Shown here one piece after another: positions 1 to 64,000 of a DNA stretch of 64,000 bases. Origin of the DNA: Plantactinospora sp. KBS50 (lineage in GTDB: Bacteria > Actinomycetota > Actinomycetes > Mycobacteriales > Micromonosporaceae). Numbering within the stretch: position 1 is the stretch's first letter; each line of letters begins with the position of its first letter. Position numbers and translations under genes: made by a program. Below the pieces are notes generated by a model that was not told the DNA's origin, made no database searches, and saw only the letters and a list, made by a program, of their open reading frames with translations. The stretch covers positions 5,088,001-5,152,000 of the forward strand of contig NZ_CP022961.1 of assembly GCF_002285795.1 (NCBI RefSeq), given 5' to 3'.

Positions 1-915
1 CACCGCCAGCAGTCCGCCGGCCGCGCCGAAGTCGCCCAGCCGGCGCTCCAGGTGGTACGCCCGGCCGGCCGGGCCGGGCAACGCGTCGACGATCGCCGGG
101 TCGGCCGCGGACACCACCGTCACGGCCGGCGCCGCCGCCTGCGGGCCGGCCACCGCCGCCAGCCGGGTGGCCAGGTCGTCCGGGCCGGTGAAGCCGAACC
201 GCCGGACCGCCCGCAGCAGCGGCGCCCCGGTCGCCCGGCCCCGGCCGGCGGCCCGGTCCCGGCGCTCCAGCGCCAGGCAGGCCGCCCCCTCGGCCGGCGG
301 CGCTCCGGCCGGGGCCCCGCCGCCGTCCGGCACGCTCCACCGGCTGATCGACGCGGATCCGCCCGCCACCGCCCGGCCGGCCCCCGCCCGCAGGAACCGG
401 ACCGCCTCCAGCACCGCGGACATCCCGGCGGTGACCCCGCCGATCACCGTCTCCGTCGGCCCGGTGAGGCCGAGCCGGATCGAGACGGTCGAGGCCGGGC
501 CGTTGAACGCGGACAGCGGCGCGCGGACGGGGCTGGTCAGCCCCGGGTCGAGCAGGGCGGCGTCGGTGCAGATGGCCGCGTACTCGGCCAGGCCGGCGGT
601 GGAGCTGGCCCACAGCACCGCGCCGGACGCCTCGCCCGGCCACCGCGCCGCGGCGGTGGCCTCGGCCGCCGCCGCGAGTGCCAGCAGCGACTCGTGCGGC
701 CAGTTGCGCAGCCCGCGCGTCGGCAGCCGGTCGGGCAGCCGCACCTGCACCGGGACGGGTGTCCAGCGCGACACCGGCGCCAGGTCGGTGCCGGGCGCCG
801 CCAGCGTGCGCACCCCGCCGGGTACCGGTGCGGCGCCGGTGAGCTGCCGGACCAGGTCGGCCGGCCCGGTCACCCCGGGCAGCCGCAGCCCGAGGCCGCA
901 GACGTCAATGTCCAT
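1..915 (-). CDS. Chain-length-factor-like ketosynthase homologue (partial)
   Basis: This gene reads out of the left edge of the window; about 305 N-terminal residues are visible. It starts at an ATG at 915 (MDIDVCGLGLRLPGV) that overlaps the end of the ketosynthase gene by 11 nt, so the two are translationally coupled. The fold is that of a thiolase/KAS protein, but the position equivalent to the active-site cysteine is Val161, in the motif GGVTAGMSA. Lack of the nucleophile is the mark of KS-beta/chain length factor subunits, which pair with a KS-alpha to set polyketide or fatty-acyl chain length. Classical CLFs have Gln at this position, so this is a divergent type. The product is unknown because the rest of the cluster lies outside the window. 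Confidence 0.8.
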   Translation of the reverse strand, partial: MDIDVCGLGLRLPGVTGPADLVRQLTGAAPVPGGVRTLAAPGTDLAPVSRWTPVPVQVRLPDRLPTRGLRNWPHESLLALAAAAEATAAARWPGEASGAVLWASSTAGLAEYAAICTDAALLDPGLTSPVRAPLSAFNGPASTVSIRLGLTGPTETVIGGVTAGMSAVLEAVRFLRAGAGRAVAGGSASISRWSVPDGGGAPAGAPPAEGAACLALERRDRAAGRGRATGAPLLRAVRRFGFTGPDDLATRLAAVAGPQAAAPAVTVVSAADPAIVDALPGPAGRAYHLERRLGDFGAAGGLLAV

Positions 916-2128
916 CCCGATCCCCCCTGCCCAGCAGCAGCGTGGTCACCCCGCCACCGAAGCCGTAGCCGGGGCTGGCCACCAGCGACACCGGCTGCCG
1001 GCGGCCCTCGGCCGGCACCAGGTCGAGCCCGTCGGCGGCCGGGTCGGGGCGGCGCAGCGTGACGTTCCCCGGGATCACGCCGTCGGCCAGCGCCCGGACC
1101 GCGAGCACCGCCTCCAGCGCCGCGGCGGCGCCCGCCGCGTGCCCGAGCTGGCCCTTCACCGAGGAGACCGCCGGACGGCGCCGGCCGGCCAGGACCTTCA
1201 GCACGGCCCGCGCCTCCACCCCGTCGTTGGCCGGTGTCCCGGTGCCGTGCGCGCACACCCAGTCCAGGTCGTCCGGCTCCACGCCCGCGTCGTCCAGCAC
1301 CGCCTGCAACGTCGCGACCAGGGCCGTCCCCTCGGGGTGTGGCTGGGTCATGTGGTGCCCGTCGGCGGCGGACGCGCAGGCCAGCACCGCGGCCCGGGGC
1401 CGGACGCCCCGGGCCGCGCACCGGTCCGCCCGTTCGAGGATCACCACCCCGGCCCCCTCGGCCGGCATCGTGCCCCGGCGGTCGGCGTCGAACGGCCGGA
1501 CCACGTCGGGGGCGAGCGCCCGCAGCGCGGTGAACATCGCGAAGATCTCCAGCGACAGCTCCTCCACGCCGGCGCAGACCGCCACGTCCACCTCGCCGGC
1601 CAGCACCGCCCGGTAGCCGGCGGCGATCGCGCCGTTGCCGGCCGAGCAGCCCGAGGCGAGCAGCAGGACGGGACCGGGCCGGCCCAGCACCGCCCGTACC
1701 GGGCCGAGCAGGCCGGCCGGGTCGGCCCAGCACCGGTCCGGTACCGCGAGCCCGGCCGGTCCGATCCCGGCGTCCAGGGTGGGCCGGGTGGCCATCACGC
1801 TGCCGACGTAGAGCCCCAGCGTGGCCTCGGGCGGCGGATCCGCGTCGGCCAGCGCCTCCCGGACGGCGGCAGCGAGGTAGCGGGCCGCCCGCGACCGGTG
1901 CGGCGGCACCATCGCGTCCAGCGCCGGCACCGCGTCGTCCGGCACCTGGCCGGCCCGCCGGGTCGGATAGCGGGACAGGTCGAACCGGGTCACCGGGCCG
2001 GTGAGCACGCGGCCGGCGCGGACCGCCGCCCACAGCCGGTCGGCGCCGAGACCGGCCGCGGAGACCGCGCCGAGGCCGGTGACCGCGACCCGGGGTTGGT
2101 CAGTCGGCAAGGTCGACCCCGCGGGCAC
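905..2128 (-). CDS. Beta-ketoacyl-ACP synthase (KS-alpha-like)
   Basis: A 407-residue condensing enzyme with the full catalytic set: nucleophile Cys161 (ASGCSAGNG), His294 (CAHGTGTPAND), Lys325 and His330 (SSVKGQLGHAAG). It should carry out decarboxylative Claisen condensation on ACP-bound chains, probably as a heterodimer with the cysteine-less homologue encoded just downstream. The GTG start at 2128 lies inside the 3' end of the ACP gene (29-nt overlap), which implies translational coupling. The cysteine motif differs from the usual FabF and aromatic type II PKS forms, so the pathway (aromatic, polyene or specialised fatty acid) cannot be named from this fragment. Length is normal for the family. 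Confidence 0.88.
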   Translation of the reverse strand: MPAGSTLPTDQPRVAVTGLGAVSAAGLGADRLWAAVRAGRVLTGPVTRFDLSRYPTRRAGQVPDDAVPALDAMVPPHRSRAARYLAAAVREALADADPPPEATLGLYVGSVMATRPTLDAGIGPAGLAVPDRCWADPAGLLGPVRAVLGRPGPVLLLASGCSAGNGAIAAGYRAVLAGEVDVAVCAGVEELSLEIFAMFTALRALAPDVVRPFDADRRGTMPAEGAGVVILERADRCAARGVRPRAAVLACASAADGHHMTQPHPEGTALVATLQAVLDDAGVEPDDLDWVCAHGTGTPANDGVEARAVLKVLAGRRRPAVSSVKGQLGHAAGAAAALEAVLAVRALADGVIPGNVTLRRPDPAADGLDLVPAEGRRQPVSLVASPGYGFGGGVTTLLLGRGDRDGH

Positions 2129-2342
2129 GCAGCACGGTCAGCACGTCCGTGAAATCATTCAATCCGGCGGCTTCAGAATCTGTGAATCTTATTCCGAATC
2201 GTCGCTCAAGCTGCACCACGAATTCAATCTTCTGGAGCGAATCTATCCCCAGATCCGCGTAGAAGCCCGCTCCCCCGGTAATCTCCCCGGGTTCCACCTC
2301 GAACGCCTCTGCGGCCAGTTCACGCAGGTCGGTGGCGGTCAT
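2100..2342 (-). CDS. Acyl carrier protein
   Basis: An 80-residue acyl carrier protein, first gene of the ACP-KS-CLF set. The phosphopantetheine serine is Ser35 in LGIDSLQKIEF. I chose the ATG at 2342 (MTATDLREL), which has GGAG 7 nt upstream; an in-frame ATG at 2363 with AAGGAG would add seven residues (MQQRSNE). The gene is visibly poorer in GC than its neighbours, with many ATT, AAT, TTC and GAA codons between 2140 and 2300, against the almost pure G/C third positions of the KS gene. This may indicate a separate origin. It holds the growing chain for the KS/CLF pair. Confidence 0.9.
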   Translation of the reverse strand: MTATDLRELAAEAFEVEPGEITGGAGFYADLGIDSLQKIEFVVQLERRFGIRFTDSEAAGLNDFTDVLTVLRARGVDLAD

Positions 2343-2363
2343 CTCGTTGCTCCGCTGCTGCAT

Positions 2364-2650
2364 TTCCCGCTCGCTCCTTGTCGACCCACCCGTGGCTCGC
2401 CATGGATTTTCCACGGTCGAAATGCATTTTGCCAACGGTCGACACGCCGAGAATTGATCGGTGCCCGAGACGACATTCCGGGATAGCCGACGCGACTGAC
2501 CGACCTGCCGCCGGCGGGAGATCTGGCCGGCGGCAGATCCATCGATCGCCGGCGACCGTATGGGAGCGCTTCCATGCAGAGTCCGCGCAGGTTGGCTAGC
2601 CTGGAGACCCCTACCGCGGAGCCGCCCCGGCTCCGGTTGCCCAGCAGGAA
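2364..2650. other. Divergent intergenic region, ACP / GH20
   Basis: About 300 bp between the divergent ACP and GH20 genes. The half next to the ACP is relatively AT-rich (2390-2450). The half next to GH20 holds the LacI-type operator at 2561-2574 and a TAGCCT -10-like hexamer at 2597-2602. No credible gene was found here. Confidence 0.6.
2561..2574 (+). promoter_or_regulatory. CebR/LacI-family operator
   Basis: The 14-mer TGGGAGCGCTTCCA differs at one position from TGGGAGCGCTCCCA, the box bound by the cellobiose-responsive LacI-type repressor CebR of Streptomyces. It lies 22 bp upstream of a TAGCCT -10-like hexamer (2597-2602) and 76 bp upstream of the earliest GH20 start, so a bound repressor would cover the promoter. 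CebR itself is not in the window; another LacI-family protein could be the ligand. Confidence 0.65.
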
Positions 2651-4297
2651 GTGATGGCCGTGAGCCTCGTACCCACCGAAGCCGCTCCCGCGTCGCCCCC
2701 GCACGACGCGGCGGTGTCGGCCCGGCTCGGCGCCGTGATCCCGGCACCGGTCCGGGTGGAGCCGCTACCGGGTGTCACCTACCGGCTGAGCCCGGAGACC
2801 ACCGTCCGGGCCACTCCCGAGCCCGGCCCGCTGGCGGTGGCCGGGCAGCTCGCCGAGCTGCTGCGCGGCCCGACCGGATATCCCTGCCCGGTCGCCCCGG
2901 CCGGCGCCGCCGGCGCCGAGGGGGACATCAGCCTGCTGCTCACCCCCGAGGCCACCGAGCCCGAGGGCGGCGGGGCCGAGGGCTACCAGCTCGACGTGAC
3001 CACGGACGGCGTCGCCATCCGGGCCCGGACCGTCGCCGGGCTGTTCTACGGGGTGCAGACCCTGCGCCAACTGCTTCCGCCGGCCGTGGCCGCCGGCACG
3101 CCCGGTCCCGGCCCCTGGCTGGTGCCGGCCGGGCGGATCGTGGACCACCCCCGGTACGCCTACCGGGGCGCCATGCTGGACGTGGCACGGCACTTCTTCG
3201 ACGTCGACGCGGTCTGCCGGTACGTCGACCAGCTCGCCCAATACAAGATCAACCACCTGCACCTGCACCTGACCGACGACCAGGGCTGGCGGATCGCCAT
3301 CGAGTCCTGGCCGCTGCTGACGCAGGTCGGCGGGGCGGGCCAGGTCGGCGGCGGGCCGGGCGGCCACTACTCGAAGCAGGACTACCGGCGGATCGTCGAA
3401 CACGCGGCCAGCCGGCAGATGACCGTGGTGCCGGAGATCGACGTACCCGGGCACACGAACGCCGCACTGGTCGCGTACCCGCAACTCGCGCCCGGCGGCG
3501 TCGCGCCCGGCCCGTACGCGGGCACGGACGTGGGGTTCAGCGCGCTGGCCATCGACCAGGACCGGACGTACGCCTTCCTGGCCGACGTGTTCGGCGAGCT
3601 GGCCGACCTCACCCCCGGGCCGTTCCTGCACCTCGGCGGCGACGAGGCGTTCACCCTGGCGCCCGACCCGTACGCCCGGTTCATGGACCGCGCCCAGCGG
3701 ATCATCGCGGCCACCGGCAAGCGGGTGCTCGGCTGGCACCAGATCGCCCCGACCGCGCACGTCCAGGGCCGGGTGCTGCACTACTGGGGCACCGCCCGGC
3801 AGGACGCCGGGGTGGCGGAGGCGGTGCGGCGCGGCGCGCAGGTGCTGCTCTCCCCCGCCGACCGCACGTACCTGGACATGAAGTACACCGCCGCGACCCG
3901 GCTGGGCAAGGAGTGGGCCGGCCGGATCGAGGTACGCCAGGCGTACGACTGGGAGCCGGCCGACCACCTCGACGGCGTACCGGCGGACCGGGTGCTCGGC
4001 GTCGAGGCGCCGCTGTGGACCGAGACCGTGACCACCTCCGCGGAGATCGAGTACCTGACGTTCCCGCGGCTGCCCGCGATCGCCGAGCTGGGCTGGTCCG
4101 CGCCGGGCCGCCGGGACTGGGCCGGCTTCCGGCGCCGGCTCGCCGCCCAGGCGCCCGGCTGGCGGGCCGCCGGGATCACCTTCCACGCCTCGGCGCAGGT
4201 CCCCTGGCCGGCGCCGGCGACACCGACGGCCCCGGCGACACCGACGGCCCCGGCGGTCCCGGCCGCCCGCCGACCGGGCGACCCGGCAACCCGCTGA
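2651..4297 (+). CDS. Beta-N-acetylhexosaminidase, GH20
   Basis: A 548-residue glycoside hydrolase of family 20, which removes terminal GlcNAc or GalNAc by substrate-assisted catalysis. An N-terminal GH20b-like domain (about residues 25-160) precedes the barrel. The catalytic Asp-Glu pair is in FLHLGGDEAF (Asp331-Glu332), and HLHLTDDQGWR and PEIDVPGHT are also conserved. No signal peptide is visible, so the enzyme probably acts on imported chitooligosaccharides. The start is uncertain: GTG 2651, ATG 2654 and GTG 2660 are all in frame, and AGGAAG is best spaced for 2660. The C-terminus is a low-complexity Ala-Pro-Thr tail from a short tandem repeat (4214-4250). The operator at 2561 suggests sugar-responsive repression. 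Confidence 0.93.
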   Translation: MMAVSLVPTEAAPASPPHDAAVSARLGAVIPAPVRVEPLPGVTYRLSPETTVRATPEPGPLAVAGQLAELLRGPTGYPCPVAPAGAAGAEGDISLLLTPEATEPEGGGAEGYQLDVTTDGVAIRARTVAGLFYGVQTLRQLLPPAVAAGTPGPGPWLVPAGRIVDHPRYAYRGAMLDVARHFFDVDAVCRYVDQLAQYKINHLHLHLTDDQGWRIAIESWPLLTQVGGAGQVGGGPGGHYSKQDYRRIVEHAASRQMTVVPEIDVPGHTNAALVAYPQLAPGGVAPGPYAGTDVGFSALAIDQDRTYAFLADVFGELADLTPGPFLHLGGDEAFTLAPDPYARFMDRAQRIIAATGKRVLGWHQIAPTAHVQGRVLHYWGTARQDAGVAEAVRRGAQVLLSPADRTYLDMKYTAATRLGKEWAGRIEVRQAYDWEPADHLDGVPADRVLGVEAPLWTETVTTSAEIEYLTFPRLPAIAELGWSAPGRRDWAGFRRRLAAQAPGWRAAGITFHASAQVPWPAPATPTAPATPTAPAVPAARRPGDPATR

Positions 4298-4298
4298 A

Positions 4299-4329
4299 CC
4301 GGCACCCCACCGAACCGGCGGGGTGCCGG
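4299..4329 (+). terminator. Terminator hairpin after GH20 gene
   Basis: Perfect 10-bp inverted repeat CCGGCACCCC / GGGGTGCCGG (4299-4308, 4320-4329) with an 11-nt loop, starting 1 nt after the stop codon. It has no T-tract, as is usual in high-GC actinobacteria. Confidence 0.6.
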
Positions 4330-4511
4330 ACCGGCGGGGTGCCGAACTGGCGGACGACCGAGCCGGCGGGGCGTGCGCATATACCGCAACTAGTTTCCTC
4401 GAACAACCATTTTCTTCCTTCATCGACGCATGCAGAATAATGAACGTCCGTTAACCCCCAACGGGCGCGCGGACCCTACCGGGTCCGTCATCTGCCAGAT
4501 GGAGGCACTTC

Positions 4512-6056
4512 ATGCGCCGAATTCCCATCTCCCTGGGTGTGTTGACCACAACCACACTCGTCGTCGCCCTCGGTGCCACCGCCGCCAACGCGGCGCCCAC
4601 CGACCCGTTCAGCCGGGCCCTCGGGCAGCTCAAAAGCCATGCCGGCGCCACACATTTCGGCGCCGGCCAGAGCTTCACGCTGAAGAACGTCAGCACCGAC
4701 GCCGACGGCACCCAGCACGTCCGGATGCACCGCTACTACCAGGGCCTGCCGGTGCTCGGCGGCGACCTGGTGGTGCACGTCGGTGCGGGCAACACCTGGC
4801 GCGGCGTCAGCCAGACCCGGACCGCCGCACCGGCCGCCGCGATCGCGACGGCCGCCCGGCGCAACGGCATCAGCGCCGACGCCGCCGCGGCGACCGCGCT
4901 GGCCGCCTCCACCGCCACCGCGAAGACCGTCGCCGGCTCCCAGCTCGTCATCGACGCCGGGGACGGCGTGCCGGCCCGGGCCTACGAGGTCGTGGTCTCC
5001 GGCATCCAGGCCGACAGCACCCCGAGCCGGCTGCACGTCCTGGTGGACGCGACCACGGGCGCGGTGCGCGAGTCCTGGGACGCCGTCCAGACCGACGGCG
5101 TCGGCAACACCTTCCACTCCGGAACCGTCACCGTCGGCAGCACGGCGTCCGGCTCCACGTACCAGCTCGCCGACGCCACCCGGGGCGGGCACCGGACGTA
5201 CAGCCTCAACGGCGCCACCAGCGGCACCGGCACGCTGGTCACCTCCAGCACCAACGTCTTCGGCGACGGCACCCTGAGCAACTCGGCCACCGCCGCCGCC
5301 GACGCCGCGTACGGCGCGCAGGAGACCTGGGACTTCTACAAGAACACGTTCGGCCGGCTGGGCATCCGCAACGACGGGGTCGGCGCGTACAGCCGGGTCC
5401 ACTACAGCAGCAACTACGCCAACGCGTTCTGGGACGACTCCTGCTTCTGCATGACCTACGGCGACGGCAGCTCCGGTTGGTACCCGCTGACCTCGCTGGA
5501 CGTGGCCGGGCACGAGATGAGCCACGGCGTCACCAGCAACACCGCCGGGCTGCGCTACATCGGCGAGTCGGGCGGCCTCAACGAGGCCACCAGCGACATC
5601 TTCGGCACCCTGGTGGAGTTCTACGCGAACAACCCGAACGACCCGGGCGACTACCTCATCGGCGAGAAGCTGCGCTCCAGCGGCGTACCGCTGCGGTACA
5701 TGGACAAGCCGTCCAAGGACGGTTCGTCGGCGGACTGCTGGTCGGCCCTGCTGCGCTTCCGGGACGTGCACTACTCCTCCGGCGTGGCGAACCACTTCTT
5801 CTACCTGCTGGCCGTCGGCAGTGGCGCCTCCACCTGGGGCAACAGCCCGACCTGCAACAGCAGCACGATCACCGGCATCGGCAACGCCAAGGCCGGCGCC
5901 ATCTGGTACCGCGCGCTCACGGTCTACATGACCAGCACCTCGAAGTACTCCGACGCGCGCACGGCGACCCTGAACGCCGCCCGTGACCTCTACGGCTCGG
6001 GCAGCACCGAGTACAACACCGTGGCCGCGGCCTGGTCCGCGGTCAGCGTCAGCTGA
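4512..6056 (+). CDS. Secreted M4 (thermolysin-type) zinc metalloprotease
   Basis: A 514-residue preproenzyme. A Sec signal peptide covers about residues 1-28 (hydrophobic core, ANAAP cleavage region). An FTP/PepSY-like propeptide extends to roughly residue 190, and the mature M4 domain follows. Zinc ligands and catalytic base are visible: His334-Glu335-His338 in HEMSH, and Glu358 in GGLNEATSD as third ligand; the catalytic-His region is RDVHYSSGVANH. It should be an exported endoprotease that matures by removing its propeptide. GGAGG lies 8 nt before the ATG. The upstream stretch 4378-4455 is conspicuously AT-rich and probably holds the promoter. A strong hairpin follows the gene, so it is monocistronic. 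Confidence 0.95.
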   Translation: MRRIPISLGVLTTTTLVVALGATAANAAPTDPFSRALGQLKSHAGATHFGAGQSFTLKNVSTDADGTQHVRMHRYYQGLPVLGGDLVVHVGAGNTWRGVSQTRTAAPAAAIATAARRNGISADAAAATALAASTATAKTVAGSQLVIDAGDGVPARAYEVVVSGIQADSTPSRLHVLVDATTGAVRESWDAVQTDGVGNTFHSGTVTVGSTASGSTYQLADATRGGHRTYSLNGATSGTGTLVTSSTNVFGDGTLSNSATAAADAAYGAQETWDFYKNTFGRLGIRNDGVGAYSRVHYSSNYANAFWDDSCFCMTYGDGSSGWYPLTSLDVAGHEMSHGVTSNTAGLRYIGESGGLNEATSDIFGTLVEFYANNPNDPGDYLIGEKLRSSGVPLRYMDKPSKDGSSADCWSALLRFRDVHYSSGVANHFFYLLAVGSGASTWGNSPTCNSSTITGIGNAKAGAIWYRALTVYMTSTSKYSDARTATLNAARDLYGSGSTEYNTVAAAWSAVSVS

Positions 6057-6066
6057 GCTGACCGGA

Positions 6067-6105
6067 GGGGACCCCTGTCACCGCCCGCAAGCGGCAGGGG
6101 TCCCC
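6067..6105 (+). terminator. Terminator after M4 protease
   Basis: Perfect 11-bp inverted repeat, GGGGACCCCTG (6067-6077) and CAGGGGTCCCC (6095-6105), with a 17-nt loop and then CTTCCG. It sits 10 nt past the protease stop codon and before the convergent dusB gene, so it may serve both strands. Confidence 0.85.
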
Positions 6106-6218
6106 TTCCGCGTTCCCGGACACCGGACCGCCGAACAGCCGGACCGCCGGGCCGCCGGGCCGCCGGGCCGCTGGCACCGGTCAGGCACCGCTTCCGCCGC
6201 GCCGCCGGTCAGCCGCGG

Positions 6219-7391
6219 TCAGCCCCCGGAGTCGGCCAGCTCGGCGCCGGCCGGCACCTCGGCGCTGTCCCGGTCCGCGAGCCAGCCGTCGGGCAGGAAG
6301 ACCTTGCCGGGCGCGTTGGTCCGGCCGCGCGGCTGGCCGAGCGCGTCCAGCGGGAACGGCTCGGCCGGATCCAACCGGCCCAGCAGGTCGTCCAGCTCCG
6401 CCAGGCTGCTCACCATGGCCAGCCCGCGGCGCAGCTCGCCACCCACCGGGAAGCCCTTGAGATACCACGCCACGTGCTTGCGGAAGTCGGTGCAGCCGTC
6501 CCGCTCCGGGTCCGCCGCCCGGCCGGCGCCGCGCGGTTGCGCCGCCTCGTCCCCGCTCGGCGTGAACGCCGCGACCAGCAGCTCGGCGTGCCGGCGCATG
6601 GTGACGGCCACCTCGCCCAGCGTCGGCAGCCGCCGCTGCGGCCGGCCGGCGAACGCCGCCGCGAGGTCGGCGAACAGCCACGGCCGGCCCAGACAGCCGC
6701 GCCCCACCACCACACCGTCGACGCCGGTGTGCGTCACCATCCGCAGCGCGTCGTCGGCCTCCCAGATGTCGCCGTTGCCCAGCACCGGCACGTCGAGCGC
6801 CTGCTTGAGGGCGCCGATCGCGTCCCAGTCGGCCTTGCCGGAGTAGCGCTGCGCCGCCGTGCGACCGTGCAGCGCCACCGCCGCCACCCCGGCGTCCTGG
6901 GCGGCGAGCCCGGCCTCGACGTACGTCAGGTGGTCGTCGTCGATGCCCTTGCGCATCTTGACCGTGACCGGGACCCCGGCGGGCGCCGCGGCCCCGACGG
7001 CCGCCCCGACCAGCCGGGCGAAGAGCCGGCGCCGCCAGGGCAGCGCCGCGCCACCGCCCTTGCGGGTGACCTTGGGCACCGGGCACCCGAAGTTGAGGTC
7101 GATGTGGTCGGCCAGGCCCTCCTGCACCACCATCCGCACGGCCGCGGCCGTGACCTCCGGATCGGTGCCGTAGAGCTGGAGGCTGCGCGGCCGCTCGTCG
7201 CCGCCGAACGCGATCATGCGCAGCGTCTTCGGGTTGCGCTCCACCAGCGCCCGCGTGGTGATCATCTCGCAGACGTAGATGCCGCCGCCCTGCTCCCGGC
7301 ACAGTTGCCGGAACGCCACGTTGGTGATGCCGGCCATCGGCGCGAGCACCACCGGCGGATCAACCGCGTACGTTCCCAACCGCAAGGTCAC
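6219..7391 (-). CDS. dusB: tRNA-dihydrouridine synthase
   Basis: A 390-residue flavoprotein of the DUS family, which reduces uridine to dihydrouridine in the D-loop of tRNA. The N-terminal TIM barrel shows the FMN-site motif APMAGITN and the catalytic cysteine Cys103 in LNFGCPVPKVTRKGGG; VKMRKG, HGRT and NGDIW follow. A helical tRNA-binding domain makes up the C-terminus and includes a short Ala/Gly-rich insertion near residues 285-300. The DusB assignment rests on the NFGCP/VRKGGG pattern. It lies about 160 bp downstream of glyS on the same strand, with no obvious promoter in that gap. Confidence 0.93.
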   Translation of the reverse strand: MTLRLGTYAVDPPVVLAPMAGITNVAFRQLCREQGGGIYVCEMITTRALVERNPKTLRMIAFGGDERPRSLQLYGTDPEVTAAAVRMVVQEGLADHIDLNFGCPVPKVTRKGGGAALPWRRRLFARLVGAAVGAAAPAGVPVTVKMRKGIDDDHLTYVEAGLAAQDAGVAAVALHGRTAAQRYSGKADWDAIGALKQALDVPVLGNGDIWEADDALRMVTHTGVDGVVVGRGCLGRPWLFADLAAAFAGRPQRRLPTLGEVAVTMRRHAELLVAAFTPSGDEAAQPRGAGRAADPERDGCTDFRKHVAWYLKGFPVGGELRRGLAMVSSLAELDDLLGRLDPAEPFPLDALGQPRGRTNAPGKVFLPDGWLADRDSAEVPAGAELADSGG

Positions 7392-7548
7392 GCCTCCGAG
7401 AATGACACGCCGCGGGATGGACCGCCGCGCGCGTCAGCCGAATACGTCGATGGCCGTGACGACCAGCACGTCATCGGGCAGCCGGCCACCCGGTGGTACG
7501 CCCGTGGTGGATCGGCGTTGCGCCCTGAGGCGAACCGGCCGAGTGGCC

Positions 7549-8928
7549 TCAGCAGCCGGGAAGGCGCTCGATCAGGTACGTCTCGACCCGGTCCAGCGAG
7601 ATCCGCTCCTGGCCCATGGTGTCCCGGTTGCGGATGGTCACGGCGTTGTCGTCCAGGGTGTCGAAGTCGACAGTGACGCAGAACGGCGTGCCGATCTCGT
7701 CCTGCCGCCGGTACCGGCGGCCGATCGCCTGCGAGTCGTCGAACTCCACGTTCCACCGCCGGCGCAGGTCGGCGGCGAGCCCCTTGGCCTTCGGCGACAG
7801 CGCCTCGTTGCGGGACAGCGGCAGCACCGCCACCTTGATCGGGGCCAGCCGGGGGTCGAAGCGCAGCACGGTCCGCTTGTCCACCCCGCCCTTGGTGTTC
7901 GGCGCCTCGTCCTCGTCGTACGCCTCAAGCAGGAACGCCAGCACCGCCCGGGTCAGGCCGGCCGCCGGCTCGATCACGTACGGCATCCAGCGGCTGCCCT
8001 TGTCCTGGTCGAAGTACGACAGGTCGACCCCGGAGTGCTTGCTGTGCGTGCCCAGGTCGTAGTCGGTCCGGTTGGCGATGCCCTCCAGCTCGGCGAACTC
8101 GGTGCCGCCGAACCGGAACCGGTACTCGATGTCCACCGTCCGGGTGGAGTAGTGCGACCGCTTCTCCGCCGGGTGCTCGAAGAAGCGCAGGTTGGCCTCG
8201 GACAGCCCCAGGTCGATGTACCAGTTCCAGCGCTCCTGCAGCCAGTACTCGTGCCACTGCTCGTCGGTGCCGGGCTCGACGAAGAACTCCATCTCCATCT
8301 GCTCGAACTCGCGGGTGCGGAAGATGAAGTTGCCGGGGGTGATCTCGTTCCGGAACGACTTGCCGACCTGGGCGATGCCGAACGGCGGCTTCTTGCGGGC
8401 CGAGGTGGCCACGTTGTTGTAGTTGACGAAGATGCCCTGGGCGGTCTCCGGCCGCAGGTAGTGCAGCCCTTCCTCGCTCTCCACCGGGCCCAGGAAGGTC
8501 TTCATCAGGCCGTTGAACATGCGGGGGGCGGTGAACGAGGCCTTCGCGCCGCAGTTCGGGCAGTTGATCTCGGTGAGCGACGCGGGCGGGCGGCCGTGCT
8601 TCTCCTGGAACGCCTCCTCCAGGTGGTCGGCCCGGAACCGCTTGTGGCAGGACTGGCACTCGGTCAGCGGATCGACGAACTCCTCGATGTGGCCCGACGC
8701 CTCCCAGACCTGGCGGGCCAGGATCACCGCGGAATCGATGCCGACCACGTCGTCGCGCTGCTGGACCATCGTCCGCCACCACTGCCGGCGGACGTTCTCC
8801 TTGAGTTCCACGCCGAGCGGGCCGTAGTCCCACGCCGAGCGGGTGCCGCCGTAGATCTCGCTGGACGGGTAGACGAAGCCTCGCCGCTTGGCGAGGCTGA
8901 CAACGGCATCGATACGGTCGGCCGGCAT
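7549..8928 (-). CDS. glyS: Glycyl-tRNA synthetase
   Basis: A 459-residue class II synthetase of the homodimeric (alpha2, eukaryote/archaea-like) GlyRS type used by actinobacteria. It begins [29 protein letters not shown] Cys-rich insertion (CQSCHKRF and NCPNCGAK, about residues 93-135) likely binds zinc. Motif 2 ([25 protein letters not shown]) and motif 3 near [17 protein letters not shown] are present, and an anticodon-binding domain forms the C-terminus. The ATG at 8928 has TAGGAGG upstream. The leader contains two direct repeats (8996-9027). I see no T-box in it. Confidence 0.95.
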
Positions 8929-8995
8929 GGCTACCTCCTACGCCGACTGGCGGTCGGCGGGGACGGGTCGGAAAGGGAACGGTCGGGAGAGCAGC

Positions 8996-9027
8996 GGGTC
9001 AGGAATGCACCGGGTCGGAAATGCACC
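8996..9027 (-). repeat. Two direct repeats in glyS leader
   Basis: Two adjacent 16-bp copies, GGGTCAGGAATGCACC (8996-9011) and GGGTCGGAAATGCACC (9012-9027), differing at two positions, lie 68-99 bp upstream of the glyS start. Function is unknown; a regulator half-site pair or simple duplication are both possible. Confidence 0.45.
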
Positions 9028-9142
9028 GATCAACGGCATATTCACGGTACGACCGCCGCTGGACCCGCGGCCAGCAGATTACCCGTCCGGCCGGGACCGA
9101 CCGGCCACGGGTCACCCGGGCGGCGGGTCGCGGGGACACGCG

Positions 9143-9757
9143 CTAGGCGATCCCGCAGACCTCGAACCGGCCGGTGCTGCTGTCCTGGGCGAGTTCGACC
9201 TGTTCGCTGCGCTGGTCGCCGGTGGCGTAGGTCACGGTGACCGGGACCGTGACGTCCGGCGGGCTGGTGGCGTTGCCCACGTGGTACGTGGTGATGTCCG
9301 GCTCGGTGGCCAGCCGCGCGGAGAACTCCTCCGGTGTCTCCCGGCGCTGGTCGGCGTCGCAGAGCAGGCCGTACGCCTTGTCGAACTCCTTGTCCCGCAC
9401 GGCCTGGAGGTAGTCGTTGACCACGACCCTGGCCTGCTCGTTCAGCGCCTGGGTGCCGGAGACGACCAGCCCGACCAGCGCGGCACCGCCACCGCCGCAG
9501 CAGACCAGCGCCGCGAGGGCGCCGACGCCGAGCCCGAGCCAGACCCGGACCGAACGGCCCTCGGTGGGTGGCGCCGCGAACGGCGGAGTGGCGCCGGGAC
9601 CGGGCGGCGGACCGGGTACGCCCGCGCCCGGGGCCGGTGGCGCCGGCTGCGCCGGTTGCGGCCCGATGGCGCCGTGACCCTGCGCCGGGGCACCGGACGG
9701 CACGGGTACGTCGTGCCCGGTCGGCATCGCCGGGCCGCCCGGTCCGGAAACGGTCAT
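9143..9757 (-). CDS. Pro-rich single-pass membrane protein, DUF4878-like
   Basis: A 204-residue protein with a Pro/Gly/Ala-rich cytoplasmic N-terminus (residues 1-65), one transmembrane helix (about 70-100, containing VCCGGGGAALVGLVV) and an extracytoplasmic domain of about 100 residues that looks NTF2/DUF4878-like (VNDYLQAVRDKEFDKAYGLLCDADQR). This architecture is common in actinomycetes and usually has no known function. A TACCCT -10-like box (9765-9770) lies 7 nt before the ATG, suggesting a leaderless transcript. Two cysteines, in LLCDAD and near the C-terminus (EVCGIA), could form a disulphide outside the cell. The family name is by resemblance only. Confidence 0.75.
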   Translation of the reverse strand: MTVSGPGGPAMPTGHDVPVPSGAPAQGHGAIGPQPAQPAPPAPGAGVPGPPPGPGATPPFAAPPTEGRSVRVWLGLGVGALAALVCCGGGGAALVGLVVSGTQALNEQARVVVNDYLQAVRDKEFDKAYGLLCDADQRRETPEEFSARLATEPDITTYHVGNATSPPDVTVPVTVTYATGDQRSEQVELAQDSSTGRFEVCGIA

Positions 9758-9764
9758 GACCGCA

Positions 9765-9770
9765 AGGGTA
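9765..9770 (-). promoter_or_regulatory. -10 box, leaderless start of 9757 gene
   Basis: On the minus strand TACCCT ends 7 nt before the ATG at 9757, the spacing expected when transcription starts at the start codon. Confidence 0.45.
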
Positions 9771-9782
9771 GTGCCCTACCGC

Positions 9783-10124
9783 TCAGCGATGCGGATTCCC
9801 CGCACGATCACTGTGCGTGATCACGACCTCGCCGTCCGGCTCGGCGCTGGCCAGGGACTCGTACGCGGACGGCTCGTCCAGCGACTCGGCGAGCAGCGGC
9901 ACGGCGGCGATCTTCACGTCGAACGCGCCGAGCGCCCGCCGGTAGCTGCCGACCGACTCCCACTCGGTCACCAGGCACCAGTGCCGCGGGTCGTCCAGCG
10001 CCCGCAGGAGCTGCCCGCGGCGGTAGCCGGGCCGGGCGGCCAGCGCGGCCAGCGCCGCGTGCGCCCGTCCGGTGAACGGCTCCGCGGCTTCTTCCTCGAT
10101 CAGGAAGCGGTTTGTGACGAGCAC
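9783..10124 (-). CDS. ABM-domain (antibiotic biosynthesis monooxygenase-like) protein
   Basis: A 113-residue protein of the dimeric alpha/beta-barrel ABM fold (VLVTNRFLIEEEAAEPF, then a CLVTEWESVGSYRRAL strand-helix unit). Members include quinone monooxygenases, heme-degrading enzymes and many uncharacterised proteins; nothing here distinguishes among them. I set the start at the GTG at 10124 because GGAGG (10130-10134) precedes it by 5 nt; the open frame runs much further upstream but its composition is not protein-like there. It is divergent from the small membrane protein at 10212. Confidence 0.75.
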   Translation of the reverse strand: MLVTNRFLIEEEAAEPFTGRAHAALAALAARPGYRRGQLLRALDDPRHWCLVTEWESVGSYRRALGAFDVKIAAVPLLAESLDEPSAYESLASAEPDGEVVITHSDRAGNPHR

Positions 10125-10199
10125 CCGTACCTCCAGCGGGTGGAACGGCGGAGCCGCTGGCCACGGCGTTCCGGCCAGCGGTGCGCCGGTCCCGGCGAC

Positions 10200-10205
10200 T
10201 AGGAT
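10200..10205 (+). promoter_or_regulatory. -10 box, leaderless start of 10212 gene
   Basis: TAGGAT lies 6 nt upstream of the GTG at 10212, which itself lacks a ribosome binding site. The arrangement fits a leaderless transcript. Confidence 0.5.
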
Positions 10206-10211
10206 CGACCC

Positions 10212-10472
10212 GTGCAGCCTACGCAGCCGCCGTTCCTGGCCCGGATCTCCCGGGTGAACCCCACCACCGTGTTCCTGGTCACCCTGGCGCTCGTGCTGGT
10301 CGGCCTGTTCGCCCCGGGCATCGTGGGCGGCGGACTGCTGCTGGCGCTCGCCGCCGGCCTGCTCACGCTGCTGGCGACCACCTGGCCGGTGCAGCCGCCG
10401 GCCACCCGGGCGTTGCGGCTGGTGGTGCTGACCCTGCTGCTGACGGTCGCACTGCTGAAGATCTTCGCCTGA
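10212..10472 (+). CDS. Small two-helix membrane protein (DUF6703-like)
   Basis: An 86-residue protein: a short N-terminal segment (MQPTQPPFLARISRVNP), then hydrophobic segments at about 18-50 and 65-85 separated by TTWPVQPPATRAL. It probably crosses the membrane two or three times and has no catalytic motif. Similar small proteins are common in actinomycetes, where the gene often stands alone. The start is the GTG at 10212; there is no RBS, but a TAGGAT box lies 6 nt upstream. Function unknown. Confidence 0.7.
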   Translation: MQPTQPPFLARISRVNPTTVFLVTLALVLVGLFAPGIVGGGLLLALAAGLLTLLATTWPVQPPATRALRLVVLTLLLTVALLKIFA

Positions 10473-10497
10473 GCCCGTCCCATACACTCATGCGTTT

Positions 10498-10527
10498 TTG
10501 ACAATCATTGTCATTATCACGCAGAGT
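10498..10527 (+). promoter_or_regulatory. Zur box and promoter of the znu operon
   Basis: A 7-1-7 palindrome, TGACAATCATTGTCA (10499-10513), matches the actinobacterial Zur operator pattern. It overlaps a perfect -35 hexamer TTGACA (10498-10503). CAGAGT (10522-10527) is a plausible -10 with an 18-bp spacer, placing the transcription start at or next to the znuA ATG (10534). Zinc-loaded Zur bound here would block RNA polymerase, giving uptake only under zinc shortage. Confidence 0.88.
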
Positions 10528-10533
10528 TGACGC

Positions 10534-11475
10534 ATGGCCCGTACCCGCGTCTGGACCCTGACCGCCACCGCCGCGCTGCTGGCGGGGCTCACCACGGTCG
10601 CCGGCTGCGACGCCGGGGACCGCGACCCCGAGCACGTGGACGTGGCCGCCGCGTTCTACCCGTTGCAGTTCGTCGCCGAGCGGGTCGGCGGCGACGAGGT
10701 CCGGGTCACCGCGCTGGCCCAACCGGGCGCCGAACCGCACGACCTCGAACTCACCCCCCGCCAGGTGGCCACCGTCGTGGACGCCGAACTCGTCGTCTAC
10801 CTGCGCGGCTTCCAGCCCACCGTCGACGAGGCGGTCGCGCAGAACGCCGCCGACCGGGCCTTCGACGTGGCCACCGTCGAGCCGCTGCGGGACGTCGCGG
10901 CCGACCACGAGGACGGCGCCGACCTGGCCGTCGCACACGAGCACGAGGGGATCGACGGCAAGGACCCGCACGTCTGGCTCGACCCGACCCGGCTGGCCAC
11001 CATCGCCGACTCGCTGGCCCGGCGGCTCGCCGCGATCGACCCGCAGCACGCCGCCGGCTACGCCGCCCGCGCCCGCGACCTGCGGGCCGACCTCGACGCC
11101 CTGGACCGGGAGTACGCGGACGGGCTGCGGACCTGCCAGCGCCGCGAGCTGGTGACCAGCCACGAGGCCTTCGGCTACCTGGCCGCCCGGTACGGGTTGG
11201 AGCAGGTGGGCATCGCCGGGCTGACCCCCGAGCAGGAACCGGCACCGCGGCGGCTCGCTGCCGTCGCCGAGGAGGCGCAGGCGCACGGAGCCACTACGAT
11301 CTTCTTCGAGACGCTGGTCAGCCCCAAGGTCGCCCGGACCATCGCGCACGAGGTCGGCGCCCGTACCGCCGTCCTGGACCCGATCGAGGGGCAGCAGCCG
11401 GACGCGACCGGCGACTACCTGACCGTCATGCGCGCCAACCTGGCCGCACTGCGTACCGCCCTGGGGTGCTCATGA
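10534..11475 (+). CDS. znuA: Zinc ABC transporter substrate-binding lipoprotein
   Basis: A 313-residue cluster-9 metal-binding protein. The signal sequence ends in a lipobox with Cys25 (TVAGC), so it is anchored outside the membrane. Metal-ligand regions are visible: GAEPHDLELTP, the acidic/His loop DHEDGADLAVAHEHEG (typical of zinc-specific ZnuA proteins), DPHVWLDP and SHEAFGYLAARYGL. It captures zinc for the ZnuBC permease. It is first in the operon, directly behind the Zur box, and its stop overlaps the znuC start (ATGA). The His-rich loop favours zinc over manganese. Confidence 0.95.
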   Translation: MARTRVWTLTATAALLAGLTTVAGCDAGDRDPEHVDVAAAFYPLQFVAERVGGDEVRVTALAQPGAEPHDLELTPRQVATVVDAELVVYLRGFQPTVDEAVAQNAADRAFDVATVEPLRDVAADHEDGADLAVAHEHEGIDGKDPHVWLDPTRLATIADSLARRLAAIDPQHAAGYAARARDLRADLDALDREYADGLRTCQRRELVTSHEAFGYLAARYGLEQVGIAGLTPEQEPAPRRLAAVAEEAQAHGATTIFFETLVSPKVARTIAHEVGARTAVLDPIEGQQPDATGDYLTVMRANLAALRTALGCS

Positions 11476-12227
11476 ACGTCGTGTCCGTCCGGCACGCCGC
11501 CGTCGGCTACGGCGAGCGCACCGTGCTGCGGGACGTGTCCTGCACCGTGGCCGCCGGCGAGGTGGTCGCGGTGCTCGGCGCCAACGGCTCCGGCAAGTCC
11601 ACCCTGATCCGCGCGGTCCTCGGGCTGGTCCCGCTGCTCAGCGGCTCGGTCGAGCTGTTCGGCGTGCCGCAGCGCCGGTTCCGGCAGTGGGCCCGGGTCG
11701 GGTACGTGCCGCAGCGGCTGGGCGCCGGCAGCGGCGTACCGGCCACCGTGGCCGAGGTGGTCGGCGCCGGCCGGCTGGCCCGGCGCGGCATCCTGCGCCC
11801 GCCGGGCGCCGCCGACCGGGCCGCGGTGGCCGAGGCGCTGCGGGCGGTCGGCCTCGCCGACCGGGCCGGCGATCCGGTCACCACGCTCTCCGGCGGCCAG
11901 CAGCAGCGCACGCTCATCGCCCGGGCGCTGGCCGGAAAGCCCGAGCTGCTGATCCTGGACGAGCCGACCGCGGGGGTGGACGCGGCCAGCCAGCAGGCGT
12001 TCGCCGAGGCGCTGGGCGGTTTCGTGGGCCGGGGCGGCAGCGTCCTGCTGGTCGCGCACGAACTCGGGCCGCTGCGCCCGCTGATCGACCGCGCGCTGGT
12101 CGTGCACGGCGGCCGGATCGCGCACGACGGACCGGTCCCGGAACCGGCCGGGCACCACGCGTCCGACGACCACGACCACGTCCACCCGCACGGCCCCGAC
12201 GAACCGGCGGGAGTGTGGTCCGCATGA
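11472..12227 (+). CDS. znuC: Zinc ABC transporter ATP-binding protein
   Basis: A 251-residue ABC ATPase. Walker A is GANGSGKST, the Q-loop is in YVPQR, the signature is LSGGQQQR and Walker B is LLILDEPT. The start overlaps the znuA stop (ATGA), indicating translational coupling. The C-terminal tail is His/Asp-rich (HHASDDHDHVHPHGPDE) and may bind zinc, giving local feedback or storage; that is inference. It powers the ZnuB permease. The next gene follows after 28 nt. Confidence 0.95.
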   Translation: MNVVSVRHAAVGYGERTVLRDVSCTVAAGEVVAVLGANGSGKSTLIRAVLGLVPLLSGSVELFGVPQRRFRQWARVGYVPQRLGAGSGVPATVAEVVGAGRLARRGILRPPGAADRAAVAEALRAVGLADRAGDPVTTLSGGQQQRTLIARALAGKPELLILDEPTAGVDAASQQAFAEALGGFVGRGGSVLLVAHELGPLRPLIDRALVVHGGRIAHDGPVPEPAGHHASDDHDHVHPHGPDEPAGVWSA

Positions 12228-12255
12228 CCGAACGCTGCGGGGGGTCGGAGCCCAG

Positions 12256-13122
12256 ATGAGCCTGTTCGCGTACGAATTCATGCTGCGCGCCCTCGTGGGT
12301 GCCCTGCTGATCGGGCTGGCCGCGCCGGCCCTGGGCACCTACCTGGTCCAGCGCCGGCTGGCGCTGATCGGCGACGGCATCGGGCACGTGGCGCTCACCG
12401 GCGTCGGTGCCGGGTTGCTGCTCAACCGGTCACCGGTGCTGGTGGCGGTGATCGTGGCCGTGCTCGGCGCGGTCGCCGTCGAGCTGATCCGGGAGCGCGG
12501 CCGGACCTCCGGGGACATGGCGCTGGCCGTGCTCTTCTACGGCGGCATCGCCGGCGGCGTGGTGCTGGTCGGGCTCTCCGGCCGGACCACCAACCTCGGC
12601 GCGTACCTGTTCGGCTCCCTGACCACCACCTCCCGGGCCGACCTGGTCACCATCGCGGTGCTCGGCCTGCTGGTGCTGGTGTCGATGCTCGCGCTGCGCC
12701 CGGCGCTGTTCGCGATCTGCCACGACGAGGAGTACGCCCGGGTCTCCGGGCTGCCCGTCCGGGCCCTCAACCTGCTGCTCGCGGTGACCACGGCGGTCAC
12801 CGTCACCATCGCCATGCGCGCCGTGGGGGTGTTGCTGATCAGCGCGCTGATGGTGGTGCCGGTCGCGGCCGCGCAGCAGCTCACCCGGGGGTTCCGCAGC
12901 ACCATGAGCGCGGCCATGGTGATCGGGCTGGCCTCCGCCGGGGCCGGGGTGTGGATCGCCGGCACCGCGAACACCGCGCCGGGCGCCACCATCGTGGTGC
13001 TCGCCATCGCGGTGTTCGCGCTGCTCGGGGCCGCCGGGGCGGTGCGGCACCGGGTCCGCCGGCGGCCGGCCGTCGAGCCGACGGCGCCGGCCGAGCCGCC
13101 CGAGGTCGTCCTGCACGGGTGA
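12256..13122 (+). CDS. znuB: Zinc ABC transporter permease
   Basis: A 288-residue integral membrane protein of the ABC-3 family with about eight hydrophobic helices. Family features include LIGDGIGHVALTGVGAG and GVLLISALMVVPVAAAQQL. It forms the membrane channel for zinc with ZnuC as motor. The ATG at 12256 is preceded by GGGTCGGAG. The C-terminus is a short basic, Pro-rich tail in the cytoplasm. It lies third in the operon, 29 nt before the smtB-type gene. Confidence 0.93.
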   Translation: MSLFAYEFMLRALVGALLIGLAAPALGTYLVQRRLALIGDGIGHVALTGVGAGLLLNRSPVLVAVIVAVLGAVAVELIRERGRTSGDMALAVLFYGGIAGGVVLVGLSGRTTNLGAYLFGSLTTTSRADLVTIAVLGLLVLVSMLALRPALFAICHDEEYARVSGLPVRALNLLLAVTTAVTVTIAMRAVGVLLISALMVVPVAAAQQLTRGFRSTMSAAMVIGLASAGAGVWIAGTANTAPGATIVVLAIAVFALLGAAGAVRHRVRRRPAVEPTAPAEPPEVVLHG

Positions 13123-13131
13123 GTTCCGCCG

Positions 13132-13153
13132 ACACCGATTATCGTTACGGTGT
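13132..13153 (+). promoter_or_regulatory. Candidate operator over the smtB start
   Basis: Inverted arms ACACCG (13132-13137) and CGGTGT (13148-13153) flank a 10-nt AT-richer centre and overlap the GTG start at 13152. This could be an autoregulatory site for the ArsR/SmtB protein. Only 6-bp arms are present, so the call is weak. Confidence 0.3.
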
Positions 13154-13451
13154 GACCGACAGGGCTGCGTACGAGGCGTACGAGGGAGCCGGCGAGCTCC
13201 TGCGTGCGCTGGCGGCACCGATCAGGCTCGCCATCGTGACCGAACTCGCGGTCGGCGAGCGGTGCGTGCACGAACTGGTGGACCGGCTCGGCGCCGCACA
13301 ACCCCTGGTCTCCCAGCACCTGCGGGTGCTGCGGGGCGCCGGGGTGGTGCGCGGCTCCCGGCGCGGCCGGGAGATCGCGTACTCGCTCGTCGACGAGCAC
13401 ATCGCGCACATCGTCGCGGACGCGGTGAGCCACGCGGGGGAGGCATCATGA
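13152..13451 (+). CDS. ArsR/SmtB-family zinc-sensing repressor
   Basis: A 99-residue winged-helix repressor. The DNA-recognition helix is AAQPLVSQHLRVLRGAG. The last helix carries Asp81-x-His83-x10-His94-x2-Glu97, the exact spacing of the alpha5 zinc site of SmtB, so it should be a zinc sensor that leaves DNA when metal binds. Cys38 (GERCVHEL) sits where alpha3 sites occur, but no second cysteine is near. Its stop overlaps the zur start (ATGA). Mycobacteria also have an smtB-zur (furB) pair; here the pair is joined to the uptake genes. Targets may include an exporter elsewhere. Confidence 0.88.
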   Translation: MTDRAAYEAYEGAGELLRALAAPIRLAIVTELAVGERCVHELVDRLGAAQPLVSQHLRVLRGAGVVRGSRRGREIAYSLVDEHIAHIVADAVSHAGEAS

Positions 13452-13864
13452 CGAGCACCGACCGGCAGGTCTCCGAGGGCGGGGTGGTCCGCAACACCCG
13501 CCAGCGCAGCGCGGTCAGCGCGCTGCTCGACGAGGTCAGCGGCTTCCACAGCGCCCAGGACCTGCACGCCATGCTGCGCGAGCGGGGTGACCGGATCGGC
13601 CTGACCACCGTCTACCGCACCCTGCAGAGTCTGGCCGACAGCGGCGAGGTGGACGTGATGCGCCCGCCGGGTGGGGAGCATCTCTACCGCCGGTGCAGCC
13701 AGGGCCACCACCACCATCTCGTCTGCCGCGGCTGCGGCCGTACCGTCGAGGTCGAGGGGCCGGCCGTGGAGAACTGGGCCGACCGGGTGGCCGCCAAGCA
13801 CGGGTTCTCGGACGTCAGCCACACGCTGGAGATCTTCGGCAACTGCCCGTCCTGCGCCGGCTGA
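13448..13864 (+). CDS. zur: Zinc uptake regulator, Fur family
   Basis: A 138-residue Fur-family repressor. The winged helix (about 14-80, including GLTTVYRTLQSLADSGEV) is followed by a His cluster at 87-90 and two CxxC pairs (Cys93/96 and Cys133/136) that form the structural zinc site. The sensing-site ligands (ERGD and HLYRRCSQGHHHH regions) match Zur proteins. It should repress znuA through the box at 10499 when zinc is sufficient. The start overlaps the smtB stop, so both sensors are made with the transporter from one message, a negative feedback design. Confidence 0.93.
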   Translation: MTSTDRQVSEGGVVRNTRQRSAVSALLDEVSGFHSAQDLHAMLRERGDRIGLTTVYRTLQSLADSGEVDVMRPPGGEHLYRRCSQGHHHHLVCRGCGRTVEVEGPAVENWADRVAAKHGFSDVSHTLEIFGNCPSCAG

Positions 13865-13931
13865 GCCCGCCGTAGCGGCGGCGGGACGCGCGAACCGTGC
13901 CGGGTACGACGGTGCGTGCGACGCTGTGCGC

Positions 13932-14537
13932 GTGAAGATTTACGCCGACCGTTTTCCTGCCGCGCTCCGCCAACTTCTCACCGACCTGCTCGTCGTCGCG
14001 TGGGTCTACGTCAGTGTCCGGTTCGCGCTCTGGCTGCACGAGCTGGTGGAGAGGCTCGCCGTACCGGGTCGGAAGCTGGAGGGGGCGGGGACCGGGCTGG
14101 CCGGCAACCTGGCCGACGCCGGCGGCAAGGTCGGCCGGGTCCCGATCGTCGGCGACGAGCTGACCGCGCCGTTCCAGAAGGCCGCCACGGCGGCCCAGTC
14201 CGTCGCCGAGGCCGGCCGCGACCAGCAGCAACTGGTCGGCAAGCTGGCCCTGGCGCTGACCATCGCGGTCCTGATCTTCCCGATCGGGCTGGTGCTGTTC
14301 GGCTGGCTGCCGCTGCGGGTGCGCTGGATCCGCCGGGCCAGTGCGGCCGCCGGACTGCGCGCCGTACCGGCCGGCCGCGACCTGCTCGCGCTGCGGGCGC
14401 TGACCAACCAGCCGCTGCGCCGGCTGGCCCGGATCGATCCCGACGTGACCGCGGCCTGGCGGCGCGGCGACGACGCGGCCCTGGAGGCGCTCGCCGCGCT
14501 GGAACTGCGCCGGCTGGGCCTGCGCGGGACACGCTGA
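13932..14537 (+). CDS. Two-helix membrane protein, unknown function
   Basis: A 201-residue protein with hydrophobic helices at about 14-35 and 110-132 (ALTIAVLIFPIGLVLFGWLPL). The segment between them (GTGLAGNLADAGGKVGRVPIVGDELTAPFQKAATAAQSV) is small-residue-rich and likely extracytoplasmic; the C-terminal 70 residues form a basic helical cytoplasmic domain. No enzyme motif. Similar proteins occur in actinomycetes without known role. Start GTG 13932, with an alternative GTG at 13926; neither has a clear RBS. It is probably transcribed separately from the zinc operon, which ends 67 nt upstream. Confidence 0.65.
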   Translation: MKIYADRFPAALRQLLTDLLVVAWVYVSVRFALWLHELVERLAVPGRKLEGAGTGLAGNLADAGGKVGRVPIVGDELTAPFQKAATAAQSVAEAGRDQQQLVGKLALALTIAVLIFPIGLVLFGWLPLRVRWIRRASAAAGLRAVPAGRDLLALRALTNQPLRRLARIDPDVTAAWRRGDDAALEALAALELRRLGLRGTR

Positions 14538-14622
14538 TGCCGCGGCGGCCCGCGCCGGCACGCCCCGCCGCCACCGGAACCGCCCGGGGCGCGATGAGCA
14601 GCGGTTGTCCGGACCCGACCGA

Positions 14623-14628
14623 TAGGGT
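14623..14628 (+). promoter_or_regulatory. -10 box before 14637 gene
   Basis: TAGGGT lies 8 nt upstream of the GTG at 14637, consistent with a leaderless or near-leaderless transcript of the 56-residue membrane protein. Confidence 0.4.
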
Positions 14629-14636
14629 GTCAGCTC

Positions 14637-14807
14637 GTGCCCTACGTACTCGGGATCATCGGTCTGCTCATGCTCGGCTACGCCGTCGGGCTGTTCGTGC
14701 TCGTCCGGCGGGGACGGCGCATCCCGCAGGCGGGCTACCTGGGCCTGCTCGTGCTCAACGGGGTGCTCATCGCGGCCCTGCTCGCCTGGGCGGTCAGTCG
14801 CCGGTGA
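14637..14807 (+). CDS. Small two-helix membrane protein (56 aa)
   Basis: A 56-residue open frame starting at GTG 14637, MPYVLGIIGLLMLGYAVGLF, with a basic loop (VRRGRRIPQ) and a second hydrophobic helix (LGLLVLNGVLIAALLAWAV). The composition is clearly protein-like: two membrane helices around a positive loop, with G/C at third codon positions. A TAGGGT box lies 8 nt before the start. It ends 3 nt from the convergent acyl-CoA dehydrogenase gene. Function unknown. Confidence 0.6.
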   Translation: MPYVLGIIGLLMLGYAVGLFVLVRRGRRIPQAGYLGLLVLNGVLIAALLAWAVSRR

Positions 14808-14810
14808 CGC

Positions 14811-16841
14811 TCACCCGGGCGGGATGCGGCGGCGGACGTCCTCGACGGTGGACTCGCCGGGCTCCCAACCGGCCACCCAGGGCCGGTCGTCCTCGGGCGT
14901 GAAGACGCCGTCCTCCAGGAACGCGTACCGGCCGGCCAGGATCCGCCGCGCCGCGACGTTGTCGACCGGGTCGGTGTTCTCCCAGAGCGCCCCGAACAGG
15001 GCCTCGATCCGCAACCGGGCCTGCCGGCTGAACAGGTCGGCCAGCTCCACGCCCGCCGGCTGCTCGTCCCGCTGCGCCTGCGCCCGCACGCAGGCCGCCG
15101 AGATCGCGAACAGCTCCGCGCCGATGTCCACGATCCGGCCGAGGAACGCCTGCTTGCGCTCCATCCTGCCCTGCCAGCGGGACATCGCGTAGAAGGTCGA
15201 CCGGGCCAGCTTCCGGGAGGCGCGCTCGACGTAGCGCAGGTGCCCGGCCAACGGGCCGAACTCGGCGTACGCGGCCGGGTTCTGCCCCCGACCGACCGCC
15301 AGGGTCGGCAACCAGCTCGCGTAGAACGCCCCGGCGCGGGCACCGGCCCGGGCCTTGCGGCTCAGCCCGGCGTCCGGGTCGATGATGTCGCCGGCCACCG
15401 ACAGGTGCGCGTCCACCGCCTCCCGGGCGATCATCAGGTGCATGATCTCGGTCGAGCCCTCGAAGATGCGGTTGATCCGCAGGTCCCGCAGGATCTGCTC
15501 GACCTCGACCGGCCGCTCGCCGCGGGCGGCCAGCGAGTCGGCGGTCTCGTAGCCCCGGCCACCCCGGATCTGCACCAGCTCGTCGACGACCTTCCAGGCC
15601 ATCTCGCTGGCGTACAGCTTCACCAGCGCCGCCTCGATCCGGATGTCGTTCCGGTCGTCGTCGGCGAGCCGGCAGCACAGCTGCAGCATGGACTCCATGC
15701 CGTAGGTGGTGGCGGCCATGAACGCCAGCTTGGTCGTGACGGCCTCGTGCTCGCCCACCGGCCGGCCCCACTGCACCCGGTCGGCGGCCCAGCGCCGGGC
15801 GACGTTCAGCGACCACTTGCCGGCGCCCACGCACATCGCCGGCAACGACAGCCGGCCGGTGTTCAGCGTGGTCAACGCGATCTTCAGGCCCTTGCCCTCG
15901 CCGCCGATGACGTTCTCCGCGGGCACGATCACGTCGTGGAACCGGGTGACGCTGTTCTCCAGGCCGCGCAGGCCCAGGAACTCGTTGCGCCGTTCCACCG
16001 TGATCCCGGGCGCGTCGCCCTCGACCACGAAGGCGGTGATCCCGCCGCGCCGTCCCTCGGCGGCGGGCACCCGGGCCATCACCACGAGCAGCGTCGCCAC
16101 GGTGCCGTTGGTGGCCCACAGCTTGACGCCGTTGAGCCGGTAGCCGCTGCCGTCCTCGGTCGGCTCGGCGGTGGTGGCCAGCCGGGCCGGGTCGGAGCCG
16201 ACGTCCGGCTCGGTGAGCAGGAACGCCGACACCTCGCCGCCGGCGAGCCGGGGCAGGTAGCGCCGCTTCTGCTCGTCGGTGCCGAACAGCTTGAGCGGCT
16301 GCGGCACCCCGATCGACTGGTGCGCCGACAACAGCGCCGAGATCGCCGGGCTGGACGAGCCGACCAGCATCAGCGCCCGGCAGTAGTCCAGGTTGGATAG
16401 ACCGAGCCCGCCGTACCCGGGGTCCACCTTCATGCCGAAGGCGCCGAGCCGGGCCAGCCCGCGGAAGACCTCGTCGGGAATCCGCGCGTCCCGCTCGATC
16501 TGCCGGCCGTCCACCTCGGACCGCAGGTAGTCGCGCAGCTTCTCGACGAACTCGGTGGCCACCGGTGACGGCTCCTGGTCGGCGCCGGGCCAGGGGTCGA
16601 TGAGGTCGAGCCGGAACCGGCCGAGGAAGAGCTCCTTGCTGAAGCTGGGCTTGCCCCACTCGGTCTCCCGGGCCGCCTCGGCCACCTGCCGGGCCTCCCG
16701 CTCGGAGACCTGGCCGGCCTCCGCCGGCATGGGGCCGGCGGCCGCCGGGGTCGCCGCGGCGGCGCCCTCCGGGCCGTCGGGGGCCGGCGGCCCGCCGTCG
16801 GAGCCACCTGGCGCCGGACCGCGGTTCTGCGTCGTCGTCAT
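14811..16841 (-). CDS. Acyl-CoA dehydrogenase (long, VLCAD/ACAD9-like)
   Basis: A 676-residue flavoprotein that alpha,beta-dehydrogenates acyl-CoA. The N-terminal 45 residues are low-complexity. The ACAD core (about 80-460) shows FLLTEPDVGSD, LWATNG, GRLSLPAMCVGAGKWSLNVA and the C-terminal flavin motif QIRGGRGYETADSLAARGERPVEVEQILRDLRINRIFEGSTEIM. About 190 extra C-terminal residues correspond to the helical domain of the VLCAD/ACAD9 branch, which suggests long-chain substrates and membrane association. The start ATG has a strong AAGGAGG. A 6-4-6 palindrome (16902) lies upstream and may be a TetR-type operator. Confidence 0.92.
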   Translation of the reverse strand: MTTTQNRGPAPGGSDGGPPAPDGPEGAAAATPAAAGPMPAEAGQVSEREARQVAEAARETEWGKPSFSKELFLGRFRLDLIDPWPGADQEPSPVATEFVEKLRDYLRSEVDGRQIERDARIPDEVFRGLARLGAFGMKVDPGYGGLGLSNLDYCRALMLVGSSSPAISALLSAHQSIGVPQPLKLFGTDEQKRRYLPRLAGGEVSAFLLTEPDVGSDPARLATTAEPTEDGSGYRLNGVKLWATNGTVATLLVVMARVPAAEGRRGGITAFVVEGDAPGITVERRNEFLGLRGLENSVTRFHDVIVPAENVIGGEGKGLKIALTTLNTGRLSLPAMCVGAGKWSLNVARRWAADRVQWGRPVGEHEAVTTKLAFMAATTYGMESMLQLCCRLADDDRNDIRIEAALVKLYASEMAWKVVDELVQIRGGRGYETADSLAARGERPVEVEQILRDLRINRIFEGSTEIMHLMIAREAVDAHLSVAGDIIDPDAGLSRKARAGARAGAFYASWLPTLAVGRGQNPAAYAEFGPLAGHLRYVERASRKLARSTFYAMSRWQGRMERKQAFLGRIVDIGAELFAISAACVRAQAQRDEQPAGVELADLFSRQARLRIEALFGALWENTDPVDNVAARRILAGRYAFLEDGVFTPEDDRPWVAGWEPGESTVEDVRRRIPPG

Positions 16842-16901
16842 GGTGGCCTCCTTGCCTGTTCGGGTACGGCGGACCGGTTCTCACCGACGTTACCCCCGAG
16901 T

Positions 16902-16917
16902 CCTACCCATCGGTAGG
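16902..16917 (-). promoter_or_regulatory. Palindrome upstream of acyl-CoA dehydrogenase
   Basis: CCTACC-CATC-GGTAGG, a perfect 6-4-6 palindrome, lies 61-76 bp before the start codon at 16841. On the minus strand TAACGT follows about 10 nt downstream as a possible -10. The position suits a TetR-family repressor of fatty-acid genes; no such regulator is in the window. Confidence 0.4.
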
Positions 16918-16922
16918 GTCAG

Positions 16923-17435
16923 TCATGCCGGCCCCGGTCGCGCCCCCTCCTGCTCGTCGGCGGACTCCTCGTCGGTGTCCTCGTCCACCCAGCGGTGCCG
17001 GATCAGCGGCATCGCGATCCAGAACGTCACGAACCACACCGCGGCGACACCGGACAGCACCGCCGCGACGGCCTGATCCAGCAGAAAATCGGTGATCAGG
17101 AACACCGAGCTGACCATCGCCACCAGCATGAGCGCCAGACCCCAGGTGGCCATCCGGTGCGCGTACCGGACGAGTTCGGGCTTACGCCCCTGCCGGAACA
17201 GCGCGCGGTGGAACGCCACCGGCGCGATGATCAGCGCCGCCGCCGCGGAGGCGGCGAGCAGGGCGACGATGTAGACGTCCCGTTGCAACTCCGTGGTCCG
17301 CTCGAAGCCGGCGCTGAACGGCAGCGTCAGCAGGAACGCGAACAGGATCTGCACGCCGGTCTGCGCGACCCGCAACTCCTGCAACAGGTCCGCGAAGTTG
17401 CGCTGCCAGCGCTCCCGCTCGCTCTCCCGGCTCAC
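16923..17435 (-). CDS. DUF6328-family four-helix membrane protein
   Basis: A 170-residue protein. The N-terminal amphipathic segment (SERERWQRNFADLLQELRVAQTGVQILFAFLLTLPF) is characteristic of the DUF6328 family, and four hydrophobic helices follow at about 32-50, 62-85, 105-125 and 130-150. The C-terminus is acidic and disordered. Start GTG 17435 has GGAGG 5 nt upstream and overlaps the stop of the AAC(3)-like gene (GTGA). Function unknown. The coupling implies coexpression with the acetyltransferase and hydrolase. Confidence 0.78.
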   Translation of the reverse strand: MSRESERERWQRNFADLLQELRVAQTGVQILFAFLLTLPFSAGFERTTELQRDVYIVALLAASAAAALIIAPVAFHRALFRQGRKPELVRYAHRMATWGLALMLVAMVSSVFLITDFLLDQAVAAVLSGVAAVWFVTFWIAMPLIRHRWVDEDTDEESADEQEGARPGPA

Positions 17436-18268
17436 CCCGACCTCCGGACCGCCGCGGTCAGCCAGCGCTGCGCGAAGTCGACGGCGGTCCGCTGGTCCAT
17501 CAGCCGGGCCGGACCGGCGCCCACCCGTCCGATCCGGACCCGGCCGGCGGCCTCCAACTCCGCACCGATCCCCGGGAACACGTCCGAGTCCAGCACCACG
17601 TCGGTCCACCACACCCAGCGCCGGTCCCCGGCGCCGGTGAGCACCGCGGCGCCCAGCCGCTCCCGGGGCGGATCCGGCCGCCGGTACTCGGCCAGGTGCA
17701 GCGACGTGTTCGAGTCGTGCCCCACGCCCAGCAGCAGCACGTCCGCCGACCGCTCGTAGAGCCGGGCCAGCGGGGACTCCTCGCCCAGCATGTCGACCAG
17801 GGCGTGCCCCGCGACGATGCCCTCGGCCTCCGGGCCGACGGCCGCGAACGAGACGTGCGGGTGGTCGCTGCGCCGGGCGCCGGGCAGGTTGCGGACCAGT
17901 TCGGCCAGCGCGCCCATGAAGGTGCTCGGGGTCACCGCCGGGTCGAAGCCCGGCGACTCGCCCCGGATGATCGGCCACCAGTGCTCGGGCACCGGCGGGT
18001 TGCGCCACTGCGCGGGATCCGAGTTGTCCGCGGTGTGCGTGGGCACCACCAGGGTGCCGTCCGGGCCGAGCACGTCGCGCAGCGCCAGCGCCACCGCGTG
18101 CGGCCCGCCGCAGACGTACCCCAGCGCCCGCAGCGAGGCGTGCACCAGCAGCACCGATCCGCGGCGTACGCCCAGTTCGCGCAGGTCCGCCGCGAGGCTC
18201 GCGCGGGTGTGCGGCACCGTCTGGCCGGCGACCGCCGGGCCGGGCGTGCCGGCGCTCTCGGCGGTCAC
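17432..18268 (-). CDS. Aminoglycoside N(3)-acetyltransferase-family protein
   Basis: A 278-residue member of the AAC(3) (antibiotic_NAT) family, which transfers acetyl from acetyl-CoA to an amine. Motifs include GSVLLVHASLRALGYVCGG, TLVVPTHTADNSDPAQW, TPSTFMGALAELVRNLPGARRSDHPHVSFAAVG and LLLGVGHDSNTSLHLAEY. These are complete, so the enzyme is likely active, but chromosomal family members are often not resistance enzymes and the acceptor here is unknown. Start GTG 18268 overlaps the stop of the upstream hydrolase gene (GTGA), and its own stop overlaps the DUF6328 start. Confidence 0.88.
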   Translation of the reverse strand: MTAESAGTPGPAVAGQTVPHTRASLAADLRELGVRRGSVLLVHASLRALGYVCGGPHAVALALRDVLGPDGTLVVPTHTADNSDPAQWRNPPVPEHWWPIIRGESPGFDPAVTPSTFMGALAELVRNLPGARRSDHPHVSFAAVGPEAEGIVAGHALVDMLGEESPLARLYERSADVLLLGVGHDSNTSLHLAEYRRPDPPRERLGAAVLTGAGDRRWVWWTDVVLDSDVFPGIGAELEAAGRVRIGRVGAGPARLMDQRTAVDFAQRWLTAAVRRSG

Positions 18269-19107
18269 CCGGCGCCGACCCGCGCCAGGATCGCCTCGGC
18301 CAGCGGACCGGGCGCCGCGTCCGGGATCCAGTGCGTGACACCGGGCAACTCCACCAGCCGGTACGCCCCGGTGACGTGCTGCGCGCAGGCCATCGCGGCC
18401 GTCCGGCCGACGGCCAGGTCGCGGCGGCTCCAGACGTACGTCGTCGGCACGGTCACCGGCCCGACGGTCACGTCGGCCCGGGACATCGCCCGGTACCAGT
18501 TCAGCGCGGCCGTCAACGCCGCCCGGTCGCGCATCGGCCCGGCGTACGTCTCGACCCGGTCCCGGCCGACGCCGGTCAGCATGGCGCGCAGCGCCACGGC
18601 GTCCAGCGCCAGCAGCACGTCCTCGGCGCGGCCCGGCCGGCGGAACAACGCCATGTACGACGAGCGCAGTCGCTGCACCCGGTCGGTGGCCAGCGCGTGC
18701 CCGTAGGCGGCCGGATGCGGCACCGACACCGCCGTGAGGCTGCGCACCCGCTCGGGATGCCGGGCCGCGAGGTGCCAGGCCACCATGGCGCCCCAGTCGT
18801 GCGCGACCACGTGCGCGGCCGGCACGTCGAGGCCGTCCAGCACCGCCACCGCGTCGGCCACGCACTCGGACAGCCGGTAGTCCGCCACCGCCGGCGGCCG
18901 GGCACCCGGGGAATAGCCGCGCTGGTCGAGCGCGTACGTGCGCAGCCCGGCGGCGTGCAGCCGGGGCGTCACGCCGGCCCACTCCCCACTGTGCTGCGGG
19001 AAGCCGTGCAGCAACAGCACCGGTTCCCCGGCGGCGGGGCCACCGGCGTACACGTCGAAGGTGAGGCCGCGGGCGTCGAGGCGGAGAACCGGCGGGTCGG
19101 AACGCAC
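18265..19107 (-). CDS. Alpha/beta hydrolase, epoxide hydrolase-like
   Basis: A 280-residue alpha/beta-fold hydrolase. Oxyanion motif HGFP (34-37), nucleophile Asp104 in AHDWGAMVAWH, a C-terminal acidic residue near TYVWSRRDLAVG and His in GVTHWIPDAAP. An Asp nucleophile in an HDWG context is typical of epoxide hydrolases and haloalkane dehalogenases, not of esterases. The substrate is unknown. The GTG start at 19107 has no clear RBS. It is the first gene of a coupled trio with the AAC(3)-like and DUF6328 genes, divergent from the TPP riboswitch. Confidence 0.85.
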   Translation of the reverse strand: MRSDPPVLRLDARGLTFDVYAGGPAAGEPVLLLHGFPQHSGEWAGVTPRLHAAGLRTYALDQRGYSPGARPPAVADYRLSECVADAVAVLDGLDVPAAHVVAHDWGAMVAWHLAARHPERVRSLTAVSVPHPAAYGHALATDRVQRLRSSYMALFRRPGRAEDVLLALDAVALRAMLTGVGRDRVETYAGPMRDRAALTAALNWYRAMSRADVTVGPVTVPTTYVWSRRDLAVGRTAAMACAQHVTGAYRLVELPGVTHWIPDAAPGPLAEAILARVGAG

Positions 19108-19188
19108 GGTGCGGAGCGTAACAAGGGTCCCTTCCTTCCGCCGCAGGTCACCGGGTGCTAGCGTCAACGAGACAACTTCACATCCGAC

Positions 19189-19270
<82 letters not shown>

Positions 19271-19286
19271 CGGTCGATCTCCAGCC

Positions 19287-19320
19287 GCGCCGCGGACCGG
19301 GCCAGCCCGGGACGCGGCGT
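19287..19320 (+). terminator. Expression-platform hairpin of TPP riboswitch
   Basis: Nested complementary segments CCGCG-GA-CCGGGC (19290-19302) and GCCCGG-GA-CGCGG (19305-19317) form a long stem around a 2-nt loop, extended by three further pairs. A pyrimidine-rich stretch (GTCTTCTCC) follows. It lies between aptamer and ykoE and probably acts as the ligand-controlled terminator, or stalls leader transcription. Confidence 0.6.
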
Positions 19321-19359
19321 GCGTCTTCTCCTGGTTCCGACGAACTGGGAGGCAACATC

Positions 19360-19932
19360 GTGACAAACCGTTGGCGCACCGTGGACATCGTCGTCGCCGC
19401 GGTGCTCGGCGTCGCGTTCGGCATCGTCTTCTGGGCCTGGGGGCTGCTCTGGAACGGGCCGGCGGACGCCATCCCGCTGCCCGGCCGGGCGCTGCTCTAC
19501 GGCGTCTGGCTGGTGCCCGCCGTGCTCGGCGCGCTGGTGATCCGCAAGCCGGGCGCGGCCTTCTTCACGCTGACCGTGGCCGCGCTGGTCTCGGTGGCGC
19601 TCGGCACCAATTGGGGCTGGACGCTGGTGGTGCAGGGTCCGCTGGAGGCCGCCGCCGGTGAGCTGGCGTTCGCGCTGTTCGGCTACCGGGTCTACCGGCT
19701 GCCCGTGGCGCTGCTCTCGGCCGCCCTGGCCGGGTTCGCGGCATCGCTCTACGACCTGTTCGTCTGGTACCCGGGCACCGCGTGGGGCAGCTTCGGCATC
19801 CCGTACCTGGCGCTCACCGTGCTCAGCTCGGTCGTGGTCGCCGGCTTCGGCGCCGTGGCCCTGACCCGGGCGCTGGCCGACACCGGGGTGCTGGACCGGT
19901 TCCCGGCCGGACGCGAACAGGCCGCGGTCTGA
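19360..19932 (+). CDS. ykoE: ECF transporter S component, thiamine precursor (YkoE)
   Basis: A 190-residue membrane protein with about five to six helices, the substrate-capture subunit of the YkoEDC energy-coupling-factor transporter. The family is predicted to import hydroxymethylpyrimidine or thiamine. Recognisable features: TVDIVVAAVLGVAFGIVFWAWGLLW, GALVIRKPGAAFFTLTVAALVS and the FGYRVYRLPVALLSAALAG region. The GTG start at 19360 has GGGAGG 7 nt upstream. It is under the TPP riboswitch, which independently supports the substrate class. The ATPase gene starts directly at its stop codon. Confidence 0.93.
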   Translation: MTNRWRTVDIVVAAVLGVAFGIVFWAWGLLWNGPADAIPLPGRALLYGVWLVPAVLGALVIRKPGAAFFTLTVAALVSVALGTNWGWTLVVQGPLEAAAGELAFALFGYRVYRLPVALLSAALAGFAASLYDLFVWYPGTAWGSFGIPYLALTVLSSVVVAGFGAVALTRALADTGVLDRFPAGREQAAV

Positions 19933-21519
19933 GTGCTCGGCACAGCGGGGGCCGCGGCCGTCGAGCTGCGCGGGTTCGGCTGGCGGCACGCCGGCCGCCG
20001 GGCCTGGGCGGTACGCGGTGTCGACCTGCGGATCGAGGCCGGTGAGCGGGTGCTGCTGCTCGGCGAGTCGGGGGCGGGCAAGAGCACCCTGCTGGCCGCG
20101 CTCGCCGGGCTGCTCGCCGCCGACTCCGGCGAGCCGGAGGGCACCGTCCGGGTCGGTGGGCTCGACCCGGCGGACGCCCGCGACCGGGTCGGCATCGTGT
20201 TCCAGGACCCGCAGACCCAGCTCGTCCTGAGCCGGGCCGGCGACGACGTCGCGTTCGGACTGGAAAATCGTGGCGTGCCGGCGGCGCAGATCTGGCCGCG
20301 GGTGACCGAGGCGCTGCACCGGGTCGGCTTCCCGTACGGCCACGACCGGTCCACCGCCGCCCTCTCCGGCGGCCAGCAGCAGCGGCTGGCGCTGGCCGGC
20401 GCGCTCGCGCTGCGCCCCGGCCTGCTCCTGCTGGACGAACCGACCGCCAACCTCGATCCGGCCGGGGCGGATCTGGTCCGCCGGGCGGTGGCCGCCGCGC
20501 ACCGCCCGGACACCGCGCTGATCCTGGTGGAGCACCGGGTCGCCGAGGCGCTTCCGCTTGTCGACCGGGTGGTGGTGCTGGCCGCCGGCGGCGGCATCCG
20601 GGCCGACGGGCCGCCCGGGGCGGTCTTCGACCGGTACGGCGACGGGTTGGCCGCGGCCGGCGTGTGGGTACCCGGACACGGGATACCGGACCGCAGATCC
20701 CGCGGTGGCGCCGGCGAACCGCTGCTGACCGCCGACGGGCTGGGCGTACCCGGCCGGCTGCCGCCGGTGGATCTCACCGTCCGGGCCGGCGAGGCGCTCG
20801 CGGTGCTCGGCCGCAACGGCTCGGGAAAGTCGACGCTGGCGCTGCTGCTGGGCGGGCTGCTGCGGCCCGGCGCCGGCCGGCTGACGGCCGGTCCCGCCCT
20901 GACCGGGCCACCGCCGGACCGCGGCACGACGGCACAGCCGCGCCGCGGCATCTCGACACAGCCGCACCGCTGGCCGGCGCCGGTGCTGGCCCGGCGGATC
21001 GGCTCGGTGTTCCAGAACCCGGAGCACCAGTTCGTCACCGGCTCGGTCGCCGCCGAACTGGCCCTCGGGCCGCGCCGCACCGGCCGGTCCGAGGCGGCGG
21101 TCCGGGCCACCGTGGCCGACCTGCTGGACCGGCTGCGCCTGGACCGGCTCGCGGGCGCCAACCCGTACACGCTCTCCGGCGGCGAGGCGCGGCGGCTGAG
21201 CGTCGCCACCGCCCTGGCCACCGCGCCCCGGTTGCTGATCTGCGACGAACCGACCTTCGGGCAGGACCGGCGTACCTGGCTGGAACTGGTCGACCTGCTC
21301 GCGGAGCTGCGCGACGACGGGCACGGCATCGTCACGGTGACCCACGACCCGGACTTCGTCACGGCGCTGGCCGACCGGTGCGTACCGCTGGGGTCACCGG
21401 CGGCCGGCGCACCGGCCGGGACCCGGCCCGCGGCCGGCAGCGACCCACCGGCCGGCGGCGACCGACCGGCCGGCGGCGACGCGCCGGTCGCCGCGGTCGA
21501 ACCGGGGGTACGGCCGTGA
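19933..21519 (+). CDS. ykoD: ECF transporter fused double ATPase (YkoD)
   Basis: A 528-residue fusion of two ABC ATPase domains. The first half has GESGAGKST, LSGGQQQRLALAGAL and LLLLDEPTANLDP; the second has GRNGSGKST, LSGGEARRLSVATAL and LLICDEPTFGQD. The two halves together replace the separate EcfA and EcfA' subunits. The C-terminus (about 485-528) is a tandem GGD-rich tail (PPAGGDRPAGGDAP) with no conserved motif. The GTG start immediately follows the ykoE stop, and its own stop overlaps the ykoC start (GTGA). It drives uptake through YkoC and YkoE. Confidence 0.93.
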   Translation: MLGTAGAAAVELRGFGWRHAGRRAWAVRGVDLRIEAGERVLLLGESGAGKSTLLAALAGLLAADSGEPEGTVRVGGLDPADARDRVGIVFQDPQTQLVLSRAGDDVAFGLENRGVPAAQIWPRVTEALHRVGFPYGHDRSTAALSGGQQQRLALAGALALRPGLLLLDEPTANLDPAGADLVRRAVAAAHRPDTALILVEHRVAEALPLVDRVVVLAAGGGIRADGPPGAVFDRYGDGLAAAGVWVPGHGIPDRRSRGGAGEPLLTADGLGVPGRLPPVDLTVRAGEALAVLGRNGSGKSTLALLLGGLLRPGAGRLTAGPALTGPPPDRGTTAQPRRGISTQPHRWPAPVLARRIGSVFQNPEHQFVTGSVAAELALGPRRTGRSEAAVRATVADLLDRLRLDRLAGANPYTLSGGEARRLSVATALATAPRLLICDEPTFGQDRRTWLELVDLLAELRDDGHGIVTVTHDPDFVTALADRCVPLGSPAAGAPAGTRPAAGSDPPAGGDRPAGGDAPVAAVEPGVRP

Positions 21520-22328
21520 GTACCGCGCTGCTCCCGCCGGCCACGCCGGCCCGGCGCACCGCCCCGCTGGCCCGGCGCAACCCGGTCGCCAAGGTGGCGG
21601 CCGGCCTGCTGCTGTCCGCGGTCCTGGTCGCCAGCCTGGACCCGGTGACGCCGGCGCTGGCCATCGCGGTCGAGCTGGCCGCCGTACCGGCGTTCGGGCT
21701 GCGCTACGCCGACCTGGTCCGGCGGGGCTGGCCGCTGCTGGTCAGCGTCGTGGGCCTGACCGGCACCCTCGTGCTGTTCGCCGCCGACCGGTCCGGCCCG
21801 GTGCTGGTCCGCCTCGGCCCGCTGGTGGTGACCGGCGGGGTGCTGATCGCGGCGCTCGGTCTCGGGCTGCGGCTGATCGCGGTGGCCCTGCCCGGCGTGC
21901 TGGTCTTCGCCAGCACCGACCCGACCGACCTGGCCGACGCCCTGATCCAGAACGTCCGCGCGCCGGCCCGGTTCGCCATCGGCACCCTCGCGGCGTTCCG
22001 CCTGGTGCCCCTGCTCGGCACGGAGTGGCAGCTGATCTCGATGGCCCGCCGGGCGCGCGGGGTGGACGCCGGGCGCAACCCGGTGGCCCGGGTACGGCTC
22101 TTCGTGTCCACGGCGTTCACCCTGCTGGTCGGCGCGATCCGCCGGGGTACCCGGCTGGCCGTCGCGATGGACGCACGCGGCTTCGACAGCAGGATCCCGC
22201 GCACGGTGGCCCGGCCGCAGCGCTTCGGGCCGGCGGACGCGTTCCTGGTGGCCGGCGCCGCCGCGCTGGCCGCCGCCGCAGTCACGGTGAGCGTGCTGGT
22301 CGGCACCTTCCGCCCGCTGCTGGGTTAG
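21516..22328 (+). CDS. ykoC: ECF transporter T component (YkoC)
   Basis: A 270-residue membrane protein of the EcfT/CbiQ family, the scaffold that couples the ATPase to the S component. The C-terminal cytoplasmic coupling segments contain the family-typical Ala-Arg-Gly motifs: MARRARGVDAG and MDARGFDSRIPRT. About five to six membrane helices flank them. Start GTG 21516 overlaps the ykoD stop. It completes the riboswitch-controlled operon and is convergent with uppS, with only 60 bp between. Confidence 0.93.
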   Translation: MSTALLPPATPARRTAPLARRNPVAKVAAGLLLSAVLVASLDPVTPALAIAVELAAVPAFGLRYADLVRRGWPLLVSVVGLTGTLVLFAADRSGPVLVRLGPLVVTGGVLIAALGLGLRLIAVALPGVLVFASTDPTDLADALIQNVRAPARFAIGTLAAFRLVPLLGTEWQLISMARRARGVDAGRNPVARVRLFVSTAFTLLVGAIRRGTRLAVAMDARGFDSRIPRTVARPQRFGPADAFLVAGAAALAAAAVTVSVLVGTFRPLLG

Positions 22329-22388
22329 CGGTCAGGGGTTGGTGGTCCGCTCCCGCCGCCGGGTCGGCGCCGGTGTGCGGGCCGCCGG

Positions 22389-23201
22389 TCAGCTCGGCGG
22401 GACCGGGTTCGGCAGCGCGCCGCCGAACCGGCGGTCCCGCTGCGCGTACAGCTCGCAGGCGTACCACAGGTGCCGCCGGTCGAAGTCCGGCCAGAGCGTG
22501 TCCAGCACCACCAGTTCGGCGTACGCGGACTGCCACAGCAGGAAGTTGGAGAGTCGCTGCTCCCCGGACGGGCGCAGGAACAGGTCGACCTCGGGCACCT
22601 CGGGGTGGTAGAGGTGCCGCGCGATGGTCTTCTCGGTGATCCGGTCCGGATGCAGCCGGCCGGCCGCCACCTCCCGGGCTATCGCCGCGGTGGCGTCGGC
22701 GATCTCGGCCTGCCCGCCGTAGTTGACGCAGAACTGGAGGGTCAGCGTCGAGTTCTGCCGGGACATCTCCTCGGCGGTCTGGAGTTCGCTGATCACGCTC
22801 TTCCACAGCCGCCCGGTCCGGCCCGACCAGACCACCCGGACGCCGAGGTCGACGAGCTGGTCGCGGCGGCGCCGGATCACCTCGCGGTTGAACCCCATCA
22901 GGAACCGCACCTCGTCCGGCGACCGCCGCCAGTTCTCGGTGGAGAAGGCGTACGCCGACAGGTACGGGATGCCCAGCTCGATGGCGCCCTCGATGGTGTC
23001 GAAGAGGGAGAACTCCCCCGCCTCGTGCCCCTTGGTGCGCGGCAGGCCACGGTCCTTGGCCCACCGGCCGTTGCCGTCCATCACCACGGCCACGTGCCGC
23101 GGCAGGGCCTCGGCCGGCAGGGCCGGTGGGCGGGCGCCGGAGGGGTGCGGGGTGGGCGGCACCGGCTCGCGGTGCTCGCGCCGGGTCATGGATCGGATCA
23201 C
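22389..23201 (-). CDS. uppS: Isoprenyl (undecaprenyl) diphosphate synthase
   Basis: A 270-residue cis-prenyltransferase that condenses isopentenyl diphosphate to make the lipid carrier for cell-wall synthesis. Conserved regions: [17 protein letters not shown] with catalytic Asp42, [15 protein letters not shown] and the C-terminal [23 protein letters not shown]. The first 30 residues are a non-conserved, Pro-rich extension. I used GTG 23201 because it overlaps the recO stop (GTGA); an ATG at 23189 is the alternative. Actinobacteria often have two such enzymes (short- and long-chain), and this sequence alone does not settle product length. Confidence 0.92.
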
Positions 23202-24115
23202 GTCGTCGCCCCCCTGCTCGTCTGGCCATCGGCCGATGGCCGCGGCCCGCCGGCCGGGCCGGGGGCACCTGGCCCGCGCTCCGGATCCGGAGCGCGGGAA
23301 CCGCCGTCGGGGGCCGGCGACCGCCGTCCCCCGGTCGGCCCGGTACCGCGGTCCACCAGCGGCAGCGAGCGTAACCCCCGCTCCAGGTGCCATTGCAGGT
23401 GCGCCGCCACCAGGCCGCTGCACTCCCGCCGTACGCCCGGTTCCGCCGCGTCGGCGACCCGCCAGTCACCGCTGGTGAGCGCGGACATCAGGTCGATGGT
23501 GGCCGGCGCCGGGTGGGCCGCGCCGGGCGGCCGGCAGTCCCGGCAGACCGACCCGCCGGCCGGCACCGAGAACGCGCCGTGCCGCCCCGGCGTGCCGCAG
23601 ACGGCGCAGGCCAGCAGCGCGGGCGACCAGCCGGCGTGGGCCATCCCGCGCAGCAGGTACGCGTCGAGCACCAGCGTGCTGGCGTGGGTGCCCTCGGCGA
23701 GCGCCCGCAGGGCACCCAGGGTCAGCAGGAAGAGCCGCAACGACGGTTCCCGTTCCACCGGGGTGAGCCGCTCCGCGGTCTCCGCGATCGCGCTGGCCGC
23801 CGTGTACCGGGGATAGTCGCCGAGGAACCGCTTGCCGTACAGGTCGATCCCCTCGACCTGGCTGACGGTGTGCAGCGGGCTGCCCACGTTGCCCTCGGGG
23901 TCCCCGGCCAGTTGCAGGTCGACGTGGCCGAACGGCTCCAGCCGGCCGCCGAACCGGGAACTGGTCCGCCGCACCCCCCGGGCCACGGCGCGCAGCCGGC
24001 CGTGCCGGCGGGTCAGCAGCGTGACGATCCGGTCCGACTCGCCGAGCTTCTGCCCGCGCAGCACCACCGCGTCGTCGCGGTAGAGCTGGCGGCGGTATCC
24101 GGGCACGTACCCCAT
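23198..24115 (-). CDS. recO: DNA repair protein RecO
   Basis: A 305-residue recombination mediator that helps load RecA with RecR. The OB-fold N-terminus ([39 protein letters not shown]) is highly typical. A zinc finger is formed by CAVC (about 167-170) and CRDC (about 190-193). The last 60 residues are a low-complexity Gly/Pro/Arg tail absent from most homologues. The start at 24115 adds a few residues before the usual [10 protein letters not shown], so a slightly later start is possible. It is coupled to uppS downstream. Confidence 0.92.
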
Positions 24116-24204
24116 TGTCCCCCGTCCCTCCCCGACCGGAGCTCAGGGTCCGCTCCGGGCCGCTTCCCTGGACTTCCCGGATGCGACGGCGACGTCCCGG
24201 CCCG

Positions 24205-24210
24205 TAGCGT
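24205..24210 (+). promoter_or_regulatory. -10 box, leaderless start of 24218 gene
   Basis: TAGCGT is separated from the ATG at 24218 by 7 nt, and no Shine-Dalgarno sequence is present, so the message is probably leaderless. Confidence 0.5.
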
Positions 24211-24217
24211 TCCGGCC

Positions 24218-25033
24218 ATGGGAACTCTCCGCAGCACCGCCGCCAGGGCCGGTGTCGCCATGCTGGTCACGGCGGCCGGTGTCGCGACGCTCGCCGCGAT
24301 GACCGGTTGTTCCGCGCTGTCCGGGACCTCCCAGCGGCGGCTGGACTTCACCGACACCGAGCGGGCGACCTTCACCACCATCGTGATCAAACCCGGCGCC
24401 GGTGATGTGGCGGTGCGAACCGGCACGGTCGACGAGACCACCATCAAGCGGATCGTCCGGTACCGGGGCGACGAACCGGCGGACCCCGGCTACCGGGTCG
24501 ACGGCTCGTCACTCCTGCTGATCACCGACTGCGGCCGGCTGTGCACCGTCTCGTACGAGGTGACGGCGCCCACCGGGGTCGCCGTCAGCGGCTCGTCGGG
24601 GTCCGGCGACATCGACCTGCGCGGGGTCTCCACCGTCGAGGTGGAACTCGGCTCCGGCAACGTGACCGTGCAGGACGCCAGCGGCGACGTCCAGGTGCGC
24701 ACCGGCTCCGGGAACATCGCGGTCAGCCGGGCCGGGGGCGCGGTGGCCCTGTACGCCGGGTCCGGCACCGTCACCGGCACCGAACTGGGCGGCGGTGCGG
24801 TCCGCGCGCAGGCCGGCTCCGGCAACGTGGACCTCCGGCTGGCCACCGCCAACTCGGTGCAGGCCCGCTCCGGCTCCGGGTCCGTCCAGATCGCCGTTCC
24901 GCCGGACCACTACCGGGTGCACGCCGACAGCGGCTCGGGCAGCCGGGACGTGACGGTCACCGACGAACCGGCCGCGAGCCTGCTGATCGACGCCCGCACC
25001 GGCAGCGGCAACCTCTCGGTACGGCAGGGCTGA
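24218..25033 (+). CDS. DUF4097-family beta-repeat lipoprotein
   Basis: A 271-residue lipoprotein. Signal sequence with lipobox Cys31 (AAMTGC), then a right-handed beta-helix-like domain made of short repeats, SGSGDIDLRG, GSGNVTVQD, TGSGNIAVS, AGSGTVTG and GSGNVDLR, roughly every 19-20 residues. This is the DUF4097/putative adhesin fold, found in proteins next to envelope-stress systems in other bacteria. A single disulphide is possible (CGRLC). It is divergent from recO and convergent, 2 bp apart, with the acyltransferase. Exact role unknown. Confidence 0.82.
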   Translation: MGTLRSTAARAGVAMLVTAAGVATLAAMTGCSALSGTSQRRLDFTDTERATFTTIVIKPGAGDVAVRTGTVDETTIKRIVRYRGDEPADPGYRVDGSSLLLITDCGRLCTVSYEVTAPTGVAVSGSSGSGDIDLRGVSTVEVELGSGNVTVQDASGDVQVRTGSGNIAVSRAGGAVALYAGSGTVTGTELGGGAVRAQAGSGNVDLRLATANSVQARSGSGSVQIAVPPDHYRVHADSGSGSRDVTVTDEPAASLLIDARTGSGNLSVRQG

Positions 25034-25035
25034 GC

Positions 25036-26187
25036 TCAGGGGCGTACCGGATCGGTCCCCACGTGGTCGCCCGCCCGCTGGGCCGGCGCGGTCCGGGCCG
25101 GCGCGGACGCCGACTCCGGGGTGTCCCGCGGCGCCGGAGCAGCCGCCGAGCGCGCGGGATCCCGCGGCGCGGGCGCGGCGGGCACCAGGACCGGCCGCCG
25201 GCCGGCGGCCAGGTCCTCCACCCAGCCGAACAGCAGCACCGCCACGGCCACCAGCAGCGCGACGGCGACCACGTGCAGCGCGAGGCCGACGGGCGTGTTG
25301 CGCTCCAGGTCGACGTGGGCGCCGAGGGCGGCCAGCGCGATCACGATCGGCATGTGCCAGAGGTAGATGGTCAGCGCCCGGCTGTTCAGCACGGTGACCG
25401 TCCGGTTCAGCACCGGCCGGCGGGCCAGCCAGGCGAAGCTGGCCGGCGCCAGGCCGAGCGCCAGCAGCACGAACCCGGCCGACCAGAGGGCGTTGCCGAG
25501 CGGGATGTCGTTCAGGTCGAACCCGCGCGGCCCCGGGTGGGTGTAGATCCAGCCCCCGCCGGCCGCGCAGAGCAGGCCGGCGATCAGCAGCAGCGACCGG
25601 CGGGACAGCCGGCGCAGCAGGCCGTCGTGGTGGGCGAAGCCGAGCAGCCAGGCGCCGAAGTACAGCCCGAACTCCCGGACCGGCTGGGGCGCCGCCGGCA
25701 GCGCGAACTCGACCACCGCCAGCAGCGCGTACGGGGCCAGCAGGGTGATCAGCGGGTAGCGGCGGAACAGCCAGAGCGCCAGCGGCGAGGCGAGCACGAA
25801 CCACAGGTAGTCGCGCAGGTACCAGATCGCGCTCAGCGCCAGCGCCCCCCACCCGTTGGACGGCGCGTCGGCGATCGGGACGATCCACAGCAGCAGCCGC
25901 CACGACACCGGAAGTCCGGTGAGCAGCATCGCCGGGACGAACAAGGCGGCCAGCAGCCACAGCGACGGCAGCAGCCGGCGCAGCCGGCGACGCACCGCCA
26001 CCGGACCGGCCCGGACGGGACCCCGTCCCGCCCGGTCGAGCGAGGCCGCCATGAGCGAACCGGCCAGCGCGAACATCACGGACATCGCGGGCAGGGCTAT
26101 GGACAGAAAGGCCCAGGTGGTGGCGTGGTAACCGACGACGCGGACAATGGCAAGGAAACGGAGAAAGTCGAAATACCGGTTACGCAT
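25036..26187 (-). CDS. Membrane acyltransferase (acyltransferase 3 family)
   Basis: A 383-residue polytopic protein with about ten hydrophobic helices, of the acyltransferase-3 (OafA/NodX/OpgC) family that O-acylates sugars or glycolipids at the membrane. It begins MRNRYFDFLRFLAIVRVVGYHATTW; the H in GYHATTW is the conserved catalytic-region histidine, and RRLRRLLPSLW is the cytoplasmic RxxR-type motif. The last 50 residues are a low-complexity Ala/Pro/Arg tail. Acceptor and acyl group cannot be told. The stop lies 2 bp from that of the convergent lipoprotein gene. Confidence 0.85.
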   Translation of the reverse strand: MRNRYFDFLRFLAIVRVVGYHATTWAFLSIALPAMSVMFALAGSLMAASLDRAGRGPVRAGPVAVRRRLRRLLPSLWLLAALFVPAMLLTGLPVSWRLLLWIVPIADAPSNGWGALALSAIWYLRDYLWFVLASPLALWLFRRYPLITLLAPYALLAVVEFALPAAPQPVREFGLYFGAWLLGFAHHDGLLRRLSRRSLLLIAGLLCAAGGGWIYTHPGPRGFDLNDIPLGNALWSAGFVLLALGLAPASFAWLARRPVLNRTVTVLNSRALTIYLWHMPIVIALAALGAHVDLERNTPVGLALHVVAVALLVAVAVLLFGWVEDLAAGRRPVLVPAAPAPRDPARSAAAPAPRDTPESASAPARTAPAQRAGDHVGTDPVRP

Positions 26188-26316
26188 GACCCTGATCTGC
26201 GGCGGAACCTGGCCCCCACACCCAGGTTTGCGGACGGTTCGGCTTTTCTACCCTGGACGTGTCCGGACGAATTTCCAAGGGAGCGCCGGGACGCGTGAGA
26301 TTTTCCACACCGGTGC

Positions 26317-26349
26317 CGCTCGGCCGGGCGGGTCCCGTCCGGCCGAGCG
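26317..26349 (-). terminator. Terminator after HAD phosphatase gene
   Basis: Perfect 11-bp arms CGCTCGGCCGG (26317-26327) and CCGGCCGAGCG (26339-26349) with an 11-nt loop, 13 nt beyond the phosphatase stop on the minus strand. On that strand it is followed by an AT-richer stretch (GGAAAATCTC). Confidence 0.75.
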
Positions 26350-26361
26350 GATCCGCGGCGG

Positions 26362-27207
26362 TCAGGGCAGGTAGTAGTTCGGGTTCGGCAGCTTGAAGTT
26401 GCGGTCCGCGTGACCGCCCTCCAGGTCGCTGAACTGGTCGCCGAAATTGGCGACGATGTCGTATCCCAGTGATTCGATGTGTGCCCGGGTGGCCGACTTG
26501 TAGTGGATCGTCGTGCAGGAACCGTTCGGGTCGTCCGCACACGCGACCTGCAGATAGTCCGGGTAGTCGGCCACGGCCGGCTTGGTGAACAGGCCGTCCT
26601 CGCCGCCCGGCAGCGTGGTCGGCTTCGGGTAGCCGGCGTCCACCCCGACCCCGTCCGCGGTCAGGTTGCCGAGGGTGGCCTCCTCCTGCGCGGCCGGCCG
26701 GCCGGTCAGGTAGAAGACCGCGTATCCCTCCCGCTCGGCGGCCCGCACCAGGTCGACCATGCCGAACACCGCGGGGAAGCGCTGCTCGGTGACGAAGGTG
26801 GCGTTCGTGCCCGGGTTGTACGCCCAGTTGCTGTACAGCTCGTAGTTCCAGTTCAGCAGCGTGGTGTCGTCCACGTCCAGCACGATCGCCCGGGTCCCGG
26901 AGACGTGGTGCGGGCGGCTCAGCCAGCGCTTCGCGTCGGCCGCGACCGACCGGGCCTCCCTGGCGTAGTTGCCGTCCGGTGCCGCCACGCCGGTGCCGAG
27001 CGGGTCGCCGTAGTAGTTCCGGATCTGCTGCCGGAGCACGTCGATGTTGGTGATCTGCCGTTCGGACTTCGGCGTCCAGGTCCTGATCGCGGGCTGGGTG
27101 GAGACGGCGTACGCCGTGCCACCCCCGACCAGGGCCAGGGCGGCCAGGACCGCGGCTGCGACGAGGATGGACCGGCGCGAGGGGCGACGCCAGGAAATCA
27201 CGGACAC
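26362..27207 (-). CDS. Membrane-anchored HAD-family acid phosphatase
   Basis: A 281-residue protein. One N-terminal hydrophobic helix (about 13-35) serves as signal or anchor, placing the enzyme outside the membrane. The HAD class B/IIIB acid-phosphatase domain has motif I LDVDDTTLL (Asp111, Asp113), motif II YLTGRP and a late acidic motif IVANFGDQFSDLEGG. It should dephosphorylate small phosphomonoesters using Mg2+. A cysteine pair (CADDPNGSC) could form a disulphide. Substrate not determinable. It is followed by a strong hairpin and is probably monocistronic. Confidence 0.88.
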   Translation of the reverse strand: MSVISWRRPSRRSILVAAAVLAALALVGGGTAYAVSTQPAIRTWTPKSERQITNIDVLRQQIRNYYGDPLGTGVAAPDGNYAREARSVAADAKRWLSRPHHVSGTRAIVLDVDDTTLLNWNYELYSNWAYNPGTNATFVTEQRFPAVFGMVDLVRAAEREGYAVFYLTGRPAAQEEATLGNLTADGVGVDAGYPKPTTLPGGEDGLFTKPAVADYPDYLQVACADDPNGSCTTIHYKSATRAHIESLGYDIVANFGDQFSDLEGGHADRNFKLPNPNYYLP

Positions 27208-27313
27208 GATGAGCTTCCCATCGACGGGCCGATGATTGACCCAGGCAAACTAACCCCGCGGCCGCTCGCGCGCCAGCCGGGGGAACACACCGGCCGGCAG
27301 ACCCCGGTGAGGG

Positions 27314-28219
27314 TCAGAAACCCAGCCGGCGCAGTTGCTTCGGATCCCGCTGCCAGTCCTTGGCCACCCGCACGTGCAGATCCAGGTAGACCCGGCTGCC
27401 GAGCAGTTCCTCGATCTCCCGCCGGGCCCGGATGCCGACGTCCTTGAGCCGGCTGGCCCGCGCGCCGATCACGATCGCCTTCTGGCTGGGCCGCTCGACG
27501 TACACGTCGGCGTAGATCTTCATGATCTCGCCCTCGGGGAACATCTCCTCGACGACCACCGCGATCGAGTGCGGCAACTCGTCCCGGACCCCCTCCAGGG
27601 CCGCCTCCCGGATCAGCTCGGCGACCAGCACCTGCTCCGGCTCGTCGGTGAGCATGTCGTCCGGGTAGAGCTGCGGCGAGTCCGGCAGGTACGTCGTCAT
27701 GACGTCCACCAGCGTCTCCACCTGGTACCCGCTGACCGCGCTGACCGGCACCACCTCGGCGAAGTCGCCGAGGTCGGCCACGGCGCGCAACTGCTCCGCC
27801 AGCCGGCCGCGGTCCACCAGGTCGGCCTTGGTCACCACCGCGATGACGGTGGCCCGCAGCCCGCCCACCTCCTGCGAGATGAACCGGTCACCCCGACCGA
27901 TCGACTCGTCCGCCGGGATGCACAGGCCGATCACGTCGACCTCGCTCCAGGTCTGCCGGACCAGGTCGTTCAGCCGCTCGCCGAGCAGCGTGCGCGGACG
28001 GTGCAGGCCGGGCGTGTCCACCAGCACGAGCTGCGATTCCGCCCGGTGCAGCACCCCCCGGATCACGTGCCGGGTGGTCTGCGGCTTGCTGGAGGTGATC
28101 GCGATCTTCTGCCCCACGATGGCGTTCGTCAGCGTGGACTTGCCGGCGTTGGGCCGACCCACGAAACACGCGAAACCGGCCCGGTAGCCCCGTCCGGTCC
28201 GCGCCGCCGAATCGCTCAC
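27314..28219 (-). CDS. era: GTPase Era
   Basis: A 301-residue GTPase that binds 16S rRNA during 30S maturation. G1 GRPNAGKST (21-29), G2 SKPQTTRH, G3 VDTPGLH and G4 TKAD; a C-terminal KH domain (about 215-295, including IVIGARASRLKDVGIRARREIEELLG) binds RNA. Start GTG 28219 has GGAGAGGG upstream. It belongs to the conserved phoH-ybeY-CorC-CDA-era gene string, and YbeY encoded upstream also acts in ribosome maturation. Confidence 0.95.
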   Translation of the reverse strand: MSDSAARTGRGYRAGFACFVGRPNAGKSTLTNAIVGQKIAITSSKPQTTRHVIRGVLHRAESQLVLVDTPGLHRPRTLLGERLNDLVRQTWSEVDVIGLCIPADESIGRGDRFISQEVGGLRATVIAVVTKADLVDRGRLAEQLRAVADLGDFAEVVPVSAVSGYQVETLVDVMTTYLPDSPQLYPDDMLTDEPEQVLVAELIREAALEGVRDELPHSIAVVVEEMFPEGEIMKIYADVYVERPSQKAIVIGARASRLKDVGIRARREIEELLGSRVYLDLHVRVAKDWQRDPKQLRRLGF

Positions 28220-28286
28220 GTACTGCCCGCCCTCTCCTGGCACGGCTCGCCGCGGCCGGACCGCGATCGGGACCGGACCTGCGAAA

Positions 28287-28664
28287 TCACTCGACGACCG
28301 TGCCGAGCAGGGTACCGTCCGGCGCCGCGAGGTGGACCGGCGCCTCCGCGGACAGGTCGCGGACCGCCGCGAGGCCCGCGGCGTCCAGGGTCGAGGCCTC
28401 GGACACCACGGCGGCGGCCTCCAGCCGCACCGCACCGGCCGCGGCCGCCGACGCGGTGGCCAGTTGCAGGGCGGTCAGGGTCAGCGACGGCAGCGCGACC
28501 GTGGCCGCGGCGTACGTCCGCCCGTCCTGGTCGCGTACGGCGGCGCCCTCCACGGCGCCGACCCGGGCTCGGGCGCCGCGGGCCAGCACGACCAGCTTGC
28601 TGTCCTCGGCGGCCAGCTCCGGGGCGGGGCCGCCGTCGACTCCTACGGTGTCAGGCATCCGCAT
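28287..28664 (-). CDS. Cytidine deaminase-like protein lacking zinc motifs
   Basis: A 125-residue protein that takes the place of the cytidine-deaminase-like gene often found between CorC and era in actinobacteria. It has the AKLVVLARGARARVGAVEGAAVRDQDGRTYAAATV opening of the fold. The catalytic HAE/CAE and PCxxC zinc motifs are absent (instead LEAAAVVSEAST and no cysteine at all), so it cannot be a normal deaminase. Role unknown; perhaps structural or regulatory. Start ATG 28664 with AAAGG upstream overlaps the CorC-like gene by 14 nt; ATG 28658 is also possible. Confidence 0.75.
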   Translation of the reverse strand: MRMPDTVGVDGGPAPELAAEDSKLVVLARGARARVGAVEGAAVRDQDGRTYAAATVALPSLTLTALQLATASAAAAGAVRLEAAAVVSEASTLDAAGLAAVRDLSAEAPVHLAAPDGTLLGTVVE

Positions 28665-30003
28665 GCTGCCTTTCCTGGGCGCGGGTGGGATCGCTGTCGC
28701 CGCGGTCCGGCTCGGCCGGATCCTCGACGCGCCGGACGAGAACCGAGTCGATCCGGTTGCGCCGGCCGGTGGTGCCCTCGGCGAGCAGGCGCAGCCCGGC
28801 CACCTCCGCCTCGGCGCCGGGGATCGGCACCCGACCGAGCGCCTGGGCGAGCAGCCCGCCGACCGTCTCCACCTCGTCGGCGCTCAGCTCGGTGTCGAAC
28901 AGTTCGCCCAGCGTCTCGACGGGCAACCGGGCGGTCACCCGGAAGGCGCCGTCGTCGAGCTGCTGCACCGGCGGCCGCTCGACGTCGTACTCGTCGGTGA
29001 TCTCCCCGACGATCTCCTCAAGGATGTCCTCGATCGTGACCAGGCCGCCGGTCCCGCCGTACTCGTCAACGACGATGACCATGTGGGTGCGCGCGGCCTG
29101 CATCTCGGAGAGCAGGTCGTCCACCGGCTTGGACTCGGGCACGAAGGTGGCCGGGCGCATCAGTTCGGCCACCGGCAGTTCCCGGTCGCCGCCCTGGATG
29201 TGCCGGACGACATCCTTCAGGTACAGCAGGCCGAGCACGTCGTCGACGCTGTCCCCGATGACCGGGATGCGGGAGAAGCCGGAGCGCATGAAGAGGGCGA
29301 GCGCCTGGGAGAGCCGCTTGCGGCCCTCGATCCACACCATCTCGGTGCGCGGCACCATCACCTCGCGGGCGATCGTGTCGCCCAGCGCGAAGACCGAGTG
29401 GATCATCTGCCGCTCGCCGTGCTCGACCACCCCGCGCTGCTCGGCCAGGTCGACCAGTTCGCGCAGTTCCACCTGGGTGGCGAACGGCCCCTCCCGGAAG
29501 CCGCGGCCGGGGGTCACCGCGTTGCCGACCAGGATGAGCAGCGAGGCCAGAGGGTTCAACGCCCGGCCCAGCCAGCGGACCACCGGCGCCGCGGCGCGGC
29601 CCACGGCGTACGCGTGCTGCCGGCCGATCGTGCGCGGCGCGACGCCCACCACCACGAAGCTGACCACGGTCATCGCGCTGGCGGTGGTCAGGGCGGCTTG
29701 CCAGCCCGCGCCGAACGTGTCGACGGCGACCAGCGCGACAAGCGTGGTGGCGGTCAGCTCGCAGAGCAGCCGCAGCAGCAGGAGCAGGTTGAGATGCCGG
29801 ACCGCGTCGGCGGCGACCAGTTGCAGGGCGCGGGCGCCGCGCTGGCCCTCCCGGGCCAGTTCCCCGGCGCGGGCCGGTGAGACCACGGCCAGTGCCGACT
29901 CGGTCATCGCGAACAGGCCGGCGAGGACGACGAGCGCCGCGCCGAAGGCCAGCAACTGACCGTCCGGCAACCCGCCGGAGACCGGGGCCAAATGGTCGGG
30001 CAT
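28651..30003 (-). CDS. CNNM/CorC-family transporter (hemolysin-like)
   Basis: A 450-residue protein with the CNNM/CorC layout: a DUF21 membrane domain (about 1-190, three to four helices), two CBS motifs (about 205-330; VMVPRTEMVWI and ELMRPATFVPESKPVDDLLSEMQ) and a CorC/HlyC C-terminal domain (350-430). Members are linked to Mg2+/Co2+ efflux or homeostasis. The motif VVDEYGGTGGLVTIEDILEEIVGEI is diagnostic. The start lies next to the ybeY stop (2 nt) and the stop overlaps the next gene, so it is part of the phoH-to-era operon. Confidence 0.93.
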   Translation of the reverse strand: MPDHLAPVSGGLPDGQLLAFGAALVVLAGLFAMTESALAVVSPARAGELAREGQRGARALQLVAADAVRHLNLLLLLRLLCELTATTLVALVAVDTFGAGWQAALTTASAMTVVSFVVVGVAPRTIGRQHAYAVGRAAAPVVRWLGRALNPLASLLILVGNAVTPGRGFREGPFATQVELRELVDLAEQRGVVEHGERQMIHSVFALGDTIAREVMVPRTEMVWIEGRKRLSQALALFMRSGFSRIPVIGDSVDDVLGLLYLKDVVRHIQGGDRELPVAELMRPATFVPESKPVDDLLSEMQAARTHMVIVVDEYGGTGGLVTIEDILEEIVGEITDEYDVERPPVQQLDDGAFRVTARLPVETLGELFDTELSADEVETVGGLLAQALGRVPIPGAEAEVAGLRLLAEGTTGRRNRIDSVLVRRVEDPAEPDRGDSDPTRAQERQHADA

Positions 30004-30005
30004 GG

Positions 30006-30469
30006 CTACGACCGCGCCGTGCGCCAGCTCGTCAGCAGCCGGGTCTGCAGGCCGAACATCTCACGCTCCTCCTCCGGCTCGGCATGGTCGTAGCCGAGCA
30101 GGTGCAGCACGCCGTGCACGGTGAGCAGGTGCAGCTCGTCCGCGGTCGAATGGCCGGCCGTGGCGGCCTGCTTGGCGGCCACGTCGGGGCAGAGCACGAT
30201 GTCGCCGAGCAGGCCGGGCTCGCCGCCGCTGGCCTCGCCGGGACCGTGGTCGACGCTGCCCTCGTCCATCGGGAAGGCGAGCACGTCGGTCGGCCCGTCC
30301 CCGCCCATCCAGCGGTGGTTCAGCTCGGTCATGTACTCCACGTCGACCAGCAGCACGGACAGCTCGGCGAGGGGTTGACCCCCATCTCGTCGAGGGCGTG
30401 CCGGGCGACGGCGAGCACCGCGTCGGTGTCGACGTCGACACCGGACTCGTTGGCAATCTCGATGGACAA
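30006..30469 (-). pseudogene. ybeY: Endoribonuclease YbeY, frameshifted
   Basis: YbeY is a zinc-dependent RNase for 16S rRNA 3'-end maturation. The 5' third begins at a TTG at 30469 (AGGGG 6 nt upstream) and reads [20 protein letters not shown], continuing through [11 protein letters not shown]. The remaining protein ([14 protein letters not shown] through the [11 protein letters not shown] zinc motif) is in the next frame. The two join exactly if the four-base run at 30371-30374 (GGGG on plus, CCCC in the coding sense) were five bases long. All catalytic residues are intact, and the gene is near-universal. I therefore read this as a probable sequencing or assembly deletion rather than true loss. 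Confidence 0.85.
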
Positions 30470-30499
30470 CTCGTTCCCCTGACCTGCTCCGACTCGTCC

Positions 30500-31684
<1,185 letters not shown>

Positions 31685-31709
31685 TTCCGCCCGCGTCGCC
31701 CGCGCCGGG

Positions 31710-33080
31710 TCAGCCGCGGAAGTCGTACCGCTCGAACGTTTCCTGCCGGCGACTGAACCGGTACGTCGCCCAGTGCATTGTGACCACGGTGCCCGATTCG
31801 TCCCGGGTGAGCCGCAACAGCTCGCCCGCCTCCCGGCCGGAGACCGTGCGCAGCACGTCCGGCCGGTCGGGCAGCGGCGCGAACACCGCCGGCGGCAGCC
31901 CGGCCGGGCTGTCCGCGCCGCGCGCCTGCAGCGCGCCGTCGTGCCAGCCGAAGACGAACTCGAAGCCCTCGCTCCACCACCGGCCCAGCAGACCCCGGTA
32001 CGCCGCCGGCGCCGGCCGGCCCGGCGACCAGGGCGTGATCTCCGCCGGGTCGTCCTGCACGGCGGCGGCCATCAGCCGGTGCGGCAGCTCGCCGATCTCG
32101 CCGGCGGTGCCGGACGAGGCCAGCACCGCGCAGCCCATGGCCTGCGGCGTGCCGGTGCCGCCGCGCCGGCCGTACACCGAGGCCAGGAAGCCGGGCATGG
32201 CCCCGTCGTGGCCGACGTGCACCACCCGGTCGCCCTGCGGCAGCAGGATCAGCCCCAGGCCGAACCCGGCCCCCCAGGACGTCTCGTCGGTCACCGTGCG
32301 GGGCCAGCGCATCTCCTCCAGGGTCTCCGGCCGCAGCACCGCGCCCCGCGGGTCGACGGTGCCGGGATCGGCCAGGAAGGCCGCCCACCGGGCCATGTCC
32401 CCGGCCGTGCTCCAGAGCTGGGCCGCCGGGCCGAGCGGGCCGAGGTCGATCGGCGGTTCGGCCCGGGCCTCGTCGGAGTACGCGTCGACCAGGAACCCGG
32501 TCGCCGCCCGCGGCCCGCCCTCGACGGCGGTGCCGGCCAGACCGAGCGGGGTCAGGATCCGCTCGGCGAGCACCTCCGCCCAGGTACCGCCGCGCAGCCG
32601 GCCCACGGCGTGCCCGAGCAGCGACAGGCCGAGATTGGAGTAGTGGTAGCGCCGCCCGGTCGGCAGCACCCGCTCCACCCGGGCCAGGTCGACCAGCATC
32701 TGGTCGAGGTCCGGCACCCGCAGCGTGTCCCACACGTCGCCGTACGGCTCGCGCTGCAGGCCGGCGGTGTGCGACAGCAGCCGGGCCACCGTCAGCTCCC
32801 GGTGCGCCGGTACGTCCAGGTGCCGGCCGATCGGGTCGTCGAGGTCGAGCAGCCCGTCGTCGCGGCACTGCAGCACCAGCACCGCGGTCAGGCTCTTGGT
32901 GACCGAGCCGATCCGGAACCGGGTTTCGGCGTCCAGCGCGGTGGCGTTGCCGGTGCCGCCGACCGCGTACGACCACATCGGGCGGTCGGCCCGGTGCAGG
33001 GCCACCGCCAGCGCCGGCACCCGGGCCGCGGCCTGGACCTGCCGGGTCATCCGCTCCAGCCGTGGCACCGCGTCGGTCAT
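31710..33080 (-). CDS. Serine hydrolase, beta-lactamase class C-like
   Basis: A 456-residue cytoplasmic serine hydrolase of the beta-lactamase/PBP-C fold. SxxK is Ser59-Val-Thr-Lys62, YxN is Tyr147-Ser-Asn149, and HVGHDGAMPG supplies the third motif. No signal peptide is visible, which argues against a periplasmic beta-lactamase role; an esterase or D-aminopeptidase is more likely. The ATG at 33080 has AGGGG 7 nt upstream. An in-frame GTG at 33113 overlaps the true HIT stop codon (GTGA) and could be a coupled start. A C-terminal domain of about 100 residues follows the hydrolase core. Confidence 0.87.
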   Translation of the reverse strand: MTDAVPRLERMTRQVQAAARVPALAVALHRADRPMWSYAVGGTGNATALDAETRFRIGSVTKSLTAVLVLQCRDDGLLDLDDPIGRHLDVPAHRELTVARLLSHTAGLQREPYGDVWDTLRVPDLDQMLVDLARVERVLPTGRRYHYSNLGLSLLGHAVGRLRGGTWAEVLAERILTPLGLAGTAVEGGPRAATGFLVDAYSDEARAEPPIDLGPLGPAAQLWSTAGDMARWAAFLADPGTVDPRGAVLRPETLEEMRWPRTVTDETSWGAGFGLGLILLPQGDRVVHVGHDGAMPGFLASVYGRRGGTGTPQAMGCAVLASSGTAGEIGELPHRLMAAAVQDDPAEITPWSPGRPAPAAYRGLLGRWWSEGFEFVFGWHDGALQARGADSPAGLPPAVFAPLPDRPDVLRTVSGREAGELLRLTRDESGTVVTMHWATYRFSRRQETFERYDFRG

Positions 33081-33109
33081 CGGCGCACCCCTGTCGCCTG
33101 CCACCCCGG

Positions 33110-33462
33110 TCACTGGCAGAGCATCGGCCCGAGGGGCCGCCGCCCAGCACGTGCGCGTGCGCGTGCGCGACCTCCTGGCCGCTGTCCGGACCGGTGTTGA
33201 AGATCAGCCGGAACCCGTCCGCGGCCACGCCCTCGTGCTCGGCCACCACCGCCGCCGTGTTCAGCACCTCGGCGGAGACCTCCGGGTCGGCCTCGGCCAT
33301 CGTCACCACGTCGCCGAAGTGCTCCTTCGGGATCACCAGGACGTGTACGGGTGCCTTCGGGGCGATGTCCCGGAACGCGAGGGTGCGCTCGGTCTCCCGG
33401 ACGATGGTCGCCGGGATCTCCCCGGCCACGATCCTGCAGAACAGACAGTCGTCGTTTGCCAC
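33110..33462 (-). pseudogene. HIT-family nucleotide hydrolase, 3' frameshift
   Basis: A histidine-triad protein of the HINT type, which hydrolyses nucleoside phosphoramidates. It begins near GTG 33462 (VANDDCLFCRIVAGEIPA), with zinc-binding-type Cys6/Cys9 and the HIT motif HAHAHV (100-105). After HVLGG the frame reads on without the normal end. Adding one base in the run at 33133-33136 gives PLGPMLCQ and a TGA at 33110-33112, the usual actinobacterial HIT C-terminus. Only the last 8-10 residues are affected. I read it as a probable homopolymer error. The restored stop would overlap a GTG of the hydrolase gene. Confidence 0.82.
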
Positions 33463-33505
33463 CTGCGCATGGTAGGCCACCACCGCCCGCCCGGCCCGGT
33501 CCCGG

Positions 33506-34240
33506 TCACCAGCGGCGGAGGCGGGCCGAGAGCACCGCGAGCGCGGCCACGCCGGCCGTCGAGGTACGCAGCACCGCGTCGCCCAGCCGGACCGGCCGCG
33601 CCCCGACGGCGGCGAAGGCCGACAGCTCGTCCGGGGTGATCCCGCCCTCGGGCCCGATCACCAGCACGATCTCCCCGGCGGCCGGCAGCTCGACCGCGGT
33701 GAGCCGCTCGGTCGCCTCCTCGTGCAGCACGACCGCCACGGCGGCGCCGGCCAGCCGGCGGGCCACCTGAGCGGTCGAGACGTCCGGGTCGCCGCCGACC
33801 ACGGGCAGCCAGGGCCGGCGGGCCTGCTTGGCGGCCTCCCGGGCGGTGCTCGTCCAGCGCTCCCGGGAGCGGGCGCCGCGCTCACCCCGCCACTGCGCCA
33901 CCGACCGGGCCGCGGCCCACGGCACGATCTCGTCCACCCCGGTCTCGGTCATCGCCTGCACCGCCAGCTCGCCCCGGTCGCCCTTGGCGATGCCCTGCAC
34001 CGCCACGAGCCGCGGGTCGGGCGGTGCGGCGTACCGGGTCTGCTCGATCCGGTAGTCCAGGGTGCCCCGGCCGACGGCGCTGACCTCGGCGGTGGCCGTG
34101 CCGCCCCGGCCGTCGGCGAGGATCAGCCGTTCGCCGACCCGCAGCCGTTGCACGGTGGCGGCGTGCCGGCCCTCCGCGCCGTCGAGGACGCCGGTGCCGC
34201 CGCCCGGCAGCTCGTCGACCAGGAACAGGGGTGCGCTCAC
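33506..34240 (-). CDS. rsmE: 16S rRNA (uracil-1498-N3)-methyltransferase
   Basis: A 244-residue SPOUT-class methyltransferase that methylates U1498 in the decoding region of 16S rRNA. An N-terminal PUA-like domain (RHAATVQRLRVGERLILADGRGG) precedes the knotted SAM domain with VLVIGPEGGITPDELSAFAAVGARPVRLGDAVLRTSTAG, the family hallmark. It lies 3 nt downstream of dnaJ, so it is cotranscribed with hrcA and dnaJ and may respond to heat. It sits between dnaJ and HIT as in most actinobacteria. Confidence 0.95.
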   Translation of the reverse strand: MSAPLFLVDELPGGGTGVLDGAEGRHAATVQRLRVGERLILADGRGGTATAEVSAVGRGTLDYRIEQTRYAAPPDPRLVAVQGIAKGDRGELAVQAMTETGVDEIVPWAAARSVAQWRGERGARSRERWTSTAREAAKQARRPWLPVVGGDPDVSTAQVARRLAGAAVAVVLHEEATERLTAVELPAAGEIVLVIGPEGGITPDELSAFAAVGARPVRLGDAVLRTSTAGVAALAVLSARLRRW

Positions 34241-34243
34241 CGG

Positions 34244-35401
34244 CTACGCGTGGCCGTTGAACGCGTCGCGCATCCGGGAGAAGAAGCCGCCCTGCTTGGA
34301 CAGCTCGGCGACCTCCTCGCCGCGGGTCTTGGCGAAGTCGCGCAGCATCCGCTCCTGGTCGGCGTCGAGCTTGGTGGGGGTACGCACGTCCAGGTGCACG
34401 AACAGGTCACCCCGGCCGGTGCCGCGCAGGTGGGGTATGCCCCGGGCGCGCAGCCGCAGCGTGCTGCCCGGCTGGGTGCCCGGCTTCACGTCCACGGTCT
34501 CCTCGCTGTCCAGCGTCTTGATCGTCAGCCGGGTGCCCAGCGCGGCGGCGGTCATCGGGACGGTGACCCGGCAGTGCAGGTCGTCGCCCTTGCGCGAGTA
34601 CACGTCGTGCGGCCGCTCGTGGATCTCCACGTACAGGTCGCCGGCCGTGCCGCCGCCCGGTCCCACCTCGCCCTGCTGGGCGAGGCGGATCCGCATGCCG
34701 TCCTCGACCCCGGCCGGGATCTTCACGGTCAGCGACCGGCGGGTGCGGACCCGGCCGTCGCCGGCGCAGGTCGGGCAGGGGTGCGGGACGGTCGTGCCGT
34801 ACCCCTGGCAGACCGTGCAGGGCCGGGACGAGACGACCTGGCCCAGGAAGGTGCGCTGCACCGACTGCACCTCGCCGCGGCCACCGCACGCCTCGCAGGT
34901 GGCCAGGTGGGTGCCGGCCGCGGTGCCGGCGCCCGAGCATGTGGTGCAGAGCACGGCGGTGTCGACCGTGATCGGCGCCTCGACCCCGAACGCGGTCTCG
35001 TGCAGGTCGAGTTCCAGCCGGAGGATGGCGTCCGAGCCCGGCCGGGTACGCGGACGCGGGCCACGCCCGGCCCCGCCGCCGGCCGCGCCGAAGAACGCGT
35101 CCATGATGTCCTGGAAACCGACGAAAGGTCCGGCTCCCGCCGGCCCGGCCCCGCCGCCCCCGCCGGGAGCGAGCGGATCGCCGCCGAGATCCACGATCTG
35201 CCGCTTCTGGTCGTCGGAGAGCACCTCGTACGCGGCGTTGATCTCCTTGAACCGGTCGTGCGCCGCGGGATCCGGGTTGACGTCCGGGTGGTACTGCCGC
35301 GCCAACTTGCGGTAGGCACGCTTGATGTCATCGTCGGAAGCGTCCCGGCTCACGCCGAGGATCCCGTAGTAGTCCCTGGTCACTGCGTTCCGTGTCCCCA
35401 T
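34244..35401 (-). CDS. dnaJ: Chaperone DnaJ
   Basis: A 385-residue type I Hsp40 that stimulates DnaK ATPase. The J-domain (about 10-75) contains the HPD tripeptide. A Gly-rich linker follows, then four CxxCxGxG zinc repeats ([32 protein letters not shown], about 148-220) and the C-terminal substrate domain. The reading frame starts at an ATG ([13 protein letters not shown]); a GTG seven codons in gives the usual [11 protein letters not shown] start. It is paired with hrcA 36 nt upstream under CIRCE, so this is the DnaJ2-type copy. Confidence 0.95.
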
Positions 35402-35437
35402 GTCGATCTCGCATCGGCCGCCGGTGGGCAGGTCGGC

Positions 35438-36460
35438 TCAGTTCTGCGCCAGCAGGTCACCCACGTAGCGTGCCACGGCACGCACGGTGGCGATGGTCCC
35501 GGGGTAATCCATCCTTGTCGGACCCAGGACACCCAGACCACCAACGATGGTGACACCCGGACCGTAGCCGGTGCTCACCACCGAGGTGCCCCGGAGGTTG
35601 TCGATCTCATTCTCGTCGCCGATCCGGACCCGGGTGGTGCTGGGCTCCGTCTCGCCGATGAGCTTGAGCAGGATGACCTCCTCCTCCAGCGCCTCCAGGA
35701 TCGGCCGCAGCGAACCCTGGAAGTCCAGCAGGCCGGCCCGGGTCAGGTTGGCGGTCCCGGCCAGCGCGATCCGCTCCTCGTGCCGCTCCACCAGAGTCTC
35801 CAGCAGCACCGACGACAGCGCCACCATCGCACCGCGCAGCGCCGGGGCGGCCTCCTCGACGAGCGCCTGCACCAGCGGCGGCGTCTCGGACAGCCGGGTG
35901 CCGACCAGCTTCTCGTTGACCAGCCGGCGCAGGTCGAGCACGTCGTCGGCCGGCACCGGACCCGGCATCTCGACCAGCCGCTGCTCCACCCGGCCGGTGT
36001 CGGCGATCATGACCACCATCAGCCGGGTGGTGGAGATCGGCACCAGCTCCAGGTGCCGGACGGACGACCGGGCCAGGCTCGGGTACTGCACCACGGCGAC
36101 CTGGCGGGTGAGCTGGGCGAGCAGCCGGACCGTCCGGTGCACCACGTCGTCCAGGTCGACGGCGCCCACCAGGAAGCGCTCGATGGCCCGGCGCTCCGCC
36201 GGGCTGAGCGGCTTGACCCGGGAGAGCCGGTCGACGAACAGCCGGTAGCCGCGGTCGGTCGGGACCCGACCGGCGCTGGTGTGCGGTTGCCGGATGTAGC
36301 CCTCCTCCTCCAGCACGGCCATGTCGTTGCGCACCGTGGCCGGCGACACACCCAACTGGTGCCGCTCGACCAGGGCCCGGCTGCCCACCGGCTCCTGGGT
36401 GGAGACGTAGTCCTCCACGATCGCCCGCAGGACGTCGAGCTTGCGCTCGTCGAGACCCAT
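35438..36460 (-). CDS. hrcA: Heat-inducible transcription repressor HrcA
   Basis: A 340-residue repressor that binds CIRCE elements and blocks heat-shock genes until chaperones are titrated. N-terminal winged helix ([68 protein letters not shown]) and a GAF-like dimerisation domain. The start ATG has GGGAGGTGAAGG upstream. A CIRCE palindrome lies 34 bp before it, so the hrcA-dnaJ-rsmE operon is autoregulated. GroE operons, the other usual targets, are outside the window. Confidence 0.96.
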
Positions 36461-36493
36461 CCTTCACCTCCCGCCCAAGCCCGGATCCGGCGC

Positions 36494-36520
36494 CTGGCAC
36501 TCGGCCACAGTGAGTGCCAG
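36494..36520 (-). promoter_or_regulatory. CIRCE operator of hrcA-dnaJ
   Basis: Perfect 9-bp arms CTGGCACTC (36494-36502) and GAGTGCCAG (36512-36520) separated by 9 nt, the exact CIRCE geometry with the conserved GCACTC/GAGTGC cores. HrcA binding here would repress its own operon. Confidence 0.95.
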
Positions 36521-36602
36521 TCTACGACGACCGGCCCCGGACGCGCGATGATCACTTTCCGAAGCCGGCCGGACGGTGCTGGCGCGGGGTGACCCGACCT
36601 CC

Positions 36603-36608
36603 TACGGT
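36603..36608 (+). promoter_or_regulatory. -10 box, leaderless start of 36616 gene
   Basis: TACGGT is followed by 7 nt and the ATG at 36616 with no Shine-Dalgarno, indicating a leaderless transcript. Confidence 0.45.
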
Positions 36609-36615
36609 GAGCGGC

Positions 36616-37212
36616 ATGACGGAACCACCTCGACCGCCCGGAGCAGCCGGCTCCGGCGACGACGCAGCGGACCCCACCACTCCATATTCCCCGTCGGCCC
36701 CCTACCCGGGTGCCGACCCCCATGGCGCACCTTCCGGAACCAACCCGCCACCCGGCGGCTATCCCCCGCCGGGCGCCGGCGGCGGCTACCCGCCACCCGG
36801 CGGTCCGGGCTACCCGCCCGGCGGCGGATACCCCGCCGGCCCGCCGGCCGGCGGCTACCCCAGCCAGGACGACCGGACGTGGTCGTTGATCGCGCACTTC
36901 GGCGGACCGGTCGGCGTGGTGGTCGGTGCCTTCCTGCTCGGCTGGGTCGCCCCGCTGATCGCGCTGATGACCCGGGGGCAGCAGTCGCCGGTGGTCCGGG
37001 CGCACGCGGTCGCCGCGCTCAACTTCCAGATCACCTGGGCGGCGGTGTCCCTGGCCGGCTGGGTGGCCACGGCGATCACCTGCGGCCTGCTGGTCTTCAT
37101 CCCGCTGCTCACCTGGCTGGTGCCGGTGATCTTCGGCATCATCGGCGGGGTCAAGGCCAACGAGGGGCAGCTCTACCGCTACCCCGTCTCGTACGCCTTC
37201 CTGAAGCGCTGA
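36616..37212 (+). CDS. DUF4870/Tic20-like membrane protein, Pro/Gly-rich
   Basis: A 198-residue protein. The first 85 residues are a Pro/Gly/Tyr-rich repeat region (GGYPPPGAGGGYPPPGGPGYPPGGGY). The DUF4870 domain follows, with three to four membrane helices from residue 92 (WSLIAHFGGPVGVVVGAFLLGWVAPLI; VRAHAVAALNFQITW; FIPLLTWLVPVIFGIIGGVKANEG). Such proteins are common in actinomycetes and their role is unknown. ATG 36616 is preceded by a TACGGT box. The gene is closed by a strong hairpin shared with hemW. Confidence 0.82.
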   Translation: MTEPPRPPGAAGSGDDAADPTTPYSPSAPYPGADPHGAPSGTNPPPGGYPPPGAGGGYPPPGGPGYPPGGGYPAGPPAGGYPSQDDRTWSLIAHFGGPVGVVVGAFLLGWVAPLIALMTRGQQSPVVRAHAVAALNFQITWAAVSLAGWVATAITCGLLVFIPLLTWLVPVIFGIIGGVKANEGQLYRYPVSYAFLKR

Positions 37213-37221
37213 CCCCTGCGT

Positions 37222-37253
37222 TCCCCGTCCCGGCCGCACGGCCGGGACGGGGA
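37222..37253. terminator. Bidirectional terminator, 36616 gene / hemW
   Basis: A 15-bp perfect palindromic stem, TCCCCGTCCCGGCCG (37222-37236) and its complement (37239-37253), around a 2-nt centre. It lies 9 nt after one stop codon and 3 nt before the convergent hemW stop, so it can terminate both transcripts. Confidence 0.85.
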
Positions 37254-37256
37254 CGC

Positions 37257-38480
37257 TCAGGGCAGCAGGTCGCGCACCACCGCGTCGGCGAGCAGCCGAC
37301 CGCGCAGCGTCAGCACGGCCCGGCCGGCGGCGTACGGCTCGGCATCGAGCAGCCCGTCGGCCAGCGCCCGGCCGGCCGCGACCCGACCCGGCTCGTCCAG
37401 CGCCGCCAGCGGCAACCCGTCGGCCAGCCGCAACCGCAACATCACGTCCTCGGTCCGCCGGTCGGCGGCGGTCAGCACCTCCCGGCCGTGCCCCGGGGAC
37501 CGGCCGGCGGCCAGCCGCGCCGCGTACCCGCTCGGGTGCTTGACGTTCCACCAGCGCACGCCGCCGACGTGACTGTGCGCCCCCGGGCCCAGACCCCACC
37601 AGTCGGCGCCGGTCCAGTAGAGCAGGTTGTGCCGGCACCGGGCGGCCGGCGTGGCGGCCCAGTTCGACACCTCGTACCAGCCGAGGCCGGCGGCGCTCAG
37701 CGCGGCCTCCGCCGCCAGGTAGCGGTCCGCCGCAACGTCGTCGGACGGGTACGGCAGCTCGCCCCGGCGCATCCGGGCGGCCAGCCGGGTGCCGTCCTCC
37801 ACGATCAGCGCGTACGCGCTGACGTGGTCCACCCCGGCGGCGCTCACCTGGGCCAGCGACTCCGCGAAGTCCTCCGGGCGCTCCCCCGGCGTGCCGTAGA
37901 TCAGGTCCAGGTTGACGTGCGCGAAGCCGGCCTCCCGCGCCTCCCGGGCCGCGGCGGTGGCCCGGCCCGGGGTGTGCCGCCGGTCGAGCACCGCCAGCAC
38001 GCCGGGTGCGGCCGACTGCATGCCCAGGGAGATCCTGGTGAAGCCGGCGGCGCGCAGCGCCGCCAGCGACCGCGGCGTCACCGACTCCGGGTTGGCCTCG
38101 GTGGTCACCTCCGCGTCCGGCGCCAGCCCCCAGGTGGCGTCGATGCCCTCCAGGATCCGGGCCAGGTCCGCCGGCGGCAGCAGCGTGGGCGTGCCGCCGC
38201 CGACGAAGACGGTGTCCACCCGGCGCGGCGGCGCGTCCGCCAGCACCCGCCGGGCCAGCGCCAGCTCGGCCAGCACCGAGTCCGGGTACGTCTCCCGGTC
38301 CGCACCGCCGCCCAGCTCGCTCGCGGTGTAGGTGTTGAAGTCGCAGTACCCGCAGCGGCTCGCGCAGAACGGCACGTGGACGTACACGCCGAAGCCGCGC
38401 CGGCCGACCTCGCTCAGCGCGGCGGCCGGCAGCGCGCCGTCGGCGGGTACGGGTTCACCGTCTGGGAGGGCGCCGGGCAT
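37257..38480 (-). CDS. hemW: Radical SAM heme chaperone HemW
   Basis: A 407-residue radical SAM protein with the 4Fe-4S motif Cys39-x3-Cys43-x2-Cys46 (FCASRCGYCDFN). The family was long named oxygen-independent coproporphyrinogen oxidase, but members of this length in the hrcA-dnaJ neighbourhood are HemW, which delivers heme. Supporting motifs: VFVGGGTPTLLP, TTEANPES, RISLGMQS and NLDLIYGTPGE; a C-terminal HemN-like domain covers about 310-407. The ATG at 38480 has GGGAGGGCG upstream. The divergent enoyl-CoA hydratase starts only 18 bp away. Confidence 0.92.
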   Translation of the reverse strand: MPGALPDGEPVPADGALPAAALSEVGRRGFGVYVHVPFCASRCGYCDFNTYTASELGGGADRETYPDSVLAELALARRVLADAPPRRVDTVFVGGGTPTLLPPADLARILEGIDATWGLAPDAEVTTEANPESVTPRSLAALRAAGFTRISLGMQSAAPGVLAVLDRRHTPGRATAAAREAREAGFAHVNLDLIYGTPGERPEDFAESLAQVSAAGVDHVSAYALIVEDGTRLAARMRRGELPYPSDDVAADRYLAAEAALSAAGLGWYEVSNWAATPAARCRHNLLYWTGADWWGLGPGAHSHVGGVRWWNVKHPSGYAARLAAGRSPGHGREVLTAADRRTEDVMLRLRLADGLPLAALDEPGRVAAGRALADGLLDAEPYAAGRAVLTLRGRLLADAVVRDLLP

Positions 38481-38486
38481 GGCGAC

Positions 38487-38492
38487 TATTGT
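38487..38492 (+). promoter_or_regulatory. -10 box, leaderless start of enoyl-CoA hydratase gene
   Basis: TATTGT lies 6 nt upstream of the ATG at 38499, within the 18-bp gap to hemW. Its -35 region would fall inside the hemW coding sequence. Confidence 0.5.
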
Positions 38493-38498
38493 GCGCGC

Positions 38499-39287
38499 AT
38501 GACCCAGGCCGCCGAGCAGCTCGTCCAGGTGTCCACCGCCGCCGGGGTGACCACGATCACCCTGGACAGCCCACGCAACCGCAACGCGCTCTCCACGGCG
38601 CTGATGGCGCAGCTGCTGGACGCGCTCGCGGCGGCGGTCGCCGACGACGCCGTCCGGGTGGTCGTGCTGGCGCACACCGGCCCGGTGTTCTGCTCCGGCG
38701 CCGACCTCAAGGAGACCGCCGCGGCGTACGCGGGCGGGACCGTGCCGGCCGGCGCCCTGGGTGAGGTCCTGGCGGCGATCTGGGAGTGCCCGAAGCCGGT
38801 GCTGGCCCAGGTGGGCGGCCCGGCCCGGGCCGGCGGGCTCGGGCTGATCGCGGCGGCCGACGTGGCGGTCTGCGCCAGCACGGCAACCTTCGCGTTCACC
38901 GAGGTCCGCATCGGGGTGATCCCGGCGGTCATCTCCGGCACCGTGCTGCGCCGGCTCACCCCCCGGGCCGCCGCCGAGCTGTACCTGACCGGCGAGATCT
39001 TCGACGGCGCCCGCGCCGCGCAGATCGGCCTGGTCACCGCGGCCGTGCCGGCGGCCGAGCTGACCGGGACGGTACGCCGGTACTGCGCGGCCCTGGTGCG
39101 CGGCGCACCCGGCGCGCTGGCCGGCACCAAGGAACTGCTCCGCCGGCCGGCCGGGGCGGACCTGCGTACCGAGCTGGCGGAACTGTCCGCGCTCTCCACC
39201 GGCTACTTCCACTCCGAGGAGGGCCGGGAGGGCGTGCTGGCGTTCCGCGAGAAGCGCTCGCCACGGTGGGTGACCGATCCTGAATGA
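38499..39287 (+). CDS. Enoyl-CoA hydratase/isomerase family protein
   Basis: A 262-residue crotonase-fold protein. The CoA/oxyanion motifs FCSGADLKE and GPARAGGLGLIAAADVAVC are present. The catalytic positions differ from classical hydratase: the first Glu region reads CPKPVLAQVGGPARAGG, and the second acidic segment is AFTEVRIGVIPAVIS with Glu-Val-Arg-Ile-Gly-Val-Ile-Pro. This matches methylglutaconyl/enoyl-CoA hydratase-like members. Acyl-CoA substrate unknown. ATG 38499 has no RBS but a TATTGT box 6 nt upstream. Confidence 0.88.
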   Translation: MTQAAEQLVQVSTAAGVTTITLDSPRNRNALSTALMAQLLDALAAAVADDAVRVVVLAHTGPVFCSGADLKETAAAYAGGTVPAGALGEVLAAIWECPKPVLAQVGGPARAGGLGLIAAADVAVCASTATFAFTEVRIGVIPAVISGTVLRRLTPRAAAELYLTGEIFDGARAAQIGLVTAAVPAAELTGTVRRYCAALVRGAPGALAGTKELLRRPAGADLRTELAELSALSTGYFHSEEGREGVLAFREKRSPRWVTDPE

Positions 39288-39356
39288 CCGTTCGTGCAAT
39301 CGGCTTCGCTGTCCGGTTCGACGTAGGCTGGTGGAACTGCCGAGCAGGGGTAGGGG

Positions 39357-40208
39357 TTGCAGGCTCGAACGATGGCGGCGGCCGCCGTGGCTTTCACCGT
39401 GGTCGGGGTGGGCGCCTTCTACGCCCATCGCAGCGATCTACCCGGGCCACTTCCCCGGCCGATCGGCTGCGTGGTGCAGGCCGAGGGCACGGTCAACCTG
39501 GATCCCGCCCAGATGGCGAACGCGGCCACCATCGCCGCCGTCGGCATCCGGCGCGGCATGCCCGAACGCGGCATCGTGGTGGCCCTGGCCACCGCCTTCC
39601 AGGAGTCCCGGCTGCGCAACCTGGCCGGCGGCGACCGCGACTCGGTCGGGCTGTTCCAGCAGCGCCCGAGCCAGGGCTGGGGCACCCCGCAGCAGATCCG
39701 CGACCCCCGGTACGCCGCCGAGCGGTTCTACTCGGCGCTGCACAAGGTGCACGGCTGGGAACGGATGCGGGTGACCGACGCGGCGCAGAAGGTGCAGCGT
39801 TCGGCGTTCCCGGAGGCGTACCAGCAATGGGCCGACGACGCGGCGGTGCTGGCCCGGGCGCTGCTCGGCAACGCCTCCGGCGCGGTGGCCTGCACGGTCG
39901 CCCCGGTGCCCGCGCTGCGCGGCGTCGCCGCCACCACCGCACTGACCAGCATGATCGCCCTGGACTGGGGCACCGTGCCGGCCCCGCCGCCGGACCGGCT
40001 GGCCGGGTTCGCCCTGGCCGCCGTGGACGCCCGCGCCGGCTGGCGGTACGCGCACTGGCTGGTCTCGCACGCCGACGACAACGGCGTGAAGCGGGTCCGG
40101 TTCGCCGGTCTCCAGTGGACGGCCGGGGACGGCACCTGGTCGGCGATCCGCGACGGCTCCCCCAGCACCGATCGGGTGATCGCCGAGGTCTTCGCCGACG
40201 AGAGGTAG
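39357..40208 (+). CDS. Membrane-anchored transglycosylase-like protein
   Basis: A 283-residue protein with an N-terminal hydrophobic helix (about 5-22), then a lysozyme/SLT-like region: VVALATAFQESRLRNLAGGDRDSVGLFQQRPSQGWGTPQQIRDPRYAAERFYSAL. The Glu in FQESRL and the GLFQQRPSQGWG motif resemble lytic transglycosylase active sites, but the domain is short, so activity is inferred only. The 100-residue C-terminal part (WRYAHWLVSHADDNGVKRVRFAGLQWTAG) is unassigned. The start is TTG 39357 (AGGGGTAGGGG before it) or ATG 39372. The stop is 1 bp from the convergent permease gene. Confidence 0.72.
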   Translation: MQARTMAAAAVAFTVVGVGAFYAHRSDLPGPLPRPIGCVVQAEGTVNLDPAQMANAATIAAVGIRRGMPERGIVVALATAFQESRLRNLAGGDRDSVGLFQQRPSQGWGTPQQIRDPRYAAERFYSALHKVHGWERMRVTDAAQKVQRSAFPEAYQQWADDAAVLARALLGNASGAVACTVAPVPALRGVAATTALTSMIALDWGTVPAPPPDRLAGFALAAVDARAGWRYAHWLVSHADDNGVKRVRFAGLQWTAGDGTWSAIRDGSPSTDRVIAEVFADER

Positions 40209-40209
40209 C

Positions 40210-41040
40210 TCAGCCCTTCACCGCCCCGGCCACCAGGCCGGACACCATCCGCCGCTGCACCAGCACGAAGAACACGATGACCGGCAGCGTGATCAGGGTG
40301 GAGGCGGCCATCACCGAGCCCCACGCCGTGTCGTCCCGGCCGAAGAAGAACGTCATGGCCACCGGCAGGGTGTACCGCTGCTGGTTGTTGATGAACGTCA
40401 GCGCGAAGATCAGCTCGTTCCAGGCGGTGATGAACGAGAAGATGCTGGTGGCCACCAGGCCCGGAGCCACCAGCGGCAGCAGCACCCGGCGGAAGATCTG
40501 CCCCCGGCTGGCCCCGTCGATCGCCGCCGCCTCCTCCAGTTCCTTGGGCACCGCGGCGACGAAGCCGCGCAGCATCCAGATCGCGAACGGCAGCGAGAAG
40601 CCCAGGTACGTGAGGATCAGGCTGGGCAGCGTGTTGTAGAGCCCGAGCCGCTGGATCATCAGGAACAGCGGGATGACCAGCGCCTCCAGCGGAATCATCT
40701 GCACCACCAGCAGCATCATCAGGAACGTGGTGCGCAACCGGAACCGGAACCGCGCCACGGCCGTCGCCGCGAGCAGCGCGACCAGCCCGCTGAGCAGCAC
40801 CGTCGCCCCGGCCACCAGCACGCTGTTGACGAAGAAGTCCACGAACGTGACGCCGGGGATCAGGTTGCCGGTGAGGATCTCCCGGTAGTGCTCCAGCGTC
40901 GGTCGGGTGGGCACCGGGCGGGGCGTGGCGGCGAAGATGTCGCGGTTCGACTTCAGCGACGTCGCGATCATCCAGTAGACCGGGAAGACCGCGAACAGCG
41001 CCACCAGCAGCCCGGCACCGTTGCGCGCGAACCGCCTCAC
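40210..41040 (-). CDS. Carbohydrate ABC transporter permease (MalG-type)
   Basis: A 276-residue inner-membrane permease with about six helices. The EAA-loop that contacts the ATPase reads EEAAAIDGASRGQIFRRVLLPLVAPGL. It is the second permease of a CUT1 sugar importer, and its start overlaps the stop of the partner gene by 4 nt. No ATPase gene accompanies the set, so a shared MsiK-type ATPase encoded elsewhere is expected, as in other actinomycete CUT1 systems. It is convergent, 1 bp apart, with the transglycosylase-like gene. Confidence 0.92.
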   Translation of the reverse strand: MRRFARNGAGLLVALFAVFPVYWMIATSLKSNRDIFAATPRPVPTRPTLEHYREILTGNLIPGVTFVDFFVNSVLVAGATVLLSGLVALLAATAVARFRFRLRTTFLMMLLVVQMIPLEALVIPLFLMIQRLGLYNTLPSLILTYLGFSLPFAIWMLRGFVAAVPKELEEAAAIDGASRGQIFRRVLLPLVAPGLVATSIFSFITAWNELIFALTFINNQQRYTLPVAMTFFFGRDDTAWGSVMAASTLITLPVIVFFVLVQRRMVSGLVAGAVKG

Positions 41041-42032
41041 AGCTCATCCTCCTGCCTGAGCACCATGCGGACGTAGAAACCGGTGACCACGAGCAGGATC
41101 ACCGTGAGGATCACCGCGATGGCCGCGCCCAGGCCGTACTTGGGCGGCGGCGAGAAGGCCGACGCGTACGAGTAGATGGAGAGCATGAACGTCGGCCGGT
41201 CCTGGGTGCCGCCGGCCAGCGTGTACTGCTGGGTGAAGACCTTGAAGTCCCAGATCGTGGAGAGCACGATCAGGATGCCGAACACCGGCCGCAACAGCGG
41301 GAAGGTCACCGACCAGAACACCCGCCACGGGCCGGCGCCGTCCACCCGGGCCGCCTCGTGCAACTCGCCCGGTACGCTCTTGAGCCCGGCGAGCACGCTC
41401 ACCGCGATGAACGGGAACGAGTGCCAGACCACCACCAGGGTGAGGATGCTGAAGAACAGCAGCGGCGAGTTGAACCAGCCGTAGCCGGTCCAGTCGCTGC
41501 GACCGAAGACCGCCGACGACAGCCCGTCCGGCAGGGCGTTGAACAGCCAGGTCACCAGGCCGCTCGTGTCGTCGAAGATCCATTTCCAGACGATCGCGCC
41601 GGTCAGCGCGGGGGTGGCCCAGGCCAGCATCACGCAACTGCCCACGAACGTCGCCATCCGCCGGCCGAGCCGGTTGAGCAGCAGCCCCACCAGCGTGCCG
41701 AGGATCATCGTGAGCACCACGTTGGCGGCGGCGAACAGCACGGTGTTGCGCAGCACCGTGCGGAAGAACGGATCGGTGAGCACCGTCGTGTAGTTGGCCA
41801 GCCCCGCCCACGGCCACTCCCGGTCGCCCCGCAGCTGCCGGACGTTGTCCAGCTTGAAGAACGACATCGCGACCACCTGGCCGAGCGGCCAGAGCAGCAG
41901 GACGCCGATGACGGCGAGGCTGGGCAGCAACAGCAGGTACGGCAGCCGCTGCCCCGACCGCCGGCGGCGGGGGACGTCGGTCCCCCGTCCGCCGGCCTCG
42001 GTGCCCACCGGTGCCCGGGTGGCCAGGCTCAT
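41037..42032 (-). CDS. Carbohydrate ABC transporter permease (MalF-type)
   Basis: A 331-residue permease with six to seven helices. The basic N-terminus (about 1-30) is non-conserved. The EAA motif is HEAARVDGAGPWRVFWSVTFPLLRPVFGILIV. It forms the channel with the MalG-type subunit and receives sugar from the lipoprotein encoded 28 nt upstream. The ATG at 42032 lies about 28 nt after the substrate-binding protein stop, so the three genes form one operon. Confidence 0.92.
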   Translation of the reverse strand: MSLATRAPVGTEAGGRGTDVPRRRRSGQRLPYLLLLPSLAVIGVLLLWPLGQVVAMSFFKLDNVRQLRGDREWPWAGLANYTTVLTDPFFRTVLRNTVLFAAANVVLTMILGTLVGLLLNRLGRRMATFVGSCVMLAWATPALTGAIVWKWIFDDTSGLVTWLFNALPDGLSSAVFGRSDWTGYGWFNSPLLFFSILTLVVVWHSFPFIAVSVLAGLKSVPGELHEAARVDGAGPWRVFWSVTFPLLRPVFGILIVLSTIWDFKVFTQQYTLAGGTQDRPTFMLSIYSYASAFSPPPKYGLGAAIAVILTVILLVVTGFYVRMVLRQEDEL

Positions 42033-42060
42033 CCGAGCGCCTCTCGTTCGCTGCGCACGC

Positions 42061-43350
42061 TCACTGACCGTTGAGGATGCTGTCCATCTCGGCCGCCGCG
42101 TCCGAGGTCGCCTGCTCGACCGACTTCTGACCCTTGATCACCGAGCTGTTCATCGCCTGGGTGACCGTCTTGTTCCGGCTGACCTCCACCCACTTCGGGG
42201 TCAGCGGCGTGAGCCTGGTGTTCTGCATGGCGGTCGCGAACGGCGCCATGATCTTGTCGCTGGCGTACGTGTTGCCGGCGACCAGGTCCTGGTAGACCGG
42301 GAAGAAGCCGACGCTGCTCGCCCACTTGCCGTCGTTGGCCTTGCTCAGCAGCACGGTCATGTAGTCCCAGGCGAGGTCCTGGCGCTTGCTGTCCCGCCAG
42401 ATGGCGATGTCCGAACCACCGGCGAAGGCCGGAGCCGGCTTGCCGTCCGGGCCGGGAATCGGGAACGTACCCCAGACCTTCTCGATATCCGGGTTGTCCT
42501 TCTTCATGGCACCCTGCTGCCAGCTACCGGCAAAGGTCATCGCGGCCTTCCCGGTGGCGAACTGGGTCCGGGCGTCGACCTCGTTCCAGCCGGCCGCGGC
42601 GGGCGGCGCCACCTTGTCCCTGGTCACCAGCCCGGTCCAGAACTCGACCGCCTTGCGGGCCTCCGGCGAGGTGTAGCCGGACTTCCAGGTGTCGCCGTCC
42701 CGGGTCGCGATCTCCCCGCCGGCCGCCCAGAGGAAGGAGTAGAACGGCAGCTCCGAGTTGCCGGGCAGCGCGATGCCGTAGGTGCCGGACTTCTTGGCCT
42801 GCACCGCCTTGGCGTCGGCCACCAACTCGTCCCAGGTGGTCGGGGGCTGCGTGATGCCCGCCTCGGCGAACCAGTCGGTGCGGTAGTACATGCCGCGCAC
42901 GCCCGCGTACCAGGGCACGCCGTACTGCTTGCCGTCGAGCTGGGCGTTCCTCACCAGGTCCGGCAGGATGTCCTTGCCCTCCGCCCAGCCGGACATCCGG
43001 CCGGTGAGGTCGGCCAGCGCCTCCTGCTGGGCCCAGCCCTGCGTCTCGGTGTTGCCCAGTTCGGTGACGTCGGGTCCCTCGCCGCCGGCCAGCGCCGCCT
43101 GGAACTTCGTCGGCGCCTCCAGCCACGGGACGTACTGCACCACCACGTCGGTCTCGGGGTGCTTCTGTTTGAACTCGGCCTCCACGGCGTCGAGGAAGGA
43201 GTTCTGCGCCTCGCCGCCCTCGCCCATCATCCAGACCGTCAGCTTGCTGGTGTCGGCCGCCTTCTCGTCCGATCCGCCGCACGCGGTGAGCAGCATCGCT
43301 GCCGAGGCCACCACGGCGGTAACCGGGCCGAACCCGCTCCACCTCTTCAC
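42061..43350 (-). CDS. Sugar ABC transporter substrate-binding lipoprotein
   Basis: A 429-residue family 1 extracellular solute-binding protein. Signal sequence with lipobox Cys24 (LLTAC), then KLTVWMMGEGGEAQNSFLDAVEAEFKQKHPETDVVVQYVPW and GEGPDVTELGNTETQGWAQQ, typical of CUT1 binders for oligosaccharides. The form resembles chitobiose/chitosan-oligomer binders of streptomycetes more than maltose binders, but that is a recollection-based inference. First gene of the importer; AGGGAGA lies 7 nt before the ATG. A 13-bp palindrome upstream (43400) is a likely operator. Confidence 0.9.
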   Translation of the reverse strand: MKRWSGFGPVTAVVASAAMLLTACGGSDEKAADTSKLTVWMMGEGGEAQNSFLDAVEAEFKQKHPETDVVVQYVPWLEAPTKFQAALAGGEGPDVTELGNTETQGWAQQEALADLTGRMSGWAEGKDILPDLVRNAQLDGKQYGVPWYAGVRGMYYRTDWFAEAGITQPPTTWDELVADAKAVQAKKSGTYGIALPGNSELPFYSFLWAAGGEIATRDGDTWKSGYTSPEARKAVEFWTGLVTRDKVAPPAAAGWNEVDARTQFATGKAAMTFAGSWQQGAMKKDNPDIEKVWGTFPIPGPDGKPAPAFAGGSDIAIWRDSKRQDLAWDYMTVLLSKANDGKWASSVGFFPVYQDLVAGNTYASDKIMAPFATAMQNTRLTPLTPKWVEVSRNKTVTQAMNSSVIKGQKSVEQATSDAAAEMDSILNGQ

Positions 43351-43399
43351 GACACATCTCCCTCGCGACTGGCATTAACCTTCTCTGCCGCACCCTAGT

Positions 43400-43412
43400 A
43401 GGAAAAATTCCT
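43400..43412 (-). promoter_or_regulatory. ROK-type operator candidate of sugar importer
   Basis: AGGAA-AAA-TTCCT, a 5-3-5 palindrome within an AT-rich stretch, lies 50-62 bp upstream of the substrate-binding protein start. Sites built on AGGAAA/TTTCCT are typical of ROK-family repressors of sugar operons, including the chitosanase regulator type in streptomycetes. No regulator gene is adjacent. Confidence 0.45.
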
Positions 43413-43529
43413 TTACGACAGGGGGCACATCAACGAGCGGTCAGGTGCCGGTCGGCGCAGCTCAGACAGACCATAGGGGCGCCGGCGGGCAACGTAAGAG
43501 GCCCTGGCGGCGGGCGGTGGGCAGCGTAA

Positions 43530-43559
43530 GGGGCGCCCGGCCGAACGGCCGGGCGCCCC
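43530..43559. terminator. Strong terminator after glsB-like gene
   Basis: A perfect 13-bp stem, GGGGCGCCCGGCC (43530-43542) and its complement (43547-43559), with loop GAAC, 22 nt past the stop of the gene at 43582-43863. It separates that gene from the sugar importer promoter. Confidence 0.85.
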
Positions 43560-43581
43560 TGGGGGTACGCGATGACGAGGA

Positions 43582-43863
43582 TCAGTACCGGCTCACGCCG
43601 CGCCGCCCACCGACACCGGACACGATGGCCACGGCGATGGCGGCCACCACGACCTGCACCAGCAGCTCGGCCCAGTCGACGCCGGCGGTCTCGGTGGCGA
43701 TCCCGGCGGCCCGGGCGATCACGGTGCCCAGCAGGGCCGCCCCGACGCCGATCACCATGTGCAGCCACATCGGCATGTTCTGGCGGCCCGGAACGACCAG
43801 GCGGCCGAGCGCGCCGACGATGAGACCAACGATGAGCGCGGTGATGATACCCATAACAGTCAC
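43582..43863 (-). CDS. GlsB/YeaQ/YmgE-family stress membrane protein
   Basis: A 93-residue protein of the transglycosylase-associated (GlsB/YeaQ) family with three small-residue-rich helices ([59 protein letters not shown]). Despite the family name no enzymatic activity is established; members are linked to general stress. Start GTG 43863 has GAGGAGG 6 nt upstream. It is separated from lepA upstream by about 160 bp and ends in a strong hairpin, so it is likely its own unit. Confidence 0.88.
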
Positions 43864-44021
43864 GGTCGCCCTCCTCAGGGTGCGTCACACATTCACAATG
43901 TTTGTTGTTGCTGTGCCGCACACGTAGTTCCCGAGGGCCCGAAATCTCAAACCGCCCCAACCGCCAACTTGTCGTGCCATGTCCAATACCGCCTGGTCCG
44001 GCACGGGCAGGGCGGGCGGGG

Positions 44022-45903
44022 CTACTTCTTGCCACCGCCCTTGGCGTCGCCGGGGAGTCGGAGGTGGACAGCGCGGCGATGAACGCCTCCTGCGGCACCT
44101 CGACCCGGCCGACCATCTTCATCCGCTTCTTGCCTTCCTTCTGCTTCTCCAGCAGCTTCCGCTTCCGGGTGATGTCACCGCCGTAGCACTTCGCCAGCAC
44201 GTCCTTGCGGATCGCCCGGATCGTCTCCCGGGCGATCACCCGGTTGCCGATGGCCGCCTGGATGGGCACCTCGAACTGCTGCCGCGGGATCAGCGCCCGC
44301 AGCTTCGCGGCGATGGTCGTGCCGTACCCGTACGCCTTGTCCTTGTGCACGATGGCGCTGAACGCGTCCACCGGCTCGCCGTGCAGCAGGATGTCCACCT
44401 TGACCAGTTCCGAGGACTGCTCGCCGGAGGGCTCGTAGTCCAGGCTGGCGTAGCCCTTGGTCCGGCTCTTGAGCTGGTCGAAGAAGTCGAAGATGATCTC
44501 GGCGAGCGGAAGCGTGTAGCGCAGCTCGACCCGGTCGGTGGACAGGTAGTCCATCCCCATGAGCGAACCGCGGCGACCCTGGCACAGCTCCATCACCGCG
44601 CCCACGTAGTCGTTCGGGGTGAGCACCGTGGCCCGGACGATCGGCTCGAACACCTCGGCGATCTTGCCCGTCGGATACTCGCTCGGGTTCGTGACCGTGA
44701 CCTCCGTGCCGTCCTCCAGCACGGCCCGGTAGACCACGTTCGGCGCGGTCGAGATGAGGTCCAGGCCGAACTCGCGCTCCAGCCGCTCCCGGATGATCTC
44801 CAGGTGCAGCAGGCCGAGGAAGCCGCAGCGGAACCCGAAGCCCAGGGCGCCCGAGGTCTCCGGCTCGTAGCTCAACGCCGCGTCGTTGAGCTTCAACTTG
44901 TCCAGCGCCTCCCGCAGGTCCGGGTAGTCGGACCCGTCGATCGGGTACAGCCCCGAGTAGACCATCGGCTTCGGATCCTTGTACCCGCCGAGCGGCTCGG
45001 CGGCCGGCCGGGAGTTGATGGTGACGGTGTCACCGACCCGCGACTGCCGGACGTCCTTCACGCCGGTGATCAGGTAGCCCACCTCACCCACGCCCAGCCC
45101 GTCGGCCTTCTGCATCTCGGGCGAGATGACCCCGATCTCCAGCAGCTCGTGCGCCGCGCCGGTGGACATCATCTTGATCCGGTCCCGGGCCTCGATCCGG
45201 CCGTCGATGACCCGGACGTACGTCACGACGCCGCGGTACACGTCGTACACGGAGTCGAAGATCATGGCCCGGGCGGGCGCATCGACGTTGCCCACCGGCG
45301 GCTGGAACTGCCGGACGATCTCGTCCAGCAGGTACGACACGCCCTCACCGGTCTTACCGGAGACCCGGATGCAGTCGCCCGGGTCGACGCCGATCAGCCG
45401 GGCCAGTTCCTCGGCGTACTTGTCCGGCTGCGCCGCCGGCAGGTCGATCTTGTTAAGGACCGGGATGATGTGCAGGTCGTTTTCCAGCGCCAGGTAGAGG
45501 TTTGCCAGCGTCTGCGCCTCGATCCCCTGGGCGGCGTCCACCAGCAGGATGGCGCCCTCGCAGGCGGCAAGCGATCGGGACACCTCGTACGTGAAGTCCA
45601 CGTGGCCCGGGGTGTCGATCATGTTGAGCACGGCGGCCTCGCCCTGCCGCTCCCCTCGCGGACGGCCCACGGCATCCGGACCGCCTGGCTCTTGATCGTG
45701 ATGCCCCGCTCGCGTTCGATGTCCATCCGGTCGAGATACTGCGCACGCATCTGCCGGGGGTCGACCACGCCGGTGAGCTGCAACATCCGGTCGGCCAGCG
45801 TCGACTTACCGTGGTCGATGTGGGCGATGATGCAGAAGTTCCGGATCGCGCCGGCGGCGGTGGCACCGGGGGCGTACGCGCCAGGATCGAGCGTCGGTGG
45901 CAC
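44022..45903 (-). pseudogene. lepA: Elongation factor 4 (LepA), two frameshifts
   Basis: LepA/EF4 is a ribosome-associated GTPase. The 5' part from GTG 45903 ([41 protein letters not shown]) is in one frame. The body ([22 protein letters not shown] onward, the EF-G-like domains, [20 protein letters not shown]) is in another. One extra base in the run 45652-45655 joins them as [20 protein letters not shown]. Near the 3' end a second missing base in the run 44052-44055 hides the normal end [12 protein letters not shown] and stop at 44022. With both repaired the protein is 627 residues, the usual length. All GTPase motifs are intact, so sequencing error is the likeliest cause. Confidence 0.88.
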
Positions 45904-46015
45904 AGACGGTCCGTTCTAGTCGGCGGAAAAGTGCGACCTCACCATGTTCCCACGCCGCCCGGACCGGCCCACGCCGAGTGGCTGCGACGCCGACCGGCCG
46001 GCGGGCGGCCCACGG

Positions 46016-46552
46016 TCACTCGGCGGGCGGCTCCAGGAACAGCTCGGCCAGCCGGGGCAGCCGGTCCCGCACCTGATCCGGGTCGTCGAAGTCCCAGAAG
46101 TCGGCGACGTCCGGCCGGACCACGGGCTGCTCCGGCGGCGGAAGCTCCGCGGCCGTGGCCCGCCGGTGCGCCTCGGCGGGAACGTCCAGCATCTCGGTGG
46201 CGGCGAACTCCAGGCCGGTGAGGGCGGCCTGGCGCACCGCGGGCAGGTCGGCCAGGCCGTCCGGAGCGGCCACCGCGCCGGCGAAGACCTGCCGGCCCTG
46301 GGTCAGCAGCCACCCCCGGAACGCGTCGAAGCCCTCGTCGGAGCAGCCGCCGTTGATCAGGTACGCCGCACCCCACAGGTCGGCCTTCTGCGAGGCGGCC
46401 AGCACCCGGTCCAGGTGCCGGGACCAGCCGACGATCTCCGCCGGGTCCCGCTCGGCCAGTTCGGCGCCCGCCCGGGCGGCGATCGCCGACGCGTCGGCCG
46501 GCCCACCCGCACGGGCCCGGTCGATCACGGCCCAGAAGTCGTCCGTCCTCAT
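46016..46552 (-). CDS. DUF4240-family protein
   Basis: A 178-residue protein opening with MRTDDFWAVIDRARA, the hallmark of DUF4240. The middle segment (IVGWSRHLDRVLAASQKADLWGAAYLINGGCSDEGFDAFRGWLLTQGRQVF) is the conserved core; the C-terminal third is Pro/Glu-rich. No signal peptide or membrane helix is seen, and no function is established for the family. The ATG at 46552 has no strong RBS. It is divergent from rpsT. GC content and codon use match the surroundings. Confidence 0.88.
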   Translation of the reverse strand: MRTDDFWAVIDRARAGGPADASAIAARAGAELAERDPAEIVGWSRHLDRVLAASQKADLWGAAYLINGGCSDEGFDAFRGWLLTQGRQVFAGAVAAPDGLADLPAVRQAALTGLEFAATEMLDVPAEAHRRATAAELPPPEQPVVRPDVADFWDFDDPDQVRDRLPRLAELFLEPPAE

Positions 46553-46715
46553 GGCCAGCAGTCTGTCACCCGTGCCGACGCGAGGTGGTTTTGGCCCGTA
46601 CCGGCCCACCTGGTAACCTGACTCTTCGCGCGTCCGGACGAGACGTCGCCGTTCCGGCGATGTCCTCCCGCGCGGCGTAACCAGACCAATCGAGCAACCA
46701 GGACGAGGCTGTCGC

Positions 46716-46982
46716 GTGGCGAACATCAAGTCCCAGATCAAGCGCAACCGGCAGAACGAGAAGCGCCGGCTGCGGAACAAGTCGGTCAAGTCGTCGCTGA
46801 AGACCGCCATCCGCAAGTTCCACGAGGCGAGCGAGGCTGGCGACGCCGAGAAGGCCACCGCGCTGATGCGCGCCGCCTCCCGGCAGCTGGACAAGGCCGT
46901 CAGCAAGGGTGTGATCCACGCCAACCAGGCGGCGAACCGCAAGTCGTCGATCGCCAAGCGCCTGGACAAGCTCTCCGCCTGA
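46716..46982 (+). CDS. rpsT: 30S ribosomal protein S20
   Basis: An 88-residue basic protein of the 30S subunit, which binds 16S rRNA early in assembly. The sequence [19 protein letters not shown] continuing to [14 protein letters not shown] is diagnostic. The GTG start at 46716 has AGGACGAGG upstream. It is flanked by lepA and holA as in other actinobacteria and closed by a strong hairpin. Confidence 0.98.
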
Positions 46983-47004
46983 CGGATCAGCGTCCGCGCC
47001 GACC

Positions 47005-47036
47005 CACCCCCGATCACCCTCAGGGTGCCGGGGGTG
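47005..47036. terminator. Bidirectional terminator, rpsT / 47020 gene
   Basis: Stem CACCCCCG-at-CACCCT / AGGGTG-c-CGGGGGTG (47005-47012, 47015-47020 with 47022-47027, 47029-47036) around a 1-nt centre, then ATTGTCGTT. It lies 22 nt after rpsT and overlaps the stop codon of the convergent gene. Confidence 0.8.
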
Positions 47037-47655
47037 ATTGTCGTTGGTCGACGATGTGCCGGACGGCGGCCGGCAGCTCCCGGGCCGGTGGATCCGCGAC
47101 GGCGGCCGACCCGCCCGCCGGGTCCGCGGCGGCGGCCGACCCGCCCGCCGGGTCCGCGAGGGCACCGACCTGCAGGCCGGGAAGTGCCGCCCGCTGGCCG
47201 GGCGCGTCCCCGGCGCCCAGCGGCAATCCCGGGACGATGGCCGTCTGGTCGAGAGCGGTCGCGCCGCCCAGCGGGGCCGGCGGGACGGCGGCCCGCCCCA
47301 CGGCCAGGGTCATCTGCTGGCGGAACAGTTCGCGCTCCCGTTCGGGCACCCGGGCGGCCGATCGCATGAGCGCGGACGCCGCCTCGTCGTTCAGCTTCAC
47401 CATCGCGGCCACGGCGAGCGGCAGGGCCAGGATGGTCCACCAGCTCACCAGTTCGGCGAGCGCGAGCAGCAGCGACAGGATGATCGTGCCCTCGAAGAAG
47501 GCGAAGCAGAGCAACCCACCGGGTTCGACGTGCCGGAGGCCGAGGACCCGCGCATAGAGCGGGCGCGCCCGTTCCTGGTCGCGGGAGAGCGCCAGGCCCA
47601 TCCGGCCCGGCCGCTGCCACGGCATCCACTCCTCTTCCATTCCCCGCATGCTCAC
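47020..47655 (-). CDS. Membrane protein of unknown function
   Basis: A 211-residue protein. The N-terminal part (EEEWMPWQRPGRMGLALSRDQERARPLYARVLGLRHVEPGGLLCFAFFEGTIILSLLLALAELVSWWTILALPLAVAAMVKLND) has two hydrophobic helices at about 50-70 and 73-90. The C-terminal half is low-complexity, with an imperfect repeat (ADPAGGSAAAADPAGGSAAV) from a 30-bp DNA repeat. It follows holA with a GTGA overlap (start GTG 47655); internal ATGs at 47649, 47640 and 47616 are alternatives. Similar proteins next to holA are common in this group. Function unknown. Confidence 0.7.
   Translation of the reverse strand: MSMRGMEEEWMPWQRPGRMGLALSRDQERARPLYARVLGLRHVEPGGLLCFAFFEGTIILSLLLALAELVSWWTILALPLAVAAMVKLNDEAASALMRSAARVPERERELFRQQMTLAVGRAAVPPAPLGGATALDQTAIVPGLPLGAGDAPGQRAALPGLQVGALADPAGGSAAAADPAGGSAAVADPPARELPAAVRHIVDQRQSPPAP
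47090..47160. repeat. 30-bp in-frame tandem repeat
   Basis: Two full copies of a 30-bp unit (47090-47119 and 47120-47149, differing at two positions) and an 11-bp partial copy, inside the 3' part of the membrane-protein gene. Since 30 is a multiple of three, copy-number change keeps the frame and only alters the length of the Ala/Gly/Pro tail. Confidence 0.8.
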
Positions 47656-48659
47656 CGCTCCATACCGCCGCCCGCTCGGGAGAGACCCGGTCTGGCGTCG
47701 CCGGACCGGGCGCCGACCACCGCGAAGACCGCCCGTTCCAGCGCGTACTCCCGGTCGTCGGCTCCGCCCTTCACGGCCGCGTTGCACTCCGCGGTCGCGT
47801 GCATCGCGCTGGCCAGCCCCTCCGGCGTCCATCCGCGGCTCTGGCGCTGGGCGCGTTCGATCTTCCACGCCGGCATTCCGAGGCTGCTGGCCAACTGGTA
47901 CGGGCTGCCCCGGCCCGCCGAGGCGACCCGGGCGACCGTGCGGACCCCGTCGGCGAGGGCGTCGGCGATGGGTACCGGATCGACGCCGACGTGCAGCGCC
48001 CAGCGCAACGCCTCAAGCGCCCCCGGTACGTCACCGACCATGGCGGCATCGGCGACGGTGAACCCGCTCACCTCGGCCCGTCCCCGGTAGTAGCGCGCCA
48101 CCGTGCCCGGATCGATCCTGCCGTCGGTGTCGGTCACCAACTGGGAGCAGGCCGCGGCCAGTTCCCGCAGGTCGTTGCCGACCGCCGCGAGCAGCGCCTC
48201 GGCCGCCTCGTCGGTGCACCGCCCGCCGACCCGGCGGATCTCGGCCCGGACGAAGCCGACCCGGTCCCGATGGCCCTTCAGCTTCCCGGCCGGCACGACC
48301 GTGGCTCCGGCGGCCTTCAGCCCTTCGGCGAACGCCTTGCCCTTGGCCCCGCCGGCGTGTTCGACCACCAACTGAACCTCGGGGTCCGGATTGCGGGCGT
48401 ACGCCAGCAGCGCGGCCACCAGATCCTTGCGGGCATCCTGTCCGGACCGCAGCACGAGCACCCGGCGACCGCCGAACAGGGACGGGCTGAGCATCTCGGC
48501 GATCTCGCCGGGGGTCAGCGCGCCGGCGGCGTAGTGCCGGACGTCGGCGTCGGGGTCCGACCGGCGGGCCGTCTCGACCGCGTCCGCCACGGCGCGGGTC
48601 GCGAGCAGTTCCTCGTCGCCGAGGACAAGCAGCACGGTGGGAAGGTCGGTGCCGGTCAC
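47652..48659 (-). CDS. holA: DNA polymerase III delta subunit
   Basis: A 335-residue clamp-loader subunit. The N-terminal AAA+-like fold (VLLVLGDEELLATRAV, LTPGEIAEMLSPSLFGGRRVLVLRS) has no Walker A lysine, as expected for delta. The middle and C-terminal helical domains carry NDLRELAAACSQLV and WKIERAQRQSRGWTPEGLASAMHATAECNAAVKGG, which are typical. It opens the beta clamp with gamma/tau and delta'. The gene follows comEC, about 105 bp downstream, with a DnaA-box-like sequence (48705) before its start. Confidence 0.92.
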   Translation of the reverse strand: MTGTDLPTVLLVLGDEELLATRAVADAVETARRSDPDADVRHYAAGALTPGEIAEMLSPSLFGGRRVLVLRSGQDARKDLVAALLAYARNPDPEVQLVVEHAGGAKGKAFAEGLKAAGATVVPAGKLKGHRDRVGFVRAEIRRVGGRCTDEAAEALLAAVGNDLRELAAACSQLVTDTDGRIDPGTVARYYRGRAEVSGFTVADAAMVGDVPGALEALRWALHVGVDPVPIADALADGVRTVARVASAGRGSPYQLASSLGMPAWKIERAQRQSRGWTPEGLASAMHATAECNAAVKGGADDREYALERAVFAVVGARSGDARPGLSRAGGGMER

Positions 48660-48704
48660 CGCGCCATACTCGCACGCGGTGCCGGCACAACGGGCCTGGT
48701 CAGC

Positions 48705-48713
48705 TCATCCACA
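48705..48713 (+). promoter_or_regulatory. DnaA-box-like site upstream of holA
   Basis: TCATCCACA fits the relaxed actinobacterial DnaA box (Y-Y-N-TCCACA) and lies 46 bp upstream of the holA start. A single match of this quality can occur by chance. Confidence 0.3.
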
Positions 48714-48764
48714 GTGGCTCGCTCAGCAGCATGCGTCAATCCAGGCATTTTTCTTAATTCGCTC

Positions 48765-51482
48765 CTATCGCTTCTTCTCTCCGGCCGGCCAGCCGCGGGT
48801 CGTGACGGCGGGCCGGCCATCCCGCACGGACACCGCCAGGTCGCCGTCGGTGTCCGTGCGCAACACCCGCGCGCCGTGCCGCGCCAGCCGGGCGAGCACG
48901 GCGAGGTTGGGATGACCGTAGTCGTTGTCCCGGCCCACCGAGACCAGCGCCACCGCCGGGGTGATCCGGTCGAGGAACACCGGATCCTGGTACGCGGATC
49001 CGTGGTGGGCCACCTTCAACACGTCGGCGTGCAGTTCCTCCGCCGACCAGTGCTCGATCAGCAGGCGCTGTTCCTCGGTCTCCGCGTCGCCGGGCAGCAG
49101 CAGCCGCAGGCCGCCGGTGCGGACGCGCAGGACCAGCGAGTTGTTGTTCGGGTCGGACCGGGTGCCGCGCAGCGGGGGCATCGGGTCCGAGACGGACAAC
49201 TCGGCGGCGCCCAGCCGCAGCGTGGCTGCCGGCCCGGCCACCGCGACGGGCACGCCGGCCGCCGCGGCGGCTTCGACGACCAGCCGGTATCCGGCGGCAG
49301 GTTCGCTCCACCCGGGCACCAGCACCGTGCCGACCCGCCGGCCCTGGAGCACGCCCGCGAAGCCGCCCACGTGGTCGAGGTGGAAATGGCTGATCAACAG
49401 CAGCGGCACGGTCCGGACCGCCAGCCGGCGCAGGCACCGGTCGACCGGGGCCGGCTCCGGCCCGGTGTCCACCACCACCGCCTGTCCGGGCGCCACCGAC
49501 AGCACGAGCGCGTCGCCCTGGCCCACCGCGCAGGCCACCAGCAACCAACCCGGGGGCGGCCAGCCGGGCGCCGCGACCCGGATCGGGACCGCACCCACCA
49601 CCGCCGCGGCCACGACCACGGCCAGCACCCGTCGGGCCAGTGGTCGGCGGGCGGCCACCAGCAGCGCGGCGGACACCGCCGCGAGCAGCAGCGCGCCCGC
49701 CGCCCCGCCGGGCCACGGCAGCGTGCCGGCCGGCAGCTCCGCGCCGTACCGGGCCACCAGGACCAGCCACCGCGCCGGCCAGCTCGCCAACCAGGCCACG
49801 AACGCGGCGCCGCCGGCCCAGACCGGGGACAGCACCGCGGCGGTCACCCCGAGCACGGTCGCGGGGGCGATGGCGGGAGCCACCAGCAGGTTGGCGGGCA
49901 CCGCCACCAGGCTCACCGTCCCGGACAGCCCGGCGATGACGGGTGAACAGGCCAACTGTGCGGCCGCCGGCACCGCGACCGCCTCGGCGAGACCCACGGG
50001 TACGCCCCGACGGCGCAACCCGGCCCGCCATCCCGGGGCGATCAGCAGCAGGCCGCCGGTGGCCATCGTGGACAACGTGAAGCCGGGATCACCCGCCAGG
50101 TCGGGATCGACCAGCACCAGCACCGTGACGGTGGCCGCCAGGGCCGGGACCGCGGCCCTGGACCGCCCGGTGGCGAGGGCCAGCAGCGCCACCGCGCCCA
50201 TCGCGGCGGCACGCAGCACACTCGGCGACGGCCGGACCAGGATCACGAAGCCGACAAGCGCCAGCCCGCAGGACCCGGCCGCCAGCCACGGGCCGGCCCG
50301 GCACCACCGGGCCAGCCCGAGCACCAGACCCAGCACGATCGCCACGTTGCTGCCCGAAACAGCATTCAGGTGCGTCATCCCGGTGGCCCGGAAGTCCTCC
50401 GCCACCCGGTCCGGCAGCCGACTCGTGTCCCCCACCACCAGCCCGGGGAGCAGGCCACCGGGGTCGTCGGGCAGCGGCGCGCAGGCGGCCTGGAGACCGG
50501 CCCGCAGCCGACCGGCGGCCCGTTGCGGCCAGGACGGCGCGCCGAGCGCCACGGGCGCGCCCGTGGCCGACAGCACGGCGCCGGTCAGGTCGCCGCCGCG
50601 CGGCGCCAGCAGGCGACCCTGCGCCCGGATCCGCTGGCCGGGCAGCAGGCGCAGCCACCCCGGGTCGGTGGCCAGCACGATCAGCCGGACCGGCGCCACG
50701 ATCCGGTCCGAGGTGGCGTTGGGAGCATCGGCCGCGCCGCCCGGTGGCCCGCCGCCCGCCCGGTCGGCGGCGACGGCGGGCGCCGCCGGCTGCGTCCCGC
50801 GGCCCTCCTCGACGCGCAGCCAGCCGAGCCGGGCCGGCACCAGATAGCTGCCGGAGCGGCCGATCGATCCCGCCAACGCCCGCGGATCGTCCCGGACGGT
50901 GAGTTCGGCCGTCACCCGGGCGCCGGCCCGGACCGGCTGCACCAGCGCCGGCGCGTCGCGCACCGCGAGCCGCGCGGCGGTCGCCCCCGAACCGCAGGCC
51001 ACCCCGAGCAGCACCGCCAGCACCGCCCACCGGTGCCGATGCCCACCCCGAACGACGTTTCTCCAGCGCGGTGACCGCTGCGTGAGCCAACCGGACAACC
51101 GCCCCGGCCGGCGTGAACGCCTCCGCCGGCATGACCGGGTCCGAACACGAACGCGTGACCGGGTCGAAAGGCGTGACCGGGTCGGAAGACGCGAGCACGC
51201 TGGTTGGCGAGGCCGGATCGGAAGGCGTGACCGGATCGGAAGACGCGAGCGCGATGGCTGGCGTGACCGGATCGGAAGTCCGGTCAGCAGCGCGACCGCC
51301 GGCATCCCGGCCGCGGCGGCGATCACCACGGCCGTCGAGGCGCTGCTGTGCAGGGCCAGCAACGCCGAGAGCCAGGTCGCCGCCGCCAGCCCGGCGAGCC
51401 GGAGATCCGGCGGTCGCGGCTTCGGGTCGTACCCGGTGGTCGCCCGCGCGGTCGTGCCCCCGCCGTCCGCCCGGACGCTCAC
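48765..51482 (-). CDS. comEC: ComEC/Rec2 DNA-uptake channel protein
   Basis: A 905-residue protein with the full ComEC layout: N-terminal helices and OB-like DUF4131 region (to about 300), the Competence domain with about ten membrane helices (about 300-620; LNAVSGSNVAIVLGLVLGLARW), and a C-terminal metallo-beta-lactamase domain with SHFHLDHVGG. It is the channel for single-stranded DNA in transformation. Residues about 69-130 are an abnormal Arg/Ser/Pro-rich insertion (repeats of RSRLP type) from tandem DNA repeats. Start GTG 51482 overlaps the comEA stop. Whether the organism is competent is unknown. Confidence 0.93.
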   Translation of the reverse strand: MSVRADGGGTTARATTGYDPKPRPPDLRLAGLAAATWLSALLALHSSASTAVVIAAAAGMPAVALLTGLPIRSRQPSRSRLPIRSRLPIRPRQPACSRLPTRSRLSTRSRVRVRTRSCRRRRSRRPGRLSGWLTQRSPRWRNVVRGGHRHRWAVLAVLLGVACGSGATAARLAVRDAPALVQPVRAGARVTAELTVRDDPRALAGSIGRSGSYLVPARLGWLRVEEGRGTQPAAPAVAADRAGGGPPGGAADAPNATSDRIVAPVRLIVLATDPGWLRLLPGQRIRAQGRLLAPRGGDLTGAVLSATGAPVALGAPSWPQRAAGRLRAGLQAACAPLPDDPGGLLPGLVVGDTSRLPDRVAEDFRATGMTHLNAVSGSNVAIVLGLVLGLARWCRAGPWLAAGSCGLALVGFVILVRPSPSVLRAAAMGAVALLALATGRSRAAVPALAATVTVLVLVDPDLAGDPGFTLSTMATGGLLLIAPGWRAGLRRRGVPVGLAEAVAVPAAAQLACSPVIAGLSGTVSLVAVPANLLVAPAIAPATVLGVTAAVLSPVWAGGAAFVAWLASWPARWLVLVARYGAELPAGTLPWPGGAAGALLLAAVSAALLVAARRPLARRVLAVVVAAAVVGAVPIRVAAPGWPPPGWLLVACAVGQGDALVLSVAPGQAVVVDTGPEPAPVDRCLRRLAVRTVPLLLISHFHLDHVGGFAGVLQGRRVGTVLVPGWSEPAAGYRLVVEAAAAAGVPVAVAGPAATLRLGAAELSVSDPMPPLRGTRSDPNNNSLVLRVRTGGLRLLLPGDAETEEQRLLIEHWSAEELHADVLKVAHHGSAYQDPVFLDRITPAVALVSVGRDNDYGHPNLAVLARLARHGARVLRTDTDGDLAVSVRDGRPAVTTRGWPAGEKKR
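51128..51280. repeat. 18-bp tandem repeat array inside comEC
   Basis: About eight imperfect copies of an 18-bp unit (consensus GGCGTGACCGGATCGGAA on the plus strand). Three of them form a 54-bp higher-order unit present twice (51170-51223 and 51224-51277). The period is a multiple of three, so the array adds six-residue blocks (such as RSRLPI) to ComEC without breaking it. Confidence 0.85.
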
Positions 51483-52672
51483 ACCGTCACCAGATCCTTC
51501 AGGTCCTCGTACCGTGACTCGCCGATCCCGTCCACCTGCCGCAGGTCGCTGACCGAGCGGTACGGGCCCTGCTGCCGGTGGTCGAGGATGCGCTGGGCGA
51601 GCACCGGACCGACCCCGGGCAACGCGTCCAGCTCGGCGAGGGTGGCGGTGTTCAGGTTGACCTTGCCGCCGGCCGGCGCACCGCCCCCACCCGGTCCGCC
51701 GGCCGCCGCCGGTTCCGCGCCCGGCAGACCGGCGACGGCCGGCGGCGGGGTGATCCCGACGGCCACCAGTTCGCCGTCGGTGAGGCGGCGGGCCGGGTTG
51801 AGCAGGGCCACGTCCACCCCGGGCAGTGCTCCCCCGGCGGCCTCGATCGCATCGGCCAGCCGCGCTCCGGGCGGAAGCCGCACGAGCCCGGGACGGCGTA
51901 CCTTTCCGGCCACCGCCACCACCACCTCCGCGTCGGAGCCGGCCGCGCCGCTCTCCGCTCCCGATCCGCCGTCCGTCGACACCGGTGCGCTCGCTCCCGC
52001 CGCCGGAAGCGGTGTGGCGACCACCGGTGGCACCGGAACCGGATCGACGTCGGGACGCGACCGCCAGGCCCAGAACCCGGCGGCCCCGAGCACCACCACG
52101 GCCACCACGGCGAGCGCCCGGACGCCCCGCCGGCCCGGGTCGAACGCCGAGCCGCCCAGCCGCCCGAACCGCGGCTCGCCCAGAGGTCCGTCCAGGTCGG
52201 CGGCATTGTCCGGGCCGTGGTCGTCCGTCAGGCCGTGGTCGTCCGTCAGAGCGTGGTCGTCCGCCGCCCGGTCGCGCAGACCGCGCACACCGCCGACCGG
52301 TCCACCCGCGGCGCCCCAGAACGTCTCGGGATCGCCCGGGCCGAAGGGGTCGCCGATCGGCTTTCGCCGACCGGATGGATGGCCCGGGGTAGCGGTCGCC
52401 GGCTCATCCGGTGGAGCGACATCGGCCCCCGGCTGGTCGGAGCGCGGCTGCGGAAGGCCGGGCCACGGCGCGACCACGCCGCCGCGGGCAGGTCGAGACC
52501 GACGCGCCGCAGCGGCGCCGCCGACCCGTGCACCCGGCCCGACCCGTGCACCCGGCCCGGCCGGTGCGACCGACGGAGCGTCCGGTGGCCGAACACCGGA
52601 CCGTTCGCCGCCGGGGGGCGGCTCGAAGACGGACCGAAGCCGCCGCCGCACCATCGTCTCGTCCTCGGACAT
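51479..52672 (-). CDS. comEA: ComEA-type DNA-binding protein
   Basis: A 397-residue protein. A long, disordered, Pro/Ala/Asp-rich cytoplasmic N-terminus (1-205) precedes one membrane helix (about 210-230, VRALAVVAVVVLGAAGFWAW). An SLBB-like domain (VAVAGKVRRPGLVRLPPGARLADAIEAAGG) and a C-terminal helix-hairpin-helix pair (KVNLNTATLAELDALPGVGPVLAQRILDHR) follow. It binds incoming DNA outside the membrane and hands it to ComEC, whose gene it overlaps. Start ATG 52672. Two DnaA-box sequences lie just upstream. The long N-terminus is unusual compared with Bacillus ComEA. Confidence 0.92.
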   Translation of the reverse strand: MSEDETMVRRRLRSVFEPPPGGERSGVRPPDAPSVAPAGPGARVGPGARVGGAAAARRSRPARGGVVAPWPGLPQPRSDQPGADVAPPDEPATATPGHPSGRRKPIGDPFGPGDPETFWGAAGGPVGGVRGLRDRAADDHALTDDHGLTDDHGPDNAADLDGPLGEPRFGRLGGSAFDPGRRGVRALAVVAVVVLGAAGFWAWRSRPDVDPVPVPPVVATPLPAAGASAPVSTDGGSGAESGAAGSDAEVVVAVAGKVRRPGLVRLPPGARLADAIEAAGGALPGVDVALLNPARRLTDGELVAVGITPPPAVAGLPGAEPAAAGGPGGGGAPAGGKVNLNTATLAELDALPGVGPVLAQRILDHRQQGPYRSVSDLRQVDGIGESRYEDLKDLVTV

Positions 52673-52724
52673 GGTTCGGACGCTAGGCGGGAGGCGGGCT
52701 CCCCGGGCGGCCGCGCGACTCGAC

Positions 52725-52752
52725 TGTGGATAACGGCGTCCGCTGTGGACAA
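52725..52752 (-). promoter_or_regulatory. Two DnaA boxes upstream of comEA
   Basis: On the minus strand TTGTCCACA (52744-52752) and TTATCCACA (52725-52733) are perfect matches to the actinobacterial and E. coli DnaA boxes. They have the same orientation, with starts 19 bp apart, 53-80 bp before the comEA start. Two perfect boxes this close are unlikely by chance in a 70% GC genome. Confidence 0.55.
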
Positions 52753-52860
52753 CCGCCTGATCAAGGTCGAATCTGCTATGTCGCCGCCGGCCGTAGCGAC
52801 GGACCGCCCTCGGCGGGCTCGGCACCCGGACCGGGAACCGACCAGGGCGCCGCAGCGCTG

Positions 52861-52940
52861 CAAGGTCAACACAACTTCGGCGAAGTTGGGGGTCCGCGGC
52901 CCTCGGACACCCCTGGATCTCGGAAGTTGTGTTGACCTTG
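52861..52940. repeat. Long inverted repeat element between degV and comEA
   Basis: Perfect 18-bp arms, CAAGGTCAACACAACTTC (52861-52878) and its complement (52923-52940), enclose a 44-nt core with further self-complementarity (GTCCG/CGGAC at about 52891-52910, and AACTTC/GAAGTT at 52873-52887). It is AT-richer than its surroundings. It may be a non-autonomous repeated element (REP/MITE-like) or a large terminator for degV. The gene-free region 52673-53021 otherwise contains only the two DnaA boxes. Confidence 0.75.
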
Positions 52941-53021
52941 GCCCGCGGGGCGGGGCGGGACAGCAGCGGGGCGGGAAAGCAGCGGGGCGGGCCGAGGGCC
53001 GCGGGGCGGGACAGGCGGACG

Positions 53022-53888
53022 CTACCGGGGATCGGTGGGGCCGGACGGTGCACGGCGGTGCACCACCACGCAGGCGAGACCGGGTCCGGCGTGTGCCGCC
53101 ACCACGGCGCCGGCCTCGGCCAGGTAGCGGTCGCAGATCTGGTCGCCGAGCCGGTCGACCAGCGCGGCCAGCAGGTCCGTCGCCCGCTCGGGCGCGGCCA
53201 CGTGGTGCACCGCCACATCCACCGGAGCGTCTCCCGCGGCCTGCACCGCCAGGTCGACGAGCCGGGCCAGCGCCCGTCCGGTGGTCCGGACCCGGTCGCG
53301 CAGCGCCAGCGCACCGTCGGCCACGTGCAGGATGGGCTTGACGGCCAGGGCCGTGCCGAGTAGCGCCGACGCCGCGGTGATCCGGCCGCCCCGGCGCAGG
53401 AACTCCAGGGTGTCGACGTAGAAGAGGGTGGTCGTGCGGTCGGCGGCGGCAGCGGCGGTCCGGCGTACCTCGGCGAGGTCCGCGCCCCGGGCGGCGGCGG
53501 CACCGGCCGCGAGCGCCGGGAAGCCGAGACCCATGCCGGCGGATCGGGAGTCCACCACCTCGACCCGGCCGTCGAGGTCGGCCGCGGCGAGGCGGGCCGC
53601 CTCGACGGTGCCGGACAGCTTCGCGGACAGGTGGACCGAGACCACGCCGTCGGCGCCGGCGTCCAGCAACTGCCGGTAGGTGCCGGCCAGTTCCTCGGGA
53701 GCCGGCCGGGAGGTGGTGACGGCGACCCGGCGCTCGCACAGGGCCTGGGCGACGTCCGCGGGCGACACCTCGATGCCCTCCCGCCCCGCCGTGCCGTTCA
53801 TGACCACGGTCAGCGGAACCACCGTCAGCTGGTGGGACAGCTCCGCCGGAAGGTACGCGGTGGAATCGGTGACGACCGCGACGCGCAT
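53022..53888 (-). CDS. DegV-family fatty-acid-binding protein
   Basis: A 288-residue DegV/FakB-type protein that binds a fatty acid in a cleft between two domains. Motifs: VAVVTDSTAYLP, TSRPAPEELAGTYRQLLDAGADGVVSVHLSAKLSGT, VVDSRSAGMGLGF and TLEFLRRGGRI. In Firmicutes such proteins present fatty acid to the FakA kinase; no fakA-like gene is in the window, and actinobacterial function is open. A TACCGT box (53896-53901) 7 nt before the ATG suggests a leaderless transcript. The stop is about 80 bp from the long inverted repeat. Confidence 0.92.
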   Translation of the reverse strand: MRVAVVTDSTAYLPAELSHQLTVVPLTVVMNGTAGREGIEVSPADVAQALCERRVAVTTSRPAPEELAGTYRQLLDAGADGVVSVHLSAKLSGTVEAARLAAADLDGRVEVVDSRSAGMGLGFPALAAGAAAARGADLAEVRRTAAAAADRTTTLFYVDTLEFLRRGGRITAASALLGTALAVKPILHVADGALALRDRVRTTGRALARLVDLAVQAAGDAPVDVAVHHVAAPERATDLLAALVDRLGDQICDRYLAEAGAVVAAHAGPGLACVVVHRRAPSGPTDPR

Positions 53889-53895
53889 TCCGGGA

Positions 53896-53901
53896 ACGGT
53901 A
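53896..53901 (-). promoter_or_regulatory. -10 box, leaderless start of degV gene
   Basis: TACCGT on the minus strand is separated by 7 nt from the ATG at 53888, the spacing of a leaderless promoter. Confidence 0.45.
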
Positions 53902-53977
53902 TCGGACGGACTCCACCACGGCCACGGCCACGGCCGGCGGCCGGCGGCCGGTACGTCCGAAGCCGACCCCGGTCAGG

Positions 53978-54607
53978 TCAGGTTGCCGGCGGCGCGGGTC
54001 GCTGGTCGAGCGGGCCGACGTTGTGCCCGCGCAGCTGCCAGCCCCGGGTGGCGTCGTGGCGCACCTCGGTCCAGTGGCAGTTCTGCAGCGAGCCGAGCGA
54101 CCGGAGCACCGCCGGTCCCCAGCCGAGGATCTGGCCGCAGCCCTGCCGCGCCGCGCCGCCGTGGGTGGCCAGTACGACCGTGCCCCCCGGCACGTCGTCG
54201 GCGGCGTCCTGCACCGCGGCACCGACCCGCTTGCTCAGGTCGTCGAGGGCCTCCACCCCGCAGCCGGGGTCCGGGTCGCCGGAGCGCCAGGCCGCGTACT
54301 CGGTCGGATGCCGCTCGGCGGCCTCGGTCAGCAGCAGTCCCTGCCACCGGCCGAAGTGCCGTTCCCGCAGCCGGGCGTCGGCGTGCACCGGGAGGCCGGT
54401 GAGCGCGGCGAGCGCGGCGGCGGTCTCCCAGGCCCGGCTCAGGTCGCTGGCCACGATGCGGTCGGGGCGCAGCGCGGCCAGCCAGGTGGCCGCCGTGGCG
54501 GCCTGTTCCCGGCCCAGGTCGTTGAGGGGGACGTCGGTCTGCCCCTGTACGCGGTTGCCGTTGTTCCAGTCGGTGTTGCCGTGCCGCCAGAGGATCAGCC
54601 GGGTCAT
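53978..54607 (-). CDS. Histidine phosphatase (phosphoglycerate mutase-like)
   Basis: A 209-residue member of the histidine phosphatase branch. The catalytic RHG motif is Arg8-His9-Gly10 (LILWRHGNTDWN); a second Arg (ASDLSRAWETA), Glu (ERHFGRWQG) and His (VLATHGGAARQG) complete the site. In actinobacteria the gene after rsfS often encodes a glucosyl-3-phosphoglycerate or similar phosphatase, so this role is possible but unproven. Start ATG 54607 overlaps the rsfS stop (ATGA), implying coupled translation. Confidence 0.9.
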   Translation of the reverse strand: MTRLILWRHGNTDWNNGNRVQGQTDVPLNDLGREQAATAATWLAALRPDRIVASDLSRAWETAAALAALTGLPVHADARLRERHFGRWQGLLLTEAAERHPTEYAAWRSGDPDPGCGVEALDDLSKRVGAAVQDAADDVPGGTVVLATHGGAARQGCGQILGWGPAVLRSLGSLQNCHWTEVRHDATRGWQLRGHNVGPLDQRPAPPAT

Positions 54608-55011
54608 TCGGCCAGGACCGCCGGCCCCGCCTCGGCGTCGACGAGGTCGCGGTCGACGAACGGGATGGTCGGGCAGTCCTTCCACAGCCGGTCGAGCGCG
54701 TAGAACTCGCGCTCCTCGGTGTGCTGGATGTGGATCACCACGTCGACGTAGTCGAGCAGCACCCACCGGCCCGCCCGCTCGCCCTCGCGCTGGACCGGCT
54801 TGGCCTTCTCGGGAAGGTTGACCAGGGCCTCCTCGATGGCGTCCACGATCGCGGCGACCTGCCGCTCGTTGGGCGCGGAGGCGATCATGAAGGCATCGGT
54901 GATGGCCAGCCGGTCGCCCACGTCGATGATGACGATGTCCTGGGCCTTCTTGTCGGCGGCGGCCTGCGCGGCCGCCATGGCCAGCTCGTGGGCGCGCTCG
55001 GGAACTGCCAC
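54604..55011 (-). CDS. rsfS: Ribosomal silencing factor RsfS
   Basis: A 135-residue RsfS/YbeB/iojap protein, which binds L14 on the 50S subunit and blocks subunit joining when nutrients are scarce. The core motif is DIVIIDVGDRLAITDAFMIASAPNERQVAAIVDAIEEAL, then GRWVLLDYVDVVIHIQHTEEREFYALDRLW. I chose GTG 55011 (MAVPERAHELA) because AAGGAG is too close to the preceding ATG at 55014, though either is possible. It lies in the conserved nadD-rsfS-phosphatase string, about 100 bp after nadD. Confidence 0.95.
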   Translation of the reverse strand: MAVPERAHELAMAAAQAAADKKAQDIVIIDVGDRLAITDAFMIASAPNERQVAAIVDAIEEALVNLPEKAKPVQREGERAGRWVLLDYVDVVIHIQHTEEREFYALDRLWKDCPTIPFVDRDLVDAEAGPAVLAE

Positions 55012-55108
55012 CATTCTCCTTCGATCTGACGTACGAGTGGCTTCAAGCCTCTCACACGACGGCGCCCGATGCCCTCCCAGTTTCTTCCGGTTATCGCCTT
55101 CGTGGGCG

Positions 55109-55708
55109 CTATGACCGCCGATACAGCCGCCGTTTGGCGATGTACTGCACCACACCCTCCGGCACCAGGTACCAGATCGGCTTGCCGGCGGCGACCCGGT
55201 CGCGGCAGTCGGTCGAGGAGATGGCCATGGCCGGCACCTGGACGAGGCTGACCGCGTCCGCCGGCAGGTGCGCGGCGGACAGTTCGAAGCCGGGCCGGGT
55301 CACCCCGATGAAGTGCGCCAGCTCGAACATCCGCTCGGCGTCCTTCCACGAGAGGATCTTCTCCAGCGCGTCCGCCCCGGTGATGAAGAACAACTGCGCC
55401 TTGCGGCCGTACTCGGCGCGGATGTCGCGCAGCGTGTCGACCGTGTAGGTGGGTCCGTCCCGGTCGATGTCCGCCCGGCTGACCTGGAAGCCCGGGTTGG
55501 AGGCGGTGGCGATGACGGTCATCAGGTAGCGGTCCTCGGCCGGGGTCACCGATTCGTCCGACTTCTGCCAGGGCTGGCCGGTGGGCACGAAGACCACCTC
55601 GTCCAGCCCGAACCGGTCGGCCACCTCGCTCGCCGCCACCAGGTGCCCGTTGTGGATGGGGTCGAAGGTGCCGCCCATGATCCCGACCCGCCGGATGTCC
55701 TCCTCCAC
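55109..55708 (-). CDS. nadD: Nicotinate-nucleotide adenylyltransferase
   Basis: A 199-residue nucleotidyltransferase that makes deamido-NAD from nicotinate mononucleotide and ATP. Motifs: [15 protein letters not shown] (ATP site), [30 protein letters not shown] and the C-terminal [13 protein letters not shown]. Family proteins usually have ISST-x-IR at the end; here the IR is CR. The GTG at 55708 ([13 protein letters not shown]) follows AAGGA with almost no spacing, so the start may be inefficient, or it may lie slightly elsewhere. A 28-bp tandem repeat begins 15 bp upstream. Confidence 0.93.
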
Positions 55709-55722
55709 TCCTTGATCGTAGG

Positions 55723-55895
55723 CCGGCGACGCCATCGCCGGGCCGGCGGCCGGCGACGCCAGCCCCAGGGCCGGCAGCCGGCGACGCCAACCCCAGGGCC
55801 GGCAGCCGGCGACGCCAACCCCAGGGCCGGCGGCCGGCGACGCCAACCCCGGCGACGCCAACCCCAGGGCCGGCGGCCGGCGACGCCAGCCCCGG
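55723..55895. repeat. 28-bp tandem repeat between pepN and nadD
   Basis: Seven partial or full copies of a 28-bp unit (beginning CCGGCGACGCC) start at 55723, 55750, 55778, 55806, 55834, 55849 and 55877; one copy is truncated to 15 bp. The array fills the whole gap between the pepN stop (55898) and nadD start (55708). The period is not a multiple of three and no gene is encoded. Confidence 0.88.
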
Positions 55896-55897
55896 GG

Positions 55898-58537
55898 TCA
55901 GCGCGCGGCGAGCGCCCGGCGCAGGTCGTCGTCGGCGTCCAGCACCGCCCGCCGGACCCCCGGCGGCAGGTCCGCCCCGGCCAGCAGGTCCGCGGCCAGC
56001 TCCCGGGTCCGCGGCGCCACGGCGTACCGGGGAAACAGGCTGTGCGCGATCGTCTCGGCCGCCCACGGGGTACGGCAGGAGGCCATCGCCGGCAGCTCGG
56101 CGAAGTACCGCTCGACGTATCCGCTGGTCAGCTCGACCTGTTCGGGATGCCAGAAGCCGGTGGCGGTGGCCGTCAGCGCCCGCATCGACGCCGCGGTGTC
56201 GGCCACGACCAGCCGCCAGGCGCGTTCCTTGGCCGCCTCGTCGGGCAGCGCGGCCCGGCAGTACGCCGCCCGCTGCTCGCCGGCGGCGGTCCGGTCCCGG
56301 GCCGACTCGGCCGCGATCCGCGTCTCGTCGGCCGCGCCCAGCACCACCAGCCGCTCCAGCAGGGCCCAGCGCAGGTCGGCGTCCAGGACCAGCCCTTCGG
56401 GCAGGCCGTCGCCGGCCAGCCAGCCGTGCAGCAGGCCACTGTCGGCCGTCGCCCAGATCAGCCCGTGCACGGCGGCCAGCAGCGTGGACCCGCCGGTCCC
56501 GACCGCACCGTCAAGCCCACCGGCACCGCCGGTCCCACCGGCACCGCCGCCGGCCGGGGCGAGGACCGCGGTCCAGGCCGCCGCCACGGTGTCCAGCGCG
56601 CGCCGCCGGGCCGGCGGGTCCAGGTAGCGGTCGAACAGCGGGCGGGCCAGCTGGAACACCTCCTCCACCAGCACCACCTCGGTCTCGCCGGGCAGCGTCA
56701 CCGACAGCAGCGGCACCAGATCGGTCACCGGCCGCTCGGCGTCGCGCACCGCGTCCATCACGGCGGACCAGACCAGCGCCCGGGCCAACGGGTCGGCCAG
56801 GGTGGGCAGCACCTGCGGTACGGCCGCCGCCGAGGCCGCGTCGAGGCGGACCTTCGCGAAGGTCAGGTCGCCGTCGTTGGGCAGCAGCAACCGGGCCACC
56901 GGCTCGCCGGCCAGCGCGGCGACCACGGTACGACCGCCCGGCGCGGCCGGATCGAGGTCGACCTCCACCCGCCGGCGCAGCCGGGTCGCCCCGGGCACCG
57001 GATCGGGACGCTCGGCCGGGTCGTGCGCGACCGGGCCGTCCTGCTCGACCGGGTCGTAGAGGCCCAGCGCGATCCGGTGCGGGCGGAGCACCGGCTGGTC
57101 GGCCGGGGCGGTCTGCACCACGGCGACCTCGGCGTACCGGCCGTCGGGCGTCGGCGTGGCCTCGACGCGCAGCGTGTTGACCCCGGCCCGGCGCAGCCAC
57201 GGCTCCGCCCAGGCGCCGAGGTCCCGCCCGTCGTCGGCCGGATCCACCGGCCCACCGGCACCGGTCGCCCGGTCGAGCGAGCCGAGCAGGTCCGCCAGGG
57301 TCGCGTTGCCGAACCGGTGGGCCGCGAAGTGCGCCCGCAGGCCGGCCAGGAACGCCTCGTCGCCCACCCACGCGACGAGCTGCCGCAGCACCGAGGCGCC
57401 CTTGGCGTACGAGATGCCGTCGAAGTTGACAAGCGCCTGCGCGGTGTCGGCGACGTCGGCCGGTGCGACCGGATGGGTGGACGGGCGCTGGTCGGCGGCG
57501 TACCCCCAGTTTTTCCGCCGCATGGCGAACTTCGCCCAGGCCCGGTCGAAGCGGGTGGCCTCGGCGGTGACCCGGGTGCCCAGGTACTCGGCGAACGACT
57601 CGTTCAGCCACAGGTCGTCCCACCAGCGCATGGTGACCAGGTCGCCGAACCACATGTGCGCCATCTCGTGCGAGATCGTGGTGGCCCGCTGCTCGCGGTC
57701 GCTGTCCGTGACCGCCGACCGGAAGACGTAGTCGTCCCGGATGGTCACCAGGCCCGGATTCTCCATCGCGCCCTCGTTGAACTCCGGCACGAACGCCTGG
57801 TCGTACTTGCCGAACGGGTAGCGCACCCCGAACAGCCGGTGGAACTCGTCGAGGCACTGCCGGGTGACCGTGAAGATCTCCTCGGCGTCCGCGTCGAGGT
57901 GCTCGGCCAGCGACCGCCGGCAGTACAGCGCCAGCGGCACGCCGTCGTGCTCGTCGCGCCGTACGTGGTAGGAACCGGCGATCAGCGAGACGAAATAGGT
58001 GGCCAGCGGCTCGGTCCGGGCGAACTCCCAGCGGCCCGGGCCGGGTCGGGCCGCGACCGCGCCGTTCGCGGCGACCAGCCAGTCCGGCGGCGCGGCGACC
58101 CGCAGCGTCACCGGCGCCTTGAGGTCGGGCTGGTCGAAGGCCGCGAAGATCCGTTGCGCGTCGTCCAGAAAGGACGTGGCGTACAGGTACGTGGCGCCGT
58201 CCGCCGGGTCGAGCACCCGGTGCAGCCCCTGCCCCGTGTTGGTGTACGCCATCACGGCGCCCACGGTGAGCGTGTTCCGCTCGGCCAGCCCGGTCAGCGG
58301 GTACCGGTTTCCGGCCAGCGCCGCCGGATCCAGCTCGACGCCGTTGAGCCGTACCCCTTGCAGTTCGACGGGCTTGACCTCGACGAACGTCTCGGCACCG
58401 GCGGAGGCCCGGAACTGGATCGTGACCACCGAGGCGAAGGTATCGCCCGCCGCGGTCAAATCCAGGTCGATCTCGTACGACTCCACGGACAGTGTCGCGG
58501 CGCGCTGGGCTGCTTCGACGCGGGTGAGGCTCGGCAT
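55898..58537 (-). CDS. pepN: Aminopeptidase N (M1 family)
   Basis: An 879-residue M1 zinc aminopeptidase. GAMEN exopeptidase motif at 256-260; zinc site His290-Glu291-x2-His294 (HEMAHMWFGD) with Glu313 (WLNESFAEY). The C-terminal ERAP1-like domain covers about 540-870 and includes a Gly-rich insertion (APAGGGAGGTGGAGG). It removes N-terminal residues from peptides in the cytoplasm. Start ATG 58537 (MPSLTRVEAAQRAATLSV) is the conserved opening. It is divergent from the DUF397 gene, and a 28-bp repeat array follows its stop. Confidence 0.96.
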   Translation of the reverse strand: MPSLTRVEAAQRAATLSVESYEIDLDLTAAGDTFASVVTIQFRASAGAETFVEVKPVELQGVRLNGVELDPAALAGNRYPLTGLAERNTLTVGAVMAYTNTGQGLHRVLDPADGATYLYATSFLDDAQRIFAAFDQPDLKAPVTLRVAAPPDWLVAANGAVAARPGPGRWEFARTEPLATYFVSLIAGSYHVRRDEHDGVPLALYCRRSLAEHLDADAEEIFTVTRQCLDEFHRLFGVRYPFGKYDQAFVPEFNEGAMENPGLVTIRDDYVFRSAVTDSDREQRATTISHEMAHMWFGDLVTMRWWDDLWLNESFAEYLGTRVTAEATRFDRAWAKFAMRRKNWGYAADQRPSTHPVAPADVADTAQALVNFDGISYAKGASVLRQLVAWVGDEAFLAGLRAHFAAHRFGNATLADLLGSLDRATGAGGPVDPADDGRDLGAWAEPWLRRAGVNTLRVEATPTPDGRYAEVAVVQTAPADQPVLRPHRIALGLYDPVEQDGPVAHDPAERPDPVPGATRLRRRVEVDLDPAAPGGRTVVAALAGEPVARLLLPNDGDLTFAKVRLDAASAAAVPQVLPTLADPLARALVWSAVMDAVRDAERPVTDLVPLLSVTLPGETEVVLVEEVFQLARPLFDRYLDPPARRRALDTVAAAWTAVLAPAGGGAGGTGGAGGLDGAVGTGGSTLLAAVHGLIWATADSGLLHGWLAGDGLPEGLVLDADLRWALLERLVVLGAADETRIAAESARDRTAAGEQRAAYCRAALPDEAAKERAWRLVVADTAASMRALTATATGFWHPEQVELTSGYVERYFAELPAMASCRTPWAAETIAHSLFPRYAVAPRTRELAADLLAGADLPPGVRRAVLDADDDLRRALAAR

Positions 58538-58603
58538 CCGCCTATCCTGCACGATGGAGACCCGGTTCCCGCCCACGGAACCGACCGCGTGATGGAGGCC
58601 CCA

Positions 58604-58822
58604 ATGCCGCAGCACCCCAAGGGCGATTTCGACCTGTCCCGCGCCGTCTGGCAGCGCGCCGACGGCGACCCGGCGGAGGAGGCCGTCGAGGTGGCCTTCG
58701 TCGACGACCTGATCGGCATGCGGAACTCGGCCGACCCGGACGGGCCGGTGCTGGTCTTCACCCAGGCGGAGTGGGACGCGTTCGTGGCGGGCGCCCAGGA
58801 CGGCGAGTTCGACCTCGAATGA
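58604..58822 (+). CDS. DUF397-family small protein
   Basis: A 72-residue protein with the DUF397 core VEVAFVDDLIGMRNSADPDGPVLVFTQAEWDAFVAGAQDGEFD. DUF397 proteins are small actinomycete proteins often paired with helix-turn-helix XRE regulators (BldB/WhiJ-like systems); no such regulator is adjacent here, so it is a solitary copy. Start ATG 58604 has GGAGG 5 nt upstream. A 12-codon open frame (58554-58592) ends just before it and could couple translation. The trpS leader begins 18 bp after the stop. Confidence 0.88.
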   Translation: MPQHPKGDFDLSRAVWQRADGDPAEEAVEVAFVDDLIGMRNSADPDGPVLVFTQAEWDAFVAGAQDGEFDLE

Positions 58823-58839
58823 CCGGCCGCCCGCACTGC

Positions 58840-58845
58840 TATCGT
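58840..58845 (+). promoter_or_regulatory. -10 box of trpS leader
   Basis: TATCGT lies 6 nt before the GTG of the leader peptide (58852), so transcription probably starts at that codon and the leader is translated without an RBS. Confidence 0.6.
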
Positions 58846-58851
58846 GGTGGC

Positions 58852-58890
58852 GTGCGGATGACCAGCACCGGCCTGTGGCGGGCGCCCTGA
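58852..58890 (+). CDS. trpS leader peptide
   Basis: A 12-codon open frame, MRMTSTGLWRAP, with a single Trp codon TGG at 58876-58878 and stop TGA at 58888-58890. It starts with GTG 6 nt after a TATCGT box and so is probably read from a leaderless message. Its Trp codon overlaps the first strand of the 1:2 stem and its stop abuts strand 2 of the attenuator, the arrangement required for ribosome-mediated control. Scarce charged tRNA-Trp would stall the ribosome at TGG. Confidence 0.88.
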   Translation: MRMTSTGLWRAP

Positions 58891-58956
58891 CGGGCGGCCC
58901 CGCGCATTCCGCACACCCGATACCCCAGACGGCCGCCCGACGCACCGGGCGGCCGT
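58878..58956 (+). promoter_or_regulatory. Tryptophan attenuator of trpS
   Basis: Three mutually exclusive stems. 1:2 pairs GCGGG-c-GCCC (58878-58887) with GGGC (58892-58895) and CCCGC (58899-58903). 2:3 (antiterminator) pairs CGGGCGGCC (58891-58899) perfectly with GGCCGCCCG (58931-58939). 3:4 (terminator) pairs ACGGCCGCCC (58929-58938) with GGGCGGCCGT (58947-58956), followed by TTCG. A ribosome stalled at the Trp codon masks strand 1 and allows 2:3; one that reaches the stop masks strand 2 and lets the terminator form. Confidence 0.9.
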
Positions 58957-59011
58957 TTCGCGTACCGCGTCCGCCCGGTGCCGGCGGCCCCGGACACCAC
59001 CGGAGCCCGCG

Positions 59012-60019
59012 ATGACCGCACCCGCCCTCGACGCCCGTTCCCGGCTGCGCCGGATCACCGGCCTGACCCCGAGCGGCCACCTGCACGTCGGCAACCTGCT
59101 CGGCGCGATGGCGCCCATCGCCGCCGGCCAGTACGACCACGACACCGTGGTCTTCCTGGCCGATCTGCACGCCATGACCGTGCGGCACGACCCGGCGCGG
59201 GTCCGGGCGAACACCCTGGAACAGGCGACGCTGCTGCTCGCCGCCGGGGTGGACCCGGAGGTCACGCTGCTCTATCCGCAGTCCCAGGTGCCGGCACACA
59301 CCGAACTGCACTACCTGCTGGAGTGCGTGACCGGGGTGGGCGAGGCCCAACGCATGATCCAGTACCGGGAGAAGTCGGCCCGGCAGCGGCAGGTGCGGCT
59401 CAGCCTGCTCACCTACCCGGTGCTGATGGCCGCGGACATCCTGCTGCACCGCATCCGCGAGGTACCGGTCGGCGACGACCAGGACCAGCACGTCGAGCTG
59501 GCCCGGGACCTCGCGATCCGGTTCAACCAGCGGTACGGCGACACCTTCCCGGTGCCGGTGGCGGTGCACCCGAGCGCCGCGGCCCGGGTGATGGACCTCG
59601 CCGACCCGACGTCGAAGATGAGCAAGTCGGCCGGCTCGGGCGCGGGCACGCTGTTCCTGCTCGACCCGCCGGACGTGCTGCGCCGCAAGGTGCTGCGGGC
59701 GGTCACCGACTCGGGGACCACTGTGGCGTACGACCCGGTGCACCGGCCGGGGGTGGCGAACCTGCTGGAGATCCTCGCGGCCTGCGCGGGCCGGTCCCCC
59801 GCCGACCTGGCCACGGAGTTCGACTCGTACGGGCGGCTCAAGGCCGCCGTGGTGGACGCCGTGCTGGCCCGGGTGACGCCTATCCAGGCCAGGTACGCCG
59901 AGCTGAGCCGCGACCCCGCCCACGTGCACGGCCTGCTGCGGGCGGGAGCCGAACGGGCGCGGGCGGCCACCGCGGACACGGTCCGGGCGGCCCGGGCGGC
60001 GATCGGCCTGCTCGACTGA
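59012..60019 (+). CDS. trpS: Tryptophanyl-tRNA synthetase
   Basis: A 335-residue class Ic synthetase that charges tRNA-Trp. HIGH-type motif TPSGHLHVGN (19-28), KMSKS at 202-206, and VGDDQDQHVELARD. Residues Asp51-Leu-His53 align with the Trp-site Asp-Gln-His of Bacillus TrpRS, so Gln is replaced by Leu. Expression is set by the attenuator upstream. In Streptomyces coelicolor it is the auxiliary, indolmycin-resistant TrpRS gene that is controlled this way, which makes this gene a candidate for that class; whether a second trpS exists is not visible. The ATG has GGAG 6 nt upstream. Confidence 0.95.
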   Translation: MTAPALDARSRLRRITGLTPSGHLHVGNLLGAMAPIAAGQYDHDTVVFLADLHAMTVRHDPARVRANTLEQATLLLAAGVDPEVTLLYPQSQVPAHTELHYLLECVTGVGEAQRMIQYREKSARQRQVRLSLLTYPVLMAADILLHRIREVPVGDDQDQHVELARDLAIRFNQRYGDTFPVPVAVHPSAAARVMDLADPTSKMSKSAGSGAGTLFLLDPPDVLRRKVLRAVTDSGTTVAYDPVHRPGVANLLEILAACAGRSPADLATEFDSYGRLKAAVVDAVLARVTPIQARYAELSRDPAHVHGLLRAGAERARAATADTVRAARAAIGLLD

Positions 60020-60118
60020 GCGGACCGCCGGAGCGCGGGACGGTTTTGAGTCCGGACCGCGCCCGGGTCTATCGTCCAGATCGAGCGTGCGCTGCGAGCC
60101 GACGACGAGGAGCGACCC

Positions 60119-61768
60119 ATGAGCGAAGCGGCCGAGCGGGCGGACCGGAAGCCGCACAGCCCCTGGCTGGTGCTCTCCGTGCTCTGCCTCGGCTTCTTCA
60201 TGATCCTGCTGGACACGACGATCGTGAACATCGCGATCCCGGACATGAGCACCAGCCTGTCCGCATCCCTGGACCAGATCCTCTGGGTGCTCAACTCCTA
60301 CGTGCTGGTCTACGCCGTACTGCTGATCACTGCCGGCCGGCTCGGCGACCTGTACGGGCCGAAGCGGCTGTTCATCCTGGGTCTGATCGTCTTCACCGTC
60401 GCCTCGGCGGTGTGCGGCTTCGCCCGCAACCCCGAGCAGCTCATCATCGCCCGGGTGGTGCAGGGGGTCGGCGGCGCGCTGCTCACCCCGCAGACCCTGT
60501 CCGTGATCACCATGATCTTCCCGGCGGAGAAGCGGGGCGCCGCGTTCGGCCTGTGGGGCGCCGTCGCGGGCGTGGCCACGGTCGCCGGGCCGACCCTCGG
60601 CGGTTACCTGGTCACGGACTGGGGCTGGGAGTACATCTTCTTCGTCAACCTGCCGATCGGCATCATCGCCGTGGTGCTGGCCGCGATCGTGATGCCGGAC
60701 ATCAAGCTCAACCGCCGGCACCGGCTGGACTGGACCGGAACGGCGCTGGCCACCGTGGGACTCTTCCTGGTCACGTACGGGTTGATCGAGGGCGAGCCGC
60801 ACGACTGGGGCCGGGTGTGGGGACCGGTCACCATCTTCGAGGTGATCGCCGCCGGCGTCGTGGTGCTGGCCGTCTTCATGTTCCAGCAGTACGCCGGCCG
60901 GGACCGCGAACCGCTGGTGCCGTTCGCGATCTTCGCGGACCGCAACTACTCGCTGATGAACGTCGTGAGCGCGGCCATCGCGTTCGGCATGCTCGGCCTG
61001 TTCCTGCCGCTGGTGATCTATCTCCAGTCGGTGCTCGGACTGACCGCGTTGCAGGCCGGTCTCACCACCGCGCCGATGTCGCTGATCTCGATGTGCGTCG
61101 CCCCGCTCGCCGGCCGGCTCGCCGACCGCACCGGCGGCAAGTGGGTCCTGTTCCTCGGGCTCAGCCTCTGGTCGGTCGGCATGGGGCTGGTGGTCTGGCT
61201 GGCCCACGCCGACTCCGGGCGCTGGCACGTGCTGCCCGGCATCATCGTGGCCGGCTTCGGCCTGGGCCTGACCTTCGCGCCGTTGCAGACCATCGCCATG
61301 CGCAACGTGGCACCGCAGATGGCCGGCGCCGCCTCCGGGTTCATCAACACGGCCCGGCAGCTCGGCGCGGTGATCGGCTCGGCCGCGGTCGGTGCCCTGC
61401 TCCAGGTGCAGCTCGCCGACCAGTTGCGCAGCACCGCCCGGGCGAACGCCGGGGCGCTGCCGCCGCAGTTCCGCGACCAGTTCGTCGACGGCTTCAGCAA
61501 CGCCAGCGGCGGCAACCTGGAGATCGGCGCCGGCCAGTCCGGCGTGGAGCTGCCGCCGGACCTGCCGGAGCAGGCCCGGCAGGTGATCGGCGAGGTGGCC
61601 GCCCACACGTTCCGCCAGGCGTTCACCACGGCCATGCGGCACAGCCTGGTGCTGCCGCTGGCCGTCCTCGCCCTGGCCGCACTCTGCTGCGTGTTCGTCG
61701 CCCGCCGCTCCACCGGGGCGACCGAGTCGGCGCCGCCGACCCCCGAGCCGGTGGACGCGCACGTCTGA
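60119..61768 (+). CDS. MFS efflux transporter, DHA2 (EmrB/QacA) family
   Basis: A 549-residue drug:H+ antiporter with about 14 membrane helices. Helix 1 carries ILLDTTIVNIAIPDM, and RLGDLYGPKRLFILGL is motif A. An extracytoplasmic insertion (about 440-500) precedes the last helix. Family members export toxic small molecules. The ATG has GAGGAG 6 nt upstream. It lies 99 nt after trpS; a TATCGT box at about 60070 may give it its own promoter, but read-through from trpS is possible. Substrate unknown. No regulator is adjacent. Confidence 0.93.
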   Translation: MSEAAERADRKPHSPWLVLSVLCLGFFMILLDTTIVNIAIPDMSTSLSASLDQILWVLNSYVLVYAVLLITAGRLGDLYGPKRLFILGLIVFTVASAVCGFARNPEQLIIARVVQGVGGALLTPQTLSVITMIFPAEKRGAAFGLWGAVAGVATVAGPTLGGYLVTDWGWEYIFFVNLPIGIIAVVLAAIVMPDIKLNRRHRLDWTGTALATVGLFLVTYGLIEGEPHDWGRVWGPVTIFEVIAAGVVVLAVFMFQQYAGRDREPLVPFAIFADRNYSLMNVVSAAIAFGMLGLFLPLVIYLQSVLGLTALQAGLTTAPMSLISMCVAPLAGRLADRTGGKWVLFLGLSLWSVGMGLVVWLAHADSGRWHVLPGIIVAGFGLGLTFAPLQTIAMRNVAPQMAGAASGFINTARQLGAVIGSAAVGALLQVQLADQLRSTARANAGALPPQFRDQFVDGFSNASGGNLEIGAGQSGVELPPDLPEQARQVIGEVAAHTFRQAFTTAMRHSLVLPLAVLALAALCCVFVARRSTGATESAPPTPEPVDAHV

Positions 61769-61780
61769 GCGGCGAAGCCC

Positions 61781-61885
61781 GGCCGGCCGGGCAACCGCGC
61801 CCTGGGCCGGGACGCGGCCGGCCGGGGAACCGCGCCCTGGGCCGGGACGCGGCCGGCCGGAGAACCGCGGCCTAGGCCGGGACGG
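61781..61885. repeat. 35-bp tandem repeat overlapping GNAT stop codon
   Basis: Three copies of a 35-bp unit (each beginning GGCCGGCCGG) at 61781-61815, 61816-61850 and 61851-61885. The third, slightly diverged copy contains the stop codon and last codons of the GNAT gene. The array fills the gap between two convergent genes. Confidence 0.88.
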
Positions 61886-62345
61886 GCAGCCGCTTGCGGA
61901 AGCAGACGCTGTACGGGTTGCTGACGTACTCGCCGTAGACGGGTATCCGGGCGTACCCGGCCGAGCTGTAGAGCCCGATCGCGGCCGGCAGGTAGGTGGC
62001 GGTCTCCAGCCGTACCTCGGTGTGGCCGTGCCAGAGCGCCAGCTCCTCCAGGGCGGTCAGCAGCTGCCGGGCCAGGCCCTGACCGCGGAAGGCCGGCCGG
62101 ACGTACATCCGCTTGATCTCCGCGGTGCGGGCGTCGAGCGCCTGGATCGCCCCGCAGGTCACCGCCAGCCCGTTGTGCAGTCCGACCAGGAACCGGATGT
62201 TCGGGTGGACGTCGAAGACCTGGCCGTCGAGCCCTCCGTCGGCGTCCCGCAACTCGCGTTGCTGGGCCGTCACCAGGGCCACCAGCGCCGGATCGGAGGC
62301 GGGCCGCGGCTCGATCAGCACACCTTTACGGTAGTGACCGGGCAT
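61872..62345 (-). CDS. GNAT-family N-acetyltransferase
   Basis: A 157-residue acetyl-CoA-dependent acetyltransferase. The CoA-binding motif A reads MYVRPAFRGQGLARQLLTALEELA; motif B is near RLETATYLPAAIGLYSSAGYARIP. Single-domain and cytoplasmic. Acceptor unknown; this type (PxxRGQGLA with a late Tyr) is common and often acts on small amines or protein N-termini. The ATG at 62345 has GGCGG close upstream; a GTG nine codons in is a possible alternative. Its last codons lie in a tandem repeat copy. Confidence 0.85.
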   Translation of the reverse strand: MPGHYRKGVLIEPRPASDPALVALVTAQQRELRDADGGLDGQVFDVHPNIRFLVGLHNGLAVTCGAIQALDARTAEIKRMYVRPAFRGQGLARQLLTALEELALWHGHTEVRLETATYLPAAIGLYSSAGYARIPVYGEYVSNPYSVCFRKRLPVPA

Positions 62346-62425
62346 TTCCGCCGGGTAACGCGATCATGGACGCCGCGCCAGCGGCTTCCGACCCGGTCCT
62401 GAACGGATACGGCGGACCGCGGCCG

Positions 62426-63958
62426 TCAGCCGGCGCCGCCGGCCGCGCCGTCGCGGTCCCCGCTCCCCTCGGCCGCGCCGTCGCCGGTCCCGTCCCCGCC
62501 GGTCACACCGTCCCCGGCGGTCACCGCGGCGGCCGTACCGTCGCCGGTCTCGACCTCGTCGTCCGGGCGGCGCCGGCGGGCCTTGCGGGCCGCCAGCCGC
62601 TGCGCGGCGGTGGCCCGGGTGGACCGGTCCGCCATGCGCTCGTCGGTGCCGCGCACGGTGGGCACGAACTCGGCCAGCACCGTCGGGTGCCAGTCGAACT
62701 CCCGCTCGCCGATCCGGACCAGGTCGCCGGGCTCGGCGCCGGCCTTGGCCAGCGCCTCCTCGACGCCGAGCCGGGCGAGCCGGTCGGCCAGGTAGCCCAC
62801 GGCCTCCTCGTTGTCGAAGTTGGTCTGCCGGACCCACCGCTCGGGTCGGGGGCCGCGCACCAGGTAGCCGTCGTCGACGGCCTCCACCGTGAAGCCGGCG
62901 TCGTCCACGGCCGGCGGCCGCAGCACGATCCGGGTGGGTTCCGCCGCCGGGGCCGCCGCGCGGGCCTGTTCGACCAGTTCGGCCATCGCGTACGTCAGCT
63001 CGCGCAGCCCCTCCCGGGTGGCCGCCGACACCTCGAACACCGGATAGCCGCGTTCCTCGACGTCCGACCGGACGATGTCGGCCAGGTCCCGGCCGTCGGG
63101 CACGTCCACCTTGTTCAGCACCACCAGCCGGGGTCGATCGGCCAGCCCGCCGTACGCGGCCAGTTCCGTCTCGATCGCGTCGATGTCGCCGAGCGGGTCC
63201 CGGCCCGGTTCCAGGGTGGCCGCGTCCACCACGTGCACGAGAACCGCGCACCGTTCGATGTGCCGGAGGAACTCCAGGCCCAGCCCCTTGCCGGTGGCGG
63301 CGCCGGGAATCAGCCCGGGTACGTCGGCGACGGTGAACGTGTGGTCGTCGACCCGGACGACGCCCAGGTTCGGTACGAGGGTGGTGAACGGGTAGTCGGC
63401 GATCTTCGGCTTCGCCGCGGAGAGCACCGAGATCAGCGAGGACTTGCCGGCGGACGGGAACCCGACCAGCCCGACGTCCGCCACGCTCTTGAGTTCCAGC
63501 ACCACGTCCAGCTGGTCGCCCGGCTCGCCCAGTTCGGCGAAGCCGGGCGCCTTGCGCCGGGAGTTGGCCAGCGCCGCGTTGCCCCGGCCGCCCCGGCCGC
63601 CGCGGGCCGCCTCGAACGTGGTCCCGGCGCCGACCAGGTCGGCCAGCACCGTCCCGTCGAGCGTGCTCACCACCGTCCCGTCGGGCACCTTGAGCACCAG
63701 GTCGGTGCCGTTGGCGCCGTCCCGGTTGGAGCCGGCGCCGCCCTTGCCCCCGGCGGCCCGCACGTGCGGCCGGAAGTGGAAGTCCAGCAGCGTGTGTACC
63801 TGGGGGTCGACCACGAGGGAGATGCCGCCGCCGTGTCCGCCGTTGCCCCCGTCGGGGCCGCCGAACGGCTTGAACTTCTCCCGGTGGATCGAGACACAGC
63901 CGTGCCCGCCGTCGCCGGCCCGCAGGTGCAGGACGACCCGGTCAACGAACGTCGCCAC
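62426..63958 (-). CDS. obg: GTPase Obg/CgtA
   Basis: A 510-residue GTPase for late 50S assembly and stringent control. The Gly-rich Obg fold covers 1-158 (GGDGG-type turns such as [13 protein letters not shown]), the GTPase domain has G1 GFPSAGKSS (166-174) and [11 protein letters not shown], and an OCT domain spans about 345-425 ([48 protein letters not shown]). The last 70 residues are a low-complexity Gly/Asp tail. GTG start at 63958 with AGGA upstream. The family's usual partner rpmA would lie just beyond the window. Confidence 0.96.
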
Positions 63959-64000
63959 GACGCAATCCTCTCAGCGGCGGATGGTGCCGCCGCAGGCGAA
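63959..64000. other. Region upstream of obg at window edge
   Basis: Only 42 bases. A minus-strand TGA at 63971-63973 could be the end of an upstream gene, but the visible codons do not match a ribosomal protein L27 C-terminus, so no gene is called. Confidence 0.3.

Follow-up and report, generated by a model that had tools for sequence, protein, structure and literature searches.

Attenuation upstream of a tryptophanyl-tRNA synthetase gene is known from Streptomyces, where it was reportedly described for trpRS1 of S. coelicolor by Vecchione and Sello in 2010 (J Bacteriol 192:3565). RNA-seq reannotation of S. lividans TK24 placed a leaderless reading frame with one Trp codon, trpL2 (MMTRTCTQLWRAA), before trpS (PMC8079986). 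A candidate attenuator was also predicted for trpS2 of S. avermitilis by Seliverstov et al. 2005, a report that treats trpS in Streptomyces and includes no wider family survey (PMC1262725). Here we describe a leader of this kind in Plantactinospora sp. KBS50 (Micromonosporaceae), within a stretch of 64,000 nucleotides that is referred to below as the window. We consider it very probable that an auxiliary trpS gene is controlled from positions 58840-58960 of the window by ribosome-mediated attenuation of transcription in response to charged tRNA-Trp.

The trpS leader and its gene

The features of the locus, in window coordinates, are as follows.

58840-58845, + strand: -10 box TATCGT of a leaderless-type promoter, 6 nt 5' of the GTG at 58852
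58852-58890, + strand: leader peptide ORF, MRMTSTGLWRAP plus stop, 12 codons, with its GTG start at the predicted 5' end of the transcript
58852-58858, + strand: 5' arm of helix P0, GTGCGGA, comprising the start codon and next codons and pairing perfectly with 58908-58914
58876-58878, + strand: single regulatory Trp codon (TGG), within the leader ORF
58878-58887, + strand: strand 1, overlapping the Trp codon; the 1:2 hairpin spans 58878-58903 (-19.5 kcal/mol)
58891-58903, + strand: strand 2, adjoining the leader stop codon; its GGGCGGC is nearly invariant in 66 non-redundant leaders
58908-58914, + strand: 3' arm of helix P0, TCCGCAC, within the spacer that separates strand 2 from strand 3
58930-58939, + strand: strand 3, whose GGCCGCCC is nearly invariant in the 66-leader alignment; its partner is strand 2 or strand 4
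58946-58960, + strand: strand 4 and a short U-tract (here UUUCG), a putative intrinsic terminator
59012-60019, + strand: auxiliary trpS, tryptophan--tRNA ligase of 335 aa (TIGR00233, 294 bits against a cut-off of 177)

The leader stop codon occupies 58888-58890 and strand 2 begins directly after it, at 58891. Stem 1:2 joins 58878-58887 to 58892-58903 with a 2-nt bulge, stem 2:3 joins 58891-58899 to 58931-58939 (9 pairs, 0 mismatches), and stem 3:4 joins 58930-58939 to 58946-58955 (10 pairs, 0 mismatches). An initial annotation made from the sequence had listed a leaderless promoter, a leader peptide of 12 codons with a single Trp codon, and three mutually exclusive stems. These elements are confirmed to the base; its coordinates and pair counts are right, and the peptide stop does abut strand 2. 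The leader has no Shine-Dalgarno sequence, and we saw no clear -35 box at its promoter. Directly upstream lies a small DUF397 gene (PF04149; 58604-58822), whose stop falls just 5' of the leader promoter, and a gene for a DHA2-family multidrug efflux transporter (60119-61768) starts 100 nt 3' of trpS.

A second trpS copy, 46% identical to the copy in the window, is encoded elsewhere in the genome (G000:C1:816578). To place the two copies we used a family set of 301 Micromonosporaceae genomes from 44 genera, with no other Plantactinospora genome among them. At least one trpS gene is present in every one of the 301 genomes scanned, and a gene of the window type (at least 55% identity, up to 69%) is present in about 110 of them; in the largest genus, most genomes have only a trpS of about 46% identity. 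Given this distribution, we regard the copy of about 46% identity as the primary type and the window gene as auxiliary. At the position aligned to Gln9 of the Bacillus stearothermophilus enzyme, which may bear on indolmycin, 34 of the 36 TrpRS sequences of the auxiliary clade described below have K or T (T in the window gene), and the primary copy has Q. The K or T at this position hints at indolmycin resistance of the encoded auxiliary TrpRS, although we treat this as suggestive only. TrpRS1 is indolmycin resistant (PMC9437257).

Conservation in Micromonosporaceae and spread among actinomycetes

We compared the regions upstream of 110 auxiliary and 20 primary trpS loci of the family. The leader is present at 109 of the 110 auxiliary loci, the remaining one being cut by a contig end, and at none of the 20 primary loci. 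A script that looked for a short ORF with W or WW near its stop and strand 2 directly after it recognised 107 of these leaders, and those at L094 and L084 were recognised by eye. The leader at L084:1349-1420 is a natural variant without the usual stop, so that its ORF continues through strand 2. Two Trp codons are found in 88 of the 107 leaders, a single one in 18, and three in 1, so that the single codon, put forward in the initial annotation as a minimal example, recurs in the family as it does in S. lividans trpL2. The end of the ORF is conserved as W(W)xP or WRAP followed by the stop, the first Trp being codon 8-11 and the last lying 2-3 codons 5' of the stop in 106 of the 107 leaders. In 93 of the 107, a TANNNT motif, whose background frequency is 0.0012 per position, stands 12-14 nt 5' of the leader start; a related A/T-rich box is present in most of the remainder. 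A terminator-type hairpin follows on average 34 nt 3' of the leader stop (mean hairpin score of 9.7 in the relatives' leaders vs 5.8 in shuffles), and the 6 nt 3' of strand 4 contain a mean of 3.3 T in the relatives vs 0.9 in the background.

Because the leader ORF, its Trp codons, strand 2, and the -10 box are kept together with the hairpin at the auxiliary loci and are absent as a set from the primary loci, we find it extremely unlikely that the hairpin is a mere terminator of the DUF397 gene, with trpS transcribed from its own downstream promoter and the leader ORF accidental. A terminator somewhere 3' of the DUF397 gene, which ends at 58822, would be unremarkable, but a plain terminator has no need of strand 2, P0, or a peptide. 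The position of the hairpin bears on a second reading, in which a ribosome at the Trp codon would alter access to the trpS ribosome-binding site and not the end of transcription: the trpS start lies more than 50 nt 3' of the end of strand 4 at 58955, and the T-rich stretch that follows strand 4 in the relatives is as in intrinsic terminators. Control of translation is very unlikely in our judgement, even though the U-tract of the window leader is short and a role at translation initiation has been predicted for the ileS T-boxes of Actinobacteria (PMC1262725). T-boxes, which regulate genes for aminoacyl-tRNA synthetases in Firmicutes and, in Actinobacteria, ileS (PMC1262725), also invite the reading that a T-box or riboswitch binds uncharged tRNA or tryptophan directly here. 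Conservation, however, tracks a coding ORF with Trp codons, and in searches of the leader at gathering and relaxed thresholds no Rfam family, T-box included, reached its gathering score, the weak matches being to unrelated families; direct binding is almost certainly not how this leader works. The only Rfam match in the window above its gathering score is a TPP riboswitch at 19179-19284 (RF00059, 65.8 bits).

The pairing of the strands is likewise maintained in a structure alignment of the 66 non-redundant leaders. Stem 3:4 is paired in 99.6% of cells, stem 2:3 in 97.7%, and stem 1:2 in 86%, and thus the Trp codon and the complementarity of the stems, whose loss in relatives had been named as grounds for abandoning the attenuator, are both conserved. 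The covariation proposed at the same time as a check of the stems is found in part: compensatory changes occur at three core pairs of 3:4 and none occur in 2:3. Given that the sequence of 2:3 is nearly invariant, an absence of covariation is understandable, and the support for this stem is one of conservation, not covariation. With the same architecture at 109 of the 110 auxiliary loci, chance can be considered excluded as its origin by comparison of the sequences, and not by folding alone.

Searched against the whole Plantactinospora genome, a covariance model for the leader matches once, at the leader in 58840-58960; this genome also has two trpE-type genes, at which no such leader was found. 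Across the class, the model matches 70 of 395 genomes and 17 of 138 genera, and of the best matches that were inspected, most precede trpS genes that fall in one clade with the window gene. This auxiliary clade (SH-aLRT 99) comprises 36 TrpRS sequences and includes those of leader-bearing Micromonosporaceae and of Streptomyces-type genes, a label that rests on the closeness of their leaders to S. lividans trpL2; the primary copy falls outside. The leader was also observed before two divergent TrpRS genes outside the clade (L214, L227), and thus repeated acquisition of the element, or its movement, is possible. In other actinomycete families, the same architecture, P0 included, was seen before genes of anthranilate-synthase type (L219, L225, L235, and L236; for example, MYATVLGMWWPAS), which were named from their sequences and not by a family search.

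Overall, the survey shows that predicted tryptophan attenuation accompanies one trpS clade across actinomycetes almost without exception and is absent at the primary copy. The description of such control as otherwise rare outside S. coelicolor in the initial annotation does not hold, given that the leader is near-universal for this clade in Micromonosporaceae and extends to other actinomycete families; attenuation of auxiliary trpS is no mere Streptomyces curiosity.

Folding and the proposed switch

The whole leader is predicted to be more stable than 200 of 200 dinucleotide shuffles (z -3.2), and its terminator half has a z of -4.2 against such shuffles. Stems 1:2, 2:3, and 3:4 are mutually exclusive, and the spacing of the ORF and the strands is such that a stalled ribosome is placed to mask strand 1 and a terminating ribosome to mask strand 2. 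We folded RNA ending just past strand 3 with the bases covered by a ribosome masked. The probability of 2:3 is 0 in the ribosome-free RNA, 0.99 with a ribosome whose A site holds the Trp codon, and 0 when the A site holds the stop codon, and thus a fold check by masking, as the initial annotation had suggested, gives the outcome expected of an attenuator. In the ribosome-free leader, P0 has a pairing probability of 0.95. When the full-length leader is folded at equilibrium, 3:4 is preferred in every case; the choice between stems would therefore have to be made during transcription, and the switch would be kinetic.

Support for the proposal of ribosome-mediated attenuation of trpS thus comes both from the family comparison, in which the Trp codon, the stop position, strands 2, 3, and 4, the -10 box, and a U-enriched tail are conserved together before auxiliary trpS only, and from the switch given by constrained folding. 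From this anatomy and its conservation we infer promoter use, ribosome stalling, termination, and induction as follows. Transcription would start at, or adjoining, the leader GTG, as the position of the -10 box places the start at or near 58852. When Trp-tRNA is plentiful, the ribosome would reach the stop codon and cover strand 2, allowing the 3:4 terminator to form and leaving trpS off. When Trp-tRNA is scarce, the ribosome would wait at the Trp codon and cover strand 1; strand 2 would then pair with strand 3 ahead of the synthesis of strand 4, no terminator would form, and trpS would be transcribed. In leaders that are not being translated, P0 and 1:2 would together hold strand 2, making the off state the default. 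The predicted outcome is a spare tryptophan-charging enzyme that is switched on when charged tRNA-Trp runs short, which suggests that the auxiliary TrpRS is an emergency copy reserved for shortage of Trp-tRNA, for example in the presence of an inhibitor of the primary enzyme.

Helix P0 and comparison with known attenuators

Helix P0 was not among the elements listed in the initial annotation. In the 66 Micromonosporaceae leaders, pairing of the 5' end of each leader with its own spacer scores 17.6. The score drops to 14.9 (sd 0.32) when spacers are swapped between leaders, and it is 10.7 when the spacers are shuffled and 11.2 when a decoy region 3' of the terminator takes their place. A P0 helix of at least 7 bp is found in 64% of leaders vs 2% of shuffles, and the score still falls when spacers are swapped only among leaders that share their first codons (p 0.004, 0.017, and 0.012), all of these being pairing statistics that do not model phylogeny. 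The pairing is kept in other families with differing sequences (e.g., GTGCTG with CAGCAC, ATGTACGTGC with GCGCGTACAT, and TCGCGCATGTG with CACATGCGCGA); the predicted helix covaries across families, several of which reach the pairing with unrelated sequences. Its 5' arm starts mostly at nt 1-2 in Micromonosporaceae and around nt 9 in Streptomyces-type leaders, about 8 nt further in than in the window leader. We found no description of P0 in the literature searched, which did not include the S. coelicolor trpRS1 study of 2010.

We tentatively propose, as a possibility to which we give somewhat less than even weight, that P0 is a fourth conserved helix of actinomycete tryptophan attenuators and functions as a default-off lock: it would close over 1:2 when the ribosome is absent or has moved on and would keep strand 2 from strand 3. 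In Micromonosporaceae it would also hide the leaderless start codon, such that the leader might be read only once per transcript. Two other roles were considered. Sequestration of the start codon as a universal role was rejected, because P0 of Streptomyces-type leaders does not include the start codon, beginning only near nt 9, and a role as a strict sensor of ribosome position is unsupported, since the position of the Trp codon in Micromonosporaceae varies with leader length and that of P0, at the 5' end, does not. P0 raises the question of what keeps a leaderless leader ORF silent or restricts it to a single reading.

The leader shares with classical trp operon attenuators of Streptomyces, Corynebacterium, and Escherichia coli a leader peptide with Trp codons, a 1:2 stem, a 2:3 antiterminator, and a 3:4 terminator, and its strands 2, 3, and 4 resemble the gGCC-rGCy-GGCC triples of actinobacterial trp operons (PMC1262725). 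Unlike those attenuators, it precedes trpS and not a biosynthetic operon, and its ORF lacks a Shine-Dalgarno sequence. Like the S. avermitilis trpS2 candidate, it is a predicted attenuator before a tryptophanyl-tRNA synthetase gene. The likeness to S. lividans trpL2 extends to a short leader, here of predicted leaderless type, in which one Trp precedes RAx and the stop codon, to two hairpins after it, and to a TrpRS gene downstream, although the window leader belongs to Micromonosporaceae and has another leader sequence; the Streptomyces-type leaders found here (e.g., VMTRTCTQLWWAA) differ from trpL2 by one residue, start codon aside. The trpS leader of Plantactinospora thus belongs with the known trpS attenuator of S. 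coelicolor and S. lividans, to which the present analysis adds helix P0 and a near-constant association with a single trpS clade.
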